Source: Roseobacter weihaiensis (GTDB lineage: Bacteria; Pseudomonadota; Alphaproteobacteria; Rhodobacterales; Rhodobacteraceae). From it: a stretch of 64,000 nucleotides of DNA. A program made the position numbers and the translations under genes. The notes below the pieces were generated by a model. It worked only from the letters and a program-made list of their open reading frames with translations. It was not told the DNA's origin and did not search any database. The stretch spans positions 1-64,000 of the forward strand of contig NZ_JACNMO010000011.1 in NCBI RefSeq assembly GCF_020622345.1, in the 5' to 3' direction. Below are positions 1 to 64,000 of this stretch, in pieces. Positions within the stretch are counted from its first letter, which is position 1. Each line of letters starts with the position of its first letter.

Positions 1-375
1 CCGCATTTGAAAAGATCACTGAAACGGAGGCCTTCGCGTCCTGACCGCCTTTCATTGGTCGTGACGATTTGGGGACCCGGACCCTTGAAGCGCGGGGACC
101 GCAGGAGACGCCGCAAGACGGGGCGGATCAAGTGCGGTGATGGGGATGGCGGCGGACCCGCCGGGGCCCATCGCGTCGGGCCACATGCCCGGCCAATTCT
201 GTTCCAACCCGTCTGTGCGTACTCTTCATATTGGGAGTACGCGCAGACAACCCCTGGCAGAAACCATGTGTCGTAACGAACCGTGAACGTCGCTGAACGG
301 GTGTTATGTTAACCGCCCTAGAGTTGAGTGCTGTAATCACCAGCATTCATGCTGCCTGAACGGCATGACTCGGCT
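1..375. other. Left-edge stretch without a supported gene
   Basis: Short open frames exist on both strands here (7-276 plus, 128-346 minus). Their translations are arginine/proline-rich or otherwise look like non-coding frames, and I recognise no family. The only structured element is the inverted repeat at 211-248. If the antitoxin ORF at 376-756 had the usual StbE/RelE toxin partner, that partner should lie here on the minus strand. I see no such protein. Confidence 0.5.
211..248. repeat. Long inverted repeat (14-bp arms, 10-nt loop)
   Basis: The arms at 211-224 and 235-248 are complementary at 13 of 14 positions, and the remaining pair is a G-U wobble. The core is GCGTACTC / GAGTACGC around a 10-nt AT-rich loop. 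There is no T-run on either side, so it is not a standard intrinsic terminator. It could be a dimeric-protein operator, a structured RNA element or a mobile-element end. It lies about 130 bp beyond the 3' end of the orphan antitoxin ORF. Confidence 0.6.
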
Positions 376-756
376 TCAGAGCTCATCAATGCTCACATCT
401 GCGGGCTGCTCATTGGCGCGTGCTCGAGCGGTCTCAAGAAGGTCAAGGTCGTCCAAACGATCCAGCATCGCCTCATAGGTGTCCGCTGGCACGAGATACG
501 CCATCACCCGGTTATGGTTTAAGACTGCGACGGCGCTACCCTCCGCGTCGTCTAAGGCATGATCAGCCTCAGGATCCGGAAACCGGCGAAACTTGTGAAA
601 AAGGTCGGCATTGTAAGCCTGTTCCCGCGTGAAGCTGCGATCAGTGACAAGCATGAGCTTGTCGGCATAGTCCGCCGGCATTTGCTCCGCCAATTTGCGT
701 AGCTCACTGCGGTACTCTGCCTTGGCGCGTTTCTCGGGGCGATAAGCCACCGCCAC
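376..756 (-). CDS. Orphan StbD / Phd-YefM-like antitoxin ORF with an unusual N-terminus
   Basis: This is a 126-residue ORF starting with GTG. The C-terminal half, from about residue 72 ([19 protein letters not shown]) to the end, matches the conserved part of StbD-type antitoxins of the Phd/YefM family, which neutralise an StbE/RelE ribonuclease toxin and bind their own promoter. The first 70 residues are charged and helical and do not match the normal short DNA-binding N-terminus that I know for the family. No toxin gene follows on the minus strand, and the IS66 remnant begins a few bases upstream of the start. It may be a rearranged or decaying antitoxin. The methionine at residue 26 is an alternative start. 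The domain call rests on the C-terminal half only. Confidence 0.5.
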
Positions 757-763
757 CCTCTTT

Positions 764-1918
764 CCTGACCTTATCCCCGGTCGCTTTGTTGTTCATCGGA
801 TCATCCGCCCAAGGATGGTCTGCACCTGCTGTGAGGCTTTTGCCCAGGCTCCACTGCCATCCCGCCCGATTGAACGCGGCCGCCCCAGGCCAGGGCTTTT
901 GGCCCATGTGCTGGTTGGCAAATACTGTGATCACCTGCCGCTGGATCGGCAGTCCAAAATTTTTGCGCGGGAGAAGGTCGATCTACACCGCTCGACCTTG
1001 ACCGATTGGGTGGGGCGCAGCACGGCCTTGCTGGAACCACTGGCCGATCATATTGGCAAACTGGTCAGGGCAGGCCCCGCACTTTTTGCCGATGACACGC
1101 CGATCAAATTACAAAGCAAGCTGAAGCCCAAGAAGACCCAGACCGCACGGCTCTGGAGCTATGTGCGGGATGAACGCCCGCGGAATGGCACAGCCCCGCC
1201 TTGCGCGTGGTATCAGTTCAGCACAGACCGCAAGGGTGAACACCCGGTCAATCACCTTTCCGGCTATACCGGCACCGTGCACGCGGACGGCTTTGCGGGC
1301 TTCAATGGCCTCTTCGGTGACGACAAAGCAGGCGAACAAGCCTGCATGGTGCATGTGCGTCGCAAATTCGTTGAAGAGGCAGAACGAACTGACGCGGCCA
1401 TCGCCAAACACGCCATTAAGCTGATCGCAGAACTCTATGTTGTTGAGAAGGAAGTTAGGGGCAAGGCACCGGAGGAACGTGTCGCCCTGCGCCAGGAGAA
1501 GGCCAAGCCGATCTTTGATGAACTTGAGGTTTGGCTACAAGCCCAGCTCTCCAAAATCTCGGGCAAAACCAAACTGGCCGAGGCGATCCGCTATGCCCTG
1601 AACCGCATGCCCAAAGCCCGCGCCTATCTCAGCGACGGGCGGCTGGAACTCGACAACAACATCTGTGAGCGCAGCATTCGCCCAATTGCCCTGGGTCGCA
1701 AAAATTACCTGTTCATGGGGTCCGTCGGCGGCGGCAAGGCCGCTGCCATCGCCTACACCCTCATCGAAACCGCCAAGATGAACGACGTCAATCCCGAGAC
1801 TTGGCTAACCTGGGTGCTCGAACGCCTTCCGGATCACAAGATCAACCGTATCGATGAACTCATGCCGTGGGAGTGGGAGAGAACGAGGCACCTCGGCAAT
1901 CTCCCGGAAGTTTTGTAA
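764..1918 (+). pseudogene. IS66-family transposase (TnpC), truncated remnant
   Basis: The first ATG is at 815, but the frame stays open and IS66-like back to about 764 ([12 protein letters not shown]...). The reading frame therefore enters inside the zinc-finger region, and about 100-150 N-terminal residues of a roughly 510-residue TnpC are missing. The retained part includes the cysteine-rich zinc finger, the catalytic DDE region (FADDTP near residue 93, HADG at D158, CERSIRP at E285, numbered from 815) and the C-terminal segment. After IDELMPW the tail does not look like IS66, and the next gene starts 2 bp after the stop codon, so the right terminal repeat also seems lost. TnpA and TnpB are absent. 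The element is immobile by itself and marks past recombination at the edge of the accessory segment. Confidence 0.85.
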
Positions 1919-1920
1919 CA

Positions 1921-2454
1921 ATGACCATCAACATCAGACCTGCCAAGGCTGAGGACGCGGATGCTATTGCGACAGTCCACATCACTTCATGGCGTGAGAC
2001 CTACCGAGGGCTATTACCCGACGAGCTTTTGGATAGCTTGCGGCAAGATGATCGAGCCGAACTATGGAGTAAGATCATCGCCTCGAACGGCCATTATCCA
2101 TCGAATGCACAGTTCGTGGCTGACTCTGCGGGCGAGATTGTGGGATTTGGGTCATGTGGTTTAGGACATTCTAAAGAATGTGTCGCCGCAGGATACAAGG
2201 GCGAGATCAGCACTTTGTACGTCCTTAAGCCCTTTCAAAACTGCGGCCTCGGTTCAGCAATCTTCCATCGCATTGCAAAACACCTTGTTGGAACCGGGGT
2301 AGATGCCGCGAGCCTGTGGGTTTTGGGCACGAATATACATGCCCGAAAGTTCTACGAACAGCATGGTGGTGTCGCGTTCAAAGAACGCACTGACAACCAC
2401 CGTGGTTGTTCCACAACCGAAATCGCTTACGGTTGGTCGCATCTTCCTAGATAG
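1921..2454 (+). CDS. GNAT-family N-acetyltransferase
   Basis: The 177-residue protein has a complete GNAT fold pattern. The N-terminal strand and helix (IRPAKAEDADAIATVH) and the SWRETYRGLLP motif are typical of small GNATs. The acetyl-CoA pyrophosphate loop is QNCGLGSA near residue 107, and a C-terminal ARKFYEQHGG motif follows. It transfers an acetyl group from acetyl-CoA to an unknown amine. The ATG at 1921 was chosen over an upstream GTG because the family homology starts there. The stop is followed after 15 nt, in the same reading frame, by the PIN-domain gene. It may therefore be transcribed with that gene, and a toxin-like or resistance role is possible but not shown. Confidence 0.8.
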   Translation: MTINIRPAKAEDADAIATVHITSWRETYRGLLPDELLDSLRQDDRAELWSKIIASNGHYPSNAQFVADSAGEIVGFGSCGLGHSKECVAAGYKGEISTLYVLKPFQNCGLGSAIFHRIAKHLVGTGVDAASLWVLGTNIHARKFYEQHGGVAFKERTDNHRGCSTTEIAYGWSHLPR

Positions 2455-2469
2455 CCTTGCCGCGATGCA

Positions 2470-4668
2470 GTGACATCAGGTCCCCAGCAGGAACAGGTTC
2501 ACAACGCGGCTAGACCGGACGCATACTCTAAAGAGCATGACCCTGAGCTGTCTAGAATGTTGACGAATGCATATGTTGCGAAGGGAGACTGGGAAAAGCT
2601 GCCACAACAGATCGAAAACACTTGGGACAATCGCGTCCAGCTTTCTGCCCGAGAGCTTCTGCAAGCCGCTCAACTGGCACAAGTAACAGGACATAGTCGT
2701 GAAAAGGAGCTTGTAAGGGCCGCCGTTGCCAAATCCGAGACGGATGGCTTTGCGTTTGCAGGTGCCTACTTTTTGGCGTCCAAGGGCGGTTGGGAGGAAA
2801 GTGATGAAGTCGCGTCATGGCTGCACAAGGCAATTTCGTTGTCCGACGACAATGGTCCGATGTATCGAGCTGACTTACGAGAAATCGTAGACAAACAGCT
2901 GGGCTGGAATGAGCACGCCACTCGTACTGTAGACACTTTTCGCGCCTCTCAATGCCCGATTTTTATGGCTGCAGAAGCGCTCAATCGGCACCTAGTCGAC
3001 TTCACCCTCAGTCGATCGGAAGCAAATCAAAGCGAGGACAAGCGATCTAATATCATAGCTATTCCTAGCTTTAGCGGAAAGAGGCAACCACTCTCTGTCG
3101 GCGAAACTGACGTCGGTCTTGACGCCACATCGCTGATGACACTGCAGAGCCTACATATGCTTGACGCGGTCTTTGAGCATTTTGAACAAGTTAAACTTCC
3201 TCATTCAACTATGAGCTGGCTATTGGAGGAGATTTCAGAAGTAAGATATCATCAACCGAGCAGGATTGAACGGGCCGAGTCCCTGTGCCAACTTATCTTG
3301 GATGGCAAGGTCACGGTTCGCTCCGCACACCCATTTCGCGTAACCAAACTCGAACAAGAGATTGGAAACGAATTGGCAACTTTGGTGGGGAATGCTGACA
3401 GTGATCGCTCAAAAGGTGGTCAGGCGTTCGTCGTTCGAGGGTTCCCGATTTCAAAGGTAGGCAGCTTGGGCGATGAAACCGCCAACTTGTCAGGTTGGGA
3501 TCATCTCTTTGTATCAACTTCTTCTGCAGTTGAATTTCTTTACCAGGAAGGTCGGATCTCAACCAAAACACGCGATACCGCTCTTGAGTATCTCGCCCTA
3601 CAAGAAGCGTCTTGGCCCGAGGAAATTGCCATCAATAGTGGTAGTAACTGCTATCTAGACGATTTGACCGTCTCCCATTTGCAGCATCTCGATTTGCTCG
3701 ATCTCTTCTGTGGTTGTGGAGTGAACGTGATAATTGACGAGGCAATTCAATCTGAAGCAATGGCGCTACGAAAACACAAGCAACATTTGTCGAAGGTTGA
3801 GACTTCTTTGGTAGAACTTCGTCAGACATTGTCACGCAAGATTTCCGCGGGTCGAGCAACTGTCCTCGCGAATGACAGTGGCGAAGATGAATTCGACGAT
3901 AATAGACGGTTGTGGTCACATCCTACGATGTCAGTTTTTAGCTCCCTGACTTCACCTGATGCCATCGTAGTAGACGACAGATTCCTGAATAGGCATGCAA
4001 CGGCGGACAGAAGCAACGGCCGGAGCAAGGTCTACTCGACCTTGGACATCCTCAAAACACTTCAGGCAAGCAAGGGAATTAGCGACGGCGATTACTTTCG
4101 AGCTTTAAATGACTTGAGGCAACGCGGGCACCTGTTTGTTCCGCTAGAGATGGAAGAATTGCGCGCTTATGTCAGCGAGGTGAAGGTCAATGAAGGGCAG
4201 TTGCGGGTCGGCAGGAACCTACTCCAGATCCAGGCATATTACCTCTTTTCTAGATTTTCTGAGTGTCTCACTGTTCCAGACGACATGCACTGGCTTTTGC
4301 GGTCAAACCGGGCTGTGAACGATATCATTAGAGAACAATGGAAAGGTGCCGAGGACCTCCAACTCAGTAGGGCAATCTCTAGCTGGCTGTTCGACCTTGT
4401 CGATCTGAGGCTTTGGGCAGGTGATAACGGTTCGGATGCTCAAAATAGCGGCGTCGAAGGTCTTTTGATTGCGAACATAGTAGGCTTATTGGCGACGCCT
4501 GAAGGTGCATCCAAAGAAGACCGAGAAGCCTATCTCGCTTGGGTAGAAGAAGACATTGTTCAGCCCTTGAAAAACCGGCATCCACAAGTTTTCCAAAAGG
4601 TGGTCAGCTATTCGAAAGAGCTAATGGAGAACATGCTTACAGCGCAAGAGAGAGCTGCTGACGTATGA
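2470..4668 (+). CDS. Helical-repeat protein with one degenerate and one intact PIN-like nuclease domain
   Basis: This is a 732-residue soluble protein with no signal peptide. Residues 25-180 look like TPR-type helical repeats. Residues 212-285 resemble the first half of a PIN domain (D218, E253/E254). Residues 394-560 look like a whole PIN domain: YLDDL (D397/D398), an E at 424 or 429, VVDDR (D502/D503) and STLDIL (D526), the acidic pattern that binds metal for RNA cleavage. The C-terminus is helical. This resembles the PIN part of TPR-GreA/B-C-PIN proteins proposed as conflict-system effectors, but I see no GreA/B-C domain. The start is GTG 15 nt after the GNAT stop with no clear Shine-Dalgarno; ATG 2557 is an alternative. 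The stop overlaps the next gene by ATGA. Base composition is AT-richer than the flanks, which suggests transfer. Confidence 0.6.
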   Translation: MTSGPQQEQVHNAARPDAYSKEHDPELSRMLTNAYVAKGDWEKLPQQIENTWDNRVQLSARELLQAAQLAQVTGHSREKELVRAAVAKSETDGFAFAGAYFLASKGGWEESDEVASWLHKAISLSDDNGPMYRADLREIVDKQLGWNEHATRTVDTFRASQCPIFMAAEALNRHLVDFTLSRSEANQSEDKRSNIIAIPSFSGKRQPLSVGETDVGLDATSLMTLQSLHMLDAVFEHFEQVKLPHSTMSWLLEEISEVRYHQPSRIERAESLCQLILDGKVTVRSAHPFRVTKLEQEIGNELATLVGNADSDRSKGGQAFVVRGFPISKVGSLGDETANLSGWDHLFVSTSSAVEFLYQEGRISTKTRDTALEYLALQEASWPEEIAINSGSNCYLDDLTVSHLQHLDLLDLFCGCGVNVIIDEAIQSEAMALRKHKQHLSKVETSLVELRQTLSRKISAGRATVLANDSGEDEFDDNRRLWSHPTMSVFSSLTSPDAIVVDDRFLNRHATADRSNGRSKVYSTLDILKTLQASKGISDGDYFRALNDLRQRGHLFVPLEMEELRAYVSEVKVNEGQLRVGRNLLQIQAYYLFSRFSECLTVPDDMHWLLRSNRAVNDIIREQWKGAEDLQLSRAISSWLFDLVDLRLWAGDNGSDAQNSGVEGLLIANIVGLLATPEGASKEDREAYLAWVEEDIVQPLKNRHPQVFQKVVSYSKELMENMLTAQERAADV

Positions 4669-6566
4669 CTGATCGAAAGGTCGCCTTGTCAGCTGCGGTG
4701 ACTTTGGAGCTATTTCCAGAGTCGATCCGCCAAGCGATCATTGCTGAGCACAGTTTCATGAGCCTGTTTGGGCTGCCGGTCTCAACAACGGTGACATTTC
4801 TTCCAGACGGCAACAAATTCGTGGTCGAAGACCTGTATGATTGTGCCCGGTCTGTGTTCGACGGCGCAAAACGCGTCGAGCTTAAGGAAGCCGACACTGA
4901 TGCTGTTTGGGTTGTGGACAGATATGACCCGGAGCAAGCAACTTTCCTTCTAACAAATGGAAAGTCCGAAATCTCTATTGACGGGTACTGGCCACTACAA
5001 GTCGATCCAGATAAGCGCTTAAGAAGTTTCGAAAACCTCGCCTCCAAGTTTCGACTTCCGCGCAATCTTGTCGAGCACTGGTCCGCAAGAGTCAAAGCAA
5101 GCAAGTTGAGCTGCCCAGAGCTTGTTTTGCTAGAACAGGATGTTGAAAGATCGTTTGTAGCCGCTACCGCGCGGATCCGCCGAGAGATCGAGACTGGAAG
5201 CAGTAAGTTGCAAACGCTGGTACCAAGCGATCCATTGTTTTGGCGATTAGCATATCCAACTACAACTGACGCTCTTGCGCTCGTTGAGTTCATAGAACAA
5301 GAGGTAAAGCCTCGCATTGTCGCTGGCACAAAGGCTTATGGAGTGAAGTTTTATCCAGAAGCCTTGAGGCTCTGCATTCATAGCTCTGTTGCCACGGTGA
5401 TTGGAAACGAGAGCTTGTCGGGTGATGATTTCACGAAACTGGCTGACCATGTGGAACAATCAGGTTCTATGTTTTCGAAGCTGGGGTTCGTCGAGGCACT
5501 GCTAGCCCGAGATGATGTGAGCATTTCAATGCAAGAACGGATCGCTGGCATCATCGACTTCTTTCTGAATGAACCGGAAGACGGTCGTTTTGGATTGCTG
5601 AGCAATCTGTTTTTCTTTGTAAGCGGACGGTTAAGCCTGTCATCATGCTTCAACGGATCACCCGTCTTTGCTAGGCGCCTAGTCGAATTCTCACACGCCT
5701 CGTTTCTGGAAGAAATCCTCATTTCTGAAAGGGTCGATCCTACCACCGCTGCTTTCGATCTGGCGCAACGGGTTGCGCGCCGCGCATTTGTGGTAGGGCA
5801 TCTCGATGCTCATTCGGAAGCCAGATGGATGCCAGAGTTTGCTACTCCACACCAACTCAAGGCAGAGTTTATCTCTCGGCTGAGCAACGCAATCACAACC
5901 AAAAAGACTTCGCTTAAGGGCACTCCTCTGGAGAAATTCGTTGAGGATGGGTCCGATACACGGCTCTCGGATAAGTTGAAGTTTCCCTTCTCATTCCTCC
6001 CAGGTCCGCTTGAAGGTGGAGCGGAGCAACCTGCTAGCTTACCCGAAGATTGGAAAAACCTTATTGAGGCAGAGCTGAAGAAAGACCCTCCTGGTGTCGG
6101 AGGTTTCAACGGCCTCGTGAATGGTGGCGCCGTGTTCAAACTTCCTGCAGAAATAGTCTCACTATCAGTGGCTGCACTCAGACGTATCGATCTCGCCACC
6201 GACAATGACGAAAACTTTTCAGTTGGTGCCTTCGTAGGCGGTCTGGGGCGAGTCGCAGCCGTCTACAGAAATGAGCAGCTTGCAGAGGAGATCTGGCATT
6301 TGATTGGGCGAGTAATGCGACGAAAGCCTGAGGCATTGGAGTGCGAGACTCTTTTCTCACTCCCGACAACATTGTCTACGGTCTATGAGGGCGACAGGCG
6401 TGACAACAAGCTTATCGAGATGATTGATTTTCTTTCTCTTTGTCGCCTTACAAATGAACAGAGTTCCCATCTAGGAGCATGTCTAGAAGAGTTTCTGGAT
6501 CTTCGACCCGAACTCTGGCCAAGGCTCGGAAAAGCAAGCGCGTTGCTAAAAGCTCAACATATTTGA
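4665..6566 (+). CDS. Uncharacterised 633-residue partner of the PIN protein
   Basis: I do not recognise the family. The protein is soluble, with no signal peptide, transmembrane stretch, P-loop or obvious catalytic motif. The first 130 residues appear mixed alpha/beta. Much of the remainder reads as amphipathic helices, as in alpha-helical repeat scaffolds, with a Gly/Pro-rich linker near residues 455-490. Its ATG overlaps the stop of the PIN gene (ATGA, 4665-4668), so the two are almost certainly translationally coupled and probably work together. It has the same AT-leaning composition as the PIN gene. Possible roles are sensor, scaffold or inhibitor of the PIN nuclease; this is inference from coupling only. 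Confidence 0.6.
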   Translation: MTDRKVALSAAVTLELFPESIRQAIIAEHSFMSLFGLPVSTTVTFLPDGNKFVVEDLYDCARSVFDGAKRVELKEADTDAVWVVDRYDPEQATFLLTNGKSEISIDGYWPLQVDPDKRLRSFENLASKFRLPRNLVEHWSARVKASKLSCPELVLLEQDVERSFVAATARIRREIETGSSKLQTLVPSDPLFWRLAYPTTTDALALVEFIEQEVKPRIVAGTKAYGVKFYPEALRLCIHSSVATVIGNESLSGDDFTKLADHVEQSGSMFSKLGFVEALLARDDVSISMQERIAGIIDFFLNEPEDGRFGLLSNLFFFVSGRLSLSSCFNGSPVFARRLVEFSHASFLEEILISERVDPTTAAFDLAQRVARRAFVVGHLDAHSEARWMPEFATPHQLKAEFISRLSNAITTKKTSLKGTPLEKFVEDGSDTRLSDKLKFPFSFLPGPLEGGAEQPASLPEDWKNLIEAELKKDPPGVGGFNGLVNGGAVFKLPAEIVSLSVAALRRIDLATDNDENFSVGAFVGGLGRVAAVYRNEQLAEEIWHLIGRVMRRKPEALECETLFSLPTTLSTVYEGDRRDNKLIEMIDFLSLCRLTNEQSSHLGACLEEFLDLRPELWPRLGKASALLKAQHI

Positions 6567-6794
6567 TCTCCGGAACCGCACCCTCTCATTGATTTCGAAT
6601 GTCGGGTTTGCTGCAGCGGGTAGTATCCTCTTGCACCCGCAGCGAATGACCGCTTCCCGATTCTGCAAGAAACTGAAGGAGACCAACAAAAGGAACCCCA
6701 GATCCGCCAATGGCAATTCTTTGGGTCCTAAATGGCAATTTTTGGGGTCAAAATGGCAAGACTATGGGTGCATCCACATTACATTTCCTTTAAG
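6567..6794. other. Intergenic junction between the accessory segment and nrdJ
   Basis: The PIN partner gene ends at 6566 and nrdJ, on the opposite strand, ends at 6795. An open frame of 91 codons (6589-6864) crosses this stretch and runs antisense into nrdJ, but it has no recognisable product. The notable content is the three-copy repeat at 6709-6769, which has its own entry. Confidence 0.5.
6709..6769. repeat. Three imperfect direct repeats, about 21-22 bp period
   Basis: The units start at 6709, 6731 and 6752. Each reads AATGGCAA followed by a T-rich or mixed spacer and then a TGGG(G)T core. The first two are nearly identical and the third is diverged. Short subterminal repeats of this sort occur at the ends of some insertion sequences, for example of the IS21 family, so this may be the scar of a lost element at the right border of the accessory segment. 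No transposase gene adjoins it. Confidence 0.55.
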
Positions 6795-9083
6795 TCAACT
6801 ACATTTAGAATACCCACAAGAGCCACAGGTCATACAGCCTTCGATCATGCGCAGATCAAACTGACCACAGCTGCTACAGGCTTGACCACGTTGGTTTTCG
6901 AGACCGACCACCTGCGCCTGCGGGTCTGATTTCAACCCCATGCCCTCACCTGCGATAAAGCCGGTCGCGATCATATGCTGCTCGATCACGCCGCCAATCG
7001 CGGCAAGAATGGACGGTATGTACTTGCCTTGCATCCAGGCACCGCCCCGCGGATCGAAAACCGCCTTCAACTCCTCCACCACGAAGGACACATCCCCGCC
7101 GCGGCGGAACACGGCCGATATCATCCGGGTCAACGCAACGGTCCAGGCAAAATGCTCCATATTCTTGGAATTGATGAAGACCTCAAACGGGCGCCGGTGC
7201 CCATTCAGAACAATATCGTTGATCGTGATGTAGAGCGCATGTTCGCTGTCGGGCCACTTCACCTTGTAAGTATTTCCCTCCAACTCGTTAGGCCGGTCCA
7301 GTGGCTCTGACATATAGATGACGTCGCCATGGGGTTGCTGGGGTTCAGTCTCCTCCGACGTTATGACTTCCGGGGCGTCTTTCTTGTCTTCTGGAACACT
7401 CAGCACGGAGCCTGTCACCGCGTTGGGCCGGTAGGTGGTACAGCCTTTGCAGCCGGTATCCCAGGCCTCCATATAGACATCCTTGAAGGCATCAAAGCTG
7501 ATGTCTTCGGGGCAGTTGATCGTCTTGGAGATACTCGAATCCACCCATTTCTGTGCCGCGGCCTGCATCTTCACATGCTCAAGCGGGGCCAAAGTCTGGG
7601 CGTTCACGAAATACGCGGGCAGTGCGGCATCGCCAAATTTCTCGCGCCAAAGCCGGACGGCATAGTCGACAACTTCTTCTTCGGTGCGGCTGCCATCCTT
7701 CTGCAAGACCTTGCGCGTGTAGGCATAGGCAAAGACCGGTTCAATCCCGGAAGACACATTACCGGCATAAAGGCTGATCGTACCGGTCGGCGCGATGGAG
7801 GTCAGCAGCGCATTGCGGATACCATGCGTCCTGACGGCCTCGCGCACATCCTCATCCATGGCCTGCATCGTGCCGGACGCCAGATACGCCTCCGCATCAA
7901 AGAGAGGAAACGGCCCTTTCTCCTTCGCCAACTGCACCGACGCCAGATATGCGGCGCGGGCGATTGCGCGCAGCCAGCGCTCCGTCTGACGCGCCGCCTC
8001 GTCTGAACCATAGCGCAGGCCCACCATCAGCAGCGCGTCGGCCAGTCCGGTGACCCCAAGCCCGATCCGGCGTTTGGCCTTTGCCTCGCGCGCCTGCGCC
8101 TCGAGCGGGAACCTGGACGCGTCGACCACATTGTCCATCATGCGCACCGCCGTCGCCACCAATGCGTCCAAGGCGGCCTCGTCCAGGGCTGCGGCTTCCT
8201 CAAAAGGGTCTGAAACCAGCCGCGCCAGGTTGATCGACCCCAGAAGGCAGGCCCCGTAAGGGGGCAGGGGCTGCTCCCCACAAGGGTTGGTCGCGGCAAT
8301 GGTTTCGCAATAGCGCAGGTTATTGGCCGCATTGATCCGGTCGATAAAGATCACGCCGGGCTCGGCGTAGTCATAGGTGGCCTGCATGATCCTATTCCAC
8401 AGATCGCGCGCCTCGACCGTGCGGTAGACCTGACCATCAAACACCAGATCCCAGGACCCATCCGCTTTGACGGCCTCCATGAAGGGGTCGGTGACAAGCA
8501 CGGACATATTGAACATGCGCAGCCGCGCCGCGTCGGACTTGGCCGAGATAAAGTCCTCGATATCCGGGTGATCGCAGCGCATCGTCGCCATCATCGCCCC
8601 GCGCCTTGAGCCTGCGGACATGATCGTACGGCACATCGCGTCCCAGACGTCCATGAACGACAGCGGCCCGGAGGCATCCGCCGCCACCCCTTTGACATCA
8701 GCGCCCTTGGGCCGGATGGTGGAGAAGTCGTACCCGATACCGCCCCCCTGCTGCATGGTCAGTGCGGCTTCTTTCAGCATGTCGAAAATACCGCCCATGC
8801 TGTCAGGCACTGTGCCCATGACAAAGCAGTTAAAGAGCGTCACCGCACGCGCTGTCCCTGCCCCGGCCGTGATCCGGCCCGCTGGCAGGTACTTGAAATC
8901 CTCCAGGGCTGCGTAAAACCTGTCTTCCCAAAGATCCGGTTCTTCTTCCACCTGAGCCAGATCCCGTGCGATCCGCCGCCATGTGTCCTCGACGGTCACG
9001 TCTTTTGGTTTGCCGTCTGCCTCTTTAAACCGGTATTTCATATCCCAGATCTGTTCGGCAATGGGGGCAGCAAAGCGGGTCAT
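6795..9083 (-). CDS. nrdJ: Vitamin B12-dependent (class II) ribonucleotide reductase
   Basis: The 762-residue enzyme reduces ribonucleotides to deoxyribonucleotides using adenosylcobalamin, independently of oxygen. Visible features are the N-terminal specificity-like region, LFNCFVMG with one of the redox cysteines, the catalytic loop NPCGEQPL near residue 265, IAPTGTISL in the barrel, and a C-terminal cysteine-rich tail (CSSCGQ ... CMTCGSCGYSKCS). The tail is a zinc-finger-like end typical of NrdJ and holds the shuttle cysteines. The length is near the usual size for alphaproteobacterial NrdJ (somewhat over 700 to 1200 residues, depending on insertions). It is monocistronic and divergent from the DUF1489 gene. 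It ends against the AT-rich accessory segment. Confidence 0.95.
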   Translation of the reverse strand: MTRFAAPIAEQIWDMKYRFKEADGKPKDVTVEDTWRRIARDLAQVEEEPDLWEDRFYAALEDFKYLPAGRITAGAGTARAVTLFNCFVMGTVPDSMGGIFDMLKEAALTMQQGGGIGYDFSTIRPKGADVKGVAADASGPLSFMDVWDAMCRTIMSAGSRRGAMMATMRCDHPDIEDFISAKSDAARLRMFNMSVLVTDPFMEAVKADGSWDLVFDGQVYRTVEARDLWNRIMQATYDYAEPGVIFIDRINAANNLRYCETIAATNPCGEQPLPPYGACLLGSINLARLVSDPFEEAAALDEAALDALVATAVRMMDNVVDASRFPLEAQAREAKAKRRIGLGVTGLADALLMVGLRYGSDEAARQTERWLRAIARAAYLASVQLAKEKGPFPLFDAEAYLASGTMQAMDEDVREAVRTHGIRNALLTSIAPTGTISLYAGNVSSGIEPVFAYAYTRKVLQKDGSRTEEEVVDYAVRLWREKFGDAALPAYFVNAQTLAPLEHVKMQAAAQKWVDSSISKTINCPEDISFDAFKDVYMEAWDTGCKGCTTYRPNAVTGSVLSVPEDKKDAPEVITSEETEPQQPHGDVIYMSEPLDRPNELEGNTYKVKWPDSEHALYITINDIVLNGHRRPFEVFINSKNMEHFAWTVALTRMISAVFRRGGDVSFVVEELKAVFDPRGGAWMQGKYIPSILAAIGGVIEQHMIATGFIAGEGMGLKSDPQAQVVGLENQRGQACSSCGQFDLRMIEGCMTCGSCGYSKCS

Positions 9084-9158
9084 AACATGATTCTCATTTG
9101 ACGATCAGGAGATCGCCAGACTACCACCTATTGAAGCTTTCGGCAATTAAACTACGAT

Positions 9159-9635
9159 ATGTGCTATGCAATGGATTCTGGGGTTATCTCCGTGGGGAAG
9201 TCTGTGGATAAGTTGGTCAATCTGATAAAGCTGTCTGTCGGAACAGAGACTGTCGACGATCTTGCCGCCTGGCAGGCCACCAAACGTGCCCAGACGCCAG
9301 AGGGTCTGCCCCGGCACGTGACCCGCATGTGGCCCCGGCGCGAGGCTGAAATACTGAAGGGCGGCTCGATCTATTGGGTCATCAAGGGCGTCATCCAGTG
9401 CCGCCAAAGAATCGAACGCCTCGACGAATACATCGGGCAGGACGGCATCCGACGCTGTGCCATTGTGCTCGACCCGCAGATCATCCGCACGCAATCCAGC
9501 CTGAAACGCCCGTTCCAAGGGTGGCGTTATCTGCCTGTGTCTGACGCGCCGCCTGATCTGCCGAAAGGCCGCGCGTCCGAAGACCCGCTACCGGTCGAGT
9601 TGAACCGCGCGCTGGCAGAGATCGGCGTGCGCTGA
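9159..9635 (+). CDS. DUF1489 family protein
   Basis: The 158-residue cytosolic protein carries the DUF1489 hallmarks: HVTRMWPRR near residue 53, GGSIYWVIKG near 68, RRCAIVLDP near 98 and FQGWRYL near 119. The function is not established; the family is conserved across alphaproteobacteria, often beside his genes. The first ATG is at 9159, and ATG 9171 (Met5) is an alternative. It is divergent from nrdJ across a 75-bp spacer and convergent with hisG, whose stop lies 4 bp beyond its own. Confidence 0.88.
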   Translation: MCYAMDSGVISVGKSVDKLVNLIKLSVGTETVDDLAAWQATKRAQTPEGLPRHVTRMWPRREAEILKGGSIYWVIKGVIQCRQRIERLDEYIGQDGIRRCAIVLDPQIIRTQSSLKRPFQGWRYLPVSDAPPDLPKGRASEDPLPVELNRALAEIGVR

Positions 9636-9639
9636 GCGG

Positions 9640-10335
9640 TCAATCGGCGGCCAGGGCATTCAGCAGTTTCGACGCGGTCGCGCGCTCTGCATCATCGGTC
9701 TCCGCCACACGGCTGCGCCACAGCGTTGCCTGCGAGCGTAGAATAGGCCCGTCGCTGAGCACCTTGAGGTGATTGGCGCGCAATGTCTCGCCGCTGGAGC
9801 TGATATCCGCAATCGCCTCCGCCGTTTCATTGGCGACCGTGCCCTCCGTCGCCCCTTGGCTGTCCACCAGCGCGTAATCCGCCACGCCCCCATGACGCAG
9901 GTATTCGCGCACCAGACGGTGATACTTCGTGGCGATCCGCAAACGCATGTCGTGGGTCTGCCGGAAGCTCGCGGCCACCGCGTCAAGATCTTCCAGCGTG
10001 TCCACATCCACCCAGGCTTTCGGGACCGCCAGAACGAGATCGGCAAAGCCAAACCCGAGCGTCCGGACCGGTTCAACCTGCTGCTCCCAGAGCGGCAGTT
10101 TCTCCTCGATGAGATCCGTTCCCGTCACCCCAAAGTGGATACGCCCCTGTGCCAGTTCGCGGGGCATCTCGCCGGCAGAGAGCAGCACCAACGCCACCCC
10201 CTCGATGCCATCGACCACACCCGCGTATTCACGATCCGACGCGCTGCGCGACAAGCGGATGCCGTGCTGGGCAAACCAGTCAAAGGTCTTTTCCATCAGC
10301 CGACCCTTGGAGGGCACACCAAGCTTCAGCGTCAT
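9640..10335 (-). CDS. hisG: ATP phosphoribosyltransferase, short-form catalytic subunit
   Basis: HisG catalyses the first step of histidine biosynthesis, joining ATP and PRPP to give phosphoribosyl-ATP. At 231 residues it is the short form, which lacks the C-terminal ACT-like regulatory domain and needs HisZ. Signature stretches are LGVPSKGRLM at the N-terminus, GVTGTDLI near residue 90, KYHRLVREYL near 138 and the PRPP-binding ATEGTVANETAEAI region near 165. Its start overlaps the hisZ stop by 4 bp, as expected for subunits of one hetero-octamer. Confidence 0.96.
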   Translation of the reverse strand: MTLKLGVPSKGRLMEKTFDWFAQHGIRLSRSASDREYAGVVDGIEGVALVLLSAGEMPRELAQGRIHFGVTGTDLIEEKLPLWEQQVEPVRTLGFGFADLVLAVPKAWVDVDTLEDLDAVAASFRQTHDMRLRIATKYHRLVREYLRHGGVADYALVDSQGATEGTVANETAEAIADISSSGETLRANHLKVLSDGPILRSQATLWRSRVAETDDAERATASKLLNALAAD

Positions 10336-11414
10336 GCCGCACCCTCCAGCTGCAAGATCAGGTCCGGACGCAGAACCCCCCCTACTGCGGGGATCTCTGC
10401 CCCCTGCCCCAAACGCCGGGTCAGCGCGTCGTAGCGACCGCCCGTGGCGATCGGTGGCAGATCTGGCCGGTCCGGGCTGTAAAGACCAAAGACGAAACCA
10501 TCGTAGTATTCCATCGAGGTGCGGCCGTAGCTTGTCTCGAACGGCAGGTGATCCACATCCACGCCGCGGGCGGCCAGGGCCTCCGCGCGCTTGCTGATCC
10601 CTTCGACGGCGGCGGCGATACTGGGCAGATCAACCGCCAGATCACGCAGCTGCGCCAGGGCGTAGGGCATGGTTTCCCGCACGCTCAACAAGGCCTCCAG
10701 CAACGCCACTTCGGTCCCGCTCAGGGGGTCTGTTTGCGCATCCTCCCGCAGGCGCGCAATGCGGGCGTCAATCTCGGCCTGACGGCGTTTGCCGGTCAAC
10801 GGGGCATCCGTCTGCGGTGTCTCGCCCGCGATCAGAGCCTCCCGCTCTTTCGAAGGCGGGACGCGACCCGCATAGCGTTCCAAAAGGCCCTTGAAGCGGC
10901 GCGGGCGCCAGATATGCCGCAAGAGTGCGGTTTTGCGCGCCTGGGAGGTTTTGAGCCCCCGCACGGCCGCCATCAGAACACCGATGTCTCCGGTTGCCGC
11001 TCTGAGGTTCAACGGGGCAACAGCCGCCGTAAGCCGCGAAAAGACCTCAGCATCTGCCGCCGCCGGGGCCGCGCGGTCAAAGACCTCGTATCCGACCTGA
11101 ATGTATTCGTTTGCCCGGCTGGGGTCATGCTCCTGCCGCCTGAAAACCTCGCCAGCATAGGTATAGCGCGCCGGTTCCGCCCCGTGCGCCATATGCATCT
11201 GCACCACCGGCACGGTGAAATCCGGGCGCAGCATCTGCTCGCCCCGCAGCGCGTCGGAAGTCACATAGGCGCGCGCGCGGATGTCTTCGCCATAAAGGTC
11301 CAGCAGGATGTCGGCAGGCTGCAAAATCGGCGTCTCAACAGGCAGCGCGCCCGCTGCCTCGAAGCCCGCGCGCAGCTCTGCCGCACGCGCCAGCGCCTTG
11401 GCCCGCAGTGTCAT
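10332..11414 (-). CDS. hisZ: ATP phosphoribosyltransferase regulatory subunit
   Basis: HisZ is a catalytically dead paralogue of histidyl-tRNA synthetase that pairs with short HisG and carries histidine feedback inhibition. The 360-residue protein has class II synthetase-like stretches ([12 protein letters not shown] near residue 65, [12 protein letters not shown] near 84, [13 protein letters not shown] near the C-terminus) but lacks the anticodon-binding domain. Its start overlaps the hisS stop by 4 bp and its stop overlaps hisG, so hisS-hisZ-hisG is one translationally coupled operon. Confidence 0.94.
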
Positions 11415-13027
11415 TTGCCGATCCCGTGCTGGGCAAGGATCTCGCGCACCTTGGCCACCAGATCGCTGCGCGGCACCTCAAACTGGCTGGGGCGGTCTTT
11501 CCATTCCTCCAGCGTCGCGCTTTCGGCAATCTGAGCCCCGAGGATCAGATCCTTGACCTGCACAACGCCCTTGGCCTTTTCATCGCCGCCTTCGATCACG
11601 GCGACGGGACTGCCGCGCTTGTCGGCGTATTTGAGCTGGTTGCCGAAGTTCTTGGGGTTGCCCAGATAGACCTCCGCCCGGATGCCCGCCTGACGCAGCT
11701 CCGCAACCATGGTCTGATAATCGGCCATGCGGTCGCGATCCATCACGGTGACAACGACAGGACCCTGTTCCATGATCTGCATCCGACCCTTGGCATGCAG
11801 CGCCGCCAACAGCCGGTCGACCCCGATGGAGACGCCTGTGGCAGGCACTTCCTGCCCGGTGAAGCGCTTGACGAGATCGTCATAGCGCCCGCCGCCCGCG
11901 ACCGAGCCAAAGTTGCGCGTGCGGCCTTTCTCGTCCTGAATGTCGAAGGTCAGTTCGGCTTCATAGACCGGGCCGGTGTAGTAGCCGAGACCGCGGACGA
12001 CGGAGGGATCGATGACAATGCGGTCGGGGCCGTAGCCTTGGGCGGCAAGGAGCTTCGAAACTGTGGACAGCTCTTGCAGACCCTCTACACCAATCTTCGA
12101 TGGTTGGACGATGCTGAGAAGCTGGGCAAGGATCTCTTCGTTCCAGATTTTCGCGATGTTGGCGTCTCGACTTTGAGGATCCTTGATCAAGAACCCAATA
12201 CCGCCGGGCACAGTCTGACTGTATTCCGCAGGCCCGTCCTGTAGCTTCTGTTTGATGATATCGTTAGCCAAAACAAAGCGCATGATTGCGGCACTTGCAG
12301 CCTCATCCAACCCTGCACCTTCGGCAAAATCTCCGCTCTCGTCTTTGCGGCCCTCACCGAGCAGGGCGCGCACACCTTCTGGACCCAAGCGATCCAGCTT
12401 GTCGATGGCGCGCAGCACAATGCCACGCTCACGTTCCTTGTCGTCGCCCGCGAGGCCCGCGACTTCGAGCACGCCGTTCAGCACTTTGCGGTTGTTCACG
12501 CGGATCACGTAGTCGCCGCGCGGGATGCCGACCTCTTCGAGGCAATCGGCGAGCATGGCGCAGATTTCAGCATCCGCTGCAACCGAGGGCGCGCCGACGG
12601 TATCCGCGTCGCATTGATAGAACTGGCGGAACCGTCCTGGCCCCGGTTTTTCGTTGCGCCAGACCGGACCCATCGCGTAGCGGCGGTAGGGTTTGGGCAG
12701 GTCGTTCTGATGCTGCGCGTAAACCCGCGCCAGCGGCGCTGTCAGGTCGTAGCGCAGGGCCAGCCAGTCGCCCGGCTTGTCGCCCTCGGCATCCTCCTGC
12801 CAGGCGAACACGCCCTCGTTCGGACGGTCCACATCGGGCAGGAACTTTCCCAGCGCCTCGACGGTTTCCACCCCCGAGCTTTCGAGCGCATCAAACCCGT
12901 AGCGATGATAGACCCCGGCAATCGCCTGCAGCATCTCGGCGCGCTGCGTCACCTCGGCACCGAAATAGTCGCGGAACCCCTTGGGCGTCTGGGCCTTGGG
13001 GCGGGGGGTTTTCTTGGGCTTGGCCAT
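11411..13027 (-). CDS. hisS: Histidyl-tRNA synthetase
   Basis: The class II synthetase charges tRNA-His. The ATG at 13027 ([22 protein letters not shown]) is preferred over an upstream start at 13087 because it has a GAGGGA ribosome-binding site and begins the conserved sequence. The product is 538 residues. Motif 2 is [19 protein letters not shown] near residue 110. The HisS-specific VRGLGYYTG is near 335, motif 3 is [10 protein letters not shown] near 397, and a C-terminal anticodon-binding domain follows. It is the first gene of the hisS-hisZ-hisG operon, linking translation and histidine synthesis. Confidence 0.95.
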
Positions 13028-13160
13028 GGTTGTCCCTCTGGCGTGATCTGTCGCGCGCGGTCTAGCGGATGCACGCGTGACAGACAAGGCGCGGCTGCGG
13101 CCTCTTTCGCCCGCAAAACACTCATGCTAGGAGCCACCGAGCAGCCTTGGGGAGCCCGCC

Positions 13161-13355
13161 ATGCAAGAGTTGGAAGAAAAGATCGCCCATCTGACCCGCA
13201 CGGTCGAGGAGCTCTCCGATGTGGTGGCCCGTCAGGAAACCGAGATCGCGACCCTGACCCGGCGCGTGGTCATGTTGATGCAACGCGAAGGCGAACGCGA
13301 GGCACAGGCCTCCGGCGGCATCGTTGTGGGCGATGAAAGACCGCCGCACTACTGA
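13161..13355 (+). CDS. slyX: SlyX family protein
   Basis: The 64-residue protein is a predicted coiled coil: heptad-like LEEKIAHLTRTVEELSDVV at the start, then a polar linker and the conserved C-terminal PPHY. The role is unknown; it is named after the E. coli gene next to slyD. GGGGAG upstream of 13161 is a plausible ribosome-binding site. It is convergent with dnaE, whose stop codon begins at the very next base (13356), so no room is left for a separate intergenic terminator. Confidence 0.85.
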   Translation: MQELEEKIAHLTRTVEELSDVVARQETEIATLTRRVVMLMQREGEREAQASGGIVVGDERPPHY

Positions 13356-16300
13356 TCAGATATCCTCAACCTCCAGAACGCCGCTGAGCGACTTGATCGC
13401 CCCCTTGATCTGCGGATTGACTGCGAACTCCTGCCCCAGGTCCACCTCGACCTCGCCGGGCAGGCTGGGGTCCATCAGGCAGAACTGGACCGGGCCGCGC
13501 CCGGCCCCCTTGACCGCCTGCCGCGCCCCTTCCAGCACCGTGGCCACAGCCCCGATGGCCTCTGGCGTCTCCACAAAGACCTTCAGCCCCATCCCGCCCA
13601 CATCCGCCGTCATGGCATCAATGAGGCCGACGGACCGGCCCAGCAGTTTGAGCTGATCGGCCTCCATCGTCGCCTCGACGGTCACCACGACTTTGGAGCC
13701 TGTCTCCAAGTGTTCGCGGGCCGCCTCCAGCGTGTCGGAAAAGAGCGTGACTTCATACGCGCCCGTGGGGTCCGACATCTGCGCAAAGGCAAAGCGATTG
13801 CCGCGGGCGGATTTGCGTTCCTGTCGCCCCGCCACGATGCCCGCCAGCCGCGCGTTCATGGCCCCGCGTTCGGTCACCTTTTCCGTCAGCTCGTCCAGCG
13901 TCAGGAAGGGCACCCCGCGGTCATTGCCCGATTTGCGCTTGAGCGGACCCATATAGTCGTCCAGCGGATGACCGGAGAGGTAGAAGCCCACGGCCTTGAA
14001 CTCTTCACTCAGCCGTTCGGCGGGCAGCCAGTCGTCCACCGGATGCAGGCGGGGCTCCGGCAGATCCTCGCCCGCCTCGCCAAAAAGCGAGACCTGATTG
14101 GAAGCCTTTTGCTCGTGGATGGCCGCGGAATAATTGACCAGCGCATCCAACGCGCCGAACACCCGTCTGCGGTTGGCATCGAGCTGGTCGAAAGCGCCGG
14201 ATCGGGCCAGCATCTCCAACGGGCGCTTGCCCACGCGTTTCAGATCCACCCGGCGGGCCAGATCAAAAAGCGTCGCAAAAGGCTTGTCTTTTCCATCCAT
14301 TTTTCGGCCGCTTGTCACCAGCCGCATGGCCTCAACCCCGACGTTTTTCAACGCGCCCAAGGCATAGACCAGCGCCCCATCCACAACCTTGAAGGTTGCA
14401 TCCGAACGGTTCACGCAGGGCGGCGCCCAGGGCAGCTCCAACCGCTTGCGCACCTCCTCGAAATAGACCGCCAGCTTGTCGGTCAGATGGATATCGCAGT
14501 TCATCACCCCGGCCATGAACTCCACCGGGTGGTTCGCCTTGAGCCAGGCGGTCTGATAGCTGACCACCGCATAGGCCGCCGCGTGGGATTTGTTGAACCC
14601 GTAGTTGGCGAATTTCTCCAGCAGGTCGAAAACCTCGCGCGCCTTGTCGGCATCAACGCCATTGGCGACAGCGCCCTTTTCGAACTTCGGGCGCTCCTTG
14701 GCCATCTCTTCCGCGATCTTCTTGCCCATCGCCCGGCGCAGCAGGTCCGCACCGCCAAGGCTATAGCCCGCCATGACCTGCGCGATCTGCATCACCTGTT
14801 CCTGATAGACGATGATGCCCTGCGTTTCCTCCAGTATGTCGTCGATCAGCGGGTGGATGGAGGCGCGCTCCTTGAGCCCGTTTTTCACCTCACAATAGGT
14901 CGGGATGTTCTCCATCGGGCCAGGCCGGTAGAGCGCCACGAGCGCCACGATGTCTTCGATACAGGTGGGTTTCATGCGCTTGAGGGCATCCATCATCCCT
15001 GAGCTTTCCACCTGAAACACGGCCACTGTCTTGGCTGCCGCATAGAGCTTATACGCGGCCTCATCATCCAGCGGGATGGCGTTGATGTCATTCTCGGTGC
15101 CGGGTGCGGGCACATACAACTCCGTCCCATCCGCCGTCATATGCAAGGGACGTCCTGCTGCGTTGATCTGCTCCACCGCGTTCTGGATCACGGTCAATGT
15201 CTTCAAACCCAGAAAGTCAAACTTGACCAGCCCCGCCTGCTCGACCCATTTCATGTTGAACTGGGTCGCAGGCATGTCCGAGCGCGGATCCTGATAGAGC
15301 GGCACCAGCGCATCCAAGGGCCGGTCGCCGATCACCACCCCCGCCGCATGGGTCGAGGCGTTGCGCAGCAGTCCTTCGACCTGCTGGCCATACTCCAGCA
15401 GGCGCGCGACGACCTCTTCGGATCTGGCCTCCTCGCGCAGGCGCGGCTCATCTGCCAGTGCCTTTTCGATGGAAACGGGTTTGACGCCTTCGACCGGGAT
15501 CATCTTGGAGAGACGGTCCACCTGACCGTAAGGCATCTGCAGCACGCGGCCGATATCGCGCACCGCAGCCTTTGACAAAAGCGCACCAAAGGTGATGATT
15601 TGTCCCACCTTGTCCCGCCCGTACTTTTCCTGAACGTACCGGATGACTTCTTCGCGCCGATCCATACAGAAATCGATATCGAAGTCGGGCATCGACACCC
15701 GTTCGGGGTTCAGAAACCGCTCGAACAGAAGGTTGTAGCGCAAGGGATCAAGGTCGGTGATGGTCAGCGCATAGGCCACAAGGCTACCCGCCCCGGACCC
15801 CCGCCCCGGCCCCACCGGGATGCCTTCGTCCTTGGCCCATTTGATGAAGTCCGCCACGATCAGAAAGTAGCCGGGAAAGCCCATGCCCTCGATGATGCCC
15901 AGTTCAAAATCCAGCCGTTTGGTATAGTCCTCAACGCTGGCCGCATGGGGGATGACCGCCAGACGCGCCTTGAGCCCCTCATGCGACTGGCGGCGCAATT
16001 CCTGCACCTCGTCATCGGCAAACTTCGGCAGGATCGGGTCGCGCCGGTAGGCCTGAAACGCGCAGCGCCTGGCGATCTCGACCGTATTGTCGATGGCCTC
16101 AGGCAGATCCGCAAACAGGGTCACCATCTCGGCCTGGCTCTTGAAATAGTGCTGGTTTGTCAGACGCCGGCGCGCATCCTGTTGATCCACATAGGCCCCT
16201 TCGGCGATGCAGATCAGCGCATCATGCGCTTCATACATCTTCGACGTTGGGAAATAGACATCGTTTGTCGCCACCAGCGGCAACTCCATGGCATAGGCCA

Positions 16301-16892
16301 TCTCGACAAAGCCACGCTCGGTCAGGCGTTCGTTTTCAGGCTGGCCATCTTCGCCCGGATGACGTTGAAGCTCGACATAGAGCCTGTCCTGAAACGCAGC
16401 CTTCAGCCGATCCATCAAGGTTTGTGCGGCGGGCAACTGGCCTGCCTGCAACAGCCTGCCCACGGGTCCGTCCGGACCGCCGGTCAGACAGATAACGCCC
16501 CCCGCATGCGTCTCCAGCTCCTCCAGCGTGATCTGGGGCAGCGCCCCGCCCTTGTCGATGTAAAGGCACGAATTCAGCTTCATGAGGTTTTCGTAGCCGG
16601 CCTCTGATTGTGCCAGCAATACAACCGGGGCCGGATCGCGCGGGCGCTCTCCCGGTTGCCGTGTGATATAGGCCAAATCCACCTGACACCCCAGAATCGG
16701 CTGAACCCCGGCGCCCGACATGGCAATCGAAAACTCAAGGGCTGCAAACATGTTGTTGGTGTCGGTCAGCGCCAAGGCCGGCATTTGGGCATCGCGACAC
16801 AGACTGGGCAGTTTCTTGAGGCGCAAGGCTCCTTCCAGCAGGGAATACTCGGAATGGCTGCGCAGGTGAATGAATCGAGGAGATGTGCTCAT
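13356..16892 (-). CDS. dnaE: DNA polymerase III alpha subunit
   Basis: This is the replicative polymerase catalytic subunit, 1178 residues, the normal DnaE1 length. It has an N-terminal PHP domain (FIHLRSHSEYSLLEGA at residues 7-22). The C-family palm carries GPGRGSGAGSLVAYAL near 362 and the catalytic MPDFDIDFCMDRR near 400. A tandem helix-hairpin-helix and OB-fold region follows (FAFAQMSDPTGAYEVTLF near 1030). It is monocistronic here, facing the ABC operon across about 400 bp. Confidence 0.97.
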   Translation of the reverse strand: MSTSPRFIHLRSHSEYSLLEGALRLKKLPSLCRDAQMPALALTDTNNMFAALEFSIAMSGAGVQPILGCQVDLAYITRQPGERPRDPAPVVLLAQSEAGYENLMKLNSCLYIDKGGALPQITLEELETHAGGVICLTGGPDGPVGRLLQAGQLPAAQTLMDRLKAAFQDRLYVELQRHPGEDGQPENERLTERGFVEMAYAMELPLVATNDVYFPTSKMYEAHDALICIAEGAYVDQQDARRRLTNQHYFKSQAEMVTLFADLPEAIDNTVEIARRCAFQAYRRDPILPKFADDEVQELRRQSHEGLKARLAVIPHAASVEDYTKRLDFELGIIEGMGFPGYFLIVADFIKWAKDEGIPVGPGRGSGAGSLVAYALTITDLDPLRYNLLFERFLNPERVSMPDFDIDFCMDRREEVIRYVQEKYGRDKVGQIITFGALLSKAAVRDIGRVLQMPYGQVDRLSKMIPVEGVKPVSIEKALADEPRLREEARSEEVVARLLEYGQQVEGLLRNASTHAAGVVIGDRPLDALVPLYQDPRSDMPATQFNMKWVEQAGLVKFDFLGLKTLTVIQNAVEQINAAGRPLHMTADGTELYVPAPGTENDINAIPLDDEAAYKLYAAAKTVAVFQVESSGMMDALKRMKPTCIEDIVALVALYRPGPMENIPTYCEVKNGLKERASIHPLIDDILEETQGIIVYQEQVMQIAQVMAGYSLGGADLLRRAMGKKIAEEMAKERPKFEKGAVANGVDADKAREVFDLLEKFANYGFNKSHAAAYAVVSYQTAWLKANHPVEFMAGVMNCDIHLTDKLAVYFEEVRKRLELPWAPPCVNRSDATFKVVDGALVYALGALKNVGVEAMRLVTSGRKMDGKDKPFATLFDLARRVDLKRVGKRPLEMLARSGAFDQLDANRRRVFGALDALVNYSAAIHEQKASNQVSLFGEAGEDLPEPRLHPVDDWLPAERLSEEFKAVGFYLSGHPLDDYMGPLKRKSGNDRGVPFLTLDELTEKVTERGAMNARLAGIVAGRQERKSARGNRFAFAQMSDPTGAYEVTLFSDTLEAAREHLETGSKVVVTVEATMEADQLKLLGRSVGLIDAMTADVGGMGLKVFVETPEAIGAVATVLEGARQAVKGAGRGPVQFCLMDPSLPGEVEVDLGQEFAVNPQIKGAIKSLSGVLEVEDI

Positions 16893-17294
16893 GCGCCGAC
16901 CCTAGGCGAGCACAGACGCCCCCGCCAGAGCACGCACGTCATCCACGCGCATTTTTTTGGCGCCTCCCCCCGGTGACCCGCAGGCAGGCGCATTTTTCCT
17001 TGCCACGGTGGGGCACGCCGCATAGCGTGAAGCCCGTTATTGACCGCCTGTCGTTCTGCGCCGCATCGAACGCATGGCCTCGAAAGGTCTGGGGTACCGC
17101 GGCGGAATAGACTGCATGAAGACCACGTTTTGCCGCAACGCCCATTCCGGTGTGCAAGAAAGCGGCGCGCTGCCCGCTGACGGCGGCGACCCGAGGCCGT
17201 ATCGGACAGGGTGCCCCGATCAACTACCCATCTTGCGGGCGCCCCGCGCCGGACGCAGCCTTTTGGAGGTGACAGCCGGACCGGTCGTTACCCC
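16893..17294. other. Divergent intergenic region between dnaE and the BMP ABC operon
   Basis: About 400 bp with no supportable gene; short frames on both strands have no recognisable product. It must hold the dnaE promoter (leftward) and the ABC operon promoter (rightward). A T7 run inside GCGC arms lies near 16950-16965, and a related GGCGCATTTTT copy lies near 16985. I see no purine-riboswitch-like sequence, although the downstream operon looks nucleoside-related. GGAGGT at about 17264-17269 is probably too far from the ATG at 17295 to be its ribosome-binding site. Confidence 0.45.
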
Positions 17295-18809
17295 ATGACG
17301 CATCTGTTATCCCTGACGGGTTTGACCAAGGCCTACCCTGGCGTCGTTGCGAACGATAATGTGTCGCTTCATATCGAGCCGGGTGAGGTGCATGCGCTAC
17401 TGGGGGAAAACGGGGCGGGCAAGTCAACGCTGGTCAAGATGATCTACGGGCTCGTCAGACCGGACAGCGGCGAGATGCGGCTCCATGACGCCCCCTTTGC
17501 CCCGCCGGAACCGCGCGCCGCACGTGCCGCCGGTGTCGGGATGGTCTTTCAGCATTTCTCGCTTTTTGATGCGCTCAGCGTTGCGGAAAACATCGCGCTT
17601 GGGATGGAAGACGCCCCCAAGATGCGCGAATTGTCAGAGCAGATCCGCCAGGTCTCAGACACCTACGGCCTGCCGCTGTCGCCCGACCGGATCGTGGGCG
17701 ACCTTTCTGCCGGTGAGCGCCAGCGGGTCGAGATCATCCGCTGCCTGTTACAGGCCCCCAAACTGCTTGTCATGGACGAACCGACCTCTGTCCTGACACC
17801 GCAGGAAGTGGAGATTCTGTTCAAGACCCTGCGCAAGCTCAGCGGCGAGGGCACCTCGATCCTCTATATCTCGCACAAGCTTGAAGAGATCAGAACGCTC
17901 TGTGACGCAGCCACGATCCTGCGCTTGGGCAAAGTAGTGGGGCACTGCATACCGCGTGAAACCACCGCCCGCGATATGGCCGAGATGATGGTGGGCAAAG
18001 TGCTGACATCACCAAAAAGATCCGGTGTGACCCCCGGCAATCCCATTCTCGAGCTTAGCGGCGTGTCGCTGCCCTCTCCCTCGGCGTTCGGCATGCCGCT
18101 GCGGGACATCTCGCTGACCCTGTGCGAAGGTGAAATCCTCGGCATCGGCGGGGTGGCCGGGAATGGTCAGGACGAATTGCTCGCCGCCCTGTCGGGCGAA
18201 CGCCCCGCCCGCGCGGGGATGATCACCTTCAAGGGTCAGGACATCGGTCCCGCGGGGCCCAACCGGCGGCGCGGCATGGGGCTTTTGGCAGCGCCGGAGG
18301 AGCGTCTCGGCCATGCGGCAGCACCCGACATGTCGCTGACGGAAAATGCCATGCTCACCGGGGCAGTGCGCGAAGACCTCGAACAGGGCGGGTTTCTGAA
18401 ATGGCCTGCCGCGCGCGCCTTTGCTGACCGCATCATTGCCAGTTTCGACGTGCGCACGCCGGGCCCGGCCAATGCGGCGCGGTCTCTTTCGGGGGGTAAT
18501 CTGCAGAAATTCGTGATCGGGCGCGAGGTCTTGCAGCGCCCTGATGTGCTTGTGGTCAACCAGCCGACCTGGGGGGTCGACGCCTCCGCCGCAGCGGCCA
18601 TCCGACAATCCCTGCTCGACCTTGCGACCAAGGGGGCCGCCGTCATCGTCATCAGCCAGGACCTTGATGAGTTGATGGAAATCTCAGACCGCTTCGCCGC
18701 CCTGAACGAAGGGCGCCTGTCTGAGCCGCGCATCACGAAAGGCCTGACGGTGGAGCAGATCGGCCTGATGATGGGCGGGGCGCATGGCATGGAGGTCGCC
18801 CATGTCTAA
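17295..18809 (+). CDS. Nucleoside/BMP-type ABC transporter ATP-binding protein (two NBDs)
   Basis: The 504-residue protein has two fused ATPase domains, as in YufO/NupA and sugar-type importers. NBD1 has Walker A GENGAGKST near residue 38, signature LSAGERQRVE near 138 and Walker B LLVMDEPTS near 158. NBD2 has the degenerate Walker A GVAGNGQDEL normal for this family, signature LSGGNLQKF near 398 and VLVVNQPTWGVD near 418. It energises import together with the two permeases and the BMP lipoprotein-like binder downstream. ATG 17295 starts the conserved MTHLLSLTGLTKAYPG; an upstream in-frame start at 17211 is unlikely. Confidence 0.92.
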   Translation: MTHLLSLTGLTKAYPGVVANDNVSLHIEPGEVHALLGENGAGKSTLVKMIYGLVRPDSGEMRLHDAPFAPPEPRAARAAGVGMVFQHFSLFDALSVAENIALGMEDAPKMRELSEQIRQVSDTYGLPLSPDRIVGDLSAGERQRVEIIRCLLQAPKLLVMDEPTSVLTPQEVEILFKTLRKLSGEGTSILYISHKLEEIRTLCDAATILRLGKVVGHCIPRETTARDMAEMMVGKVLTSPKRSGVTPGNPILELSGVSLPSPSAFGMPLRDISLTLCEGEILGIGGVAGNGQDELLAALSGERPARAGMITFKGQDIGPAGPNRRRGMGLLAAPEERLGHAAAPDMSLTENAMLTGAVREDLEQGGFLKWPAARAFADRIIASFDVRTPGPANAARSLSGGNLQKFVIGREVLQRPDVLVVNQPTWGVDASAAAAIRQSLLDLATKGAAVIVISQDLDELMEISDRFAALNEGRLSEPRITKGLTVEQIGLMMGGAHGMEVAHV

Positions 18810-18839
18810 GCCTGCGCCGCAACACCGGAGAGCGCCTCC

Positions 18840-19922
18840 ATGATCCGGCTTGAAAAACGCCCCCAGCCCAGCACGGTATTCGCCTACGCAACGCCTGTGC
18901 TCGCCGTGTTGGCGACCTTCTTCTTTGGCGGGGTGCTGTTCGCGCTCTTGGGCAAGGACCCGGTCCAGTCCATCGTGACGATCTTCTGGGAGCCGCTTTT
19001 CGGCGAGTTCGCTTTCTTTTACCGCCCGCAACTGTTGGTGAAAGGAGCGCCGCTGGTGCTCATCGCCATCGGTCTCAGCCTGGGGTTCAAGGCCGGGATC
19101 TGGAACATCGGCGCAGAGGGCCAATACATCATGGGCGCGCTTTTCGGCGCGGGCGTGGGCCTTGCCTTCTACCCCGCAGAAAGCGCTCTGATCTTCCCCG
19201 CGATGATCCTGGCAGGGGCGTTTGGAGGATGGGTCTGGGCCATTATCCCGGCCCTGCTCAAGGTCAGGTTCGGGACCAACGAAATCCTCGTTTCCCTGAT
19301 GCTGGTCTATGTGGCCGAACAGTTTCTGGCCTCCATGTCCCTGGGCTTGCTGAAAAACCCCGAAGGCTTCGGGTTCCCCGGCAGTCGCAATCTGCAACAA
19401 TACGCCTCAGCGCATAACGCCGAAATTTTTGCCGGGTCTGGCATGCACTGGGGGGTGGTCGCGGCGATGATTGCGGTGATCTTTGCCTATGTGCTGCTGG
19501 CGCGCCACAAGCTGGGCTTTGCCATCCGCGTCACCGGCGAGGCCCCGCGGGCGGCCCGCTTCTCGGGCGTCAATCCAAGCCGGTTGATCCTGTTCTGTCT
19601 TGGCATGTCGGGCCTGCTTGCAGGGCTTGCCGGCCTGTTCGAGGTCTCGGGCCCGGCGGGGCAGGTCAGCATCGATTTTAACGTGGGCTACGGGTTCACC
19701 GCGATCATCGTGGCCTTTCTGGGCCGACTGCATCCCATCGGCATCGTGCTGGCGGGTCTGCTGATGGCGCTGACCTATATCGGTGGCGATATCGCGCAAA
19801 GTCAGCTGGGGCTGCCCGCTGCCGCCATTCAGGTCTTTCAGGGCATGCTGCTGTTTTTCCTGCTGGCGCTGGACCTTTTGACGAACTACCGGCTGCGTTT
19901 TGGCCAAGCAGAGGTGGCATAA
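18840..19922 (+). CDS. BMP-type ABC transporter permease
   Basis: The 360-residue inner-membrane protein is of the branched-chain/nucleoside permease family (YufP/NupB type). It has about eight to ten hydrophobic segments, the first at residues 15-40. The loop motif GEAPRAARFSGVNPSRL near residue 235 is the cytoplasmic coupling helix that contacts the ATPase. It starts 30 bp after the ATPase gene and its stop overlaps the start of the second permease by 1 nt (19922), so the two membrane subunits are coupled. Confidence 0.9.
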   Translation: MIRLEKRPQPSTVFAYATPVLAVLATFFFGGVLFALLGKDPVQSIVTIFWEPLFGEFAFFYRPQLLVKGAPLVLIAIGLSLGFKAGIWNIGAEGQYIMGALFGAGVGLAFYPAESALIFPAMILAGAFGGWVWAIIPALLKVRFGTNEILVSLMLVYVAEQFLASMSLGLLKNPEGFGFPGSRNLQQYASAHNAEIFAGSGMHWGVVAAMIAVIFAYVLLARHKLGFAIRVTGEAPRAARFSGVNPSRLILFCLGMSGLLAGLAGLFEVSGPAGQVSIDFNVGYGFTAIIVAFLGRLHPIGIVLAGLLMALTYIGGDIAQSQLGLPAAAIQVFQGMLLFFLLALDLLTNYRLRFGQAEVA

Positions 19923-20842
19923 TGGATTTATCGGTGATCAACCCCATCCTGCTCATCGCCGCCTTGATGAGTGCCGCCACCCCGATCCTGCTGGCCGCCA
20001 CGGGCGAGCTGGTGGTGGAACGCGCGGGCGTGCTGAACCTCGGCGTGGAGGGGATGATGATTGTGGGGGCGATCTGTGGTTTTGCCATCGCGGTGGAATC
20101 AGGATCACCGCTTTTCGGTTTTTTCGCCGCGGCGGTGGGCGGCGCGCTCCTGAGCCTGCTCTTTGCGTTCCTGACGCAGGTGACGCTGGCCAATCAGGTG
20201 GCCTCCGGGCTTGCCCTGACCCTCTTTGGGCTTGGCCTCTCGGCGCTGATCGGCCAGAGCTACGTCGGGATCAAACCGCCACGGCTGCCCGATCTGAATT
20301 TCGGACTTCTGGGCGATGTCCCGATCATCGGACCGGTCCTCTTTTCCCACAACCTGATCCTGTACTTTGGCCTTGCCCTTGTTGCTGCTGTCTGGGCGAT
20401 GCTGAAATACACCCGTGTCGGCCTCGTCCTGCGGGCGGTGGGTGAAAATCACGATGCCGCGCACGCGCTTGGCTACAAGGTTGTGCGCATCCGCACGCTG
20501 GCGATCATGTTCGGCGGCGCCTGCGCGGGGATGGGCGGGGCCTACATCAGCCTCATTCGGGTGCCGCAATGGACCGAAGGGATGACAGCCGGTGTGGGCT
20601 GGATTGCGCTCGCGCTGGTGGTGTTTGCCAGCTGGAAGCCCTGGCGGGTTTTGCTGGGTGCCTATCTTTTTGGCGGCATCACGCAGTTGCAGCTGAATTT
20701 GCAAGGGGCCGGCGTTGCCATTCCCGTCGAATATCTGGCAATGTCGCCCTATGTGATCACCATCGTTGTGCTCGTTATCCTGTCTGCGGATAAGAGCGCG
20801 GCCCCCGGCTCACTGGGTCGGACATTCCACGCCTCAAACTAG
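19922..20842 (+). CDS. BMP-type ABC transporter permease, second subunit
   Basis: The 306-residue membrane protein is of the YufQ/NupC type. The start LLIAALMSAATPILLAATGE and the conserved ERAGVLNLGVEGMM (residues 36-49) are diagnostic for this subunit. The coupling motif is GENHDAAHALGYKV near residue 175. It forms a heterodimeric channel with the preceding permease. A 52-bp gap separates it from the binding-protein gene. Confidence 0.92.
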   Translation: MDLSVINPILLIAALMSAATPILLAATGELVVERAGVLNLGVEGMMIVGAICGFAIAVESGSPLFGFFAAAVGGALLSLLFAFLTQVTLANQVASGLALTLFGLGLSALIGQSYVGIKPPRLPDLNFGLLGDVPIIGPVLFSHNLILYFGLALVAAVWAMLKYTRVGLVLRAVGENHDAAHALGYKVVRIRTLAIMFGGACAGMGGAYISLIRVPQWTEGMTAGVGWIALALVVFASWKPWRVLLGAYLFGGITQLQLNLQGAGVAIPVEYLAMSPYVITIVVLVILSADKSAAPGSLGRTFHASN

Positions 20843-20894
20843 AGGCCAATCAGCGCCCCGGCACAGGGGCGGTTCAACAGGGGGAAGACCTGAC

Positions 20895-21971
20895 ATGAGA
20901 ATAACAACCCTTCTTGCCAGTGCGGCAATTGCACTTGGCTTGGTAACGGCTGCGGTGGCCGAAGACACCACCAAGGTCGGATTTGTCTACGTGGGGCCCG
21001 TCGGTGACGGCGGCTGGACCTTCACGCACGATCAGGCGCGCCAGGCCGTCGAGGCCGAATTCGGCGATGCGGTCGAGACCGTTTTTGTCGAAAGTGTTGC
21101 CGAAGGCCCGGACGCCGAGCGCGTGCTGACCCAAATGGCGCTCGACGGCGCGGATCTGATCTTTACGACCTCTTTCGGCTATATGGATGCCACCAACAAC
21201 GTCGCGGCCAAGTTTCCGGACGTGAAATTCGAACATGCCACAGGCTACAAGCGCCTGCACCCCAATGTGTCGACCTATTCCGCCCGGTTCTATGAAGGAC
21301 GTGCCGTTCAGGGGCACATCGCGGGCAACATGACCGAGAGCAATATCATCGGCTACATCGCCTCTTATCCGATCCCCGAAGTCATCCGGGGCATCAATTC
21401 CGCCTACCTGCATGCCAGCAAGGTGAACCCGGATGTCGAATTCAAGATCATCTGGGTCTACACTTGGTTTGATCCGGCAAAAGAGGCGGATGCCGCCAAG
21501 ACCCTGATCGATCAGGGCGCGGATGTGATCCTGCAGCACACCGATTCCACGGCGCCTCACGCGGCGGCACAGGAAGCGGGCAATGTGGTCACCTTCGGAC
21601 AGGCCTCTGACATGTCCGCCTATGCGCCCTTCCCGCGGGTGAGTGCGATCCTTGACGAATGGGGCGACTACTACATCGCCCGCACCAGAGCGGTCATGGA
21701 CGGCACGTGGGAGAGCGTGGACACCTGGCATGGCATCGGCGATGGCATGGTCGGTATCGGCGAGATCACGGACGCTGTCCCCGCAAATGTCGCGGAAGAG
21801 GCCATGGCGATGAAAGCCGCGCTGGCCGATGGCAGCTACCATGCGTTCACAGGACCAATCAACAAGCAGGACGGGTCCGCATGGCTGGCAGAGGGCGAAG
21901 TGGCTGACGACGGGACACTTGCCGGCATGAACTTCTATGTGGAAGGCATCACTGGAGAAATCCCACAATAA
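20895..21971 (+). CDS. BMP family substrate-binding protein
   Basis: The 358-residue periplasmic receptor has a Sec signal peptide at residues 1-23 (hydrophobic AIALGLVTAAVA, cleavage after AVA). It has the BMP/PnrA fold: VGFVYVGPVGDGGWTFTHDQ near residue 29, a DLIFTTSFGYMD segment near 94, and an ILQHTDSTAPHAAAQ segment near 214. Relatives bind purine nucleosides or related bases, so a nucleoside or purine is the likely cargo; the exact ligand cannot be read here. It is the last gene of the four-gene importer operon and is followed directly by a strong terminator. Confidence 0.9.
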   Translation: MRITTLLASAAIALGLVTAAVAEDTTKVGFVYVGPVGDGGWTFTHDQARQAVEAEFGDAVETVFVESVAEGPDAERVLTQMALDGADLIFTTSFGYMDATNNVAAKFPDVKFEHATGYKRLHPNVSTYSARFYEGRAVQGHIAGNMTESNIIGYIASYPIPEVIRGINSAYLHASKVNPDVEFKIIWVYTWFDPAKEADAAKTLIDQGADVILQHTDSTAPHAAAQEAGNVVTFGQASDMSAYAPFPRVSAILDEWGDYYIARTRAVMDGTWESVDTWHGIGDGMVGIGEITDAVPANVAEEAMAMKAALADGSYHAFTGPINKQDGSAWLAEGEVADDGTLAGMNFYVEGITGEIPQ

Positions 21972-21997
21972 ACTCTCCCACAGTGCAAAAAACACAT

Positions 21998-22030
21998 GGC
22001 CCCGGTGATCCTCGCCGGGGCCTTTCTTTT
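21998..22030 (+). terminator. Rho-independent terminator of the BMP ABC operon
   Basis: A perfect 8-bp GC-only stem (GGCCCCGG at 21998-22005, CCGGGGCC at 22015-22022) with a 9-nt loop is followed by TTTCTTTT at 22023-22030. It sits 27 bp after the binding-protein stop codon. Confidence 0.92.
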
Positions 22031-22155
22031 GCTCCGCAGGGTGGGCGTCCGGGCCCCTTTTAAGGCCTGCCAAAAACCGGCGACGCGACTGATCCTGATC
22101 AAAGCAGGCCTCCGGTCGGGGAACTACGATACCGCCAACACCAAGGAGACTGAAA

Positions 22156-22566
22156 ATGTATACCAATATCCTCGTTCCCGTCGTCTTTGAGCATGGCAAT
22201 CACGGAGAGAACTCGCTGAAAGTTGCCAAGGAGCTGCTTGACGACGGTGGCAAGATCACGCTGCTGCATGTAATGGAGGAGATACCGTCCTACGCCACGA
22301 CCTACCTGCCCGAGGGGCTGGCAAAACGCCAGCATACCGAGGCCGTGGAAGCGCTGCGTGACATGACGGGGACGATTGGTGTCTCGACCGAGATCGCGGT
22401 TGTGCAGGGGCATGCCTATTCCAGCATTCTTGAATATGCCAAGAAACACGAAAACGACTGCATCGTTATTGCATCGCACAAGCCCGGTTTCGAAGACTAC
22501 TTTCTGGGCTCGACAGCCGCACGTGTCGTCAGACACGCCAAATGTGGCGTGCATATTCTGCGGTAG
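22156..22566 (+). CDS. Universal stress protein (UspF/UspG-like)
   Basis: The 136-residue single-domain Usp starts MYTNILVPVVFE. Its C-terminal nucleotide-loop region, HKPGFEDYFLGSTAARVVRHA, is the variant found in UspF/UspG relatives. A good GGAG ribosome-binding site (AAGGAG at about 22142-22147) precedes the ATG. Such proteins support survival under starvation or redox stress; the ligand and targets are unknown. It is convergent with gshA (15 bp between stops). Confidence 0.9.
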   Translation: MYTNILVPVVFEHGNHGENSLKVAKELLDDGGKITLLHVMEEIPSYATTYLPEGLAKRQHTEAVEALRDMTGTIGVSTEIAVVQGHAYSSILEYAKKHENDCIVIASHKPGFEDYFLGSTAARVVRHAKCGVHILR

Positions 22567-22580
22567 AAGAGCTTGGGCGA

Positions 22581-23951
22581 TCAGTAGGAGTACTCGGCGT
22601 AAATCCGGCTCAAGTCGCCGTTCCAGCTGCCATGATAGCGGTCCAAAAGCTCGTCGGCCGGGGTCTTGCCGGTCTCGACGCTTTCGTGCAGCGCATTCAG
22701 GAAATGCGTCTCGTCCGGGACCATGCCGCCCGCGCCGGGTCTTGCCCGCGCTTGCAGGCCCGTCTGGCTGATCGCAACGGCTTCGCGGGCCAGATCGTGC
22801 ATCCTGACGTCGCCAACCTGTGCTTGCAAACCGTCAACGGAAGCGGCAACCCGCAGGGCTTCGCGGGCGTCGGCATCAAGGGATTTGACCAGATCCCAGG
22901 CCGCATCCAGCGCGGTCTGATCGTACATCAGTCCAACCCAGAACGCAGGCAGCGCGCAGAGCCTGCGCCAGGGGCCGCCATCGGCCCCGCGCATCTCGAT
23001 GTATTTCTTCATGCGGGCTTCCGGGAAGGCCGTGGTGAGGTGATCCGCCCAGTCTGACAGCGTGGGGATTTCTCCCGGCAGTGCGGGCAATTCCCCTTTG
23101 AGAAAGTCACGAAACGACATCCCCAGCGCATTGATGTAGGATCCGTCGCGATAGACGAAATACATCGGCACATCGAGCGCATATTCCACCCAGCGCTCAA
23201 ACCCCATACCCTCCTCGAACACGAAGGGCAGCATGCCCGTGCGCGCGGCATCCAAGTCGCGCCAGACCCGGCTGCGCCAGGATTTATGGCCGTTCACCTT
23301 GCCTTCAAAGAACGGCGAATTGGCAAAAAGCGCCGTGGCAACAGGTTGCAGCGCCAGCGCCACGCGCATCTTTTGCACCATGTCCGCTTCGGACCCGAAA
23401 TCGAGATTGACCTGCACCGTGCAGGTGCGCCGCATCATGACCCGGCCCATCGTGCCCACCTTGGCCATGTAGTCGTTCATCAGCTTGTAGCGGCCCTTTG
23501 GCATCAGATCCATCTGCTCGTGCGTCCAGACCGGGGCCGCCCCCAACCCGATGAAGCCCACACCGATTTCATCCGCCACATCCTTGACCTCGCGCAGGTG
23601 TACATTCACCTCATCGCAGGTCTCGTGGATGGTCTCCAGCGGCGCACCCGAGAGTTCCAGCGCGCCCCCCGGCTCAAGGCTCACATTGGCCCCGTCCTTT
23701 TCCAAGCCGATGATCTTGCCGTCTTCCAGCACCGGGGCCCAGGCAAAGCGGTCTCGCAGCCCCTCCAATACGGCACGGATCGACCGGTCCCCCTCGTAGG
23801 GCAGTGGCAAAAGCGTGTCCTTGCAATAGCCGAATTTCTCGTGCTCGGTCCCGATGCGCCAGTCCGCTTTAGGCTTGCAGCCGCTCTCAAGGTAGCCCAC
23901 CAGCTGGTCGTAAGAGGTGATCGGGCCACCGCCGGATTGTGGAATAGACAT
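22581..23951 (-). CDS. gshA: Glutamate--cysteine ligase (plant/proteobacterial GCS2 type)
   Basis: It catalyses ATP-dependent gamma-glutamylcysteine formation, the first step of glutathione synthesis. The ATG at 23951 gives 456 residues; a GTG at 23990 would add 13 residues with no family match. Key stretches are WRIGTEHEKFGY near residue 32 (glutamate/metal binding), SLEPGGALELSG near 90, MMRRTCTVQVNLDFGSE near 170 and MYFVYRDG near 262. Alphaproteobacterial and plant enzymes share this form. It is a single gene between a convergent usp and the rsmE pair. Confidence 0.93.
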   Translation of the reverse strand: MSIPQSGGGPITSYDQLVGYLESGCKPKADWRIGTEHEKFGYCKDTLLPLPYEGDRSIRAVLEGLRDRFAWAPVLEDGKIIGLEKDGANVSLEPGGALELSGAPLETIHETCDEVNVHLREVKDVADEIGVGFIGLGAAPVWTHEQMDLMPKGRYKLMNDYMAKVGTMGRVMMRRTCTVQVNLDFGSEADMVQKMRVALALQPVATALFANSPFFEGKVNGHKSWRSRVWRDLDAARTGMLPFVFEEGMGFERWVEYALDVPMYFVYRDGSYINALGMSFRDFLKGELPALPGEIPTLSDWADHLTTAFPEARMKKYIEMRGADGGPWRRLCALPAFWVGLMYDQTALDAAWDLVKSLDADAREALRVAASVDGLQAQVGDVRMHDLAREAVAISQTGLQARARPGAGGMVPDETHFLNALHESVETGKTPADELLDRYHGSWNGDLSRIYAEYSY

Positions 23952-24017
23952 GGGGGAGGCTCCGTTTGTGGTGTATTCTTTGCGGTCCACGAGGGATGGG
24001 CCGTAATGCGCCCGGTG

Positions 24018-24539
24018 TCAATGTAGAGTGGCCTGTGCAGAAATAACAAGGTCGCGCTGCCAAACCACAACGGGCAGGTTTTCCAAGCTGTTAAGCGCAG
24101 AGAGGACTTGAGCCATCCGCAGCCCCTCCAGCGTGGCAAAAGCATCAAAAAGCGCCTCTGCCCCTTCTGCATTGACCGGAATCAGCAGTTCAGGATGGCC
24201 ACGCTGGCGCAGCCGCCAATGGGTCGGGTGCAGCGTCGGGTCAAGGACAACCCGGTCCAGATCGCGCAAGTCTACTGCGCCACCGGTCAGCGGACCAAAA
24301 TAAGTGATCTGACCCTCATCGACCTGCACCGCCCCCGGACCCTGACCCGCGCTGCGAAAGCGCGCCCGTTGCGCGCCGACCCAGATCAACGCCGCCCCCG
24401 CGACCATCAGCGCGACACCGGGCAGGATCAGCAGGTTGCCCGGCCCGACAAGCCACCAGAGCCCAAGCAGAAACGCAAAAGCCCCGGCAAGAACCTCGCG
24501 CCAGCGCAGCAACTGCGCCTTGGCCTCGGGCCGGATCAC
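24018..24539 (-). CDS. Small membrane protein downstream of rsmE, unknown function
   Basis: The 173-residue protein starts from GTG 24539, which overlaps the rsmE stop (GGTGA), so it is translationally coupled. Two adjacent hydrophobic segments at about residues 12-31 and 33-50 form a hairpin anchor. A cytoplasmic beta-rich domain follows that resembles small PH-like membrane proteins (DEGQITYFGPLTGG ... VDLRDLDRVVLD). I do not recognise a named family. Longer starts would lie inside rsmE. Confidence 0.7.
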   Translation of the reverse strand: MIRPEAKAQLLRWREVLAGAFAFLLGLWWLVGPGNLLILPGVALMVAGAALIWVGAQRARFRSAGQGPGAVQVDEGQITYFGPLTGGAVDLRDLDRVVLDPTLHPTHWRLRQRGHPELLIPVNAEGAEALFDAFATLEGLRMAQVLSALNSLENLPVVVWQRDLVISAQATLH

Positions 24540-25255
24540 CGCCAATCCCCCAGCGTGCTCTGCCACAAGGTCAGGGCCGCAACCGCAGCCGTATCCGCAC
24601 GCAGGATGCGCGGTCCCAGAGAGACCGCCTGTGCGCATTCCATGGCGTGCAGACGCCCGCGCTCCCGATCCGAGAACCCGCCCTCCGGCCCGATCAGAAT
24701 GCCCCAGGGACCGCCCCCCGTCGGCCGCGTCGGGGTCGAGCCCGCCAGACCTTCATCACAGAACATGATCTGCCGCGCGTCGTCCCACCCCGCCAGCAGG
24801 CGGTCGAGCCGCGCCAGCTCGGACACTTGCGGCACATAGGTGCCGCCACATTGCTCTGCCGCCTCGACCGCGTGGGCTTGCAACCGGTCGCGCTGAATGC
24901 GGCCTGCGTTGGTGAACTCCGTCTGGACCGGCATGATCCGCGCGGCCCCCATCTCGGCCGCTTTTTCGACAATGAAATCCGTGCGCGCCTTTTTGATCGG
25001 TGCAAACATCAACCACAGATCGGGCGGCATATGCAAAGGCCGCGTCTGGTGTTTCACCTCCAAAAGCCCACCGCGCTTGCCTGTCTGCGTGACCTCGGCC
25101 AGCCATTCGCCACTTTGCCCGTCAAACGCCAACACCAGCGCTCCCGCACCCAGCCGCATGACGCCAAAAAGATAGTGTGCCTGCTCCCGCGACAGAGGAA
25201 CCGATTGCCCCTCCCCCAAGGGGTGCTCTACATAAAGGCGGATTTTGGCTGTCAT
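24536..25255 (-). CDS. rsmE: 16S rRNA (uracil-1498-N3)-methyltransferase
   Basis: The 239-residue SPOUT-class enzyme methylates U1498 of 16S rRNA using SAM. The N-terminal PUA-like part (SREQAHYLFGVMRL near residue 22) binds RNA. The knot region has LMFAPIKKARTDFIVEKAAEMGA near 77, GILIGPEGGFSDRE near 185 and LGPRILRADTAAVAALTLWQ near the end. ATG 25255 starts the family sequence. It is divergent from ubiA with 24 bp between start codons. Confidence 0.93.
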   Translation of the reverse strand: MTAKIRLYVEHPLGEGQSVPLSREQAHYLFGVMRLGAGALVLAFDGQSGEWLAEVTQTGKRGGLLEVKHQTRPLHMPPDLWLMFAPIKKARTDFIVEKAAEMGAARIMPVQTEFTNAGRIQRDRLQAHAVEAAEQCGGTYVPQVSELARLDRLLAGWDDARQIMFCDEGLAGSTPTRPTGGGPWGILIGPEGGFSDRERGRLHAMECAQAVSLGPRILRADTAAVAALTLWQSTLGDWR

Positions 25256-25279
25256 CACACGGTCCATGCGGAGATACAT

Positions 25280-26242
25280 ATGCAAGAGCCAGCCCCAACG
25301 CCAGACGGTCAGGTCGCCGATGCGGTGAAAGACAACTGGGTGGATGTCTACGCCCCCGCCTGGACGCGCCCCTATCTGCGACTGAGCCGGGCGGACCGGC
25401 CCATTGGCACCTGGCTGCTTCTGCTGCCCTGCTGGTGGGGTCTGGCGCTGTCGATGCTGCATGACCAACGCGCTGGCCTGCACGATCTATGGATCGCGGT
25501 GGGGTGCGCCATCGGGGCCTGGCTGATGCGGGGGGCGGGCTGTACCTGGAACGACATCACGGACCGCGGTTTTGACGGTCAGGTGGAACGCACCCGGTCG
25601 CGCCCGATCCCTGCGGGTCAGGTCACGGTTCGGGGGGCCGTGATCTGGATGTGTGCCCAGTCGCTGCTGGCGTTTGGCATTCTGCTCACCTTCAACTGGG
25701 CGGCGATCGGGTTGGGTGTTCTGGCGCTGCTGCCGGTGGCGATCTACCCGTTCGCCAAACGCTTTACCTGGTGGCCACAGGTGTTTCTGGGGCTGGCCTT
25801 CAACTGGGGCGCGCTGCTGGCCTGGACCGCCCATAGCGGCAGGTTAGAGGCCCCCGCCGTGGTGCTTTACATGGCCGGTATCGCCTGGACGCTGTTCTAC
25901 GACACGATCTACGCCCATCAAGACACCGAAGATGACGCGCTCATCGGCATCAAATCCACGGCACGGCTCTTTGGCGACAAGACGGCGGCCTGGTTGCGGC
26001 GGTTTCTGATGGCCACGGTGGGCCTGATGGGGCTGGCGGTGATCTATGCCGTGAAACCCGAGGCCAGCGTCCTGGCACTTGTCGTTGCCTTGGGCGGTCC
26101 CTGGGCCATGGGGTGGCACATGGCCTGGCAATTGCGCGGGTTCGATACGGAGGATAATGCAAAGCTCTTGCAGCTCTTTCGCGCCAACCGCGATACTGGC
26201 GTGATCCCGCTTGTGTTTTTTGGGGCGGCATTGCTGCTGTGA
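25280..26242 (+). CDS. ubiA: 4-hydroxybenzoate polyprenyltransferase
   Basis: The integral membrane prenyltransferase attaches the polyprenyl chain to 4-hydroxybenzoate in ubiquinone synthesis. It has 320 residues and about eight to nine membrane helices. The first Mg-prenyl diphosphate motif is NDITDRGFDGQVERTRSRP near residue 91 and the second is YDTIYAHQDTEDD near 206. It starts at ATG 25280. A weak 6-bp hairpin without a T-run follows at 26251-26265. Confidence 0.94.
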   Translation: MQEPAPTPDGQVADAVKDNWVDVYAPAWTRPYLRLSRADRPIGTWLLLLPCWWGLALSMLHDQRAGLHDLWIAVGCAIGAWLMRGAGCTWNDITDRGFDGQVERTRSRPIPAGQVTVRGAVIWMCAQSLLAFGILLTFNWAAIGLGVLALLPVAIYPFAKRFTWWPQVFLGLAFNWGALLAWTAHSGRLEAPAVVLYMAGIAWTLFYDTIYAHQDTEDDALIGIKSTARLFGDKTAAWLRRFLMATVGLMGLAVIYAVKPEASVLALVVALGGPWAMGWHMAWQLRGFDTEDNAKLLQLFRANRDTGVIPLVFFGAALLL

Positions 26243-26301
26243 TTGAAACCCGCCGCTGAGCGGCGTATCACGGAACCAGTAGACAACAGTTTCAGAGTGC
26301 C

Positions 26302-28179
26302 ATGCCCCTGTCCCGTCTTCATCTTGTTGCCAGTGCCTTTGCCATTGCCGGTGGCGTTTCCCTACTGGCCGCAAGTTTTTCCGTGCAGCTGATCGAAGAC
26401 AAGACAGAGACCGAAGTCCGTTATATCCTGGATCGAAACGGGCTGACCTGGGCCGAGGTTCAGGCAGACGGGCTGCGTGTCATCATGGCCGGGACCGCGC
26501 CGACCGAAGCGCTGCGCTTTCGCGCGCTGAGCCTTGCCGGCTCGATGGTGGACGCAGCACGCGTGATTGATGAGATGGATGTCACGGCGGAAGCCGGTTT
26601 GGAGGCGCCCCGTTTCTCCGCCGAAGTGCTGCGCAATACATCCGGTCTGTCAATCATCGGGCTGATCCCGGCCAGCAGCGACCGCGCCGCCATTATCGAA
26701 GGCTTTGCCGACATGAGCGACCTGCCGGTGACGGACCTGCTTGAGACCGCAGACTACCCTGCCCCAAGCGGCTGGGAGGACGCCTTAGCCTTTGCCACCA
26801 ACGCCATACAGGACCTGCCGCGCGCCAAAGCTTCGGTCGACGCCGGACGGGTCGAGATCACCGCAATTGCCGACAGCGAAGAGGACAAGGCGGAGATGGA
26901 GGCGCGGCTGCGCCGCAGTGCCCCGCCCGCCTTGCGGGTCTCTCTCAACATAACCGCGCCACGGCCGGTCATAACCCCTTTCACCCTGCGGTTTGTGATG
27001 GATGAGGCCGGCGTTCGCTTTGACGCCTGCTCAGCGGATACCGAGGCCAGCAAATCCCGCATTCTGGACGCTGCGTTCCGTGCGGGCCTCAGTGGGCTGG
27101 GGCGCTGCACCGTGGGCATGGGCGTGCCCAGCCCGAACTGGGCCGAGGCCGCCGAACAGTCGATAGACGCCCTGGCTCAGATCGGGCAGGGCACGGTCAC
27201 CTTCTCGGACGCGGATATTACCCTCGCCGCTGCCGAGGGCACGGATGCAGCCCTCTTTGACCGCGTTGTGGGAGAGCTGGAGAACAATCTGCCGGACGTC
27301 TTTGCCCTTAAGGCCGATCTCCCCGTCTCGCAGGATGACGCCGTGGGGCCACCGGAATTCGTCGCCACCCTCAGCCCTGAGGGGCAAGTGCAGCTCAGGG
27401 GCCGGATTGCAGGGGAAGTCATGCGCGACGCCGCCGATAGTTTTGCCAAGGCGAAATTCGGCTATGACAATGTCTACACCGCAACACGGATCGTCCCGGA
27501 TCTGCCGGGAGATTGGTCGTCGCGGGTGCTGACGGGGATCGAGGCCCTGGGCTATCTCAACAACGGCGCGGTCACCGTCACCCCGGAGCAGGTCTTGCTG
27601 TCGGGGCGGTCCGGCAACCCGGCGGCAAATGAGGTGATCTCGCGGCTGATGGTGGATAAACTGGGCAATGGTGGCGCGTTCGAGATTGACGTCAGCTATG
27701 TCGAAGCGCTGGACCCGGTGGCCGCCAAACCGACGGCTGACGAATGTGAAGCCCGCATTGCGGCCATCGTCGCGGGCGGCAAGATCAGCTTTGAGCCCGG
27801 TTCCGCAACCATTGACGAGAGTGCCCTGAGCTCGATGGACCAGATTGCGGAACTGCTGCAGGAGTGCGGCGACCTGCGCATCGAGGTCCAAGGACACACC
27901 GACAGCCAGGGCCGCGAGGAAATGAACCTGTCGCTGAGCCAGGCGCGAGCAGAATCAGTCCTGAACGAACTGCGCGCCCGCCGGGTGCTGACCAGCGGCT
28001 TTGTCGCGAAAGGCTATGGTGAGGCCAACCCGATTGCAGACAACGACACAGAAGCGGGCCGCGAAGCGAACCGCCGCATCGAATTCCGCCTGATCCGACC
28101 GGAACCAAGTATCCCGGAAGGCGACTCTGCTCTGGAAAGCATCGCTGAAAACAGTGATACAGGGACAGAAGACCAATAA
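26302..28179 (+). CDS. OmpA-family envelope protein with BON-like repeats
   Basis: The 625-residue protein has an N-terminal hydrophobic segment at residues 8-27 that acts as a signal or anchor. Several segments (about 40-95, 165-225 and 400-450) resemble BON-type lipid-binding folds. The C-terminal OmpA/MotB peptidoglycan-binding domain is at about 490-605 (ISFEPGSATIDE ... VQGHTDSQG ... LSQARAESVLNEL ... GYGEANPIADN ... EANRRIEFRL). It probably ties the envelope to peptidoglycan. The next gene, 34 bp on, encodes a small anchored coiled coil. Confidence 0.85.
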   Translation: MPLSRLHLVASAFAIAGGVSLLAASFSVQLIEDKTETEVRYILDRNGLTWAEVQADGLRVIMAGTAPTEALRFRALSLAGSMVDAARVIDEMDVTAEAGLEAPRFSAEVLRNTSGLSIIGLIPASSDRAAIIEGFADMSDLPVTDLLETADYPAPSGWEDALAFATNAIQDLPRAKASVDAGRVEITAIADSEEDKAEMEARLRRSAPPALRVSLNITAPRPVITPFTLRFVMDEAGVRFDACSADTEASKSRILDAAFRAGLSGLGRCTVGMGVPSPNWAEAAEQSIDALAQIGQGTVTFSDADITLAAAEGTDAALFDRVVGELENNLPDVFALKADLPVSQDDAVGPPEFVATLSPEGQVQLRGRIAGEVMRDAADSFAKAKFGYDNVYTATRIVPDLPGDWSSRVLTGIEALGYLNNGAVTVTPEQVLLSGRSGNPAANEVISRLMVDKLGNGGAFEIDVSYVEALDPVAAKPTADECEARIAAIVAGGKISFEPGSATIDESALSSMDQIAELLQECGDLRIEVQGHTDSQGREEMNLSLSQARAESVLNELRARRVLTSGFVAKGYGEANPIADNDTEAGREANRRIEFRLIRPEPSIPEGDSALESIAENSDTGTEDQ

Positions 28180-28213
28180 CAGCGACTTTTGGTCGGCACG
28201 AAAGGAACATGCA

Positions 28214-28543
28214 ATGACCAGCCCGCAGTTTGTGGTGGCGACCGCGATCATGCTTTTTGTCGCATTCTGTCTAGGATGGTTCGCCAACTGGCTGGTCCAT
28301 CGCTTTTCACGCGTGGCCGCCGACGATGTGGCGCAGCTGGATCGGATGAGCCAGGAATTGCATGAAGCCGAAGAAACGCGCGATCAGGCGATCACCTACC
28401 TGCAGCAGCGCGAGGCGGAACTGACAAATCAGCTCGCCCAGACAGAGGCAGAGCTACGCGCCGCGATGGATGGGCTTCGTGACGCGCGCCACGAAGCAGA
28501 AGAACTCAGGGCGCATCTGTCGCGCCAGAAACACGCCGGCTAG
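28214..28543 (+). CDS. Small membrane-anchored coiled-coil protein
   Basis: The 109-residue protein starts at ATG 28214 behind AAAGGAAC. Residues 7-29 form one transmembrane helix (ATAIMLFVAFCLGWFANWLV). Residues 38-105 are a near-continuous coiled coil rich in Glu/Gln/Arg. No named family is recognised. Close linkage to the OmpA-like gene suggests an envelope role. Confidence 0.75.
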   Translation: MTSPQFVVATAIMLFVAFCLGWFANWLVHRFSRVAADDVAQLDRMSQELHEAEETRDQAITYLQQREAELTNQLAQTEAELRAAMDGLRDARHEAEELRAHLSRQKHAG

Positions 28544-28547
28544 CGTG

Positions 28548-28994
28548 CTATTTGACGGTCAGATGTGCACAGCTTGCCAGATGCCCGACACTTTGGGATG
28601 TGCTGCCCAGCACAAGCGCCGACAGATTACCCAAGCCCCGACGGCCCGTCACAATCAGGTCTGAATCGACCTCTTTTGCATAATCGATCAAAGACTGCGC
28701 AGCCTCACCTTCGCCAATATGTGCCGTGACAGACGCCTGACCTGCGTCCGCAGCCGTTGCCTTTGCCTTTTCGAGCATGATCGCCGCTGCTTTCGCGGTT
28801 TCTTCCGATGACGGCATGGTGGTCGCAACGTGATATCCTGCAACCGCGCCCAAGGCGAAGGTGACGGTCTCGGGATGCGGGGTGTGCACAATATGGACTG
28901 ATGAATTGTACTTTTCCGCCAGGTCACAGGCCATCCGTACCGCGTTGTCGGAGGGTTCTGATCCGTCGTACCCTACACAAATCGTCTTGAACAT
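28548..28994 (-). CDS. Universal stress protein with ATP-binding motif
   Basis: The 148-residue Usp (MFKTICVGYDGSEPSDNAV) has the intact nucleotide loop G-2x-G-9x-GS (GRRGLGNLSALVLGSTS near residue 118), so it probably binds ATP, unlike the UspF-type protein at 22156. ATG 28994 has AAAGGGAGAG upstream; an in-frame ATG at 29066 gives a non-homologous extension. It is monocistronic and convergent with the coiled-coil gene. Confidence 0.9.
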   Translation of the reverse strand: MFKTICVGYDGSEPSDNAVRMACDLAEKYNSSVHIVHTPHPETVTFALGAVAGYHVATTMPSSEETAKAAAIMLEKAKATAADAGQASVTAHIGEGEAAQSLIDYAKEVDSDLIVTGRRGLGNLSALVLGSTSQSVGHLASCAHLTVK

Positions 28995-29081
28995 TTTAGT
29001 CTCTCCCTTTCCTTTGATAGAAGGACAATAAAGAACGGCATGGGCGTACGATATGATTTGGATCAACGCCCGTTTCAGACC

Positions 29082-29525
29082 TTACCAGCGGTCGAGTGCG
29101 GCTTCATCCTCATCTTTTGCCGCCACCCATGAGGCCCCCTCTGCCGTGACTTCGCGCTTCCAGAACGGCGCGCGCGACTTAAGGTAATCCATCAGAAACT
29201 CCGCCGCCTCGAAAGCGTCCCTGCGATGCCGCGCGGCGGTCGCGACCATCATGATCATCTCGCCGGGTGTCAGCCGTCCATACCGGTGAAGGATCAGCAC
29301 ATCCCCCAGCGACCAGCGCGCGCAGGCGTCATTGGCGATCGCGGTCAGCGCCGCTTCGGTCATGCCGGGGTAATGTTCAATCTCCATCGCCGTCAGCGCC
29401 CCGGACGCATCATCGCGCACGACACCGGTAAAGGTGACAATCGCGCCCATGTTCTGACGCCCGGAGGCAAACGCCTGCGCCTGCTGACCAAAATCAAACG
29501 GCGCCTCCTGCACAATGATCCGCAC
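29082..29525 (-). CDS. moaE: Molybdopterin synthase catalytic subunit
   Basis: The 147-residue MoaE, with MoaD, converts precursor Z (cPMP) to molybdopterin. Visible features are GAIVTFTGVVRDD near residue 27, EIEHYPGMTEAAL near 48, the RHRRDAFEAAEFLMDYLK segment near 104 with active-site basic residues, and the final FWKREV. It follows moaD by 3 bp. Its product serves molybdenum hydroxylases such as the one at 50230. Confidence 0.94.
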   Translation of the reverse strand: MRIIVQEAPFDFGQQAQAFASGRQNMGAIVTFTGVVRDDASGALTAMEIEHYPGMTEAALTAIANDACARWSLGDVLILHRYGRLTPGEMIMMVATAARHRRDAFEAAEFLMDYLKSRAPFWKREVTAEGASWVAAKDEDEAALDRW

Positions 29526-29528
29526 GTC

Positions 29529-29774
29529 CTATCCCCCTGTCATTGGCGGGAAAAAGGCCACTTCTTTCACCCCGGCGAGCGGGGCGTCGAAATCCGTGAG
29601 CTCCTGATCAACCGCCACCCGCAGCGCAGAGGTATCGGCAAAGGCCGCCGCGTAGCGATCCTCGCGCGCGCGCAGCTCCTCCACAAGGTCATTCACGGTG
29701 GCGGCTTGGGTCTCGACACTTTCACTCGGTACGCCGATCCTCTCCCGCACCCAGGCGAAATAAAGCACATTCAT
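29529..29774 (-). CDS. moaD: Molybdopterin synthase sulfur-carrier subunit
   Basis: The 81-residue ubiquitin-like carrier ends in the diagnostic double glycine (MTGG), which is thiocarboxylated to donate sulfur. MNVLYFAWVRERIG starts at ATG 29774, overlapping the pgsA stop by 4 bp. A longer in-frame start at 29885 lies inside pgsA and is rejected. Confidence 0.93.
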   Translation of the reverse strand: MNVLYFAWVRERIGVPSESVETQAATVNDLVEELRAREDRYAAAFADTSALRVAVDQELTDFDAPLAGVKEVAFFPPMTGG

Positions 29775-30439
29775 GATTTCTCGTCCTTCAGAAACGGCAT
29801 GGCTTTCATCAGATAATCCACACCTGTCAGCAGTGTCAGGGTCGCGGCAAGCCAAAGCAGCCACATCCCGATGGTCCCGGCCCATTCCATCGCGGCATGT
29901 TTCCAGCGCAAGCCCTGCAGGTCGGGCACAGTCCCCGCAAAGACCGCATCAACCATCGCCTGATCCATGCCCCAGGCCGACATGCCAAGATAGTGTTCAA
30001 ACACGCCATGGGAAAAGAGCACAGCGATGGCAATCATCTGACAGGTTGTCTTCCATTTTGCCAGCTTGGTGACCTTGAGTGTGCCGGCGGTCTCGCCCAG
30101 AAACTCGCGCAGCCCCGACACGAAGACCTCGCGAAACAGAATGACCGTGGCGGGCAGTACAAGCCAGGGGGACCAACTGGAAAAGCCGATGATGACCATC
30201 AGGGCGATGACAACCATTGCCTTATCCGCGATGGGATCGAGCATGGTGCCCAGCTTGGTTTCCTGCTTCCACGCCCGCGCGAGATAGCCGTCAAACCAGT
30301 CTGTGATCGCCGCCGTGACAAAGAGCACCAGCGCGAACCAATCGGCATAGGGCCGTTCGAAATAAAGAAACATCACCGCGACGAGGGGGGCCGCGAGCAG
30401 ACGGATGATGGTCAGAACATTAGGCAAAGTCATTCGCAT
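29771..30439 (-). CDS. pgsA: CDP-diacylglycerol--glycerol-3-phosphate 3-phosphatidyltransferase
   Basis: The 222-residue inner-membrane enzyme makes phosphatidylglycerol phosphate. The CDP-alcohol phosphotransferase signature is complete: DGYLARAWKQETKLGTMLDPIAD near residues 50-72, with D-G-x2-A-R-x8-G-x3-D-x3-D spacing. Four to five membrane helices flank it. Met3 is an alternative start. It is in the uvrC-pgsA-moaD-moaE run, a common alphaproteobacterial order. Confidence 0.93.
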   Translation of the reverse strand: MRMTLPNVLTIIRLLAAPLVAVMFLYFERPYADWFALVLFVTAAITDWFDGYLARAWKQETKLGTMLDPIADKAMVVIALMVIIGFSSWSPWLVLPATVILFREVFVSGLREFLGETAGTLKVTKLAKWKTTCQMIAIAVLFSHGVFEHYLGMSAWGMDQAMVDAVFAGTVPDLQGLRWKHAAMEWAGTIGMWLLWLAATLTLLTGVDYLMKAMPFLKDEKS

Positions 30440-30562
30440 GCGCGTACCTTACATCGCCCGATTTGCGGGCGAAAGCGGCAAGCGTTCATCCGGGCGAAAC
30501 CTGACGCGACCCGCTGACCGGCGGGCCTGCGCGGAGTATCGTGCATCGCCACTCGGCCACCA

Positions 30563-32440
30563 TCAGCCGCGGTCGTGAAAGAAGTCATAGATCTTTTCAG
30601 CCAGCGCGCCCGAGACACCGTCCACCGCCTTGAGATCGTTGAGATTGGCGCGCGCCACGGCCTTGGCAGATCCAAAATGCGCCAGCAGCGCGCGTTTGCG
30701 GGCCGCCCCCACGCCCGGCACCTCATCCAGCGGGGTTGCGCCCACCGCTTTTGCCCGTTTGGCCCGGTGGGTGCCGATGGCAAAGCGGTGCGCCTCATCC
30801 CGCATCCGCTGCACGTAGTAAAGCACCGGATCATTGTGGCGCAGGGCAAAGGGACGTTTGCCCACCCGGTGGAATTCCTCCTTGCCGGCATCGCGCTCAA
30901 GACCTTTGGCGACACCGATCATCGGGATATCCTCGACGCCGTATTCGCGCATGATCGAGGCCACAGCGCTCACCTGCCCGGCGCCGCCGTCAATCAGCAG
31001 CAAATCCGGCCAGTGCCCCTCCGTGCGGCCGGGGTCTTCCTTGATGAGACGCTTGAAGCGGCGGGTCAGCACCTCCTTCATCATGCCAAAGTCATCGCCG
31101 GGGGTCAGATCGTCGCCCTTGATATTGAATTTGCGGTACTGGTTCTTCATGAAGCCCTCGGCCCCCGCGACGATCATCGCCCCGACGGCAAAAGCGCCCT
31201 GAATATGCGAGTTGTCGTAGACCTCGATCCGCTTGGGCGGCGCGGGCAAGTCAAAGGCCTCCGCAAGCCCTTTCATCAGCCGTGCCTGCGTCGCCGTTTC
31301 GGCCATCTTGCGCGCCAGCGACTCGCGCGCATTGCGCAGCGCCCCGTCAATCAACTCGGCCTTTTCGCCCCGCTGCGGCACCACCAGATCGACCTTGAGA
31401 CCGAGTTTCCCGGATAGGGCCTCCGCCATCAGATCGGGGTTCTCGATCTCGTTGCTCAGAATGATCTGACGGGGCGGTTCTCGGGTATCGTAGAACTGCC
31501 CCAGAAAGGCTTCGAGCGCCTCTGCCGCATCCACGTCGGGCCCCACACGGGGGTAGTAATCCCGGTTGCCCCAGTTCTGATTGGCGCGGATGAAAAACAC
31601 CTGCACGCAGGCCTGGCCGTTTTCCAGGTGGAGGGCGACGATATCTGCCTCCGAGACCCCCTTGGGGTTGATGCCCTGTGCGGTCTGCACCTGCGTCAGT
31701 GCCTTGATCCTGTCGCGCAGGGCAGCGGCGCGTTCAAACTCCATCGCCTCGGAGGCGGCCGTCATCTCCGCAGCCAGCCGCGCCTGAATATCGGTGGTCT
31801 TCCCGGTCAGGAATTTCTCGGCATCTTTGACGGTCTGGCGATATTCCTCGGGGGCAATCTTGCCCACGCAGGGCGCTGAGCACCGTTTGATCTGATATTG
31901 CAGGCAGGGCCGTGTGCGGCTCTCAAACATCGCATCCGAACAATCCCGCAGCAAAAAAACCCGCTGCAACTGGTTCAGCGTCCGGTTCACCGCGCCAGCA
32001 GAAGCGAAGGGGCCATAATAGCTGCCTTTTTCCTTCTTTGCCCCACGGTGCTTTTTGATCTGCGGAAACGCATGGGTCGCCGTGACGAGAATGTTGGGAA
32101 AGCTCTTGTCGTCCCGCAGCAAAACGTTGAATTTCGGTTTGAGCTGTTTGATGAGGTTCTGCTCAAGAAGCAGCGCTTCGGTTTCTGTCTTTGTGGTCAG
32201 AAACATCATCGACGCGGTCATGGAAATCATGCGCGCAATACGCGGCGAATGACCCGAGGGCCGGGCGTAATTCGAGACCCGCGCCCGCAGATTGCGGGCC
32301 TTTCCCACGTAGAGCACACGGCTCTCAGCATCGAGCATGCGGTAAACGCCGGGCGACGTGTCCAAGGTCTTCAGATAACCTTGGATAACCTCATATCCGT
32401 GCGTTGCACGTTCAGGGTGAGTTTCTGTCAAATCGGTCAT
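30563..32440 (-). CDS. uvrC: Excinuclease ABC subunit C
   Basis: UvrC makes both incisions in nucleotide excision repair. The 625-residue protein has, in order, a GIY-YIG nuclease ([21 protein letters not shown] near residue 30), a cysteine-bearing [13 protein letters not shown] segment near 180, a UVR coiled coil ([14 protein letters not shown] near 234), an RNase H-like domain ([10 protein letters not shown] near 390, [10 protein letters not shown] near 470) and a C-terminal double HhH ([20 protein letters not shown]). ATG 32440 is preferred to 32494, which only adds a non-conserved tail. Confidence 0.95.
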
Positions 32441-32731
32441 AGGGTGCTTTACATGATTCCCAGGCTGGCTGCACTGTAGCGTGGGTAGCTGCAAGCCTTA
32501 AGGTGTCCACCAAAGCTGTGGACAACTCTGATGATAACTTGCCGCCAGCGGGAATTTTTCCTTGTATTCGCAGGATTTCCAAGATTTGCCTGTTTTTTAG
32601 GCGTGTTTGCAACGCCTTGATTTCATTCAAAACTTTCTTTTGGGTTGTTCAAGGCTCTGAAAATAAAGACATTTTCGTAACGCTTTTGTGACAGCGAAAG
32701 GTGCAGTGCAAAACTTTAGCCGGGCGCGCGG
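32441..32731. other. AT-rich spacer between uvrC and the SDR gene
   Basis: About 290 bp without a supportable gene. It is visibly AT-rich, with several T-runs (32590-32600, 32635-32642), and has a small hairpin (GGCGT at 32600-32604, ACGCC at 32612-32616). It must contain the uvrC promoter on the minus strand and the 3' end of the SDR transcript. A 72-codon minus-strand frame (32412-32630) overlaps the uvrC start and has no family match. Confidence 0.4.
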
Positions 32732-33511
32732 TTATTCAACCCCAAGGACGTCCGGTGTCTGCCAGCACAGGTGTTGTCCGCCGTCGATACAGAGCAATTG
32801 ACCCGTCACGGAAGGCGCATCGAGGATGAAGCCCAAAGCAGCCGTGATGTCCTGTGGATTCGCGCCGCGCTCCAGCACCGTATTGGCCCGCTGCTTTGCA
32901 AAATGGGCTGAGGATTGCCTGCCGCCCTGAAGAGTTGGCCCGGGGCCGATGGCATTGACACGGATGGCCGGGGCAAGGCCCTGCGCCGTGGTTTTCGTCA
33001 TCGCCCAGAGGCCCATCTTGGCAATCGTATAGGTCATGAACTCGGGCGTCAGTTTGCGCACACGCTGGTCGATCATGTTCACGATGACACCGCTGGCCAG
33101 AGGCTCGCCGCGCTCGTCTGTTTTGGCCTCCAGACCTTGGGCCGCCATGGCCTGCGTGAGCACGAAAGGGGCGCGCAAATTGCTTTGCATATGGCGATCC
33201 CAAAGCGCCCGCGTCGCGGAGTGCACCGTGTCATGTTCAAAGATCGACGCATTGTTGACCAGACAGGTGATATCGCCGCCAAGGCCCTCTCTTGCTTGGG
33301 CAAAGAGCTTTTCGGTTTGCGCATCGTCCAGCAAATCGGCCTGAAGCGAGACCGCGCGTCCGCCGGCCTCGTGAACAAGCGCGACAGTTTCATCCGCACC
33401 CTCTTTGGACGATGCATAATGGACCGCCACGTCATAGCCGCGCTTGGCCAGATAAACCGCCATCGCCTGACCCAGCCGATGGCCCGCGCCGGTTACCAAA
33501 GCTCTCGTCAT
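32732..33511 (-). CDS. SDR oxidoreductase, FolM/pteridine-reductase-like
   Basis: The 259-residue Rossmann short-chain dehydrogenase has TGAGHRLG at residue 7, a variant of the glycine motif with the Arg seen in FolM/PTR1-type enzymes. Also present are NNAS near 90 and YTIAK (catalytic Tyr/Lys) near 160. The C-terminus (GPTLQGGRQSSAHF ... VTGQLLCIDGGQHLCW) matches the pteridine-reductase/FolM subgroup rather than general SDRs. It likely reduces dihydromonapterin or dihydrofolate with NADPH. It lies 22 bp downstream of the antiporter gene, so it may be the last gene of the sppA run. Confidence 0.75.
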   Translation of the reverse strand: MTRALVTGAGHRLGQAMAVYLAKRGYDVAVHYASSKEGADETVALVHEAGGRAVSLQADLLDDAQTEKLFAQAREGLGGDITCLVNNASIFEHDTVHSATRALWDRHMQSNLRAPFVLTQAMAAQGLEAKTDERGEPLASGVIVNMIDQRVRKLTPEFMTYTIAKMGLWAMTKTTAQGLAPAIRVNAIGPGPTLQGGRQSSAHFAKQRANTVLERGANPQDITAALGFILDAPSVTGQLLCIDGGQHLCWQTPDVLGVE

Positions 33512-33533
33512 ACTTGGCGTCTCCCGCTGCTTG

Positions 33534-34487
33534 TCACACCAACAAGAAGACCAGATAGGCCACATAAAGCGCAGACAAGAGCACGCCCCAGAACCGCGTG
33601 ATATTCCATTTCAAAAACACAAACGGGAACAGCAGAATGGAGGCGCCCAACATCACCCAAAGATCCAGCCGAAGGAACTCCGGATCGACATGGATCGGGC
33701 CAACCAGAGTTGCAATCCCGATGATGGCCAGAAGGTTGAACATATTCGACCCGATGACATTCCCCAGCGCCACATCCGCCTGACGCCGCAAGGCTGCCAT
33801 GACCGTTGTCGCAAGCTCCGGCAGGGACGTTCCGATCGCCACCAGCGTCAGCCCGATGACCGTGTCGGACACACCATATTGCTTTGCAATGACCGTTGCG
33901 TTCTCGACCAGAAGGTTCGCGCCCAGCGGCAGACCGACAAGGCCCAATACCAGGAAAATCAGGATACGCCACATCGGCAAACTGGGATCGGCGCCTTCGG
34001 GTTCTTCCTCGTCGCCGGGGTTCTCCTGACCGGCTTTGCGGTGCAGATGGGCATCCCGAAAAGCATCCCCCAGCACAGCGGCCAGAGCCGTCAGCAGAAT
34101 AATCCCGGCGTACCAGTCAAAGACCCCGCGGAACGCCAGACCGATGAAAAGGAACGACGCCAGGATCATGTAAATGTAGGTCTTGCGAGAGTTGCATTCG
34201 GAGGTGTGCATCGTCGCAAGCAGCGCGGGCACGCCCAGCACCAGCAGGATATTGGCGGTGTTCGAGCCAACAACATTCCCAAGGGCCAACCCCGGCGCAT
34301 CGTCAAGGATCGCCTGAACCGAGATCAGCAACTCTGGCGCGGAGGTGCCGAAAGCCACGATTGTAAGGCTGACAATCAACGCCGGCACGCCCAGTCGCAA
34401 GCTGAGGTTCACCGCCCCTCTGACCAGAGAGTCTCCGGCGAGCAGCAAGATCAGAAGCCCGAGGCCCGACAGCAGCCAAGGCGTCAT
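33534..34487 (-). CDS. Calcium/sodium antiporter (CaCA family, YrbG-like)
   Basis: The 317-residue membrane exchanger has about ten helices and the two inverted alpha-repeats of the family: GTSAPELLISVQAIL-GLALGNVVGSN near residue 48 and GTSLPELATTVMAALR-VALGNVIGSN near 210. The acidic Glu in each repeat coordinates the cation. A charged loop near residue 135-155 separates the halves. The ATG overlaps the stop of the small zinc-ribbon gene. Confidence 0.9.
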   Translation of the reverse strand: MTPWLLSGLGLLILLLAGDSLVRGAVNLSLRLGVPALIVSLTIVAFGTSAPELLISVQAILDDAPGLALGNVVGSNTANILLVLGVPALLATMHTSECNSRKTYIYMILASFLFIGLAFRGVFDWYAGIILLTALAAVLGDAFRDAHLHRKAGQENPGDEEEPEGADPSLPMWRILIFLVLGLVGLPLGANLLVENATVIAKQYGVSDTVIGLTLVAIGTSLPELATTVMAALRRQADVALGNVIGSNMFNLLAIIGIATLVGPIHVDPEFLRLDLWVMLGASILLFPFVFLKWNITRFWGVLLSALYVAYLVFLLV

Positions 34488-34657
34488 GAGCTGTCACCGC
34501 TCTTGCCGCAGCCGCAGGGGCCCCGCCCGATCCGGTAGCGGCCACAGGCCTTGCATTTGGCGGACGCCAGGCGTTTGCCGCCCAGCCAATGCATCTTGCC
34601 GAACATGGCCAACACGCCCATGATGACCAGAAAAAGCGTGACGATCTTGAAAATCAT
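34484..34657 (-). CDS. 57-residue membrane-anchored zinc-ribbon protein
   Basis: Reading 34657 to 34484 gives MIFKIVTLFLVIMGVLAMFG, a single transmembrane helix, followed by a basic stretch and four cysteines in the pattern C-x2-C-x10-C-x-C (CKACGRYRIGRGPCGC), which fits a small zinc ribbon. The start lies 3 bp after the sppA stop. The stop overlaps the antiporter start (ATGA), so all three are coupled. Function is unknown; the conserved gene spacing argues it is real. Confidence 0.75.
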   Translation of the reverse strand: MIFKIVTLFLVIMGVLAMFGKMHWLGGKRLASAKCKACGRYRIGRGPCGCGKSGDSS

Positions 34658-34660
34658 GCC

Positions 34661-35458
34661 CTACAAGCCGAACTGCGCAAAGGCGCTGCGCTCTTCAACG
34701 GCGTGCAGGGCGTCATCGAAAACCCGTGCGCCAAAGCGGGACAGGAAGGGCTTGCGCACGCTGTAGCGACGGAACTTCACCTTGTCGCCAAACCGTTCTT
34801 TCATCATTGGCTTGAGATGCCCAATCCCGTCGATCAGCCCCAATTCGACCGCCCGCCGGGCCAGCCATATCTCGCCGGTGAAGAGATCCTGATCCTCGGG
34901 CAATTTACCGCCCCGCCGGGTCGAGATGTGGTGCTTGAAGTTCGTGTGGATGTCCTCCAGCAGCCCTTTCAGCCGCGCAACGTCCTCGGCGTTTTCGGGC
35001 CGAAAAGGATCAAGCATCGACTTGGACTTTCCTGCCGTATAGACCCGGCGCTCAATGCCCTGTCGCGTCAGAAATTCATGGGCACCGAAAGACGCTGAAA
35101 TCACCCCGATGGACCCGACCACCGAACTGTCGTCGGCATAGATCTCATCCGCTGCCGCCGCGAGCCAATACCCACCGGAGGCTGCCACATCCTCGACAAA
35201 GGCGATGACAGGTACCTCTTTTTCTTCGGCGAGCCGCCGGATACGGGCACCGATGAGCGACGACTGAACCGGGCTGCCGCCCGGAGAATTGACCTCCAGC
35301 ACCACGGCAGCAGGCTTCCCGCGCACAAAGGCTTTTTCGATGACAGGCGCGAGGCTTGCGTTGTTCAGCACACCGCGACCAGATGCACTGATGACGCCCG
35401 CGAGGCGGATCACTGCGACGGTCGGATCGGATTTGAGAAAGGGTATCCAGCGTTTCAT
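34661..35458 (-). CDS. sppA: S49-family signal peptide peptidase SppA-like protease
   Basis: The 265-residue short SppA has the S49 core: VNSPGGSPVQSSLI near residue 56, the nucleophile serine in VAASGGYWLA near 92, GSIGVIS near 113 and the candidate general-base lysine in YTAGKSKSMLDPFRP near 140. It degrades leftover signal peptides at the membrane. There is no clear N-terminal transmembrane helix. It is the first gene of sppA - zinc ribbon - antiporter. Confidence 0.88.
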   Translation of the reverse strand: MKRWIPFLKSDPTVAVIRLAGVISASGRGVLNNASLAPVIEKAFVRGKPAAVVLEVNSPGGSPVQSSLIGARIRRLAEEKEVPVIAFVEDVAASGGYWLAAAADEIYADDSSVVGSIGVISASFGAHEFLTRQGIERRVYTAGKSKSMLDPFRPENAEDVARLKGLLEDIHTNFKHHISTRRGGKLPEDQDLFTGEIWLARRAVELGLIDGIGHLKPMMKERFGDKVKFRRYSVRKPFLSRFGARVFDDALHAVEERSAFAQFGL

Positions 35459-35527
35459 GTGTGCTCATGTAGATTGGGGGTACCGCGCAAACAAGGCGCG
35501 GAGGGCAAGAGATTTCATCCTGCGCCT

Positions 35528-36289
35528 TTATTGCCGGAGCCGCCAGCCGGTTTTAAAAATCCACCAGATCACCGCAAGGCAGAACACGGTAAAGGCCGCA
35601 ATCGCCAACAAAGACAGGCCGATGGGCACATCCGCGCTGCCAAAAAACGACCACCGAAAACCCGAGATCAGATAGACGACTGGGTTGAAAAGTGAAATTG
35701 TCTGCCAAATGGGCGGCAGCATGGTGATTGAATAAAACGATCCCCCAAGAAAAACCAAGGGGGTGACCACCAGCAAAGGCACAAGTTGCAGCTGCTCGAA
35801 ATTGCTGGCCCAGATACCGATAATGAAGCCGAGGAGTGAAAAACTCAGACAGGTGAGGATCAAAAACAGCACCATCGCCACGGGGTGAGCGATCTGAATG
35901 TCCACAAAGACGAAAGATGTGGCCAGGATGATGACGCCGATAAACATCGCCTTGGTCGCCGCTGCCCCGACATAGCCCGCCACGATTTCAAGAAAGCTGA
36001 CCGGGGCCGAGAGCAGCTCGTATGTGGTGCCGATGAATTTGGGAAAATAGATCCCGAAAGAGGCGTTTGAAATCGCCTGCGTAATGACCGACAACATGAT
36101 GAGACCCGGCACGATGAAGGCCCCATAGCTGATGCCCTCGACTTCTTCGATCCGGCTGCCGATGGCCGCGCCGAAGACCACGAAGTAAAGTGATGTGGAC
36201 AAAACCGGAGAGATCAGACTTTGCGCGATGGTACGGAAAAACCGTGCCATTTCAAACTTGAAGATCGCGCGAACAGCCGTGAGGTTCAT
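35528..36289 (-). CDS. ABC-2 type transporter permease
   Basis: The 253-residue exporter permease has six predicted membrane helices and the ABC-2 features of the NodJ/DrrB type ([15 protein letters not shown] near residue 26, [16 protein letters not shown] near 184). It starts 4 bp inside the end of the ATPase gene, so the two form one export system. The cargo is not predictable; relatives export drugs, lipids or polysaccharide. Confidence 0.9.
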
Positions 36290-37224
36290 GTCGCATCCTC
36301 CTCTCCGGCGTGCACAAGACCGACGAAGATGTCTTCCAGACTGCTTTGCCGGGTGACAACATCACGCAGCACCAGCCCGGCCGCCGAAACATCCGAGAGC
36401 AGCTTGGTGATGCCGGTGCGTTCACGCCGGGTATCGTAGGAATAGGTCAGAGCGCACCCGTCTTCGCTCAAGCTCAGCGCGTAGGTCTCTAGGGCTGCCG
36501 GAATCTCCGTGATGGGCGCGGAGAGCTGCACTTCGAGCTGCTTCTGACCCATCCTGTCCATCAGCCGTGCCTTTTCCTCGATCAACAGCATCTCACCCTT
36601 GGCAATCACACCGACCCGGTCCGCGATGGCTTCGGCTTCTTCGATGTAATGCGTCGTCAGCACGATGGTGACACCTGCAGCTTTCAGCCCGGCCACGATT
36701 TCCCACATGTCCTTGCGCAGTTCCACATCGACCCCGGCAGTGGGCTCGTCCAGAAACAGAAGCTTTGGCTCATGGCTGAGCGCCTTGGCAATCAGCACGC
36801 GCCGTTTCATCCCACCGGACAGTTCCCGCACCTGGCTGTCACGCTTGTCCCAGAGCGACAGCTGCCGCAGGATCTGCTCGGTCTTGGCATCATCGCGCGG
36901 CTTGCCGAACAAACCACGGGAAAACTGCACGGTGCTGATGACCTTCTCAAAGGGTTCAAGGTTGATCTCCTGCGGGACCAGACCGATCATGCTGCGGGCC
37001 TGGCGAAAGTCGCGCAGGATATCGTAGCCACCGACCCGCACATGACCCGCACTCGCCTGCGTAATGCCGCATACTGTCGATATCAAAGTGGTCTTGCCGG
37101 CGCCGTTGGGCCCAAGCAGGGCAACAATCTCTCCTGTCTTGATCTCAAGGTTCACGTCTTTGAGCGCTTCGAACCCATCCGCGTAGACTTTGCGCAGGCT
37201 CTCTATCTCCAGGATTGCTGACAT
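36286..37224 (-). CDS. ABC transporter ATP-binding protein (ABC-2 exporter)
   Basis: The 312-residue ATPase has Walker [10 protein letters not shown] near residue 38, signature LSGGMKRR near 138, Walker [13 protein letters not shown] near 158 and H-loop TTHYIEE near 192. A DrrA-like C-terminal extension with an EDIFVGL end follows. ATG 37224 ([14 protein letters not shown]) is the conserved start; the open frame to 37401 is non-homologous. Confidence 0.92.
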
Positions 37225-37383
37225 TCTGTGGTCTCCCTGCCCCTTCGTCCAATGGATAAATCCGCGCGGCCCAGAAGGACAGAGCAGAAATGCACAAAGA
37301 CCCGCGCCGCCTGTGCGGCAGCAGATCAGGGCCGATGTCGTATCTGGGCTCGACAGGTCCAGGCCGCGTGCTAGGGCTGGGGC

Positions 37384-38364
37384 ATGGGCGCGCAACCACA
37401 TAACCGACCAACCCTGGGCATTCTGTTTGTCCTGGGCGGCGTTCTGGCGATTTCAGTCAATGACATGCTGATCAAAGAGCTGTCGGGGGCGTATCCCTTG
37501 CACCAGATCGTTTTCCTGCGGTCTGCCATTGGATTGGCCTTTACGCTGCTGCTGGTGCAGATGGAAGGCGGCTGGCGCATTCTGAAAACCCGTCAGCCTA
37601 TTTTGCACACCCTCCGGGGTTTGCTGATCGTCACCGCAAACATGAGCTATTTTGCCGCCCTCGCAGCGTTACCGCTGGCGGATGCAACCGCTCTTTTCTT
37701 TGCAGCGCCGCTGTTTATCACCGTGCTTTCCATTCCGATCCTCGGCGAAAGAGTCGGGGCGATGCGCATGACCGCCGTGATTGTCGGCTTTCTGGGGGTG
37801 GTCATCATGCAGCGGCATTGGGCGGATGATGCAAACCTGCAGGCCTCGCGCCTTGTCTTGCTGCTGCCGGTTTTTGCCGCGCTGATGTATGCCTTTAACC
37901 AGTTGATGACCCGCAAACTGGGGTTCGAGAGCAAGGCCTCTGCACTGGCTTTTTATAGTCACGGTGCCTTCATCGTAGTGTCGGTCATATTCTACCTTGT
38001 GGCGGGGGACGGGCGCTTTGCGCAGGGGGTCGACAACCCCTCGCTGCAGTTCCTGCTGCGCGCCTGGGTATGGCCGGGTGCTGCAGACTGGTGGGGGCTG
38101 ATCGGGATGGGCGTCAATGCTGCGATCATCGGCTATTGCCTCAGCCAGGCCTACCGTCTTGCCGATGCCGCAACGGTCGCCCCGTTTGAATACATTGGCC
38201 TGCCGCTGGCTGTCTTTTGGGGCTGGGCCATCTTTGCCGAACTGCCGGTCTGGGAGGTCTGGGCCGGTATCGCGCTGATCCTCAGCTCAGGGCTTTTTGT
38301 ATTTTGGCGCGAACGGGGCAAATCGCGCATCCTTGCCCGTGCGCCGGTCAAACGCCGCAGCTAG
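37384..38364 (+). CDS. DMT-family transporter (EamA domain)
   Basis: The 326-residue permease has ten predicted helices in two EamA repeats (about residues 10-145 and 160-300). Characteristic stretches are the [12 protein letters not shown] region near 38, [15 protein letters not shown] near 97 and [21 protein letters not shown] near 258. It exports or imports small metabolites; the substrate is unknown. It is divergent from the ABC-2 operon. Its stop overlaps that of the convergent YigZ gene (38361-38364). Confidence 0.9.
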
Positions 38365-38714
38365 CCGGAGCGGTGACCAAGATAGTAGCGCACCGCGTCC
38401 TGCAGGTGACGAAAGCGGTCGCCGCCAAGATGTTTGCCGCCATACCAGCGCGTCACCACGACGATTTCATCCTGCAGGCCCTCCCGCTCCAGCATCCGCA
38501 GGATCACCGCGCCCGCGCCAGCCTCGCCGTCATCACCCTTCAACGCACCGTCCGGGGTCAGAAGCGCCCAGGAATGATGTGTCGCCCTGGCGAATTTCTT
38601 GCGGCGCTTGAGCGTCTGGATGAAGGATTTGGCCTCACCCTCGGATCGGCAAACGCCCCCCGAGACTGCATATTTGGACCCGCGATCGCGGATGATCGCC
38701 TCGAAGACCTGCAT
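38361..38714 (-). CDS. IMPACT/YigZ-family protein
   Basis: The 117-residue protein corresponds to the N-terminal IMPACT (UPF0029) domain only: KYAVSGGVCRSEGEAKSFI near the start, the conserved GDDGEAGAGAVILRMLE and VVVTRWYGGKHLGGDRFRHL. Bacterial YigZ is about 200 residues with a second ferredoxin-like domain, which is missing here, as in other short alphaproteobacterial versions. ATG 38714 is preceded by an in-frame GTG at 38717. The function is uncertain; a link to translation control is known for the eukaryotic IMPACT relative. Confidence 0.82.
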   Translation of the reverse strand: MQVFEAIIRDRGSKYAVSGGVCRSEGEAKSFIQTLKRRKKFARATHHSWALLTPDGALKGDDGEAGAGAVILRMLEREGLQDEIVVVTRWYGGKHLGGDRFRHLQDAVRYYLGHRSG

Positions 38715-38732
38715 CACCAGCGCCCTTGTGCC

Positions 38733-39695
38733 CTAGTCAATCCGCACCACGACCTTGCCCGTCGCCTGCCGGGTGCGCAGCAGATCGAGCGCCGCGTTTG
38801 CCTGGTCAAGCGGCAGCACTTTGCTGACATGGGGTTTGAGTTTGCCCGCCGCATACCAGTCGATCAGCACCGCGAAACTATCCGTCAGGACCTTGGGGTT
38901 CACCCGTGTGTATCCGCCCCAGTAAAAACCGATCACCGTGAGGTTCTTTACCAGAAGATGGTTGGCCGGGATTTGTGGCACCTCTCCGCTTGCAAACCCC
39001 AGCGGGATCAGACGCGCTTCGGGCCGGCAGGCACGCAAGGCGGCCTTGAACTGATCGCCGCCAATCGGGTCATAGACCACATCCGCGCCGCCCAGCGCCT
39101 TGACATCCGCGCGGATGTCATCGCTCTCCGAATTAATGAGGTGGTCCGCCCCGGCCGCTTTTGCCACCGCGAGCTTGTCCGCCCCGCGGGCCACGGCAAT
39201 GACCTCCGCCCCCATCAGTTTGCCCAACTCAACCGCCGTCAAACCGACCCCCCCGGAAGCCCCCAGCACCAGCAACCGCTCCGCAGGCTTTAAATGCGCT
39301 TTGTAATCCAGCGCCACATGGCTGGTGCCATAGGTAATCAGAAAGGCCGCCGCATGTTCATCGGTCATGACCTCCGGGATCGGCACGCAGATATCGGCGG
39401 AAATGGCGGCATAATCCGCCAGCGCGTCAAAGCCGCAATAGGCCGCGACCCTTTGGCCAACGACGAGCGTGCTCACGCCGTCCCCCACCTCCGTCACGGT
39501 CCCGCAAAGCTCCATGCCGAGGGTGAATGGCAGGTCCGGTTTTTCCTGATAGGTGCCCTTGATGATGAGCAAATCGCCAAAGTTCAGACCACAGGTATGG
39601 ACCTTGACCACCACTTGACCGGCGCCTGCCGTGGGCTTTGGAACGTCCTGCAGACGCAGGGGCTGGCCGAGTTCGGTGACTTGCATCGCACGCAT
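38733..39695 (-). CDS. NADPH:quinone oxidoreductase (zinc-independent MDR)
   Basis: The 320-residue medium-chain reductase has a GroES-like N-domain (CGLNFGDLLIIKGTYQEKPDLPF near residue 35, lacking zinc ligands) and a Rossmann domain with VLGASGGVGLTAVELGKLMGA near 143. ADVVYDPIGGDQF near 205 and the WGGYTRVNP stretch fit the QOR subgroup. It reduces quinones or enones with NADPH. ATG 39695 (MRAMQVTELGQPLRL) is the conserved start. Confidence 0.9.
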   Translation of the reverse strand: MRAMQVTELGQPLRLQDVPKPTAGAGQVVVKVHTCGLNFGDLLIIKGTYQEKPDLPFTLGMELCGTVTEVGDGVSTLVVGQRVAAYCGFDALADYAAISADICVPIPEVMTDEHAAAFLITYGTSHVALDYKAHLKPAERLLVLGASGGVGLTAVELGKLMGAEVIAVARGADKLAVAKAAGADHLINSESDDIRADVKALGGADVVYDPIGGDQFKAALRACRPEARLIPLGFASGEVPQIPANHLLVKNLTVIGFYWGGYTRVNPKVLTDSFAVLIDWYAAGKLKPHVSKVLPLDQANAALDLLRTRQATGKVVVRID

Positions 39696-39911
39696 GGGCG
39701 GCGTCCTTTCGTTGAGCTGTGTTGCCGCAATCTGCCCAGAGCATTGGCGGAATGGCAAGGGGCCGACCTGATGGCGGTGGTTCTGATGGCAGATCGGCTG
39801 TGCGTCCACAGCATGCAGGGTGGGCTTGTTCGGGCCGGGGGCGATCAGGGGATGGTGTCCGCGGATGGTCCTGCGTTAGGGTGCGCCCGATCCGACCCAA
39901 GGGACAGGTTT

Positions 39912-40580
39912 GTGAATTACACCCGCTACGGTCTTTATTACACCCCCTCCCCCGGACCCTTTGCGACGGCGGGTGCAAGCTGGCTTGGCTGGGACATCGA
40001 CAAAGGGGAAGCTCTTGGCGAGCCTGATCTTTCTCTGGTGTCGCGCCCCCGGAGATACGGCTTTCACGCAACTCTGAAAGCGCCTTTTACGCTTGCCAGT
40101 GGAACCACACCGCAAGAGCTGGAGGACGCGGTCAGCGCCCTTTGTGCAAAGCTCTCACCGGTGGTGCTTGCAGGGCTGGAGGTGAGCCGCCTTGGGTCCT
40201 TTCTGGCACTCACGCCCCTGGGCGACCCTTCGGCGCTCAAAGTCCTGGCTGCGCGCTGTGTGACAGACCTTGACCGGTTCCGCGCCCCCCTCACCGAGGC
40301 CGAAAGGCAAAGGAAAACAAAGCCGAAGATGACACCGCAGTTACGACAAAATCTGGAGCGGTGGGGGTACCCGCATGCGATGGAATCGTTTCGGTTCCAC
40401 ATGACCCTTACCGGGCCATTGGACAGATCCTCAAGACAGGCGGCAGCCCGGGCGGCCAAGTCACATTTCGCGCCCTGCCTGCCCAAGCCTTTTTCGATAA
40501 CGAGCCTCAGCCTCGCCGCTGAGGCACCGGATGGGATGTTTCACCTCATCCGGCGGTTTGATCTGGTCGGTCCGGCCTGA
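39912..40580 (+). CDS. DUF1045 family protein (2H phosphoesterase-like)
   Basis: The 222-residue protein starts with GTG (VNYTRYGLYYTP). It contains two H-x-T-L motifs, FHATLKAPF near residue 51 and FHMTLTGPL near 162, the catalytic pair of 2H phosphoesterases. DUF1045 genes are usually found in phosphonate-utilisation (phn) operons, but no phn gene lies in this window. It ends 4 bp from the convergent small gene. Confidence 0.87.
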   Translation: MNYTRYGLYYTPSPGPFATAGASWLGWDIDKGEALGEPDLSLVSRPRRYGFHATLKAPFTLASGTTPQELEDAVSALCAKLSPVVLAGLEVSRLGSFLALTPLGDPSALKVLAARCVTDLDRFRAPLTEAERQRKTKPKMTPQLRQNLERWGYPHAMESFRFHMTLTGPLDRSSRQAAARAAKSHFAPCLPKPFSITSLSLAAEAPDGMFHLIRRFDLVGPA

Positions 40581-40584
40581 GAAT

Positions 40585-40791
40585 TTAAAGAAAACCCAGA
40601 TGGTTCAAGGCTTTACCTGCCTCTTCCTTTTGCTCGGCGGTGCCGAAAAGCAGGGCATCATTCAGCTCTGACACCAGGGTGCTCAGCGAGCGGTCTTGCA
40701 CGCATTTTCTCACAAAAGGCGGCACCTCCGCCTGCTCAAGGACCAAGACTCCAGCCGCTGGCGAAACGTCGTTCAAGGTATAGTGCTTCAT
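40585..40791 (-). CDS. Small conserved-looking protein, unknown
   Basis: The 68-residue protein (MKHYTLNDVSPAAGVLVLEQ ...) starts at ATG 40791 behind a G-rich ribosome-binding site (GGGGGGACG). It is predicted mostly helical and has no signal peptide. The composition is protein-like rather than that of a shadow frame, but I recognise no family. The open frame extends upstream to 40950 without homology. Confidence 0.5.
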   Translation of the reverse strand: MKHYTLNDVSPAAGVLVLEQAEVPPFVRKCVQDRSLSTLVSELNDALLFGTAEQKEEAGKALNHLGFL

Positions 40792-40953
40792 ATCGTCCCC
40801 CCGGACTGCAGCGATTCCCTTTCCAAAAATGGTACCCCAAGAGTGAAGGGTCACGTGAGCGAAATTTTGCATCTGTGGATAAGTATCGCGGGCCCTGAGC
40901 AACGGTGGCCGATTTCCTCGCAGTCGCCTCTCTTTGGCGACAAGACGCAAGCG

Positions 40954-43900
40954 TCAGGTCTCTTGTGGCAAATCGAGCGCGATCTCGCCACCGGGTTCAG
41001 CCGCGCGCGATTGGCAGAGGATCATCGCACCTTGGCGCTGCGCTGCGGAGAGCACAAAATCGCGGTGTTCGACCCTGCCGGACAAGACCGCGCACTTGCA
41101 GACACCGCACAGCCCGTCAGAACATTTCAGATCGACAGGCACACCTGCCGCGATCAGCGCCTCGGCTGCGGACTGGCTGGCCTCGACCGGCACGCGCTGG
41201 CCATTGCGCAGCACCACTGTGAAGGGGTGGTTTTCATAGTCCGGTGCATCGGGAACGGAGAAATACTCCAGATGCCGCGCGTCCGGCGGAAAGCCTGCAC
41301 GCTCTGCCGCACGCAGCACGGCCGCCATGTAGGGATCGGGCCCGCAGGTATAGACATGGTCCCCCGCCCTGTGGTCCTGGAAGATGTCACCCAGATCGGC
41401 GCGTCCGCCTTCGTCGGATACATGCAGTTTTACGCGATCAGACCACGGCATGCCCTGCAACGCCGGGATAAAGGCCCCTTCCGCGCGCGTGGAGACCGAA
41501 TAGTGCAGCACAAAGTGGGCCCCCTGTTGGGAGAGCCTGTGCGCCATCGCGATCATGGGCGTCACCCCGATCCCGCCGCCCATCAGAAAACTGCGGGTGG
41601 CCTCCGCATGCAGCGGGAAGTGATTGATCGGTTTGGACACAAAGACCTTGCGCCCCACTTCAAAGAGGCGGTGGAGCATGGCGGAGCCGCCTTTGCCCGC
41701 CTCTTCCCGCAGCACCGCGATCTGGTAGCTGCGCCGGTCCGCCGGGTCGCCCATCAGGGAATACTGGCGCAGCAGGTCCGGGGTCACCACGATATCAATA
41801 TGTGCACCCGCCTCCCAGACAGGCAGTTCCGTGCCCTCCACCGCCCGGAATGTGTAACGCGTGACCTTATCCGTCAGCACCTCCGCCGCTTCGATTTCAA
41901 CCTGCACGACAGGGTTATCGGTTGAGGGCTGGTAGGTGTGATCCCAGTCTCCTGTCTCACCCGCGGCCCGGCGGCGCCGGTATTCGGGCGCGGCGATCAT
42001 CTCGCGGTAGGCCTTGATGCCCGCCTCACGATCCATCGCAAAGGGGTACGGCCAGGGCGGCGGTGCCAAAGGTGCGGGGTAGACCGCAAGTGTCTGGTCT
42101 TCGTACCTCAGATCGAGATCGGTTTGCAGATCACGGGCATTTACCGGCGCGCGGGCGGGGTGGTATCCGCCGTCCTCATAAAGCTCGATGTCCCACCACC
42201 ACTTCTTGATCGGTTTGAGACCGCCGTTCCCCAGCCTGTCGTCAAGACGCGCCAGCACCGGGGCCGCCTGCGGGATCGTCATGGCCACCCGGCGAAAGGG
42301 CTTTTCCGCAAAGAGACCTTCGAGGTTCCACGGGCAGGTCTTCATGCAGCGTCCGCACATCGACCCGCCGGACGTGGTGATGCGGTAGGTGGCACATTTC
42401 TGGCTGTCCGATTTCCAGATCTCATAGCCGTTGAACATCAGTTTCGGACCGGCGGAAATCGCCCCTGAAGGGCACTCCCGAGCGCATTTATTGCAGCTTT
42501 CGCAAAAGCGCTGCAGCCCGAAATCGATGGGCTTGTCGTGGGCCATCGGCATGTCCGTGGTGACGACCCCCGATTTCAGGCGGGGCCCCAGAAACGGGTT
42601 CAGGATGACCTCGCCGATGCGGCTGACCTCCCCCAGACCAGAGAGCAGCAGCAAGGGCGGCTGCAGGACTTCGCCGTCCATCACGGTGTGGGCCTTGGCC
42701 TTGTATCCCAGCCGCCGGATATGGCTGGCGATTACCCCGCCGAGCAGCGAGAAGCGCAGGTAGGCGCGCATCGACTGTGCCACGCTGATCCAGTCATCAC
42801 CCGATGCGCCCTCCATCGTCTCGAAACCCTGGTCGATGATCATGCTGATGGCCTGATCGTGCGGTGGCGTGATCGGCGCGCCGGTGGCATCATGGCTGTA
42901 CCAGGTCCAATCCGGGCAGCGGCTGAGCCCCACCGCATCGACCCCCAGAAAATAACTCGCAGCCTTGATTGCGGCGGCGTTCTCTTCGGGGGTGCCTGCG
43001 TGTTTTGGCCTGGCAGACGGCCCGTCCTGAAACAGGATCAGCGCCCCCAGCATGCGGCGCTGCGCCATGGAGGGCGCTGATTTACGGGCATAGTATCCGC
43101 CCGCCGCTGCCGACTGAACGGCCTTGCCCATATCGCCGAACTGGGCGCGGGCAAACATATCCGTGCGCTTTGGCACCCGCGCCACCCGCGCTTCATCGAT
43201 ATAGGTTGTGGGCGTTTCCACCCGTTTGAGCGTCTCGAAGGGATGGGGCCCCGACGCAAAGTCACGCCGCGCAAAGGGATCGCGGTTGAGCGCGGATTTC
43301 ACTGTCCCCACCCCCAGCCACCAGGCAGGGGCATTGGTGGCCCAGGCGGTTTGCGCGGGTCTCGGGGCCAGTGGACGGTCGTGCGCGATTTCCAGTGTCG
43401 TGGTAACCACTGCGAGCCCGAACCGGTCCCCAAGGTAGGGGGTCTGCAAACGCCCGTCTTCCACGACACAAAGCCCCGCCGCCACGGCCAACCGGTTCAG
43501 GTCAACATCCGTGCTGGTGGCCGTATGGGCCTTGGCGTCCCAGCCCAGCAACCTGATGTAGTTCGCAAGCACAACAGCGGTTTCGGAGGCGCGCAGACAG
43601 GCGCGGTGGGCCTGCGCCCCCTCGATCCAGTCGTAGCCGGGCTCATCCGGGCGCGGATCGCGCGGCATCTCGTAGAGAAAGACAAGCGCGTGGGCGTGAT
43701 CCACAATGGTTGTGGGCGGCGCTTCCATACTGTCGCGCAGGTCGGCCATGATCGTATCAATACCCGATGCCAGCGTCTTCACCTGTTTCGATTTCAACTC
43801 CTGCGCCAGCCGGTCGATATCCGGGTTGCGCCGGGGCCGCGCCAGCACGGTCGTTTCCGGCAGGGGCCCCGCGCCAACCATCGACGCATCGCAGAAATAG

Positions 43901-44175
43901 CCGAAGGATTTCAGGTGGGCCGCCCGCTCCGCCGGATCATCCGGACAGGTCGCCCGGGTGCGATTGACCAAACCGTCGCGCAGCGCATCCATCGTGGCCT
44001 GATATTCCGCCATGGCAGGCACAATGGACAAGGGGTTATCCTCCCGACGAAACACGAGCGGTTGCATCGAGGGCACCTGTGTCAAATCCGGCATGTCACC
44101 GCGCACCAGACGCTCCATCGGGTAAGGTCCCAGATGCGGCGCACGGTTTTTGGTCGAAAAGAACCTGACGGTCAT
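40954..44175 (-). CDS. Self-sufficient cobamide-dependent reductive dehalogenase (RdhA fused to a reductase)
   Basis: The 1073-residue cytoplasmic protein has no Tat signal. Residues 90-270 are a vestigial cobalamin-fold half. Residues 400-550 are the B12-binding catalytic half, with Tyr426 (DWTWYSHD) and Lys492/494 (GYKAKAH) as candidate proton donors. Two [4Fe-4S] motifs follow: C558-x2-C-x2-C-x3-CP and C607-x2-C-x3-CP, with C594 as a further ligand. Residues 755-970 are a ferredoxin-NADP reductase module (RQYSL 803-807, GGGIGVTP 867-874, CGPDPYM 944-950). The end is a plant-type [2Fe-2S] domain (C1018, C1023, C1026, C1054). This is the architecture of catabolic, NADPH-driven dehalogenases such as BhbA of Comamonas, not membrane respiratory RdhA. 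The substrate is likely a halogenated aromatic. It lies 133 bp downstream of the GMC gene on the same strand. Confidence 0.88.
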   Translation of the reverse strand: MTVRFFSTKNRAPHLGPYPMERLVRGDMPDLTQVPSMQPLVFRREDNPLSIVPAMAEYQATMDALRDGLVNRTRATCPDDPAERAAHLKSFGYFCDASMVGAGPLPETTVLARPRRNPDIDRLAQELKSKQVKTLASGIDTIMADLRDSMEAPPTTIVDHAHALVFLYEMPRDPRPDEPGYDWIEGAQAHRACLRASETAVVLANYIRLLGWDAKAHTATSTDVDLNRLAVAAGLCVVEDGRLQTPYLGDRFGLAVVTTTLEIAHDRPLAPRPAQTAWATNAPAWWLGVGTVKSALNRDPFARRDFASGPHPFETLKRVETPTTYIDEARVARVPKRTDMFARAQFGDMGKAVQSAAAGGYYARKSAPSMAQRRMLGALILFQDGPSARPKHAGTPEENAAAIKAASYFLGVDAVGLSRCPDWTWYSHDATGAPITPPHDQAISMIIDQGFETMEGASGDDWISVAQSMRAYLRFSLLGGVIASHIRRLGYKAKAHTVMDGEVLQPPLLLLSGLGEVSRIGEVILNPFLGPRLKSGVVTTDMPMAHDKPIDFGLQRFCESCNKCARECPSGAISAGPKLMFNGYEIWKSDSQKCATYRITTSGGSMCGRCMKTCPWNLEGLFAEKPFRRVAMTIPQAAPVLARLDDRLGNGGLKPIKKWWWDIELYEDGGYHPARAPVNARDLQTDLDLRYEDQTLAVYPAPLAPPPWPYPFAMDREAGIKAYREMIAAPEYRRRRAAGETGDWDHTYQPSTDNPVVQVEIEAAEVLTDKVTRYTFRAVEGTELPVWEAGAHIDIVVTPDLLRQYSLMGDPADRRSYQIAVLREEAGKGGSAMLHRLFEVGRKVFVSKPINHFPLHAEATRSFLMGGGIGVTPMIAMAHRLSQQGAHFVLHYSVSTRAEGAFIPALQGMPWSDRVKLHVSDEGGRADLGDIFQDHRAGDHVYTCGPDPYMAAVLRAAERAGFPPDARHLEYFSVPDAPDYENHPFTVVLRNGQRVPVEASQSAAEALIAAGVPVDLKCSDGLCGVCKCAVLSGRVEHRDFVLSAAQRQGAMILCQSRAAEPGGEIALDLPQET

Positions 44176-44308
44176 GGGTGCTGCTTTGATCCTCCAAAAC
44201 GCCTTGCACGTCGCTCGGGCAAAAGGGGTGACCCAAGCTTGATGAAAAACGGGGGCAAAGACAATGCCGCACGGTCAACGCCACCGCGCCAACCGGATCA
44301 AAAGCGCG

Positions 44309-45919
44309 TCAGACCGTTTCGAGCACGAGATCGGAGGCTTTTTCGCCAATCATGATCGCAGGGGCATTGGTGTTGCCCGATACGATTTCCGGCATGATCG
44401 AACAATCCGCCACCCGCAGCCCCTTGATGCCATGCACCCGCAGCTTGCTGTCCACAACGGCATCCGCATCATCGCCCATTTTGCAGGTGCCCGTGGGGTG
44501 GTAGATCGAGGCGGTGTTGCTGCGGGCCCAATCCAGCGTGGCGTCATAATCCTCCATATCGAGATCCGCGTGCGGGCGATACTCCTCCGAAATCTTGGAG
44601 GTCAGCGGCGCATGACGCGCAATCTTGCGGGCGATGTTGACGCCCGCGACGATCGTGCGGCAATCGGTTTCCGTCGACAGGTAGTTCGGCACGATCTTGG
44701 GGTAGGTGCGCGGGTTCGACGACGCGAGGCGAATCTCGCCCTTGCTTTCAGGGCGCAATTGGCAAACCGACATGGTGAAGGCGGAAAACTTATCTGCCCC
44801 TTTCCCCGGATTCTCCGCCGACAGCGGCTGCACGTGGAACTGGATATCCGGCGTCTCAAGATCATCGCGCGTCTTGAGGAAGCCAGTGGCAAGACTTGCC
44901 GCCATGGTCATGGGACCTGCACGGAAAAGGATGTATTTCAGCCCGATCCGCGCCTGTCCCATCAGGCTCGATACCTCGTCGTTGAGCGTGGGTTCATTGC
45001 ATTTGTAGACAAGGCGCGCCTGCAGGTGGTCTTGCAGGTTCTTGCCGACACCCGGCAAGGATTTCACCACCTCGATCCCATTGGCCGCCAGTTGCTCGGG
45101 CTCGCCAATGCCCGACAACATCAAGAGCTGGGGCGAATTGATCGCCCCCCCGCAGAGCACAATCTCCCTGCGTGCGGTCACCGTCTGCTGCTGCCCGCTG
45201 CGATTGGTATAGGTCACACCCGTGGCGCAGCCATCGGCAATCTCGATCCTGTCTGCCTGCGCATGGGTGATGATGGTCAGGTTCGGACGCGTTTTGGCAG
45301 GCTTGAGATACGCCACCGCCGAACTGCATCGCCGCCCGTTTTTGGCCGTCAGCTGGAAAAACCCGACACCTTCCTGAACCGCGCCGTTGTAGTCAGGGTT
45401 AAAGGCATAGCCCGCCGCCTGTGCTGCTGCGACCCAGGCATCCGTGATCGGACGCTGGATGCGCATGTTCGACACTGCCAGTGGCCCCTGATCGCCGTGA
45501 TACGCGTCAGCGCCGCGCTCGTTGCACTCGGCCCGTTTGAAGAGCGGCAGCACATCGTCCCAGCCCCAGCCGGTGTTCCCCATCTGGCGCCACCGGTCGT
45601 AGTCCTGTGGCTGTCCCCGCACATACAGAAGACCGTTCAGAGAGGACGAGCCTCCCAGCACCTTGCCGCGCGGCCACTCAATGGATCGCCCGTTCAGGCC
45701 GGGATCCGGTTCCGTTTTGTAACACCAGTCCACGGCCGGATTATGGATTGTTTTGAAGTATCCGACCGGAATATGGATCCAGGGGTTCAGGTCACGGCCC
45801 CCGGCCTCGAGCAAGATCACCTTGTGCTTTGGGTTTGCGCTCAGTCGGTTTGCAAGAACACATCCCGCAGAACCTGCACCAATGACGATAAAATCTGCTT
45901 CCACGCGCGCAACCTCCAT
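44309..45919 (-). CDS. GMC-family FAD alcohol/choline dehydrogenase-like oxidoreductase
   Basis: The 536-residue flavoenzyme has the ADP-binding GAGSAG motif at residue 14, GMC signature 1 GKVLGGSSSLNGLLYVRG near 84, signature 2 GGAINSPQLLMLSGIG near 258, and the active-site His in SIYHPTGTCKMG near 465 with the partner Asn in GNTNAPAIMIGE near 510. It oxidises a primary alcohol to aldehyde. ATG 45919 precedes the conserved DFIVIGAG; an earlier start at 45943 would reach into the operator-like repeats. It is divergent from the TRAP operon and upstream of the dehalogenase gene, so probably in the same catabolic pathway. Confidence 0.9.
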   Translation of the reverse strand: MEVARVEADFIVIGAGSAGCVLANRLSANPKHKVILLEAGGRDLNPWIHIPVGYFKTIHNPAVDWCYKTEPDPGLNGRSIEWPRGKVLGGSSSLNGLLYVRGQPQDYDRWRQMGNTGWGWDDVLPLFKRAECNERGADAYHGDQGPLAVSNMRIQRPITDAWVAAAQAAGYAFNPDYNGAVQEGVGFFQLTAKNGRRCSSAVAYLKPAKTRPNLTIITHAQADRIEIADGCATGVTYTNRSGQQQTVTARREIVLCGGAINSPQLLMLSGIGEPEQLAANGIEVVKSLPGVGKNLQDHLQARLVYKCNEPTLNDEVSSLMGQARIGLKYILFRAGPMTMAASLATGFLKTRDDLETPDIQFHVQPLSAENPGKGADKFSAFTMSVCQLRPESKGEIRLASSNPRTYPKIVPNYLSTETDCRTIVAGVNIARKIARHAPLTSKISEEYRPHADLDMEDYDATLDWARSNTASIYHPTGTCKMGDDADAVVDSKLRVHGIKGLRVADCSIMPEIVSGNTNAPAIMIGEKASDLVLETV

Positions 45920-45921
45920 GT

Positions 45922-45968
45922 AGTATGAGAAAACTCTATGCAAAAACGATTAATCATACTAGAGTTTT
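45922..45968. promoter_or_regulatory. Candidate operator between the GMC and TRAP operons
   Basis: Two pairs of complementary half-sites lie in the 92-bp divergent promoter region. AGTATGA (45922-45928) pairs with TCATACT (45954-45960), and AAAACTCT (45930-45937) pairs with AGAGTTTT (45961-45968). The second copy has its two halves in swapped order, so it is not a single palindrome. GATTAATC (45948-45955) is palindromic as well. It is likely the binding site of the IclR regulator encoded at the end of the TRAP operon. Confidence 0.5.
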
Positions 45969-46011
45969 TTGGGACAATAAGTCTCAATAATCGACGTTCA
46001 GGGAGGAACAC

Positions 46012-47241
46012 ATGAAAGTACAGAACAATATCAAGGGTATATCACGCCGGGATCTTTTCCGGATTGCGGGCCGTTATGGCCTGAGTTCAACGCTGCTGGC
46101 CGCAGGCAGTTTCGGCGGGGCCATGAGCGTCGCCAATCTGGCCGCCGCGGCTGAGTCGAGTTACGAAAAGCGCTTTGCAAAAGAAGCCAAATTTACCCTC
46201 AAGTTGGGGGCCGCGGGCTTTAACCCGCAAAACCTCTTGATTGAACGCGCCGGTGTTCTGGAGTTCGCACGCGATCTGGAAAGCCGGACCGACGGTGAGA
46301 TTCGTGTCGAATTCATCGGCAACAACCAGATCTGTAACCAGCTCTCCTGCGTCGAGAAAACGCAGCAGGGGATCGTCGACATGTATTCGGCGTCCACGCA
46401 GAACTCTGCCGGCGGTGCACCCTATCTGAACGTGCTGGACTATGCGTATATGTTCCGGTCCCGCGCGGACCAGTACTATTTCATGTACAGCCCGGAATCG
46501 CAGCGTATCCTGCGCGAGCCTTTCGAGCAGCGTCACGGTCTGAAGTTCCTGTTCAGCCACGCTGAGTTGCGCGGCATCCAACTCGGTCTGGCCTGGGAAG
46601 ACCGGCCCACCGTCACCAGCATCGAAGAGCTGTTCGGCTCCAAGAACCGCGTCACGGGCACGCAGCTCGGCCGCATCGCGATGAACGCTCTCAACCTGAA
46701 CCCGGTGCCGATCGCCTGGGAGGAAACGCTCGACGGCCTCAAGCAGGGTCTGATCGATGGGGCGGAAACATGGGCCTCGGCTGTGGCATATGCCAACATG
46801 TCGCCCGTGGTCAGCCAATCCGTTGACCTGCGCTTCTTCTGCGGTACTGAGCACACAGCGATGTCGGCCTCTGTCTTTGACAGCCTCGGCGGCGATTTGC
46901 AGGACGCAGTGATGGAATCGTCCTACCTCGCACAGGTGCACGTGCAGGCGGCCAACGAAGCGGCCCTGGTCAACACCGTTGGTGCAACCGATCCGCAGCT
47001 TCCCGGCACAATCTTTGCCGAGAACAACGTGCGCATGGCGATGCTGTCCGATGCAGAGCGCAAGAAAGCCGAAGAGATGTGCTCGCCCGAGTTCCAGCCC
47101 CAGCTCTGGGAACAGTGGCGCGAGCGGATCAACGGCTGGGCCGGTGGCATCGACACCTACCAGGACATCTACAACGACGTGCGCAACAACCCGCACACGC
47201 TGGCCGAAAACGTCGAGCCACGCCGGTGGTGGAAGGCCTGA
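46012..47241 (+). CDS. dctP: TRAP transporter substrate-binding protein (DctP family)
   Basis: The 409-residue periplasmic solute receptor has a twin-arginine leader (SRRDLFRIAG at residues 11-20, hydrophobic to about 45, cleavage near AAAAES), so it is exported folded. The DctP fold is visible in EIRVEFIGNNQICNQ near 101, GAPYLNVLDYAYMF near 138 and the conserved GTQLGRIAMNALNLNPVPIAW stretch near 217, where the substrate carboxylate-binding Arg usually sits. GGGAGGA at 46001-46007 is a strong ribosome-binding site. The ligand is unknown; the locus context suggests an aromatic or halogenated acid. Confidence 0.92.
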   Translation: MKVQNNIKGISRRDLFRIAGRYGLSSTLLAAGSFGGAMSVANLAAAAESSYEKRFAKEAKFTLKLGAAGFNPQNLLIERAGVLEFARDLESRTDGEIRVEFIGNNQICNQLSCVEKTQQGIVDMYSASTQNSAGGAPYLNVLDYAYMFRSRADQYYFMYSPESQRILREPFEQRHGLKFLFSHAELRGIQLGLAWEDRPTVTSIEELFGSKNRVTGTQLGRIAMNALNLNPVPIAWEETLDGLKQGLIDGAETWASAVAYANMSPVVSQSVDLRFFCGTEHTAMSASVFDSLGGDLQDAVMESSYLAQVHVQAANEAALVNTVGATDPQLPGTIFAENNVRMAMLSDAERKKAEEMCSPEFQPQLWEQWRERINGWAGGIDTYQDIYNDVRNNPHTLAENVEPRRWWKA

Positions 47242-47264
47242 GCCACAGGCTGACACATCAACAG

Positions 47265-47296
47265 CCGGTTCCCTAAGGGGGGCCGGTATTTTTTCC
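47265..47296 (+). terminator. Intra-operon hairpin/attenuator between dctP and dctQ
   Basis: A 9-bp stem (CCGGTTCCC at 47265-47273 with 47278-47286, including two T-G pairs) and a 4-nt loop are followed by TATTTTTTCC. It lies 23 bp after the dctP stop. It probably lets most transcripts stop after dctP, giving an excess of binding protein over membrane subunits. Confidence 0.75.
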
Positions 47297-47387
47297 GCAG
47301 CTGCGAAAAACTGATCTGGGCGCATATCCGCACGCAACACATCAGTGCAAATCGGGGCGTGGACCAAACCTTTGGGAGGGACAGGGT

Positions 47388-48056
47388 TTGTCGATACTTT
47401 CTGATATGGGAACGATCCTCTCAGCGCTTGCTTCGCAGGACAGCTTTGAGATCACCAATTCGATGCGCTCGGACGCCAAGTGGTATCTGGGCGTCATTGC
47501 CGTTGCGATAGGGGGATATCTGGTCTCCCTTGTTTATCGCAAACTACCCTTTGTCGAGCGTCATCTGGAACGCACGATCATGGTGTATTCTTATCTGGCG
47601 ATTGCCTTCATCATTTTCTGGGGTGTTGTGGACCGCTTTGTCTTTAACAACCAGCAGCCCTGGTCCACCACGATCCCGCCGTTCCTGTTTATGGTGATGG
47701 CATGGTTTGGCGCGGCCTATAACATACGCCTACGTACGCACCTGAGCTTTTCGGAGTTTCGCACCAAGATGCCACGGATCGGGCAGATTTCCTGCCTGTG
47801 GCTCGACTTCTTTTTGTGGTTCGGCTTTGCGCTCATCCTTTTTGTCACAACCAGCCGACTGACGGCAAACTCAGCCGCCAACTTTCAGATCGTGCTGGGC
47901 ACGGATAACACGATGCAATGGTGGTTCCTCATCACCGCACCCTTCGCGGCCCTTCTGATGGCCGGGCGCGCCTTTCAGAACATTGCCGATGACATGCGAA
48001 AATACCGCTCCGGCGAGCCGCTCATCGAACAAGCTGTCATCGGGGGAGATGCGTAA
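47388..48056 (+). CDS. dctQ: TRAP transporter small permease (DctQ)
   Basis: The 222-residue inner-membrane protein has four main helices (about residues 33-50, 65-85, 96-110 and 140-200 in two). It probably starts at TTG 47388, because GGGAGGG at 47374-47380 is spaced 7 nt from it; the in-frame ATG at 47406 is 25 nt away. It partners with DctM in Na+-driven secondary uptake. Its TAA overlaps the dctM ATG by one base. Confidence 0.85.
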   Translation: MSILSDMGTILSALASQDSFEITNSMRSDAKWYLGVIAVAIGGYLVSLVYRKLPFVERHLERTIMVYSYLAIAFIIFWGVVDRFVFNNQQPWSTTIPPFLFMVMAWFGAAYNIRLRTHLSFSEFRTKMPRIGQISCLWLDFFLWFGFALILFVTTSRLTANSAANFQIVLGTDNTMQWWFLITAPFAALLMAGRAFQNIADDMRKYRSGEPLIEQAVIGGDA

Positions 48057-49414
48057 TGGCTGATGGTTCCTGGATTACTCTTATCTCTCTGGCCGTCACC
48101 ATGCTCTTTATGTTGGGTGTGCCGGTGCTTCTGGTCATCGCCTATTGGGTGATTGGCTGCTCCTTCGTTCTGGGTCTGACGCTCGACAATATGGGCGCCG
48201 AGCTGATGAACGTCTTCAACAAGGGTTTTGCCCTGCTGGCGATGCCGCTCTTTATTCTGACCGGGGACTTGATCAACAAATCTGGCATTGCGCGAAGGCT
48301 CTCTGATTTTGCCTACGCCTGTCTGGGTTGGCTCAGGGGCGGTCTGGCGATGGCATCCCTGGGGGCTTGCGGGCTCTTTGCCGCGATCTCCGGGTCGAAC
48401 TCCGCAACCACGGCCACCATCGGGTCGATGCTGCATCCTGAAATGGTCAAGGGCGGCTATGACGAGCGCTTCTCTGCGGCCACGGCGGCGGCGGGCGGCA
48501 CGGTCGGGATCATTATCCCGCCCTCGATCATCTTCATCGTCTATGGCTTCTTGATGAACCTGCCGATCTCGGACCTCTTCGTGGCCGGTATCATTCCGGG
48601 CGCGCTGATGGTCTTTGCCATGCAGTTCGCCTGCTGGGTGATCTGCCGGATCAACGGCTGGGGCTACCTGATCCCGCTGCAACTCACCCGTGTGCTGAAG
48701 ATGGCCTTTGGCGCTTGGCTGGGGTTCTTTGCCATCGGTCTGGTACTCTGGGGCATCTACACCGGCAAGTTCTCCCCAACCGAAGCCGCTGGCGTGACGG
48801 TGGGCTTCTGCGTCATCGCAGGTCTCTTGAGCTGGGCGCTGAGCCGCCTTTTCCGGATCAAGCCAGACAAGGACTGGACGGAAAAGAGCTACGCCGAAAT
48901 GCTGCTGGTGGAAGGCTTCACCATCCCGCAAATCCCCGGCATCGTGGTTCGCTCTGCCCAGATCACGGGAATTCTGGCACCTCTTATCGCGATCTCCGTA
49001 GTGATGCAGCAGATCCTGTCGCTGCTGGGTGCACAGCAGGTGATTGGCGATTTCGTGATCTCCATGGGCGGCTATTATGCGGTACTGGCGACGGCGATGC
49101 TGATCGTATTCGTCTCGGGCATGGTGCTGGAATCCCTGCCCGTCACGATCATCCTCGCGCCGATCCTGGCACCGATTGCAGCCAGCGTCGGGGTCGATCC
49201 GGTGCACTTCTCGGTGATCTTCCTCGTGGGGGCCTCGATCGGCTTCATCACACCGCCTTATGGTTTGAACCTCTACGTTGCATCAGGCGTGACCGGGGTG
49301 CCGTATTTCCGGTTGCTCAAGTACTCTACAATGTATCTGGTATCACTGATGGCGATCTGGTTTTTTGTGGCTTTGACACCGGAAACTGCGCTATTCCTAT
49401 TGCCTGATAGATAA
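48056..49414 (+). CDS. dctM: TRAP transporter large permease (DctM)
   Basis: The 452-residue membrane transporter of the ion-transporter superfamily has about twelve helices. Diagnostic stretches are AMPLFILTGDLINKSGIARRL near residue 63, AAISGSNSATTATIGSMLHPEM near 107 and GGTVGIIIPPSIIFIVYG near 148, with a matching FITPPYGLNLYVASG repeat near 398. It carries the substrate handed over by DctP, driven by Na+. Confidence 0.93.
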   Translation: MADGSWITLISLAVTMLFMLGVPVLLVIAYWVIGCSFVLGLTLDNMGAELMNVFNKGFALLAMPLFILTGDLINKSGIARRLSDFAYACLGWLRGGLAMASLGACGLFAAISGSNSATTATIGSMLHPEMVKGGYDERFSAATAAAGGTVGIIIPPSIIFIVYGFLMNLPISDLFVAGIIPGALMVFAMQFACWVICRINGWGYLIPLQLTRVLKMAFGAWLGFFAIGLVLWGIYTGKFSPTEAAGVTVGFCVIAGLLSWALSRLFRIKPDKDWTEKSYAEMLLVEGFTIPQIPGIVVRSAQITGILAPLIAISVVMQQILSLLGAQQVIGDFVISMGGYYAVLATAMLIVFVSGMVLESLPVTIILAPILAPIAASVGVDPVHFSVIFLVGASIGFITPPYGLNLYVASGVTGVPYFRLLKYSTMYLVSLMAIWFFVALTPETALFLLPDR

Positions 49415-49425
49415 GACGAGACCCC

Positions 49426-50205
49426 ATGCCTGACGACCTCACTTCGGATAAACAAGGACAGATACCAACCAACTTAAGGTTGCTGTACTTACTGGAAGGG
49501 GTCGCCAAGGCCGGGGTCCCGGTTACCCCCTCAGCGCTCAAAGATACGCTGAACCTGCCGAAACCCACGCTCCACCGTTTGTTTCACACAGCAGAGGAGG
49601 CCGGCTATCTGCAACGCGATCTCGACGGCCGGTCCTACAGCCCCGGCCCTCGGCTGCGCCGACTGGCGGTCAATACGCTGTCGTCACAGCGCGTCCGCAT
49701 GGTCCGCCTGAGCATCCTGCGCCGGGTAGCCGAGGAAATTGGCGAGACCTGCAATATCGCCACGCCCGACCGCGATGGAATGATCTACCTTGACCGGGTC
49801 GAAACCCACTGGCCGTTGCGCATCCAACTCCCTGTGGGCTCACAGGTGCCGTTTCACTGCACCGCCAGTGGCAAGATGTATCTCGCCTCCCTGCGTCCTG
49901 CCTACCTGGACCGGTTTCTGGCCAACGCGACCCTGGACGAGCGCGTCGCGGGGACCATTACCGACGAAACCCTCCTGAAAGCGGAGCTGGAGACGACCCG
50001 CAAGCGCGGTTATTCGACCGATGCGGAGGAATTCATGGATGGCATGGCAGCGGTCGCCGTGCCGATCTATGACATGCAGCACAGGTTGGTTTCGACACTC
50101 TCGGTCCATGCGCCGCTGCAACGGCTCGGGTTGAGCGACCTCGTCGCCAAGGTCGATCTGTTAAAGGATGCAGCACATGAGTTGTCGGAACTCATCAACA
50201 CCTGA
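49426..50205 (+). CDS. IclR-family transcriptional regulator
   Basis: The 259-residue regulator has an N-terminal winged helix (LRLLYLLEGVAKAGVPVTPSALKDTLNLPKPTLHRLFHTAEEAGYL spread over residues 18-62) and a C-terminal GAF-like effector domain (VPFHCTASGKMYLA near 142, STDAEEFMDGMAAVAVPIYD near 200). It is 11 bp after dctM and the last gene of the TRAP operon, so the likely regulator of both divergent units through 45922-45968. The effector may be the transported compound or its product. Confidence 0.9.
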   Translation: MPDDLTSDKQGQIPTNLRLLYLLEGVAKAGVPVTPSALKDTLNLPKPTLHRLFHTAEEAGYLQRDLDGRSYSPGPRLRRLAVNTLSSQRVRMVRLSILRRVAEEIGETCNIATPDRDGMIYLDRVETHWPLRIQLPVGSQVPFHCTASGKMYLASLRPAYLDRFLANATLDERVAGTITDETLLKAELETTRKRGYSTDAEEFMDGMAAVAVPIYDMQHRLVSTLSVHAPLQRLGLSDLVAKVDLLKDAAHELSELINT

Positions 50206-50229
50206 TCTATTGCACCGGGCCGTTGGTGC

Positions 50230-52464
50230 TCAGGCGAAATCAATGTGTTTGTAAAATGGCATTTCCCGCAACCGCTGGCCTGTGGCATCAAAAATCGCGT
50301 TTGCCAGAGCGGGGGCTGCTGGCGGCACCGGCGGCTCACCCACACCCTTGACGGTGAAATGCGTCTCCAGCCCGCGCACGAAAATCTCCGGGCTTTGATC
50401 AAAGCGCAGGCCTTCGGCATCGTGGTAATTGCTCTGTTCGGCCTGACCCTCTGCATAGGTGATCTCTGAATTGATGGCGTGGCCGAGGCCCCAGATGACG
50501 CCCCCCTGCACCTGATTTTCGAAATTGACCGGGTCGATGACACGGCCCACATCTGCCGCCACCCAGACCTTGTCGATCCGAATGCCCTGCGGCGTGGCGC
50601 TCACCTCCACCACCTCTGCGGTAGGCACCCCGAAGCTTTCCACGAGCGCGACGCCACGCCCTTTGCCCGACGCCAGCGGGCTGCCCCAGTTTGACATCTC
50701 CGCGACCGCCTCCAGCGTGCCACGTGCGGCATCCCAGCGACACAGGCGCAGACGCTCTTCCATCGGGTCCGCCCCGGCCGCGTGGATCAATTCGTCCAGA
50801 AACCCTTCCAGAAAAAAGCCGCAAGAGGATGCCCCGACCGCCCGCCAACTGGAGGTCGGGGCGAGACCCGGCGTCCGAAACGCCCTGACCCGAAAGTTAT
50901 CGATCGCATAAGGCGCATTCCAGGCCCCCGCAGCAATCTGGATATCGGGGCCCAGAAACGGATAGCCCAGCCGGTCAAGCTGCGAGGCAATCGGCGCTGG
51001 CGCCGCAATGTCGAGCGCAAGCGCCTGCACCTTCCCCCCCGCGACAGCCCCGCGCGCCCGGCTCATCCCCATGTGACGGGGATAGTCCTGGGCAAAGTCT
51101 TCTTCGCGGCTGTAGGTCAGTTTGATCGGGGTGCCCTTCATCTGAACCGCAATCTCTGCGGCATGCAGCACGTGATCCATCTCCAGCCGGTGACCAAAGC
51201 TGCCGCCGGCGTATTGGTTGCGCAGCACCACCTGATCCTTGCGGTGGTTCGTGATCCGCGCCACCGCGCGTTGCACGAAGGGGGGCAGCTGGGTCGAGGT
51301 CCAGACCTCCACCCGGTCTTCCGTGACCCTGACCGTCGCGTTGAGTGGCTCAAGCGGCTGATGGGCCACATAGGGCGCGCGGTACTCCGCCGCGATCACC
51401 TCAGCCGACAACGCCGCCTCAACATCCCCGTCGTCGCGCCAGGTTGCATCCCACCGCGCGTCGGTAAAGGAGGCGGCAAGCGCCTCCCAATGCGCGGCCT
51501 GCTCGGCGGGGTAAGGGGCCGGGCCCCAGGCAGGCTCCAGCGCCAAAGCCGCCTGCATCGCCGTCCAGGTGTTGTCGGCGACAACCGCGAAGCCCTTGCT
51601 GATCCGCAGGGCCGAGACCACGCCCGGCATGTCCTGTGCGAGGCTCAGATCCGCGTCGCCCACCGCGCCGCGATAGGGCGACAGGCGGATGGCTGCAAAA
51701 AGCATGCCATCGAGCCGGATGTCGATGCCGTAGCTCTGCATCCCGGTGGATTTGGCGACCACATCCTGCCGCAGCGTCGGCTGGCCGATCAGCTTCCAGT
51801 CAGCCGGGTCGCGCAGGGCCACATCCTGGTCGGGCTCAAGCAGAGCTGCCTCTTCGGCAAGCGCCTGATAGGGCACCGCAGTGCCATCGGCTAAAATCAC
51901 GGACCCAGCTTGGGTGCGCAGGTCCGCAGGCTCAACGCCGTACGCCAGTGCAGCCGCCCGTTTGAGCGTTTCACGTGCCACAGCGCCCGCCACGCGCAGC
52001 TTGACGAAACTGTCCGGCACCGAACTGGAGCCCCCGGTGCCCTGCAGCCCGATGACCTTGCTCAGCGCGCCGAGGGCATCACGTGAGGTTTCCGCCAGCA
52101 TGCCGCGATCAGTGGTGGCAAAGGGCACCCCCTCAGCCGCCATGGCGGTGTTGTAATAGGCTGGCGCGGGCGGGCCGAACGCCGTCTCGAACTGGCCCGG
52201 CTCAAGATCAAGCTCTTCGGCCAGAAGCAGCGCCTGCATATGCACGACACCCTGCCCCACATCGACATGTGGCGTGATCAGCGTGATGCGATCCGCGCTG
52301 ATCTTGACCCAGGGGTTGAAGCTGGCCTCAGAGGGCCGCAGGCCTTCACGCAGAGGGTTTTCAGGTGTCTGGACAAGCTTGTAGACGCCAAAGGCGACCC
52401 CGCCGGCAATCGCAGCCGATCCAACCAGAAACCCGCGACGGGCAATTTTTCCGACCCGAGACAT
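50230..52464 (-). CDS. Xanthine-dehydrogenase-family molybdenum subunit (isoquinoline 1-oxidoreductase beta-like)
   Basis: The 744-residue periplasmic molybdenum hydroxylase subunit has a Tat leader (ARRGFLVGSA at residue 8). Mo-pterin segments include HVDVGQGVVHMQALLLAEEL near 65, QYAGGSFGHRLEMDH near 420 and the active-site Glu in KGVGEPPVPPAAP near 710. IorB-type enzymes hydroxylate N-heterocycles or aldehydes and need a small [2Fe-2S] subunit (IorA), which is not adjacent. The start is only 10 bp after the anbu stop, so it may be transcribed with that operon. The cofactor could come from the moaD/moaE-dependent pathway. Confidence 0.88.
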   Translation of the reverse strand: MSRVGKIARRGFLVGSAAIAGGVAFGVYKLVQTPENPLREGLRPSEASFNPWVKISADRITLITPHVDVGQGVVHMQALLLAEELDLEPGQFETAFGPPAPAYYNTAMAAEGVPFATTDRGMLAETSRDALGALSKVIGLQGTGGSSSVPDSFVKLRVAGAVARETLKRAAALAYGVEPADLRTQAGSVILADGTAVPYQALAEEAALLEPDQDVALRDPADWKLIGQPTLRQDVVAKSTGMQSYGIDIRLDGMLFAAIRLSPYRGAVGDADLSLAQDMPGVVSALRISKGFAVVADNTWTAMQAALALEPAWGPAPYPAEQAAHWEALAASFTDARWDATWRDDGDVEAALSAEVIAAEYRAPYVAHQPLEPLNATVRVTEDRVEVWTSTQLPPFVQRAVARITNHRKDQVVLRNQYAGGSFGHRLEMDHVLHAAEIAVQMKGTPIKLTYSREEDFAQDYPRHMGMSRARGAVAGGKVQALALDIAAPAPIASQLDRLGYPFLGPDIQIAAGAWNAPYAIDNFRVRAFRTPGLAPTSSWRAVGASSCGFFLEGFLDELIHAAGADPMEERLRLCRWDAARGTLEAVAEMSNWGSPLASGKGRGVALVESFGVPTAEVVEVSATPQGIRIDKVWVAADVGRVIDPVNFENQVQGGVIWGLGHAINSEITYAEGQAEQSNYHDAEGLRFDQSPEIFVRGLETHFTVKGVGEPPVPPAAPALANAIFDATGQRLREMPFYKHIDFA

Positions 52465-52474
52465 ACAACTTTAT

Positions 52475-53206
52475 CTAGGTCTTATAGTTCGGAAGCAAGT
52501 CCAGGGCCGACTTCAAAGCCTCCCCCCACCCGGAGGAAATGGACTGGTAGATCTCATCGCTTTCGTCGATGCGGATCTGGCGATCTGCATGCAGCGCTTC
52601 GTTCTCATAGACATGAACATCAAAGGGCAGACCGACCGAGAGATTGGATTTGATGGTCGAATCAAAGGAGACCAGCAAGAGCTTGAGCGCCTCGTCAAAG
52701 CTGAGGTCCGGATCATAGGCCCGCACCAGGATCGGCTTGCCGTATTTTGCCTCGCCGATCTGAAAGAACGGCGTGTCATCGGTGACCTCGATGAAATTTC
52801 CCTGCGGATAGACCAGAAAGATCGTGGGTTGGCCGCCTTTGATCTGGCCCCCGACAATCACGGAGGCGCTGAATTGGTCGTTGGCCGTCGGCGCATCTGG
52901 GCTGCTGTAGGCGATCACCTCCTTGAGGGTCGCGCCAACCAGACGCGCAACCTGAAACATCGAAGGCTGGTTCAGGATACCCGGGTCCCGTTCCTCAACC
53001 GCCGAGGAGCGCTCCGCAAGCAGGCTCACCATGGCTTGCGTCGTGGCCAGATTGCCCGCCGTCATGATCGTGATCGACCGCTCGCCCGGCACCGCCCAGG
53101 TGAACAGCTTGCGGCTGGTCGAGAAGTTGTCGACACCGGCATTGGTCCGGGTATCGGACATAAAGACAAGCCCGGAGTTGAGGCGCATGCCGACGCAGTA
53201 AGTCAT
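52475..53206 (-). CDS. Anbu-type proteasome homologue (peptidase)
   Basis: The 243-residue Ntn-hydrolase-like protein is a bacterial proteasome-related protein (Anbu/BPH). After the initiator Met the sequence is TYCVGMRLNSGLVFMSDTR: Thr as the potential nucleophile with Asp17 and Lys32 in proteasome-like spacing. That is why ATG 53206 is chosen over ATG 53212, which would bury the Thr. Anbu assembles into a helical or open-ring oligomer rather than a closed barrel, and its substrate is unknown. Its upstream neighbours (transglutaminase, alpha-E, ATP-grasp) are its standard genomic partners. Confidence 0.9.
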   Translation of the reverse strand: MTYCVGMRLNSGLVFMSDTRTNAGVDNFSTSRKLFTWAVPGERSITIMTAGNLATTQAMVSLLAERSSAVEERDPGILNQPSMFQVARLVGATLKEVIAYSSPDAPTANDQFSASVIVGGQIKGGQPTIFLVYPQGNFIEVTDDTPFFQIGEAKYGKPILVRAYDPDLSFDEALKLLLVSFDSTIKSNLSVGLPFDVHVYENEALHADRQIRIDESDEIYQSISSGWGEALKSALDLLPNYKT

Positions 53207-53243
53207 GGTCATCCACTAGATGAGGGGGGTCTTGCAGTCAGGC

Positions 53244-54041
53244 TTACTGCTGAACTTGCAAAGATACAATCATACTCTCGTTGCCGGCGCCAGTGCGCAG
53301 CCCGAAAATCGGCGCGGCGTCATGCGCATCGCGCCCCACGGCGATGCGGGCGTATTTCTCATCCGGGCTGACACCGTTTGAGACGTCAAAGCCAACCCAG
53401 CCGAGGTCGTTCAGATGCACCTCGGCCCAGGCGTGGCTGGCATCCTGATCGACCTGATCGTTCATCAACAGATATCCGCTGACATAGCGTGCAGGCAGGC
53501 CCGCTATCCGGGCTGCCGCAACAAAGATATTCGCGTGATCCTGACACACACCTTTTCCGGCAGCGATGGCCCCTTCCGCCGTTGTCGTGGCATTGGTGGT
53601 GCCGGTCTCGTAGGGCACAGCTTTGAGGATGGCAGCACTTAGCGCGTGCAGCCCGTCAAGCACGTCTTTTTCGGTCCCAATCGCCTCCGAGAGCGCCTTT
53701 ACCCCATCGCCCGGCTCGGTCAGGGTCGTTTGCTGCGCGAAATGCCAAAGGGGCGCACGGGTATAGAACTTGCCCAGAACTCCAGCGGTATCGCGGGTCT
53801 CGACCCGACCCGAGGCCATAATCGACAGCTTCTGGGTCCCCGCCTCGGCGCTGACCAGATCGACGTGGTTGCCGTAGTGGTCGGTGTAGCTGGTCTCGAT
53901 CTTGCCGCCACTGACGTCCACGGACCAATCCTGCACCGTCTGCACCTGCGAGGCGAGAGGATGCAGCCGCAGCTTTTGCAATGCAAAATCCACCGGGGCA
54001 TCATAGGCATATTCGGTCACATGTCGGATGTTGAGTTGCAT
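53244..54041 (-). CDS. Transglutaminase-like protein of the Anbu cluster
   Basis: The 265-residue protein has an N-terminal beta domain (MQLNIRHVTEYAYDAPV) and a transglutaminase-like cysteine protease core with the triad Cys166 (GKGVCQDHANI), His203 (SHAWAEVHL) and Asp219 (WVGFDVSN). It may cleave or form isopeptide bonds on an unknown substrate made by the ATP-grasp/alpha-E pair. Its ATG overlaps the alpha-E stop by 1 nt. Confidence 0.9.
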   Translation of the reverse strand: MQLNIRHVTEYAYDAPVDFALQKLRLHPLASQVQTVQDWSVDVSGGKIETSYTDHYGNHVDLVSAEAGTQKLSIMASGRVETRDTAGVLGKFYTRAPLWHFAQQTTLTEPGDGVKALSEAIGTEKDVLDGLHALSAAILKAVPYETGTTNATTTAEGAIAAGKGVCQDHANIFVAAARIAGLPARYVSGYLLMNDQVDQDASHAWAEVHLNDLGWVGFDVSNGVSPDEKYARIAVGRDAHDAAPIFGLRTGAGNESMIVSLQVQQ

Positions 54042-54982
54042 TATGCGTTGAACCTGTAATCTTGTTCGATCTGAAAGCCCAAAGCCCTCCCATCACCTAT
54101 GACCGATTGAAGGAACTCGTGCAGCCCTTCCTCGAAGATCGTACCGATGTCGCGGTTTTTCAGACGTACGTTAAGCGCCTCGGCCATTGCAAGGCTTTCG
54201 GGTCGTGTGCCGTAGTCCTCTGCGAGATAATTCAGGTTATCTACCAGTTGCGAAGCGCAAAAGGCCAGCGACCGCGGCAACCTGCGGTCGAGGATCAGAA
54301 ACTGCGCGATGTTCGGGGCGTTGTACTCCCCATCCAGCGCCCATCGAAAGGAGGCGTGCGCGGACACGGATCGCAGCACCATTTCCCATTGCACGTTGTC
54401 CATCCGGCTGCCCACGAAAGACGTGGCCGGCAGGAGCGCGTGATACTTCACGTCAATGATCCGGGCGGTGCTGTCCATACGCTCGATGAATGTGCCCAAG
54501 CGGCAGAAATCATAGATATCATTGCGGAGCATTGTGCCGTGCAGGGCGCCGCGCACCAGCGCACCCTGCTGGCGGATCGTGGCCAGCACATCCGGCAGGT
54601 CGGTTTCGGGGATCGGCTCCTTGAGCACTTTGCTCAATACCATCCAGGTCTCATTGACCGCCCCCCAGACCTCTGTGGTCAGGGCGGTGCGCACCAGCCT
54701 GGCATTGTCCCGCGCAAACTTGATGACCGACAGGACAGAGTTCGGATTGCCCGGGTCGCGCAGCAAAAAGTCCGTGACCCGCGCGCTGTCATATCCGTCG
54801 TGTTTGGCATCATAGGCCATTTGGCTGGCAGAGGTGACGATGACGGACTTCCATTCGGATTCCGGGTCGCTGGAGCGGGTCAGCGCGATGCGAAATCCCG
54901 CCTCGATCAGGCGCGCCGTGTTGCCCGCCCGCTCAAGATTGCGGAACATCCAAAACAGGCCCCCTGCGGTCTTGCCCAGCAT
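54041..54982 (-). CDS. Alpha-E domain protein
   Basis: The 313-residue all-helical protein has the conserved start MLGKTAGGLFWMFRNLERAGNTARLIEAGFR split around residue 15. The E-rich helical core gives the family its name. ATG 54982 is 1 nt from the ATP-grasp stop and fits the family start; an upstream ATG at 55018 would overlap that gene. It always accompanies circularly permuted ATP-grasp proteins, probably as a substrate-binding or modified partner. Confidence 0.88.
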   Translation of the reverse strand: MLGKTAGGLFWMFRNLERAGNTARLIEAGFRIALTRSSDPESEWKSVIVTSASQMAYDAKHDGYDSARVTDFLLRDPGNPNSVLSVIKFARDNARLVRTALTTEVWGAVNETWMVLSKVLKEPIPETDLPDVLATIRQQGALVRGALHGTMLRNDIYDFCRLGTFIERMDSTARIIDVKYHALLPATSFVGSRMDNVQWEMVLRSVSAHASFRWALDGEYNAPNIAQFLILDRRLPRSLAFCASQLVDNLNYLAEDYGTRPESLAMAEALNVRLKNRDIGTIFEEGLHEFLQSVIGDGRALGFQIEQDYRFNA

Positions 54983-54983
54983 G

Positions 54984-56408
54984 TCAGCCCTCCAAAACCC
55001 AGGTGTCCTTGGTGCCACCGCCCTGGCTGGAGTTGACCACCAGGCTGCCTTCGGTCAGGGCGACACGGGTCAACCCGCCCGGCACGATGTCCACCGCATT
55101 GGGTGAAACAAGCGCAAAGGGGCGCAAATCCACGTGGCGCGGGGCCAGCCCCGCCTCTGTCAGGATCGGCACGGTTGACAGCGACAGCGTAGGCTGCGCG
55201 ATATAGTTGGAGGGGCGCGCCTTGAGCTTGGCGGCAAAGGCAGACAGCTCTTTCTTGCTGGCAGCGGGCCCGACCAGCATGCCGTAGCCGCCCGAGCCAT
55301 GCACCTCCTTGACCACCAGGTCGGCGAGGTTATCCAGCACGTATTGCAAGGTGTCCTTCTCGGCGCAGCGATGCGTTTGCACGTTTTTCAGAATAGCTTT
55401 CTCACCGGTGTAGAATTCAACAATGTCTGGGACATAGCTATAAACTGCCTTGTCATCCGCCACGCCGGTGCCGGGCGCATTGGTAATCGTGATATTGCCC
55501 GCGCGGTAGACATCCATGATCCCCGGCACCCCCAGCATCGACTTGGGGTTAAAGGTCAGCGGGTCGAGAAACTCATCATCGACACGGCGATAGATCACGT
55601 CAATGACCTTGTAGCCGCGGGTGGTGCGCATCGCGATGTGACCGTCCATGACGCGCAAATCATGACCCTCAACCAGTTCCACCCCCATCTGATCGGCCAG
55701 AAAGCTGTGTTCGTAGTAAGCCGAGTTGTGAATGCCGGGTGTCAGGACAACAACGCAAGGACGACCGCTGCATCCTGCGGGGGCCGACGCCTCCAGCGAC
55801 CGTCGCAGGTTTTTCGGATAATCACTGACCGGCTGCACCTTGATCTTGCTGAAAAGCTCAGGGAACATCTGCAGCATCGTCTCGCGGTTTTCGAGCATGT
55901 AGCTCACCCCGGAGGGTGTCCGCGCATTGTCTTCCAGCACGTAGAATTCGTTTTCACCGGTGCGGACGATATCGGTGCCGACAATATGCGTATAGACGCC
56001 ACCTGCCGGGCTGAAATCCATCATCTCGGGCAGGAATGCCTCGTTATTGGCCACCAGTTCAATCGGGACGACGCCTGCGCGCAAAATCTCCTGCCGGTTG
56101 TAGATATCATGCAGGAACGCATTGATCGCGCGAACCCGCTGCTCGATCCCTCTAGACAATTTGGTCCATTCGGTGTTCGACAGGATCCGCGGCACAAGGT
56201 CAAAGGGGATCAGCCGCTCCTCCGCGTCAGCCTGCCCGTAGACGTTGAAGGTGATGCCAGTTCTGCGAAAGAAAGCTTCGGCTTCCTGCGCTTTTTTCGA
56301 CAGCCGACCCACGTCTTGCTGGTCGAACCATGACTGGTATCTCTGATATGGTGTCCGGACCCCCTCGGAGAGTGACATTTCGCAAAAGTGTTGGGGATTT
56401 TTTGTCAT
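54984..56408 (-). CDS. Circularly permuted type 2 ATP-grasp protein
   Basis: The 474-residue predicted ligase starts from ATG 56408 (or ATG 56378). Features include RIQNTEW-like RILSNTEWTKLSRGIEQRVRA near residue 77, PAGGVYTHIVGTDIVR near 132, EFYVLEDNARTPSGVSYMLENR near 153 and the KEVHGSGGYGMLVGP loop near 365. ATP-grasp enzymes join a carboxylate to an amine; this form is predicted to make a peptide-like tag. It is the first gene of the four-gene Anbu operon. Confidence 0.88.
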   Translation of the reverse strand: MTKNPQHFCEMSLSEGVRTPYQRYQSWFDQQDVGRLSKKAQEAEAFFRRTGITFNVYGQADAEERLIPFDLVPRILSNTEWTKLSRGIEQRVRAINAFLHDIYNRQEILRAGVVPIELVANNEAFLPEMMDFSPAGGVYTHIVGTDIVRTGENEFYVLEDNARTPSGVSYMLENRETMLQMFPELFSKIKVQPVSDYPKNLRRSLEASAPAGCSGRPCVVVLTPGIHNSAYYEHSFLADQMGVELVEGHDLRVMDGHIAMRTTRGYKVIDVIYRRVDDEFLDPLTFNPKSMLGVPGIMDVYRAGNITITNAPGTGVADDKAVYSYVPDIVEFYTGEKAILKNVQTHRCAEKDTLQYVLDNLADLVVKEVHGSGGYGMLVGPAASKKELSAFAAKLKARPSNYIAQPTLSLSTVPILTEAGLAPRHVDLRPFALVSPNAVDIVPGGLTRVALTEGSLVVNSSQGGGTKDTWVLEG

Positions 56409-56541
56409 CTGCTTACCGTAGCGAACCCCACCAGCGGTGCAACCAAGTTTATCACAAGCCGCAACCCAGCTCGCTAACATCCCGGAAACACCGGAGATTT
56501 GCTCAAGAATTAACCTTTCAAACCGATCAGAAAACGAGAGA

Positions 56542-57126
56542 TTATCGGTAGAGCCGGAGACCGCCTACAGCAATATCCGCGTCAAAAACGCGCCCAATGC
56601 CGAGGACGCCAATTCGACGCAAAGCCGCAGGATCGAAGGCGACCTGCGTGCGGTGCGCCTCAAAGACCTCAAACGGGAGATAGAGGGTCTGCCATCTGTC
56701 GATGGCGACGATCTCGGCTCGGAAGGATTGCCAGGGCCGGGTCAACTGCGCGGTGCGCAATCTGATCTCGTAGCGTTCACCGTTGCCCAGGACATCCAAC
56801 GCAATGCCGGCCCAGTCGGATGCATCAAAAACGCGACCGTCCGCTGCGATATCAAAGGCCATCTGTACAAAGCCGCCGTTGTTATCCAGTGAAACACGCC
56901 CGGTCAGATGCGCCGATCTTTGGCCTTTGACACTCTCAAGGCGGAGCTGTCCCTCTGAGACACCGCCCATAACTCTGTCGGAGACGTATTCCCAGCGTGG
57001 TGATAGTTCCAAAACCTGCTCCTGTGCTGCTGCGGCGCTTCCGATCAGTAGAAAACTCATCCAGACCGATACCCCGCGAATGAAACCCGCACCCAAAACG
57101 CGCAGAGAAGGGCAACGGGGGTTCAC
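56542..57126 (-). CDS. CIA30-domain protein, probably secreted
   Basis: The 194-residue protein has an N-terminal hydrophobic leader ending GSAAAAQ (residues 12-35) and then a CIA30 beta-sandwich: WEYVSDRVMGGVSEGQLRL near 45, TGRVSLDNNGGFVQM near 75 and a WQTLYLPFEVF stretch near 144. The eukaryotic homologue helps assemble respiratory complex I; bacterial exported versions have no known role. Met23 is an alternative start that keeps the leader. It is 12 bp downstream of the channel gene. Confidence 0.8.
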   Translation of the reverse strand: MNPRCPSLRVLGAGFIRGVSVWMSFLLIGSAAAAQEQVLELSPRWEYVSDRVMGGVSEGQLRLESVKGQRSAHLTGRVSLDNNGGFVQMAFDIAADGRVFDASDWAGIALDVLGNGERYEIRLRTAQLTRPWQSFRAEIVAIDRWQTLYLPFEVFEAHRTQVAFDPAALRRIGVLGIGRVFDADIAVGGLRLYR

Positions 57127-57138
57127 CGCAAATGGCCT

Positions 57139-57570
57139 CTAGTCATCTTCCAGCCCGCCAATGATCTCGGGAAAGAGCCCAACCAGAAACGCGGTCGTCA
57201 ACCCGAAGGCCAGAATACCATTGACAGAGGCCATCCCGCCCAGAATGCGAAAATCCGGGCCGAGCGTTACATCGCCATACCCAACGGTCGTGTAGGTCAC
57301 CAATGCAAAGTAAATCGGCTCCTCATAGCCCGGCAAAGCGCCCAGCAGCCACAGCGATATCGCCCAGATGTAAAGATGCGCGGTATGCGAGGCCAAAAAG
57401 ACCATCACCACAAGGGAAACGACGACAAACGCCCGCACCCCCGTCTGAGCCTTTACAAGAGCCTCGTTGTCGTGCAACCGATGGATCACCCAGACGCTGA
57501 CCGCGATGTGGATCAGCGTGCAGAGGATCAAAATAGCACTGCCCAGAATGATTTGCGGCAAAACCGGCAT
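57139..57570 (-). CDS. Small potassium channel (ion_trans_2)
   Basis: The 143-residue protein has two N-terminal hydrophobic segments (about 8-28 and 46-76), then a pore loop with the K+ selectivity filter TVGYGD at residues 95-100 and an inner helix (GILAFGLTTAFLVGLF). There is no cytoplasmic gating domain. It forms a tetrameric K+ pore and is the first gene of a pair with CIA30. Confidence 0.88.
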   Translation of the reverse strand: MPVLPQIILGSAILILCTLIHIAVSVWVIHRLHDNEALVKAQTGVRAFVVVSLVVMVFLASHTAHLYIWAISLWLLGALPGYEEPIYFALVTYTTVGYGDVTLGPDFRILGGMASVNGILAFGLTTAFLVGLFPEIIGGLEDD

Positions 57571-57927
57571 GCGATCACCCGCTCCGGCACATGGCTTGCA
57601 AGCGGTCAGTCAACGAAACCCGTCGGCGCGTATTGAGTTCAGTTTTCAATTCGGTTGGCATGGTCATCCAGAGGCTTTCGTGGGGAGATCTAGGCATACG
57701 CCAGAACACTTCTGCAAAAACTGCAAGACTTTGACCTGACACGGTGCAGAGTTCGCGTGTCGGGCGCGCACATCCATGTTGCAGTTTTCTTATCTCTGCG
57801 AGCGCGCTGGAATGCAACCCACCTGCCGCCTTACCGGGCCCGAAATCTGCGGACTTTCTTGGGTGTGCCGCCGAAAAACCGGCACTACCTTTCGGGCGAC
57901 CTGCAGGCCTTGGATGCTATGAAAGCA
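57571..57927. other. Intergenic region between the K+ channel and the LysR gene
   Basis: About 360 bp. Frames at 57744-57983 and 57757-57939 (plus) are open but have no family I recognise. The frames end inside the LysR gene on the opposite strand. I see no RNA gene, clear terminator or repeat. It must contain the channel promoter on the minus strand. Confidence 0.4.
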
Positions 57928-58791
57928 TCATGCCGATAGCAATTGCTGCAATACCGGATGGGGAAAGCTGCGCCGCACGGTAACGGCGAAAAAGCTCTCA
58001 ACAATGTTCAGGTCGAAGGACGCTGTCACCAACCGGCCGGAGGCGATCTCATCCGCAAGCACCACATCCGGGGCAATGGCCACCCCGGCGTCTGCACGGG
58101 CGAGCAAGCGTACCATCGCCATATCATCCACATCGGCAGCAATGCGGGGCGTGATATCCAACCGCGCAATCAGGCTGTCAAAGCCCCGCCGGATCGAACT
58201 GTCGGTGGGCACGATCAGCGGCTCGCTCGATAAAAGCTCGGTCAAACTGCCATGCGCCATGCGTGCAGCAGCCCCATGAATCCCAACGGTCTGCTCTGCC
58301 AATCGGTGGGCGGTGAATTCCGATCCTTCGGCGCTCTTGGGCGGCTCTGTCGTAAGCAACACGTCAAGCGCAAGTGATCTGAGCCCATCAAAGAGGACCT
58401 CTTCGCTCCCGGATTTCAGGATCACATTGACATCCGGCGTGCCCAGTATCGGCTCAAGGAACCGCAGCTGAAAATTCCGCGACAAGGTCGACAGCGCGCC
58501 GACACGCAAAGGCGGTACATCAGCATTGCTGCGCTGCAGGGTCGCGATGAGTTCTTCGCCCGTGCCAAAAATCCGGTCGGCATGGTCCAGCACGATCCGA
58601 CCGACCTCCGTGAGGACAAGCTGCCGCCCCACACGATCAAAAAGCGCATGACCAAGCCGTTCTTCGAGCGTGCGTATCTGAGACGACAAGGCGGATTGCG
58701 ACAGGTTCACCCGATCGGCTGTCCGGGTGAGGTGCCCTGTGTGGGCCACTTCGCGGAAATACCGCAGGTGATGATAGTTCAGATTGTCCAT
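57928..58791 (-). CDS. LysR-family transcriptional regulator (NhaR-like)
   Basis: The 287-residue regulator starts at ATG 58791: MDNLNYHHLRYFREVAHTGH with the HTH at residues 18-37 (LTRTADRVNLSQSALSSQIR). It resembles NhaR-type activators more than the CbbR/CmpR carbon regulators. The C-terminal effector domain is intact. An earlier start at 59274 would run through the opposite pseudogene and is rejected. It is divergent from the sbtA pseudogene, which it may once have controlled. Confidence 0.88.
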   Translation of the reverse strand: MDNLNYHHLRYFREVAHTGHLTRTADRVNLSQSALSSQIRTLEERLGHALFDRVGRQLVLTEVGRIVLDHADRIFGTGEELIATLQRSNADVPPLRVGALSTLSRNFQLRFLEPILGTPDVNVILKSGSEEVLFDGLRSLALDVLLTTEPPKSAEGSEFTAHRLAEQTVGIHGAAARMAHGSLTELLSSEPLIVPTDSSIRRGFDSLIARLDITPRIAADVDDMAMVRLLARADAGVAIAPDVVLADEIASGRLVTASFDLNIVESFFAVTVRRSFPHPVLQQLLSA

Positions 58792-58792
58792 G

Positions 58793-58809
58793 GTTCTCTT
58801 AAATAGAAC
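58793..58809. promoter_or_regulatory. Candidate LysR-type binding site
   Basis: GTTCT-N7-AGAAC at 58793-58809 is a perfect inverted repeat with a 7-nt AT-rich centre and contains the T-N11-A pattern of LysR boxes. It lies 2 bp upstream of the lysR start in the divergent region, a position suited to autorepression. Confidence 0.5.
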
Positions 58810-58886
58810 ATTTTGCAGGTAAAGATATATTTTTCTTATTCCCGCGACTGATCCATTTCCCGGAGGCACGCATAAAAGGGACAACC

Positions 58887-59602
58887 ATGGACATCGTGAC
58901 GGAAATCGCAGGCACGATGCTGGCGCAGATGCAAAAGCCCACCCTTGCAGCCTTGCTTGGGGGGCATGATGCTCGCAGCCTTGGGGAGCAAGATCGAAAT
59001 CCCTGATCCGGTCTACAAGGTCATTGTCATCCTGCTGCTGCTCAAAGTCGGCCTGGGCGCGGGCATCTCGATCCGCGAAGCGGACTTTATCTCTCTTGCG
59101 GTCCCTGCCTTTGCAGCCGCTGCTGTCGGTGTTTCCATCGTTCTGCTGGGGGCGGTCCCTCGCGCGGTTCAGCGGCGTGTCGCGCATGGATGCAATGGCA
59201 ACTGTCGGGCTTTTTGGGGCCGTGTCAGCCTCGACCCTGGCAGCAGGCATGGCGATGCCGGATGCAGAGGACATTTTCTACGAAGGCTTTATCGGCGCGC
59301 TCTACCCCTTCATGGATATTGCAGCGCGGGTCACAGCCATTGTTCTGGCCCGGATGAGCGCGCAACGCCGGGACGCGCATGCAATGCAGGGTGCAGTGGT
59401 GATGGGCATTGGGCGCGGTCACGGCTGGCGGAGTTGAGAAAAGCCGCGCTTGCCCACGTGCTCTATGGTCTGACCGCACCCGTCATTCAGGGGTTGATCG
59501 GCTTTGGGCCGGGGCTGGTGGCGCACCATCTGACCGGGGTTTTACGCAGGCGGCGGCGTCCTGATGTCGATCATGGCCGCATCCAGTTCGGATACGCCGG
59601 CC
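58887..59602 (+). pseudogene. sbtA: SbtA-type sodium-dependent bicarbonate transporter, multiply frameshifted
   Basis: Pieces of one SbtA protein appear in successive frames. The start MDIVTEIAGTMLAQMQKPTLAALLGG is in frame of 58887; then MMLAALGSKIEIPDPVYKVI to SIVLLGAV in a second frame from about 58967; then SGVSRMDAMATVGLFGAVSASTLAAG to about 59410 in a third. ELRKAALAHVLYGLTAP-HHLTG is back in the second frame, and GGGVLMSIMAASSSDTPAG in the third. Shifts fall near G-runs (58960, 59150, 59415, 59535). The middle is shorter than in intact SbtA and the C-terminal end is missing. AAAAGGGA at 58874-58881 was its ribosome-binding site. It cannot make a working transporter as read. Confidence 0.85.
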
Positions 59603-59778
59603 GGATTTTTGAGCCTATGCAACGGCTTCACACACAGGACGAGATCGAAGGATCGGAGCTTGGCCTTGCCATGTGCAAAAGGATCGCGACCACACACAGC
59701 GGCGATGTGCAACTGGAGGACAGCTATCACGAAGGCGGCCGTTTCATTGTGCGGTTGTCCAAGTCCTTGAAGGGTTAA
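59600..59778 (+). pseudogene. Histidine-kinase C-terminal fragment
   Basis: From about 59600 the frame reads RIFEPMQRLHTQDEIEG, ELGLAMCKRIATTHSGDVQLED and GGRFIVRLSKSL, the F, G1 and G2 boxes and end of a HATPase domain. The rest of the kinase is absent. It begins exactly where SbtA homology stops, so a deletion fused the two remnants. Confidence 0.8.
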
Positions 59779-60071
59779 GCAAGGCGGTCGATCGCAAGGG
59801 CGAGGTCCAAAACGAATATCAGGGGGTCGACCGCGGCTCAACAACCACGACGGGCGGTCAGCGGCAGAATGGTGCACGCGCGCCTTTTGCCCCGGACGGG
59901 GGGGGCCGTACACACATAGGCTGATGAGGTACGGGCACCGATCAGTACCTCTGTTCGCACATATCGGAAACGGATTGAGAGTGCCCTGATTGCCATGGAA
60001 TTCAATCCCGGATGGCGCTAGACCTATGATGATTTCAGTTTGTGCATCCACTGATGCAGGGAGCCCCCCCG
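59779..60071. other. Spacer between the kinase fragment and the aminotransferase
   Basis: About 290 bp with no supportable gene. It has a G7 run at 59899-59905 and a near-perfect inverted pair around 59930-59955 (GAGGTAC ... GTACCTC). The aminotransferase promoter is probably here. An open minus-strand frame (59542-60261) crosses it but is an arginine-rich shadow. Confidence 0.4.
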
Positions 60072-61403
60072 ATGTCGCATGTCTTTCCCCGCCACTGCAA
60101 AGCAGAACCGCCAACAGCTGTGCGCGGACAGGGCTGCTATCTCTACGACAGCACGGGTAAGGCCTATCTGGATGGGTCCGGCGGGGCGGCAGTATCTTGT
60201 CTGGGCCACGGCGATCCCGATATCGTGGAAGCCGTTCAAAATCAGGCCGCTGCGCTGGCATTTGCCCATACCGGGTTTTTCACCTCTGAACCTGCCGAAG
60301 AACTGGCAAATACGCTGGTGGATGCGGCACCCGGCGGGCTGGATAAAGTGTATTTCGTCTCGGGCGGATCAGAGGCGACCGAGGCCGCGATCAAGCTGGC
60401 AAGGCAATACCATGTTGAAAACGGCCAGCCGCAACGCCGCCATCTTATCGCACGTCAGCAAAGCTATCATGGCAATACGCTTGGGGCGTTGGCCGCGGGT
60501 GGCAACATGTGGCGTCGGCAGCAGTTTTCCCCGTTGCTCATCGATGTGAGCCATATACCGCCGTGTTATGAATACATGCTGCGGGAAGCGAGCGAGAGCA
60601 CCCAAGAGTACGGGCAGCGCGCGGCCCAAGAGCTTGAGGAGGAGATACTGCGCCTCGGTCCTGATACCGTGATGGCGTTTATGGCTGAACCCATTGTCGG
60701 AGCCACCATGGGGGCTGTTCCCGCAGTGGACGGCTATTTCAGGCGCATTCGCGAGATCTGCGACACCTACGGCGTGCTCTTGATACTGGACGAAGTCATG
60801 TGCGGCATGGGGCGGACCGGTGATCTCTTTGCCTGTGACGCGGAGGGGATCGCACCCGATATTCTCTGTATCGCCAAGGGATTGGGGGCTGGGTATCAAC
60901 CGATCGGCGCAATGCTCTGCACTGGCGAAATCTATCAGACGATTGAGAGCGGCAGTGGCTTTTTTCAGCATGGGCATACTTACATCGGACATCCCGTCGC
61001 CACTGCCGCCGGGCTCGCGGTTGTCAAAAAGATCATCGGCCAAAACCTGGCGGACAGAGCTGCGCGCCAGGGCAAAGTGCTTGCGGGCGCTTTGCACAGA
61101 CAGCTTGGCCAGCATCCGCATATTGGCGATATCCGGGGACGCGGATTGTTTCGAGGCATCGAGATTGTTCAGGATCGAGAGACCAAGACACCCTTTGACC
61201 CGAACCTTGGGTATGCCGCGAGGATCAAGGCTGCCGCTTTTGACGAGGGGCTGATCTGCTATCCGATGTCAGGCACGCGGGATGGGCGCAGCGGGGATCA
61301 TGTGTTGCTCGCCCCCCCTTTCATCATCGAAGACGATCAGATCGACGAGCTGGTTACAAAACTCGCATCGTCCATTGCCAAGGTCATTAGCGCTGGCGCA
61401 TAG
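60072..61403 (+). CDS. Class III PLP-dependent aminotransferase
   Basis: The 443-residue enzyme is of the omega/aspartate-aminotransferase family. Features are VSGGSEATEAAIKLARQY near residue 96, YHGNTLGALAAGG near 132, ILDEVMCGMGRTG with Asp240 (PLP ring) near 239 and the Schiff-base Lys269 (CIAKGLGAGYQPIGA). The substrate amine is unknown; relatives use beta-alanine, taurine, putrescine or 2,4-diaminobutyrate with pyruvate or 2-oxoglutarate. ATG 60072 (MSHVFPRH) is preferred to 60042. It is convergent with mtlK. Confidence 0.9.
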   Translation: MSHVFPRHCKAEPPTAVRGQGCYLYDSTGKAYLDGSGGAAVSCLGHGDPDIVEAVQNQAAALAFAHTGFFTSEPAEELANTLVDAAPGGLDKVYFVSGGSEATEAAIKLARQYHVENGQPQRRHLIARQQSYHGNTLGALAAGGNMWRRQQFSPLLIDVSHIPPCYEYMLREASESTQEYGQRAAQELEEEILRLGPDTVMAFMAEPIVGATMGAVPAVDGYFRRIREICDTYGVLLILDEVMCGMGRTGDLFACDAEGIAPDILCIAKGLGAGYQPIGAMLCTGEIYQTIESGSGFFQHGHTYIGHPVATAAGLAVVKKIIGQNLADRAARQGKVLAGALHRQLGQHPHIGDIRGRGLFRGIEIVQDRETKTPFDPNLGYAARIKAAAFDEGLICYPMSGTRDGRSGDHVLLAPPFIIEDDQIDELVTKLASSIAKVISAGA

Positions 61404-61422
61404 CCATCGACCGATGCCGTAG

Positions 61423-62919
61423 TCAACTGCGCAGATAGGCGTCAAGCGTTGCCTCAACGCCATTTGCGTAGAGAGATGACAGCCACTTTGCGAAGGCCTC
61501 GGCAAGCTCCGGGTGATCGGAGAGGTCTCCGTAAATCTGCTTCATACCCAGCCATTTGGATGGATCATGCCGCGCTGCTTTGGCGACACGCTGCAAGCTG
61601 TCCCAATTTGGGTCATTGGCGGCAACGGCAGAGCCGTCTTCGCGTGTGCCGTCGCAGTACCGGGCCCAGAGGGCAGAGACAAGTGCCAGCCCCGATACCG
61701 GCGTGCCCGCGTCCAAACCATCTCTGATCGAAGGCACGATAAAGCCGGGGTGACGGCTGGAGCCATCAAATGCCACGCGCCGCGTGGTGTCTTTGATCTC
61801 GGGGTTCGCAAAGCGCGTCTCGATCAGGCCCAGATAGGCCAGCGGCGCCATCCCGGGCACGGGCGGGACATGCGGCGCAATTTCCTCTGCCGCCACTTTG
61901 CGCAAAAACGACCTGATCAGCGGATGGGCCATCGCGTCCGAGATCGTCTCAAGGCCAATGATCTCAGCCGGATCGGCGATGACCTGATGACCCCCGTTGA
62001 GCAACCGGATCTTCATCTTTTCAAACGCATGCACCTCAGAGGTCATCGTCGCCCCGACCTTTTCCCATGCCGGGCGGCCTGCGCAAAAGGCGTCTTCGAT
62101 GACCCACTGACGATAGTTTTCGTGGGTCACCGGGGCTGCATCCTGAATGCCGAAAGTGCGGGCCAGCGCAATTTCGGACGGGCCCGTCGCCGGCACGATG
62201 CAATCCACCATCGCATTGGGAAATGTGCATTCCTGATCGATCCAGGCCGCAAGCTGCGGGTCGGACAGGCGGGCCAGCGACACAATGGTCTGTCGTAATA
62301 TGGTGCCATTGCCTTGCAGGTTGTCACAGCTTTGCGCGGTAAACGGTCCGGCACCGGCGGTACGCCGTCGGCGCAACGCTGCAATCATCGCGCCAAAGGC
62401 CGTGCGTGGCGTCTCGGGATGCGCGGCGTCATGCGCGATGTCGGGATGCGCGGCATCGAAGCCGCCAGTGGCGGGGTCAAGATAATACCCGCCTTCTGTG
62501 ACCGTCAGCGATACAATCCGGATCACAGGGTCGGCCATCTGGGCAATCAGCGCCCCGTTGCCGACCTCTACCGGCAGAAAATCGATCATTGGTCCGCTGA
62601 TCTCGACCGATTTTGCAGCCGGGTCCAGCGCGATCAGGGTGGTCAGACAGTCCTGTTCCAGCAGCCGGACACGCTGATCGGCGTCAGCGGCGCGGACCCC
62701 GGCACCGATGATCCCCCAATCAAGCGCTTCGCCCTGTTGCATCAGCCGGTGCAGATACCATGCCTGATGCGCGCGATGAAAATTGCCAAGACCAATATGC
62801 ACGATGCCGGGTGTGATGGCGCTGCGGTCGTATGTCGGCTGCGCGATGTTGCGGCCTAGACGGCCCAATGCCGCGTTGCTCAGTTTCATAAGCCCGGTCT
62901 TTTCTGCCCCATCTGCCAT
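61423..62919 (-). CDS. mtlK: Mannitol 2-dehydrogenase family protein
   Basis: The 498-residue long-chain polyol dehydrogenase oxidises D-mannitol to D-fructose with NAD+. GIVHIGLGNFHRAHQAWYLHRL near residue 38 is the NAD-binding start. The catalytic lysine motif KMKIRLLNGGHQVIADPAEI lies near 298. ATG 62919 overlaps the smoS stop (TGATG), implying coupling; ATG 62889 is an alternative. It is the third gene of smoK-smoS-mtlK, as in Rhodobacter sphaeroides. Confidence 0.92.
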   Translation of the reverse strand: MADGAEKTGLMKLSNAALGRLGRNIAQPTYDRSAITPGIVHIGLGNFHRAHQAWYLHRLMQQGEALDWGIIGAGVRAADADQRVRLLEQDCLTTLIALDPAAKSVEISGPMIDFLPVEVGNGALIAQMADPVIRIVSLTVTEGGYYLDPATGGFDAAHPDIAHDAAHPETPRTAFGAMIAALRRRRTAGAGPFTAQSCDNLQGNGTILRQTIVSLARLSDPQLAAWIDQECTFPNAMVDCIVPATGPSEIALARTFGIQDAAPVTHENYRQWVIEDAFCAGRPAWEKVGATMTSEVHAFEKMKIRLLNGGHQVIADPAEIIGLETISDAMAHPLIRSFLRKVAAEEIAPHVPPVPGMAPLAYLGLIETRFANPEIKDTTRRVAFDGSSRHPGFIVPSIRDGLDAGTPVSGLALVSALWARYCDGTREDGSAVAANDPNWDSLQRVAKAARHDPSKWLGMKQIYGDLSDHPELAEAFAKWLSSLYANGVEATLDAYLRS

Positions 62920-63692
62920 CAGCTCATCCACTGTCCGCCATCAACGTTGTAGCATTGCGCGACGATGTAATCCGCCGCATCGCTGGCAAGGAAAACGGCC
63001 ATACCGGTGAGATCCGCGGCCGTGCCCATCCGCCCATAGGGCACGGCAGCTGCCACTTCTTTCTTCTTTTGACCGGGGGCTTTGCCTTCATGTTTGGCAA
63101 AGAACGCATCGACCCCATCCCAGTGTTCGCCGTCGACAACACCCGGGGCAATGGCATTCACGTTGATCCCGTGCTCAATCAGGTTCAGACCTGCCGATTG
63201 CGTCAGGCTGATGACCGCCGCCTTGGTCGCACAGTAGACCGCCACCAGGGGCTCGCCCCGGCGACCGGCCTGACTGGCCATATTGATGATACGTCCCCGT
63301 ATGGAGTTTGCGATCATATGCCGGGCAACCGCCTGCATCGTGAACAGCGTGCCGGCAACATTGATGTCAAACACACGGGCATAGTCGGCGCGATCAATCT
63401 CGACCACAGGGGCAGCCGTGAAGAGCGCTGCATTGTTGATAAGGATGTCAATCGGCCCGAAGGCCTGCACCGTTTCCGCAACCGCGCGGTCAATGCTCGC
63501 CTGGTCGGCCACATCCATTTCAACCGCAAGCGCCATTTCACCGATCTCATGCGCCGCATTGCGCGCGCGCGCGATATCAACGTCGGCGATGGCGACACGG
63601 GCCCCTTCGGCTACATAGGCCTGTGCAAAGGCAAGCCCGATCCCGCGCGCAGCCCCCGTGATGAGCGCTGTTTTCCCCTGCAGACGGTTCAT
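62919..63692 (-). CDS. smoS: Sorbitol (L-iditol 2-) dehydrogenase, SDR type
   Basis: The 257-residue SDR oxidises D-glucitol to D-fructose and related polyols with NAD+. TGAARGIG is at residue 12, NNAALF near 86, the catalytic Ser in [11 protein letters not shown] near 140 and YCATK near 153. The tail [17 protein letters not shown] and the [14 protein letters not shown] segment match Rhodobacter SmoS closely. It starts 4 bp inside the end of the ABC ATPase gene. Confidence 0.94.
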
Positions 63693-64000
63693 GCGATACG
63701 CAACCCGTCCTGGTCAAAGCGGTGGATCACCTCGTCACGGGGCGTGAGATAAATGGTATCGCCGTGATTGAACCCGACCTCGCCGTCCGCCCGCACGGTG
63801 ATCGTCTCCGCAAGACCTGTCTGGTGGATGTGGAAGAAGGTATCGGAGCCCAGATGCTCTGCAACACCGACAACACCGCGCCATCTGCCTTCACTCTCGG
63901 AGACTGTGATGTGCTCGGGCCGCACCCCGATTGTATGCGCGTTGTGCTTGCCGGCTTCTTCTCCCGACACGAAGTTCATTTTCGGGGACCCGATAAAACC
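63689..64000 (-). CDS. smoK: Polyol ABC transporter ATP-binding protein, C-terminal part (gene runs off window)
   Basis: Only the last 103 or so codons are present; the frame continues past the right edge ([13 protein letters not shown] at the border). This is the TOBE/MOI regulatory domain of a MalK/UgpC-type ATPase ([41 protein letters not shown]). With smoS and mtlK downstream it should energise sorbitol/mannitol import. The nucleotide-binding domain lies outside the window. Confidence 0.88.

Follow-up and report, generated by a model that had tools for sequence, protein, structure and literature searches.

We asked whether a long open reading frame (ORF) in a 64,000-nucleotide stretch of Roseobacter weihaiensis DNA (the window) encodes a working reductive dehalogenase, on which compounds such an enzyme would act, and what it would do for its host. 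An earlier note on the sequence had placed a dehalogenase with a built-in reductase here and had proposed that it serves growth on organohalides. The product of the rdhA-type gene is a self-sufficient catabolic RdhA of the BhbA/NpRdhA class. Because this enzyme type is already known, the gene itself is ordinary; what may matter more is the scale on which it occurs.

Gene integrity and domain architecture

The gene is real and its earlier coordinates stand, but the strand had to be corrected: the intact ORF, with no frame break, lies on the minus strand (Table 1), and stops interrupt plus-strand frame 1 over the same interval. Read by eye, the N-terminus (MTVRFFSTKNRAPHLGP...) has neither a twin-arginine nor a hydrophobic leader, which bears out the earlier statement that a Tat leader is absent. 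We scanned 17 further ORFs of the window and detected no anchor-like Pfam match of the sort expected from a membrane-anchor partner.

Table 1. Features of the rdhA locus, with positions counted in the window.
Feature	Positions	Strand	Codons	Remarks
rdhA-type gene, self-sufficient catabolic reductive dehalogenase	40954..44175	-		1073 aa; ATG start
Phthalate-dioxygenase-reductase-like module	40996..41928	-	750-1060	sequence and fold match
Two [4Fe-4S] motifs and Arg598	42325..42504	-	558-617	C558 C561 C564 C568; C594 C607 C610 C614
Part of active cobalamin domain	42526..42861	-	439-550	alignment to NpRdhA
Vestigial N-terminal copy of cobalamin-binding domain	43369..43698	-	160-269	internal alignment
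GMC oxidoreductase (choline-dehydrogenase-like), upstream neighbour	44309..45943	-		same strand as rdhA; probably not in system
TRAP dctP	46012-47241	+		probably not in system
TRAP dctQ	47388-48056	+		probably not in system
TRAP dctM	48056-49414	+		probably not in system
IclR regulator	49426-50205	+		probably not in system

The protein scored 218.2 bits against the NCBIfam RDH model TIGR02486 (cut-off 160.35) and matched NpRdhA (4ras) with an E-value of 6.6e-164 in phmmer. Alignment placed NpRdhA Ser422, Tyr426, Lys488 and Arg552 at Ser468, Tyr472, Lys534 and Arg598; the first three fall within codons 439-550, which also carry Val465, Met469 and Val498. The Tyr/Lys pair is kept in alignments to both NpRdhA and BhbA. 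The catalytic tyrosine that the earlier note had assigned to residue 426 is therefore present, but as Tyr472: residue 426 here is another Tyr, and 426 is the number of the catalytic residue in NpRdhA. All eight cysteines of the two [4Fe-4S] motifs noted before are in place, the first motif (Cys558/561/564/568) having the pattern CX2CX2CX3CP.

Residues 160-269 and 439-550 are 37% identical in an internal alignment (E 3e-16; in a control, 1 of 200 shuffled sequences attained E 1e-3). The vestigial N-terminal copy lacks the Tyr/Lys pair, with Cys193 at the position of Tyr472 and Gly253 at that of Lys534. At the other end of the protein we found the FNR module and [2Fe-2S] terminus that had been described. 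The top sequence matches of residues ~750-1060 were CYP116B reductase domains and phthalate dioxygenase reductase, and the plant-type [2Fe-2S] cysteines are Cys1018/1023/1026/1054. The module also contains R803-x-Y-S806, which we read as a probable flavin motif. Relative to NpRdhA, a gap in the alignment leaves ~42 extra residues at 104-158. RdhA-PDOR fusions are described in the JtRdhA paper as having an insert above the active site (PMC10463259).

Structure prediction with AlphaFold drew on 36 close relatives, an input too shallow for the model to serve for more than fold matching: mean pLDDT was 67.2, and residues 498-531 and 552-619 fell below 50. With this low-confidence core, ranks 1-14 in Foldseek were all NpRdhA. 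The C-terminal module matched phthalate dioxygenase reductase 2PIA and the CYP116B domains 6KBH and 6LAA in sequence and fold; in the 1073-aa protein this reductase is fused to the dehalogenase.

Relation to known dehalogenases and conservation

BhbA of Comamonas sp. 7D-2 (plasmid pBHB, WP_015585978), already characterised as a self-sufficient enzyme according to the JtRdhA paper (PMC10463259), is 50.8% identical over 1064 positions and shares the full-length architecture, all ligands and the Ser/Tyr/Lys/Arg set. Its pocket differs, with S/S/A at positions 310/419/452 (NpRdhA numbering) versus Y/V/V here, as does its setting on a conjugative plasmid among genes for LigA, a class III dioxygenase, a tricarboxylate-type binding protein and a porin. 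The dehalogenase part of NpRdhA (Nitratireductor pacificus; PDB 4RAS, 6ZXU) is 44.4% identical over 577 positions, but NpRdhA lacks the reductase module that the 1073-aa protein has. From NpRdhA to the present protein the pocket changes at F290 to Met340, K307 to Ala357, F310 to Tyr362, P311 to Ala363, A419 to Val465 and N452 to Val498, and substrate preference may therefore differ from that of NpRdhA.

A marine enzyme of the same order, Rhodobacterales, is JtRdhA from Jhaorihella thermophila (WP_104007082). The portions of its published description used here (PMC10463259) give the architecture found in our protein: a duplicated B12 domain, two [4Fe-4S] clusters, a fused PDOR module and no Tat signal. 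The active-site trio is also the same, as compared by that description and not by sequence. Produced as an MBP fusion alongside BtuCEDFB in laboratory E. coli and purified, JtRdhA is reported as an NADPH-driven, oxygen-tolerant debrominase and deiodinase that turned over bromo- and iodophenols and had zero activity on the chloro and fluoro analogues tested (PMC10463259). The Roseobacter-group protein Ros_A3X954 (Roseobacter sp.) is, in the part of the account consulted, likewise a catabolic-type debrominase without a Tat signal, but it is of the short type, with cluster motifs at 283-294 and 337-345, and is reported to be oxygen-sensitive (PMC13101508). At title and abstract level, literature searches for self-sufficient RdhA in Alphaproteobacteria and for rdhA combined with Rhodobacterales and horizontal transfer returned no match.

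The Ser/Met/Tyr/Lys/Arg active-site residues and the eight [4Fe-4S] cysteines are invariant in 104 of 104 aligned rows (including one duplicate, as row L022 equals L006) and in all 76 readable loci from other genera. The four [2Fe-2S] cysteines are present in 76/76 of those loci and in 103 of the 104 rows; only NpRdhA, being without a reductase, lacks them.

Proposed reaction and substrates

We consider it very probable that the protein works as a cytoplasmic, self-sufficient catabolic reductive dehalogenase according to the following scheme, drawn from its relatives. The enzyme would be cytoplasmic and, like NpRdhA, probably monomeric. NADPH would most likely reduce a flavin in the C-terminal module, expected to be FMN by likeness to JtRdhA, and electrons would flow via the plant-type [2Fe-2S] and the two [4Fe-4S] clusters to cobalamin, which would sit base-off in the second of the two B12 folds, the first being vestigial. 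The genome carries cobN above its curated cut-off. Ser468, Lys534 and Arg598 would grip the phenol hydroxyl while the reduced cobalt removes the ortho halogen, and Tyr472, tuned by Lys534, would donate the proton. The products would be halide and the plain phenolic acid, which could enter PobA/protocatechuate or homogentisate catabolism.

By the same analogy, the most likely activity is aerobic, B12-dependent debromination or deiodination of phenolic acids, and likely substrates are the ortho (3-)bromo or iodo and 3,5-dihalo derivatives of 4-hydroxybenzoate or 4-hydroxyphenylacetate. Chlorinated substrates are less likely because JtRdhA was inactive on the chloro and fluoro analogues reported in PMC10463259. 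The earlier interpretation thus keeps its cytoplasmic, single-chain, catabolic-type RdhA, and the relatives are marine, but its "debrominates or dechlorinates" loses weight on the second verb. Use of organohalides as a carbon source is possible. Published work on bromotyrosine together with reductive dehalogenase or homogentisate, as far as its records were seen, includes studies of the anaerobic sponge bacterium Desulfoluna.

Physiological role and distribution

Does the enzyme feed catabolism, or does it strip bromine or iodine from toxic phenols, of algal origin or arising from haloperoxidase action, but contribute nothing to growth? Detoxification of this kind is a serious contender, although we hold it somewhat less probable than its opposite. 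The gene is mostly solitary: no neighbouring gene family occurs in more than 8 of 76 family loci, in 7 of which eight a MarR-like gene ends within ~60 bases upstream of rdhA, and the fused reductase module would supply electrons on its own. Searches of the family draw, the genus relatives and the named loci revealed no catabolic gene as a general neighbour. Against a purely protective role, the genome has the genes of both downstream routes (pobA, pcaH and hmgA above their curated cut-offs), with pobA, pcaH and the homogentisate cluster located away from rdhA (the last on a different contig without rdhA). JtRdhA is moreover reported to enable growth of E. coli W on 3-bromo-4-hydroxyphenylacetate (PMC10463259), and some rdhA copies do adjoin such genes. 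In 2 of 77 sampled genera no more than 400 bases separate pobA from rdhA (pobA was not found near rdhA in the other 75 family loci), and on Nitratireductor plasmid pOM-1 the distance is 3.4 kb; homogentisate genes adjoin rdhA in two of the 18 genus relatives (L110 and L114). The latter arrangement is not a general rule, as hmgA was near rdhA in 0/80 named and 0/77 family loci, a number of which stop at contig ends.

Less probable still is a dedicated catabolic cluster in which a halogenated aromatic alcohol or acid would enter through the TRAP transporter, the alcohol would be oxidised by the GMC enzyme, and RdhA would then remove the halogen, with IclR as the regulator. The GMC and TRAP genes lie beside rdhA in the same order in 7/18 genus relatives, with IclR included wherever the retrieved sequence extends far enough. 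Outside the genus, rdhA is near the same block, on differing sides, in L059 (uncultured Shimia), L164 and L201. However, in L164 no GMC match turned up close to rdhA, and in L201 rdhA and GMC have two other ORFs between them. Of 17 other family genomes with both genes, two have dctP no further than 8.2 kb from rdhA, against an estimated ~0.07 expected at random, and we therefore gave the cluster more weight; in the other 15 the two genes are far apart or on different contigs. Likewise, rdhA is commoner with this dctP (17/25) than without it (61/172; Fisher p 0.004, ignoring kinship), yet in 8 of the 25 rdhA was not detected at the E 1e-250 threshold. The GMC gene is single-copy in all 18 genus relatives (E 1e-200 or better), and in 11 of them the GMC-dctPQM-IclR block is intact with rdhA elsewhere. 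We accordingly treat these neighbours as weak evidence on substrate and set them aside as a clue to it. A molybdenum-cofactor protein at 50230-52464 was also rejected as part of the pathway, being near rdhA in only 1/80 named and 1/77 family loci.

That the protein is no dehalogenase at all, but a related B12 enzyme of the epoxyqueuosine-reductase kind or a decayed pseudo-enzyme, is most improbable: the QueG model TIGR00276 matches weakly (23 bits, cut-off 200), whereas the RDH model is above its cut-off, the active-site and cluster residues are invariant and the frame is unbroken.

Returning to the catabolic dehalogenase, a full-length copy occurs once per genome in all 18 genus relatives, and rdhA is present in 78 of 197 other sampled genera of the family (limit E 1e-250). 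Within the genus there are three rdhA lineages and two pocket types, V498/Y362 and N498/F362, which would make a convenient pair for comparing substrate specificity. The three lineages occupy different loci. A bolder reading, which we hold less likely than not, is that ortho-dehalogenation of phenolic acids is a near-obligatory single-copy function of the genus, the gene being replaced again and again while its function persists. Its everyday task would be to make naturally halogenated tyrosine-like acids (3-bromo/iodo-4-hydroxyphenylacetate, -benzoate) available to homogentisate and protocatechuate catabolism. If this is true, aerobic dehalogenation would count among the housekeeping steps of bromine and iodine cycling in the sea. 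The scale of the distribution, across all 18 sampled congeners and those 78 other genera, suggests that aerobic removal of bromine or iodine from phenolic acids is routine in these bacteria and not a specialist trait.

The window enzyme and its class

The earlier note was correct in observing a reductive dehalogenase at this position, and the enzyme class is secure; the gene lies on the minus strand, and plus-strand frame 1 of the same interval is interrupted by stops. The product scores 218.2 bits with the NCBIfam model TIGR02486, whose cut-off is 160.35, and so belongs to that reductive dehalogenase subfamily. Pfam detected a double [4Fe-4S] domain as well as a [2Fe-2S] domain, and all eight [4Fe-4S] and four [2Fe-2S] cysteines are present. 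The top solved relative is NpRdhA of Nitratireductor pacificus (E 6.6e-164, over residues 4-103 and 159-742), and for residues about 750-1060 the top matches are phthalate dioxygenase reductase and the reductase domains of CYP116B P450s. When the AlphaFold model was searched with Foldseek, NpRdhA chains took all of ranks 1-14; because the model (mean pLDDT 67.2) is weak in the cofactor core, this predicted likeness adds little to the sequence match.

Two open reading frames of the window
Feature	Position	Strand	Description
rdhA ORF	40954-44175	minus	1073 aa, ATG start
Small ORF	40585-40791	minus	68 aa, without any Pfam match

By alignment, Ser468, Tyr472, Lys534 and Arg598 occupy the NpRdhA positions that would hold the substrate hydroxyl and donate the proton, roles described for NpRdhA in PMC7565698. 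The Tyr/Lys pair is retained as Tyr472 and Lys534; the catalytic "Tyr426" previously proposed bears the NpRdhA number, and residue 426 of the window enzyme is another conserved tyrosine. A 104-row alignment combined the window sequence with 18 relatives from the genus and one more from the family, 80 named loci (L022 duplicates L006), BhbA, two plasmid relatives and NpRdhA. Every row has the active-site Ser, Met, Tyr, Lys and Arg, and so do 76/76 readable loci in other family genera. The NpRdhA pocket residues A419/N452/F310 correspond to V465/V498/Y362 in the window enzyme, to S/A/S in BhbA and, for nine of the genus relatives, to V/N/F; these variable positions may shape specificity.

Residues 160-269 align internally with residues 439-550 (E 3e-16 at 37% identity; among 200 shuffled controls, one reached E 1e-3), and Cys193 and Gly253 occupy the catalytic Tyr and Lys positions in this N-terminal copy. 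This fits the vestigial duplication that PMC10463259 gives as a distinguishing feature of catabolic RdhAs. As described in the same paper, JtRdhA from the marine Jhaorihella thermophila, which shares its order with the window host, has the same architecture; in air it debrominates and deiodinates phenolic compounds, consuming one NADPH for each product formed, with no turnover of the chlorinated or fluorinated analogues tested, and E. coli W carrying it grows on 3-bromo-4-hydroxyphenylacetate. BhbA of Comamonas sp. 7D-2, recognised by its accession (WP_015585978), also has the full architecture and is 50.8% identical to the window RdhA over 1064 positions. We therefore file the window RdhA with the already known self-sufficient catabolic RdhAs, of which it is a further member.

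Distribution and three lineages within the genus

Each of the 18 genus relatives has one full-length rdhA, and full length is also seen in 1 of the 4 family genomes from other genera in the relatives set. In a family draw of one genome per genus, 79 of 198 genomes, counting the window's own, reach E 1e-250 or better; in G136 and G133 the match is partial. In a scan of named genomes, at least 565 candidate stretches out of 594 proved to be relatives at a threshold of E 1e-3, and the best 80 of these are the named loci. On these counts rdhA is common in this group; among the papers listed by our literature searches none says so, and such a paper may exist. Ten of the genus relatives (G002-G007, G011, G013-G015) contain further matches confined to the dehalogenase part, in open frames 388-422 aa long with 29-34% identity, which possibly represent the short RdhA type resembling Ros_A3X954 from Roseobacter sp.; no such frame was found in the window's own genome.

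The genus copies form three lineages. One unites the window with seven relatives, a second comprises nine relatives whose pocket is of the N498/F362 type, and the third consists of two relatives with rdhA beside homogentisate genes. At least three changes are required on the rdhA tree even from the starred branches alone, and a single clade for the genus copies is rejected (p-AU 4e-5; quick tree, 54 rows). The rdhA copies of the genus relatives (L003-L009 and L011-L021) sit at different loci and belong to three separate lineages, even though every genome has exactly one at full length. Either transfer with replacement or ancient duplication followed by loss would produce this pattern.

The GMC/TRAP/IclR neighbourhood

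The window rdhA starts 133 bases after the GMC oxidoreductase gene, with a divergent TRAP transporter and an IclR regulator farther out. This block is next to rdhA in 7 of the 18 genus relatives and is whole without it in 11, which carry rdhA elsewhere; the GMC gene is single-copy in all 18. Several of the 11 retain the small ORF or other window-locus genes, so that the rdhA-free site is directly visible. The slot occupied by rdhA in the window, from the GMC gene to the small ORF, is all but empty (227-258 bases) at L125 and L126. At L127-L131, L133 and L134 it contains an unrelated gene, 720-741 aa long, whose N-terminus by eye looks secretion-like; at L132 and L135 no small ORF was found. 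The 68-aa ORF is probably a real small protein, since it occurs in 12 of 18 genus relatives (40-51% identity), on the downstream side of either rdhA or the GMC gene.

This dctP is present in 25 other genomes of the family draw, 17 of which also have rdhA. The two genes are at most 5 kb apart in 2 of the 17 (G072 and G157; about 0.07 expected by chance) and apart in 15. rdhA is commoner with this dctP (17/25) than without it (61/172; Fisher p 0.004, kinship not corrected). Outside the genus, rdhA is near the same GMC/TRAP block in an uncultured Shimia (L059) and at L164 and L201, on differing sides and above chance. There may be a loose tie between rdhA and the block, and clearly neither depends on the other.

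Other neighbours and possible role

Neighbour families, named from locus L064, were counted within 7 kb at the named loci (best 80 of at least 565, including many Ruegeria). The commonest was an FAD oxidoreductase (20/80), and a molybdenum-hydroxylase set was represented by its FAD (19/80), Mo (17/80), [2Fe-2S] (13/80) and MoaD-like (12/80) members. At L064 (13328-17179), L067 and L083, the FAD, [2Fe-2S] and Mo subunits follow rdhA on the same strand; they are xanthine-dehydrogenase/4-hydroxybenzoyl-CoA-reductase-like, and L064 has the MoaD-like protein too.

In 77 other genera, the most widely shared neighbour family, a MarR-like regulator, reached 8 of the 76 usable loci; at 7 of these 8 it lies upstream of rdhA at a distance of at most 61 bases. 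Nine query genes were searched for near rdhA at 77 loci: MarR matched at 9, pobA at 2, and maiA and the FAD monooxygenase at 1 each, with hmgA, fahA, the MBL-fold gene, the ABC-type binding protein and ligB at 0/77. Both pobA genes (L178 and L173) exceed the TIGR02360 cut-off and lie at most 400 bases from rdhA; for pobA, one of nine queries, about 0.04 immediate neighbours are expected under random gene order. Among genus relatives, rdhA adjoins hmgA, fahA and maiA in L110 and fahA in L114, and both carry a PRK08132-type FAD monooxygenase and an MBL-fold gene beside it. The window's own genome carries pobA, pcaH, hmgA-fahA-monooxygenase and cobN. On its contig C35 (164895-165687) a second homogentisate 1,2-dioxygenase is in fragments with internal stops; the intact copy is on C57.

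Use of organohalides as a carbon source via RdhA would be plausible, and detoxification is a serious alternative to that role. The enzyme kind itself is known and common; the part that deserves follow-up is the genus-wide retention of rdhA through three lineages.
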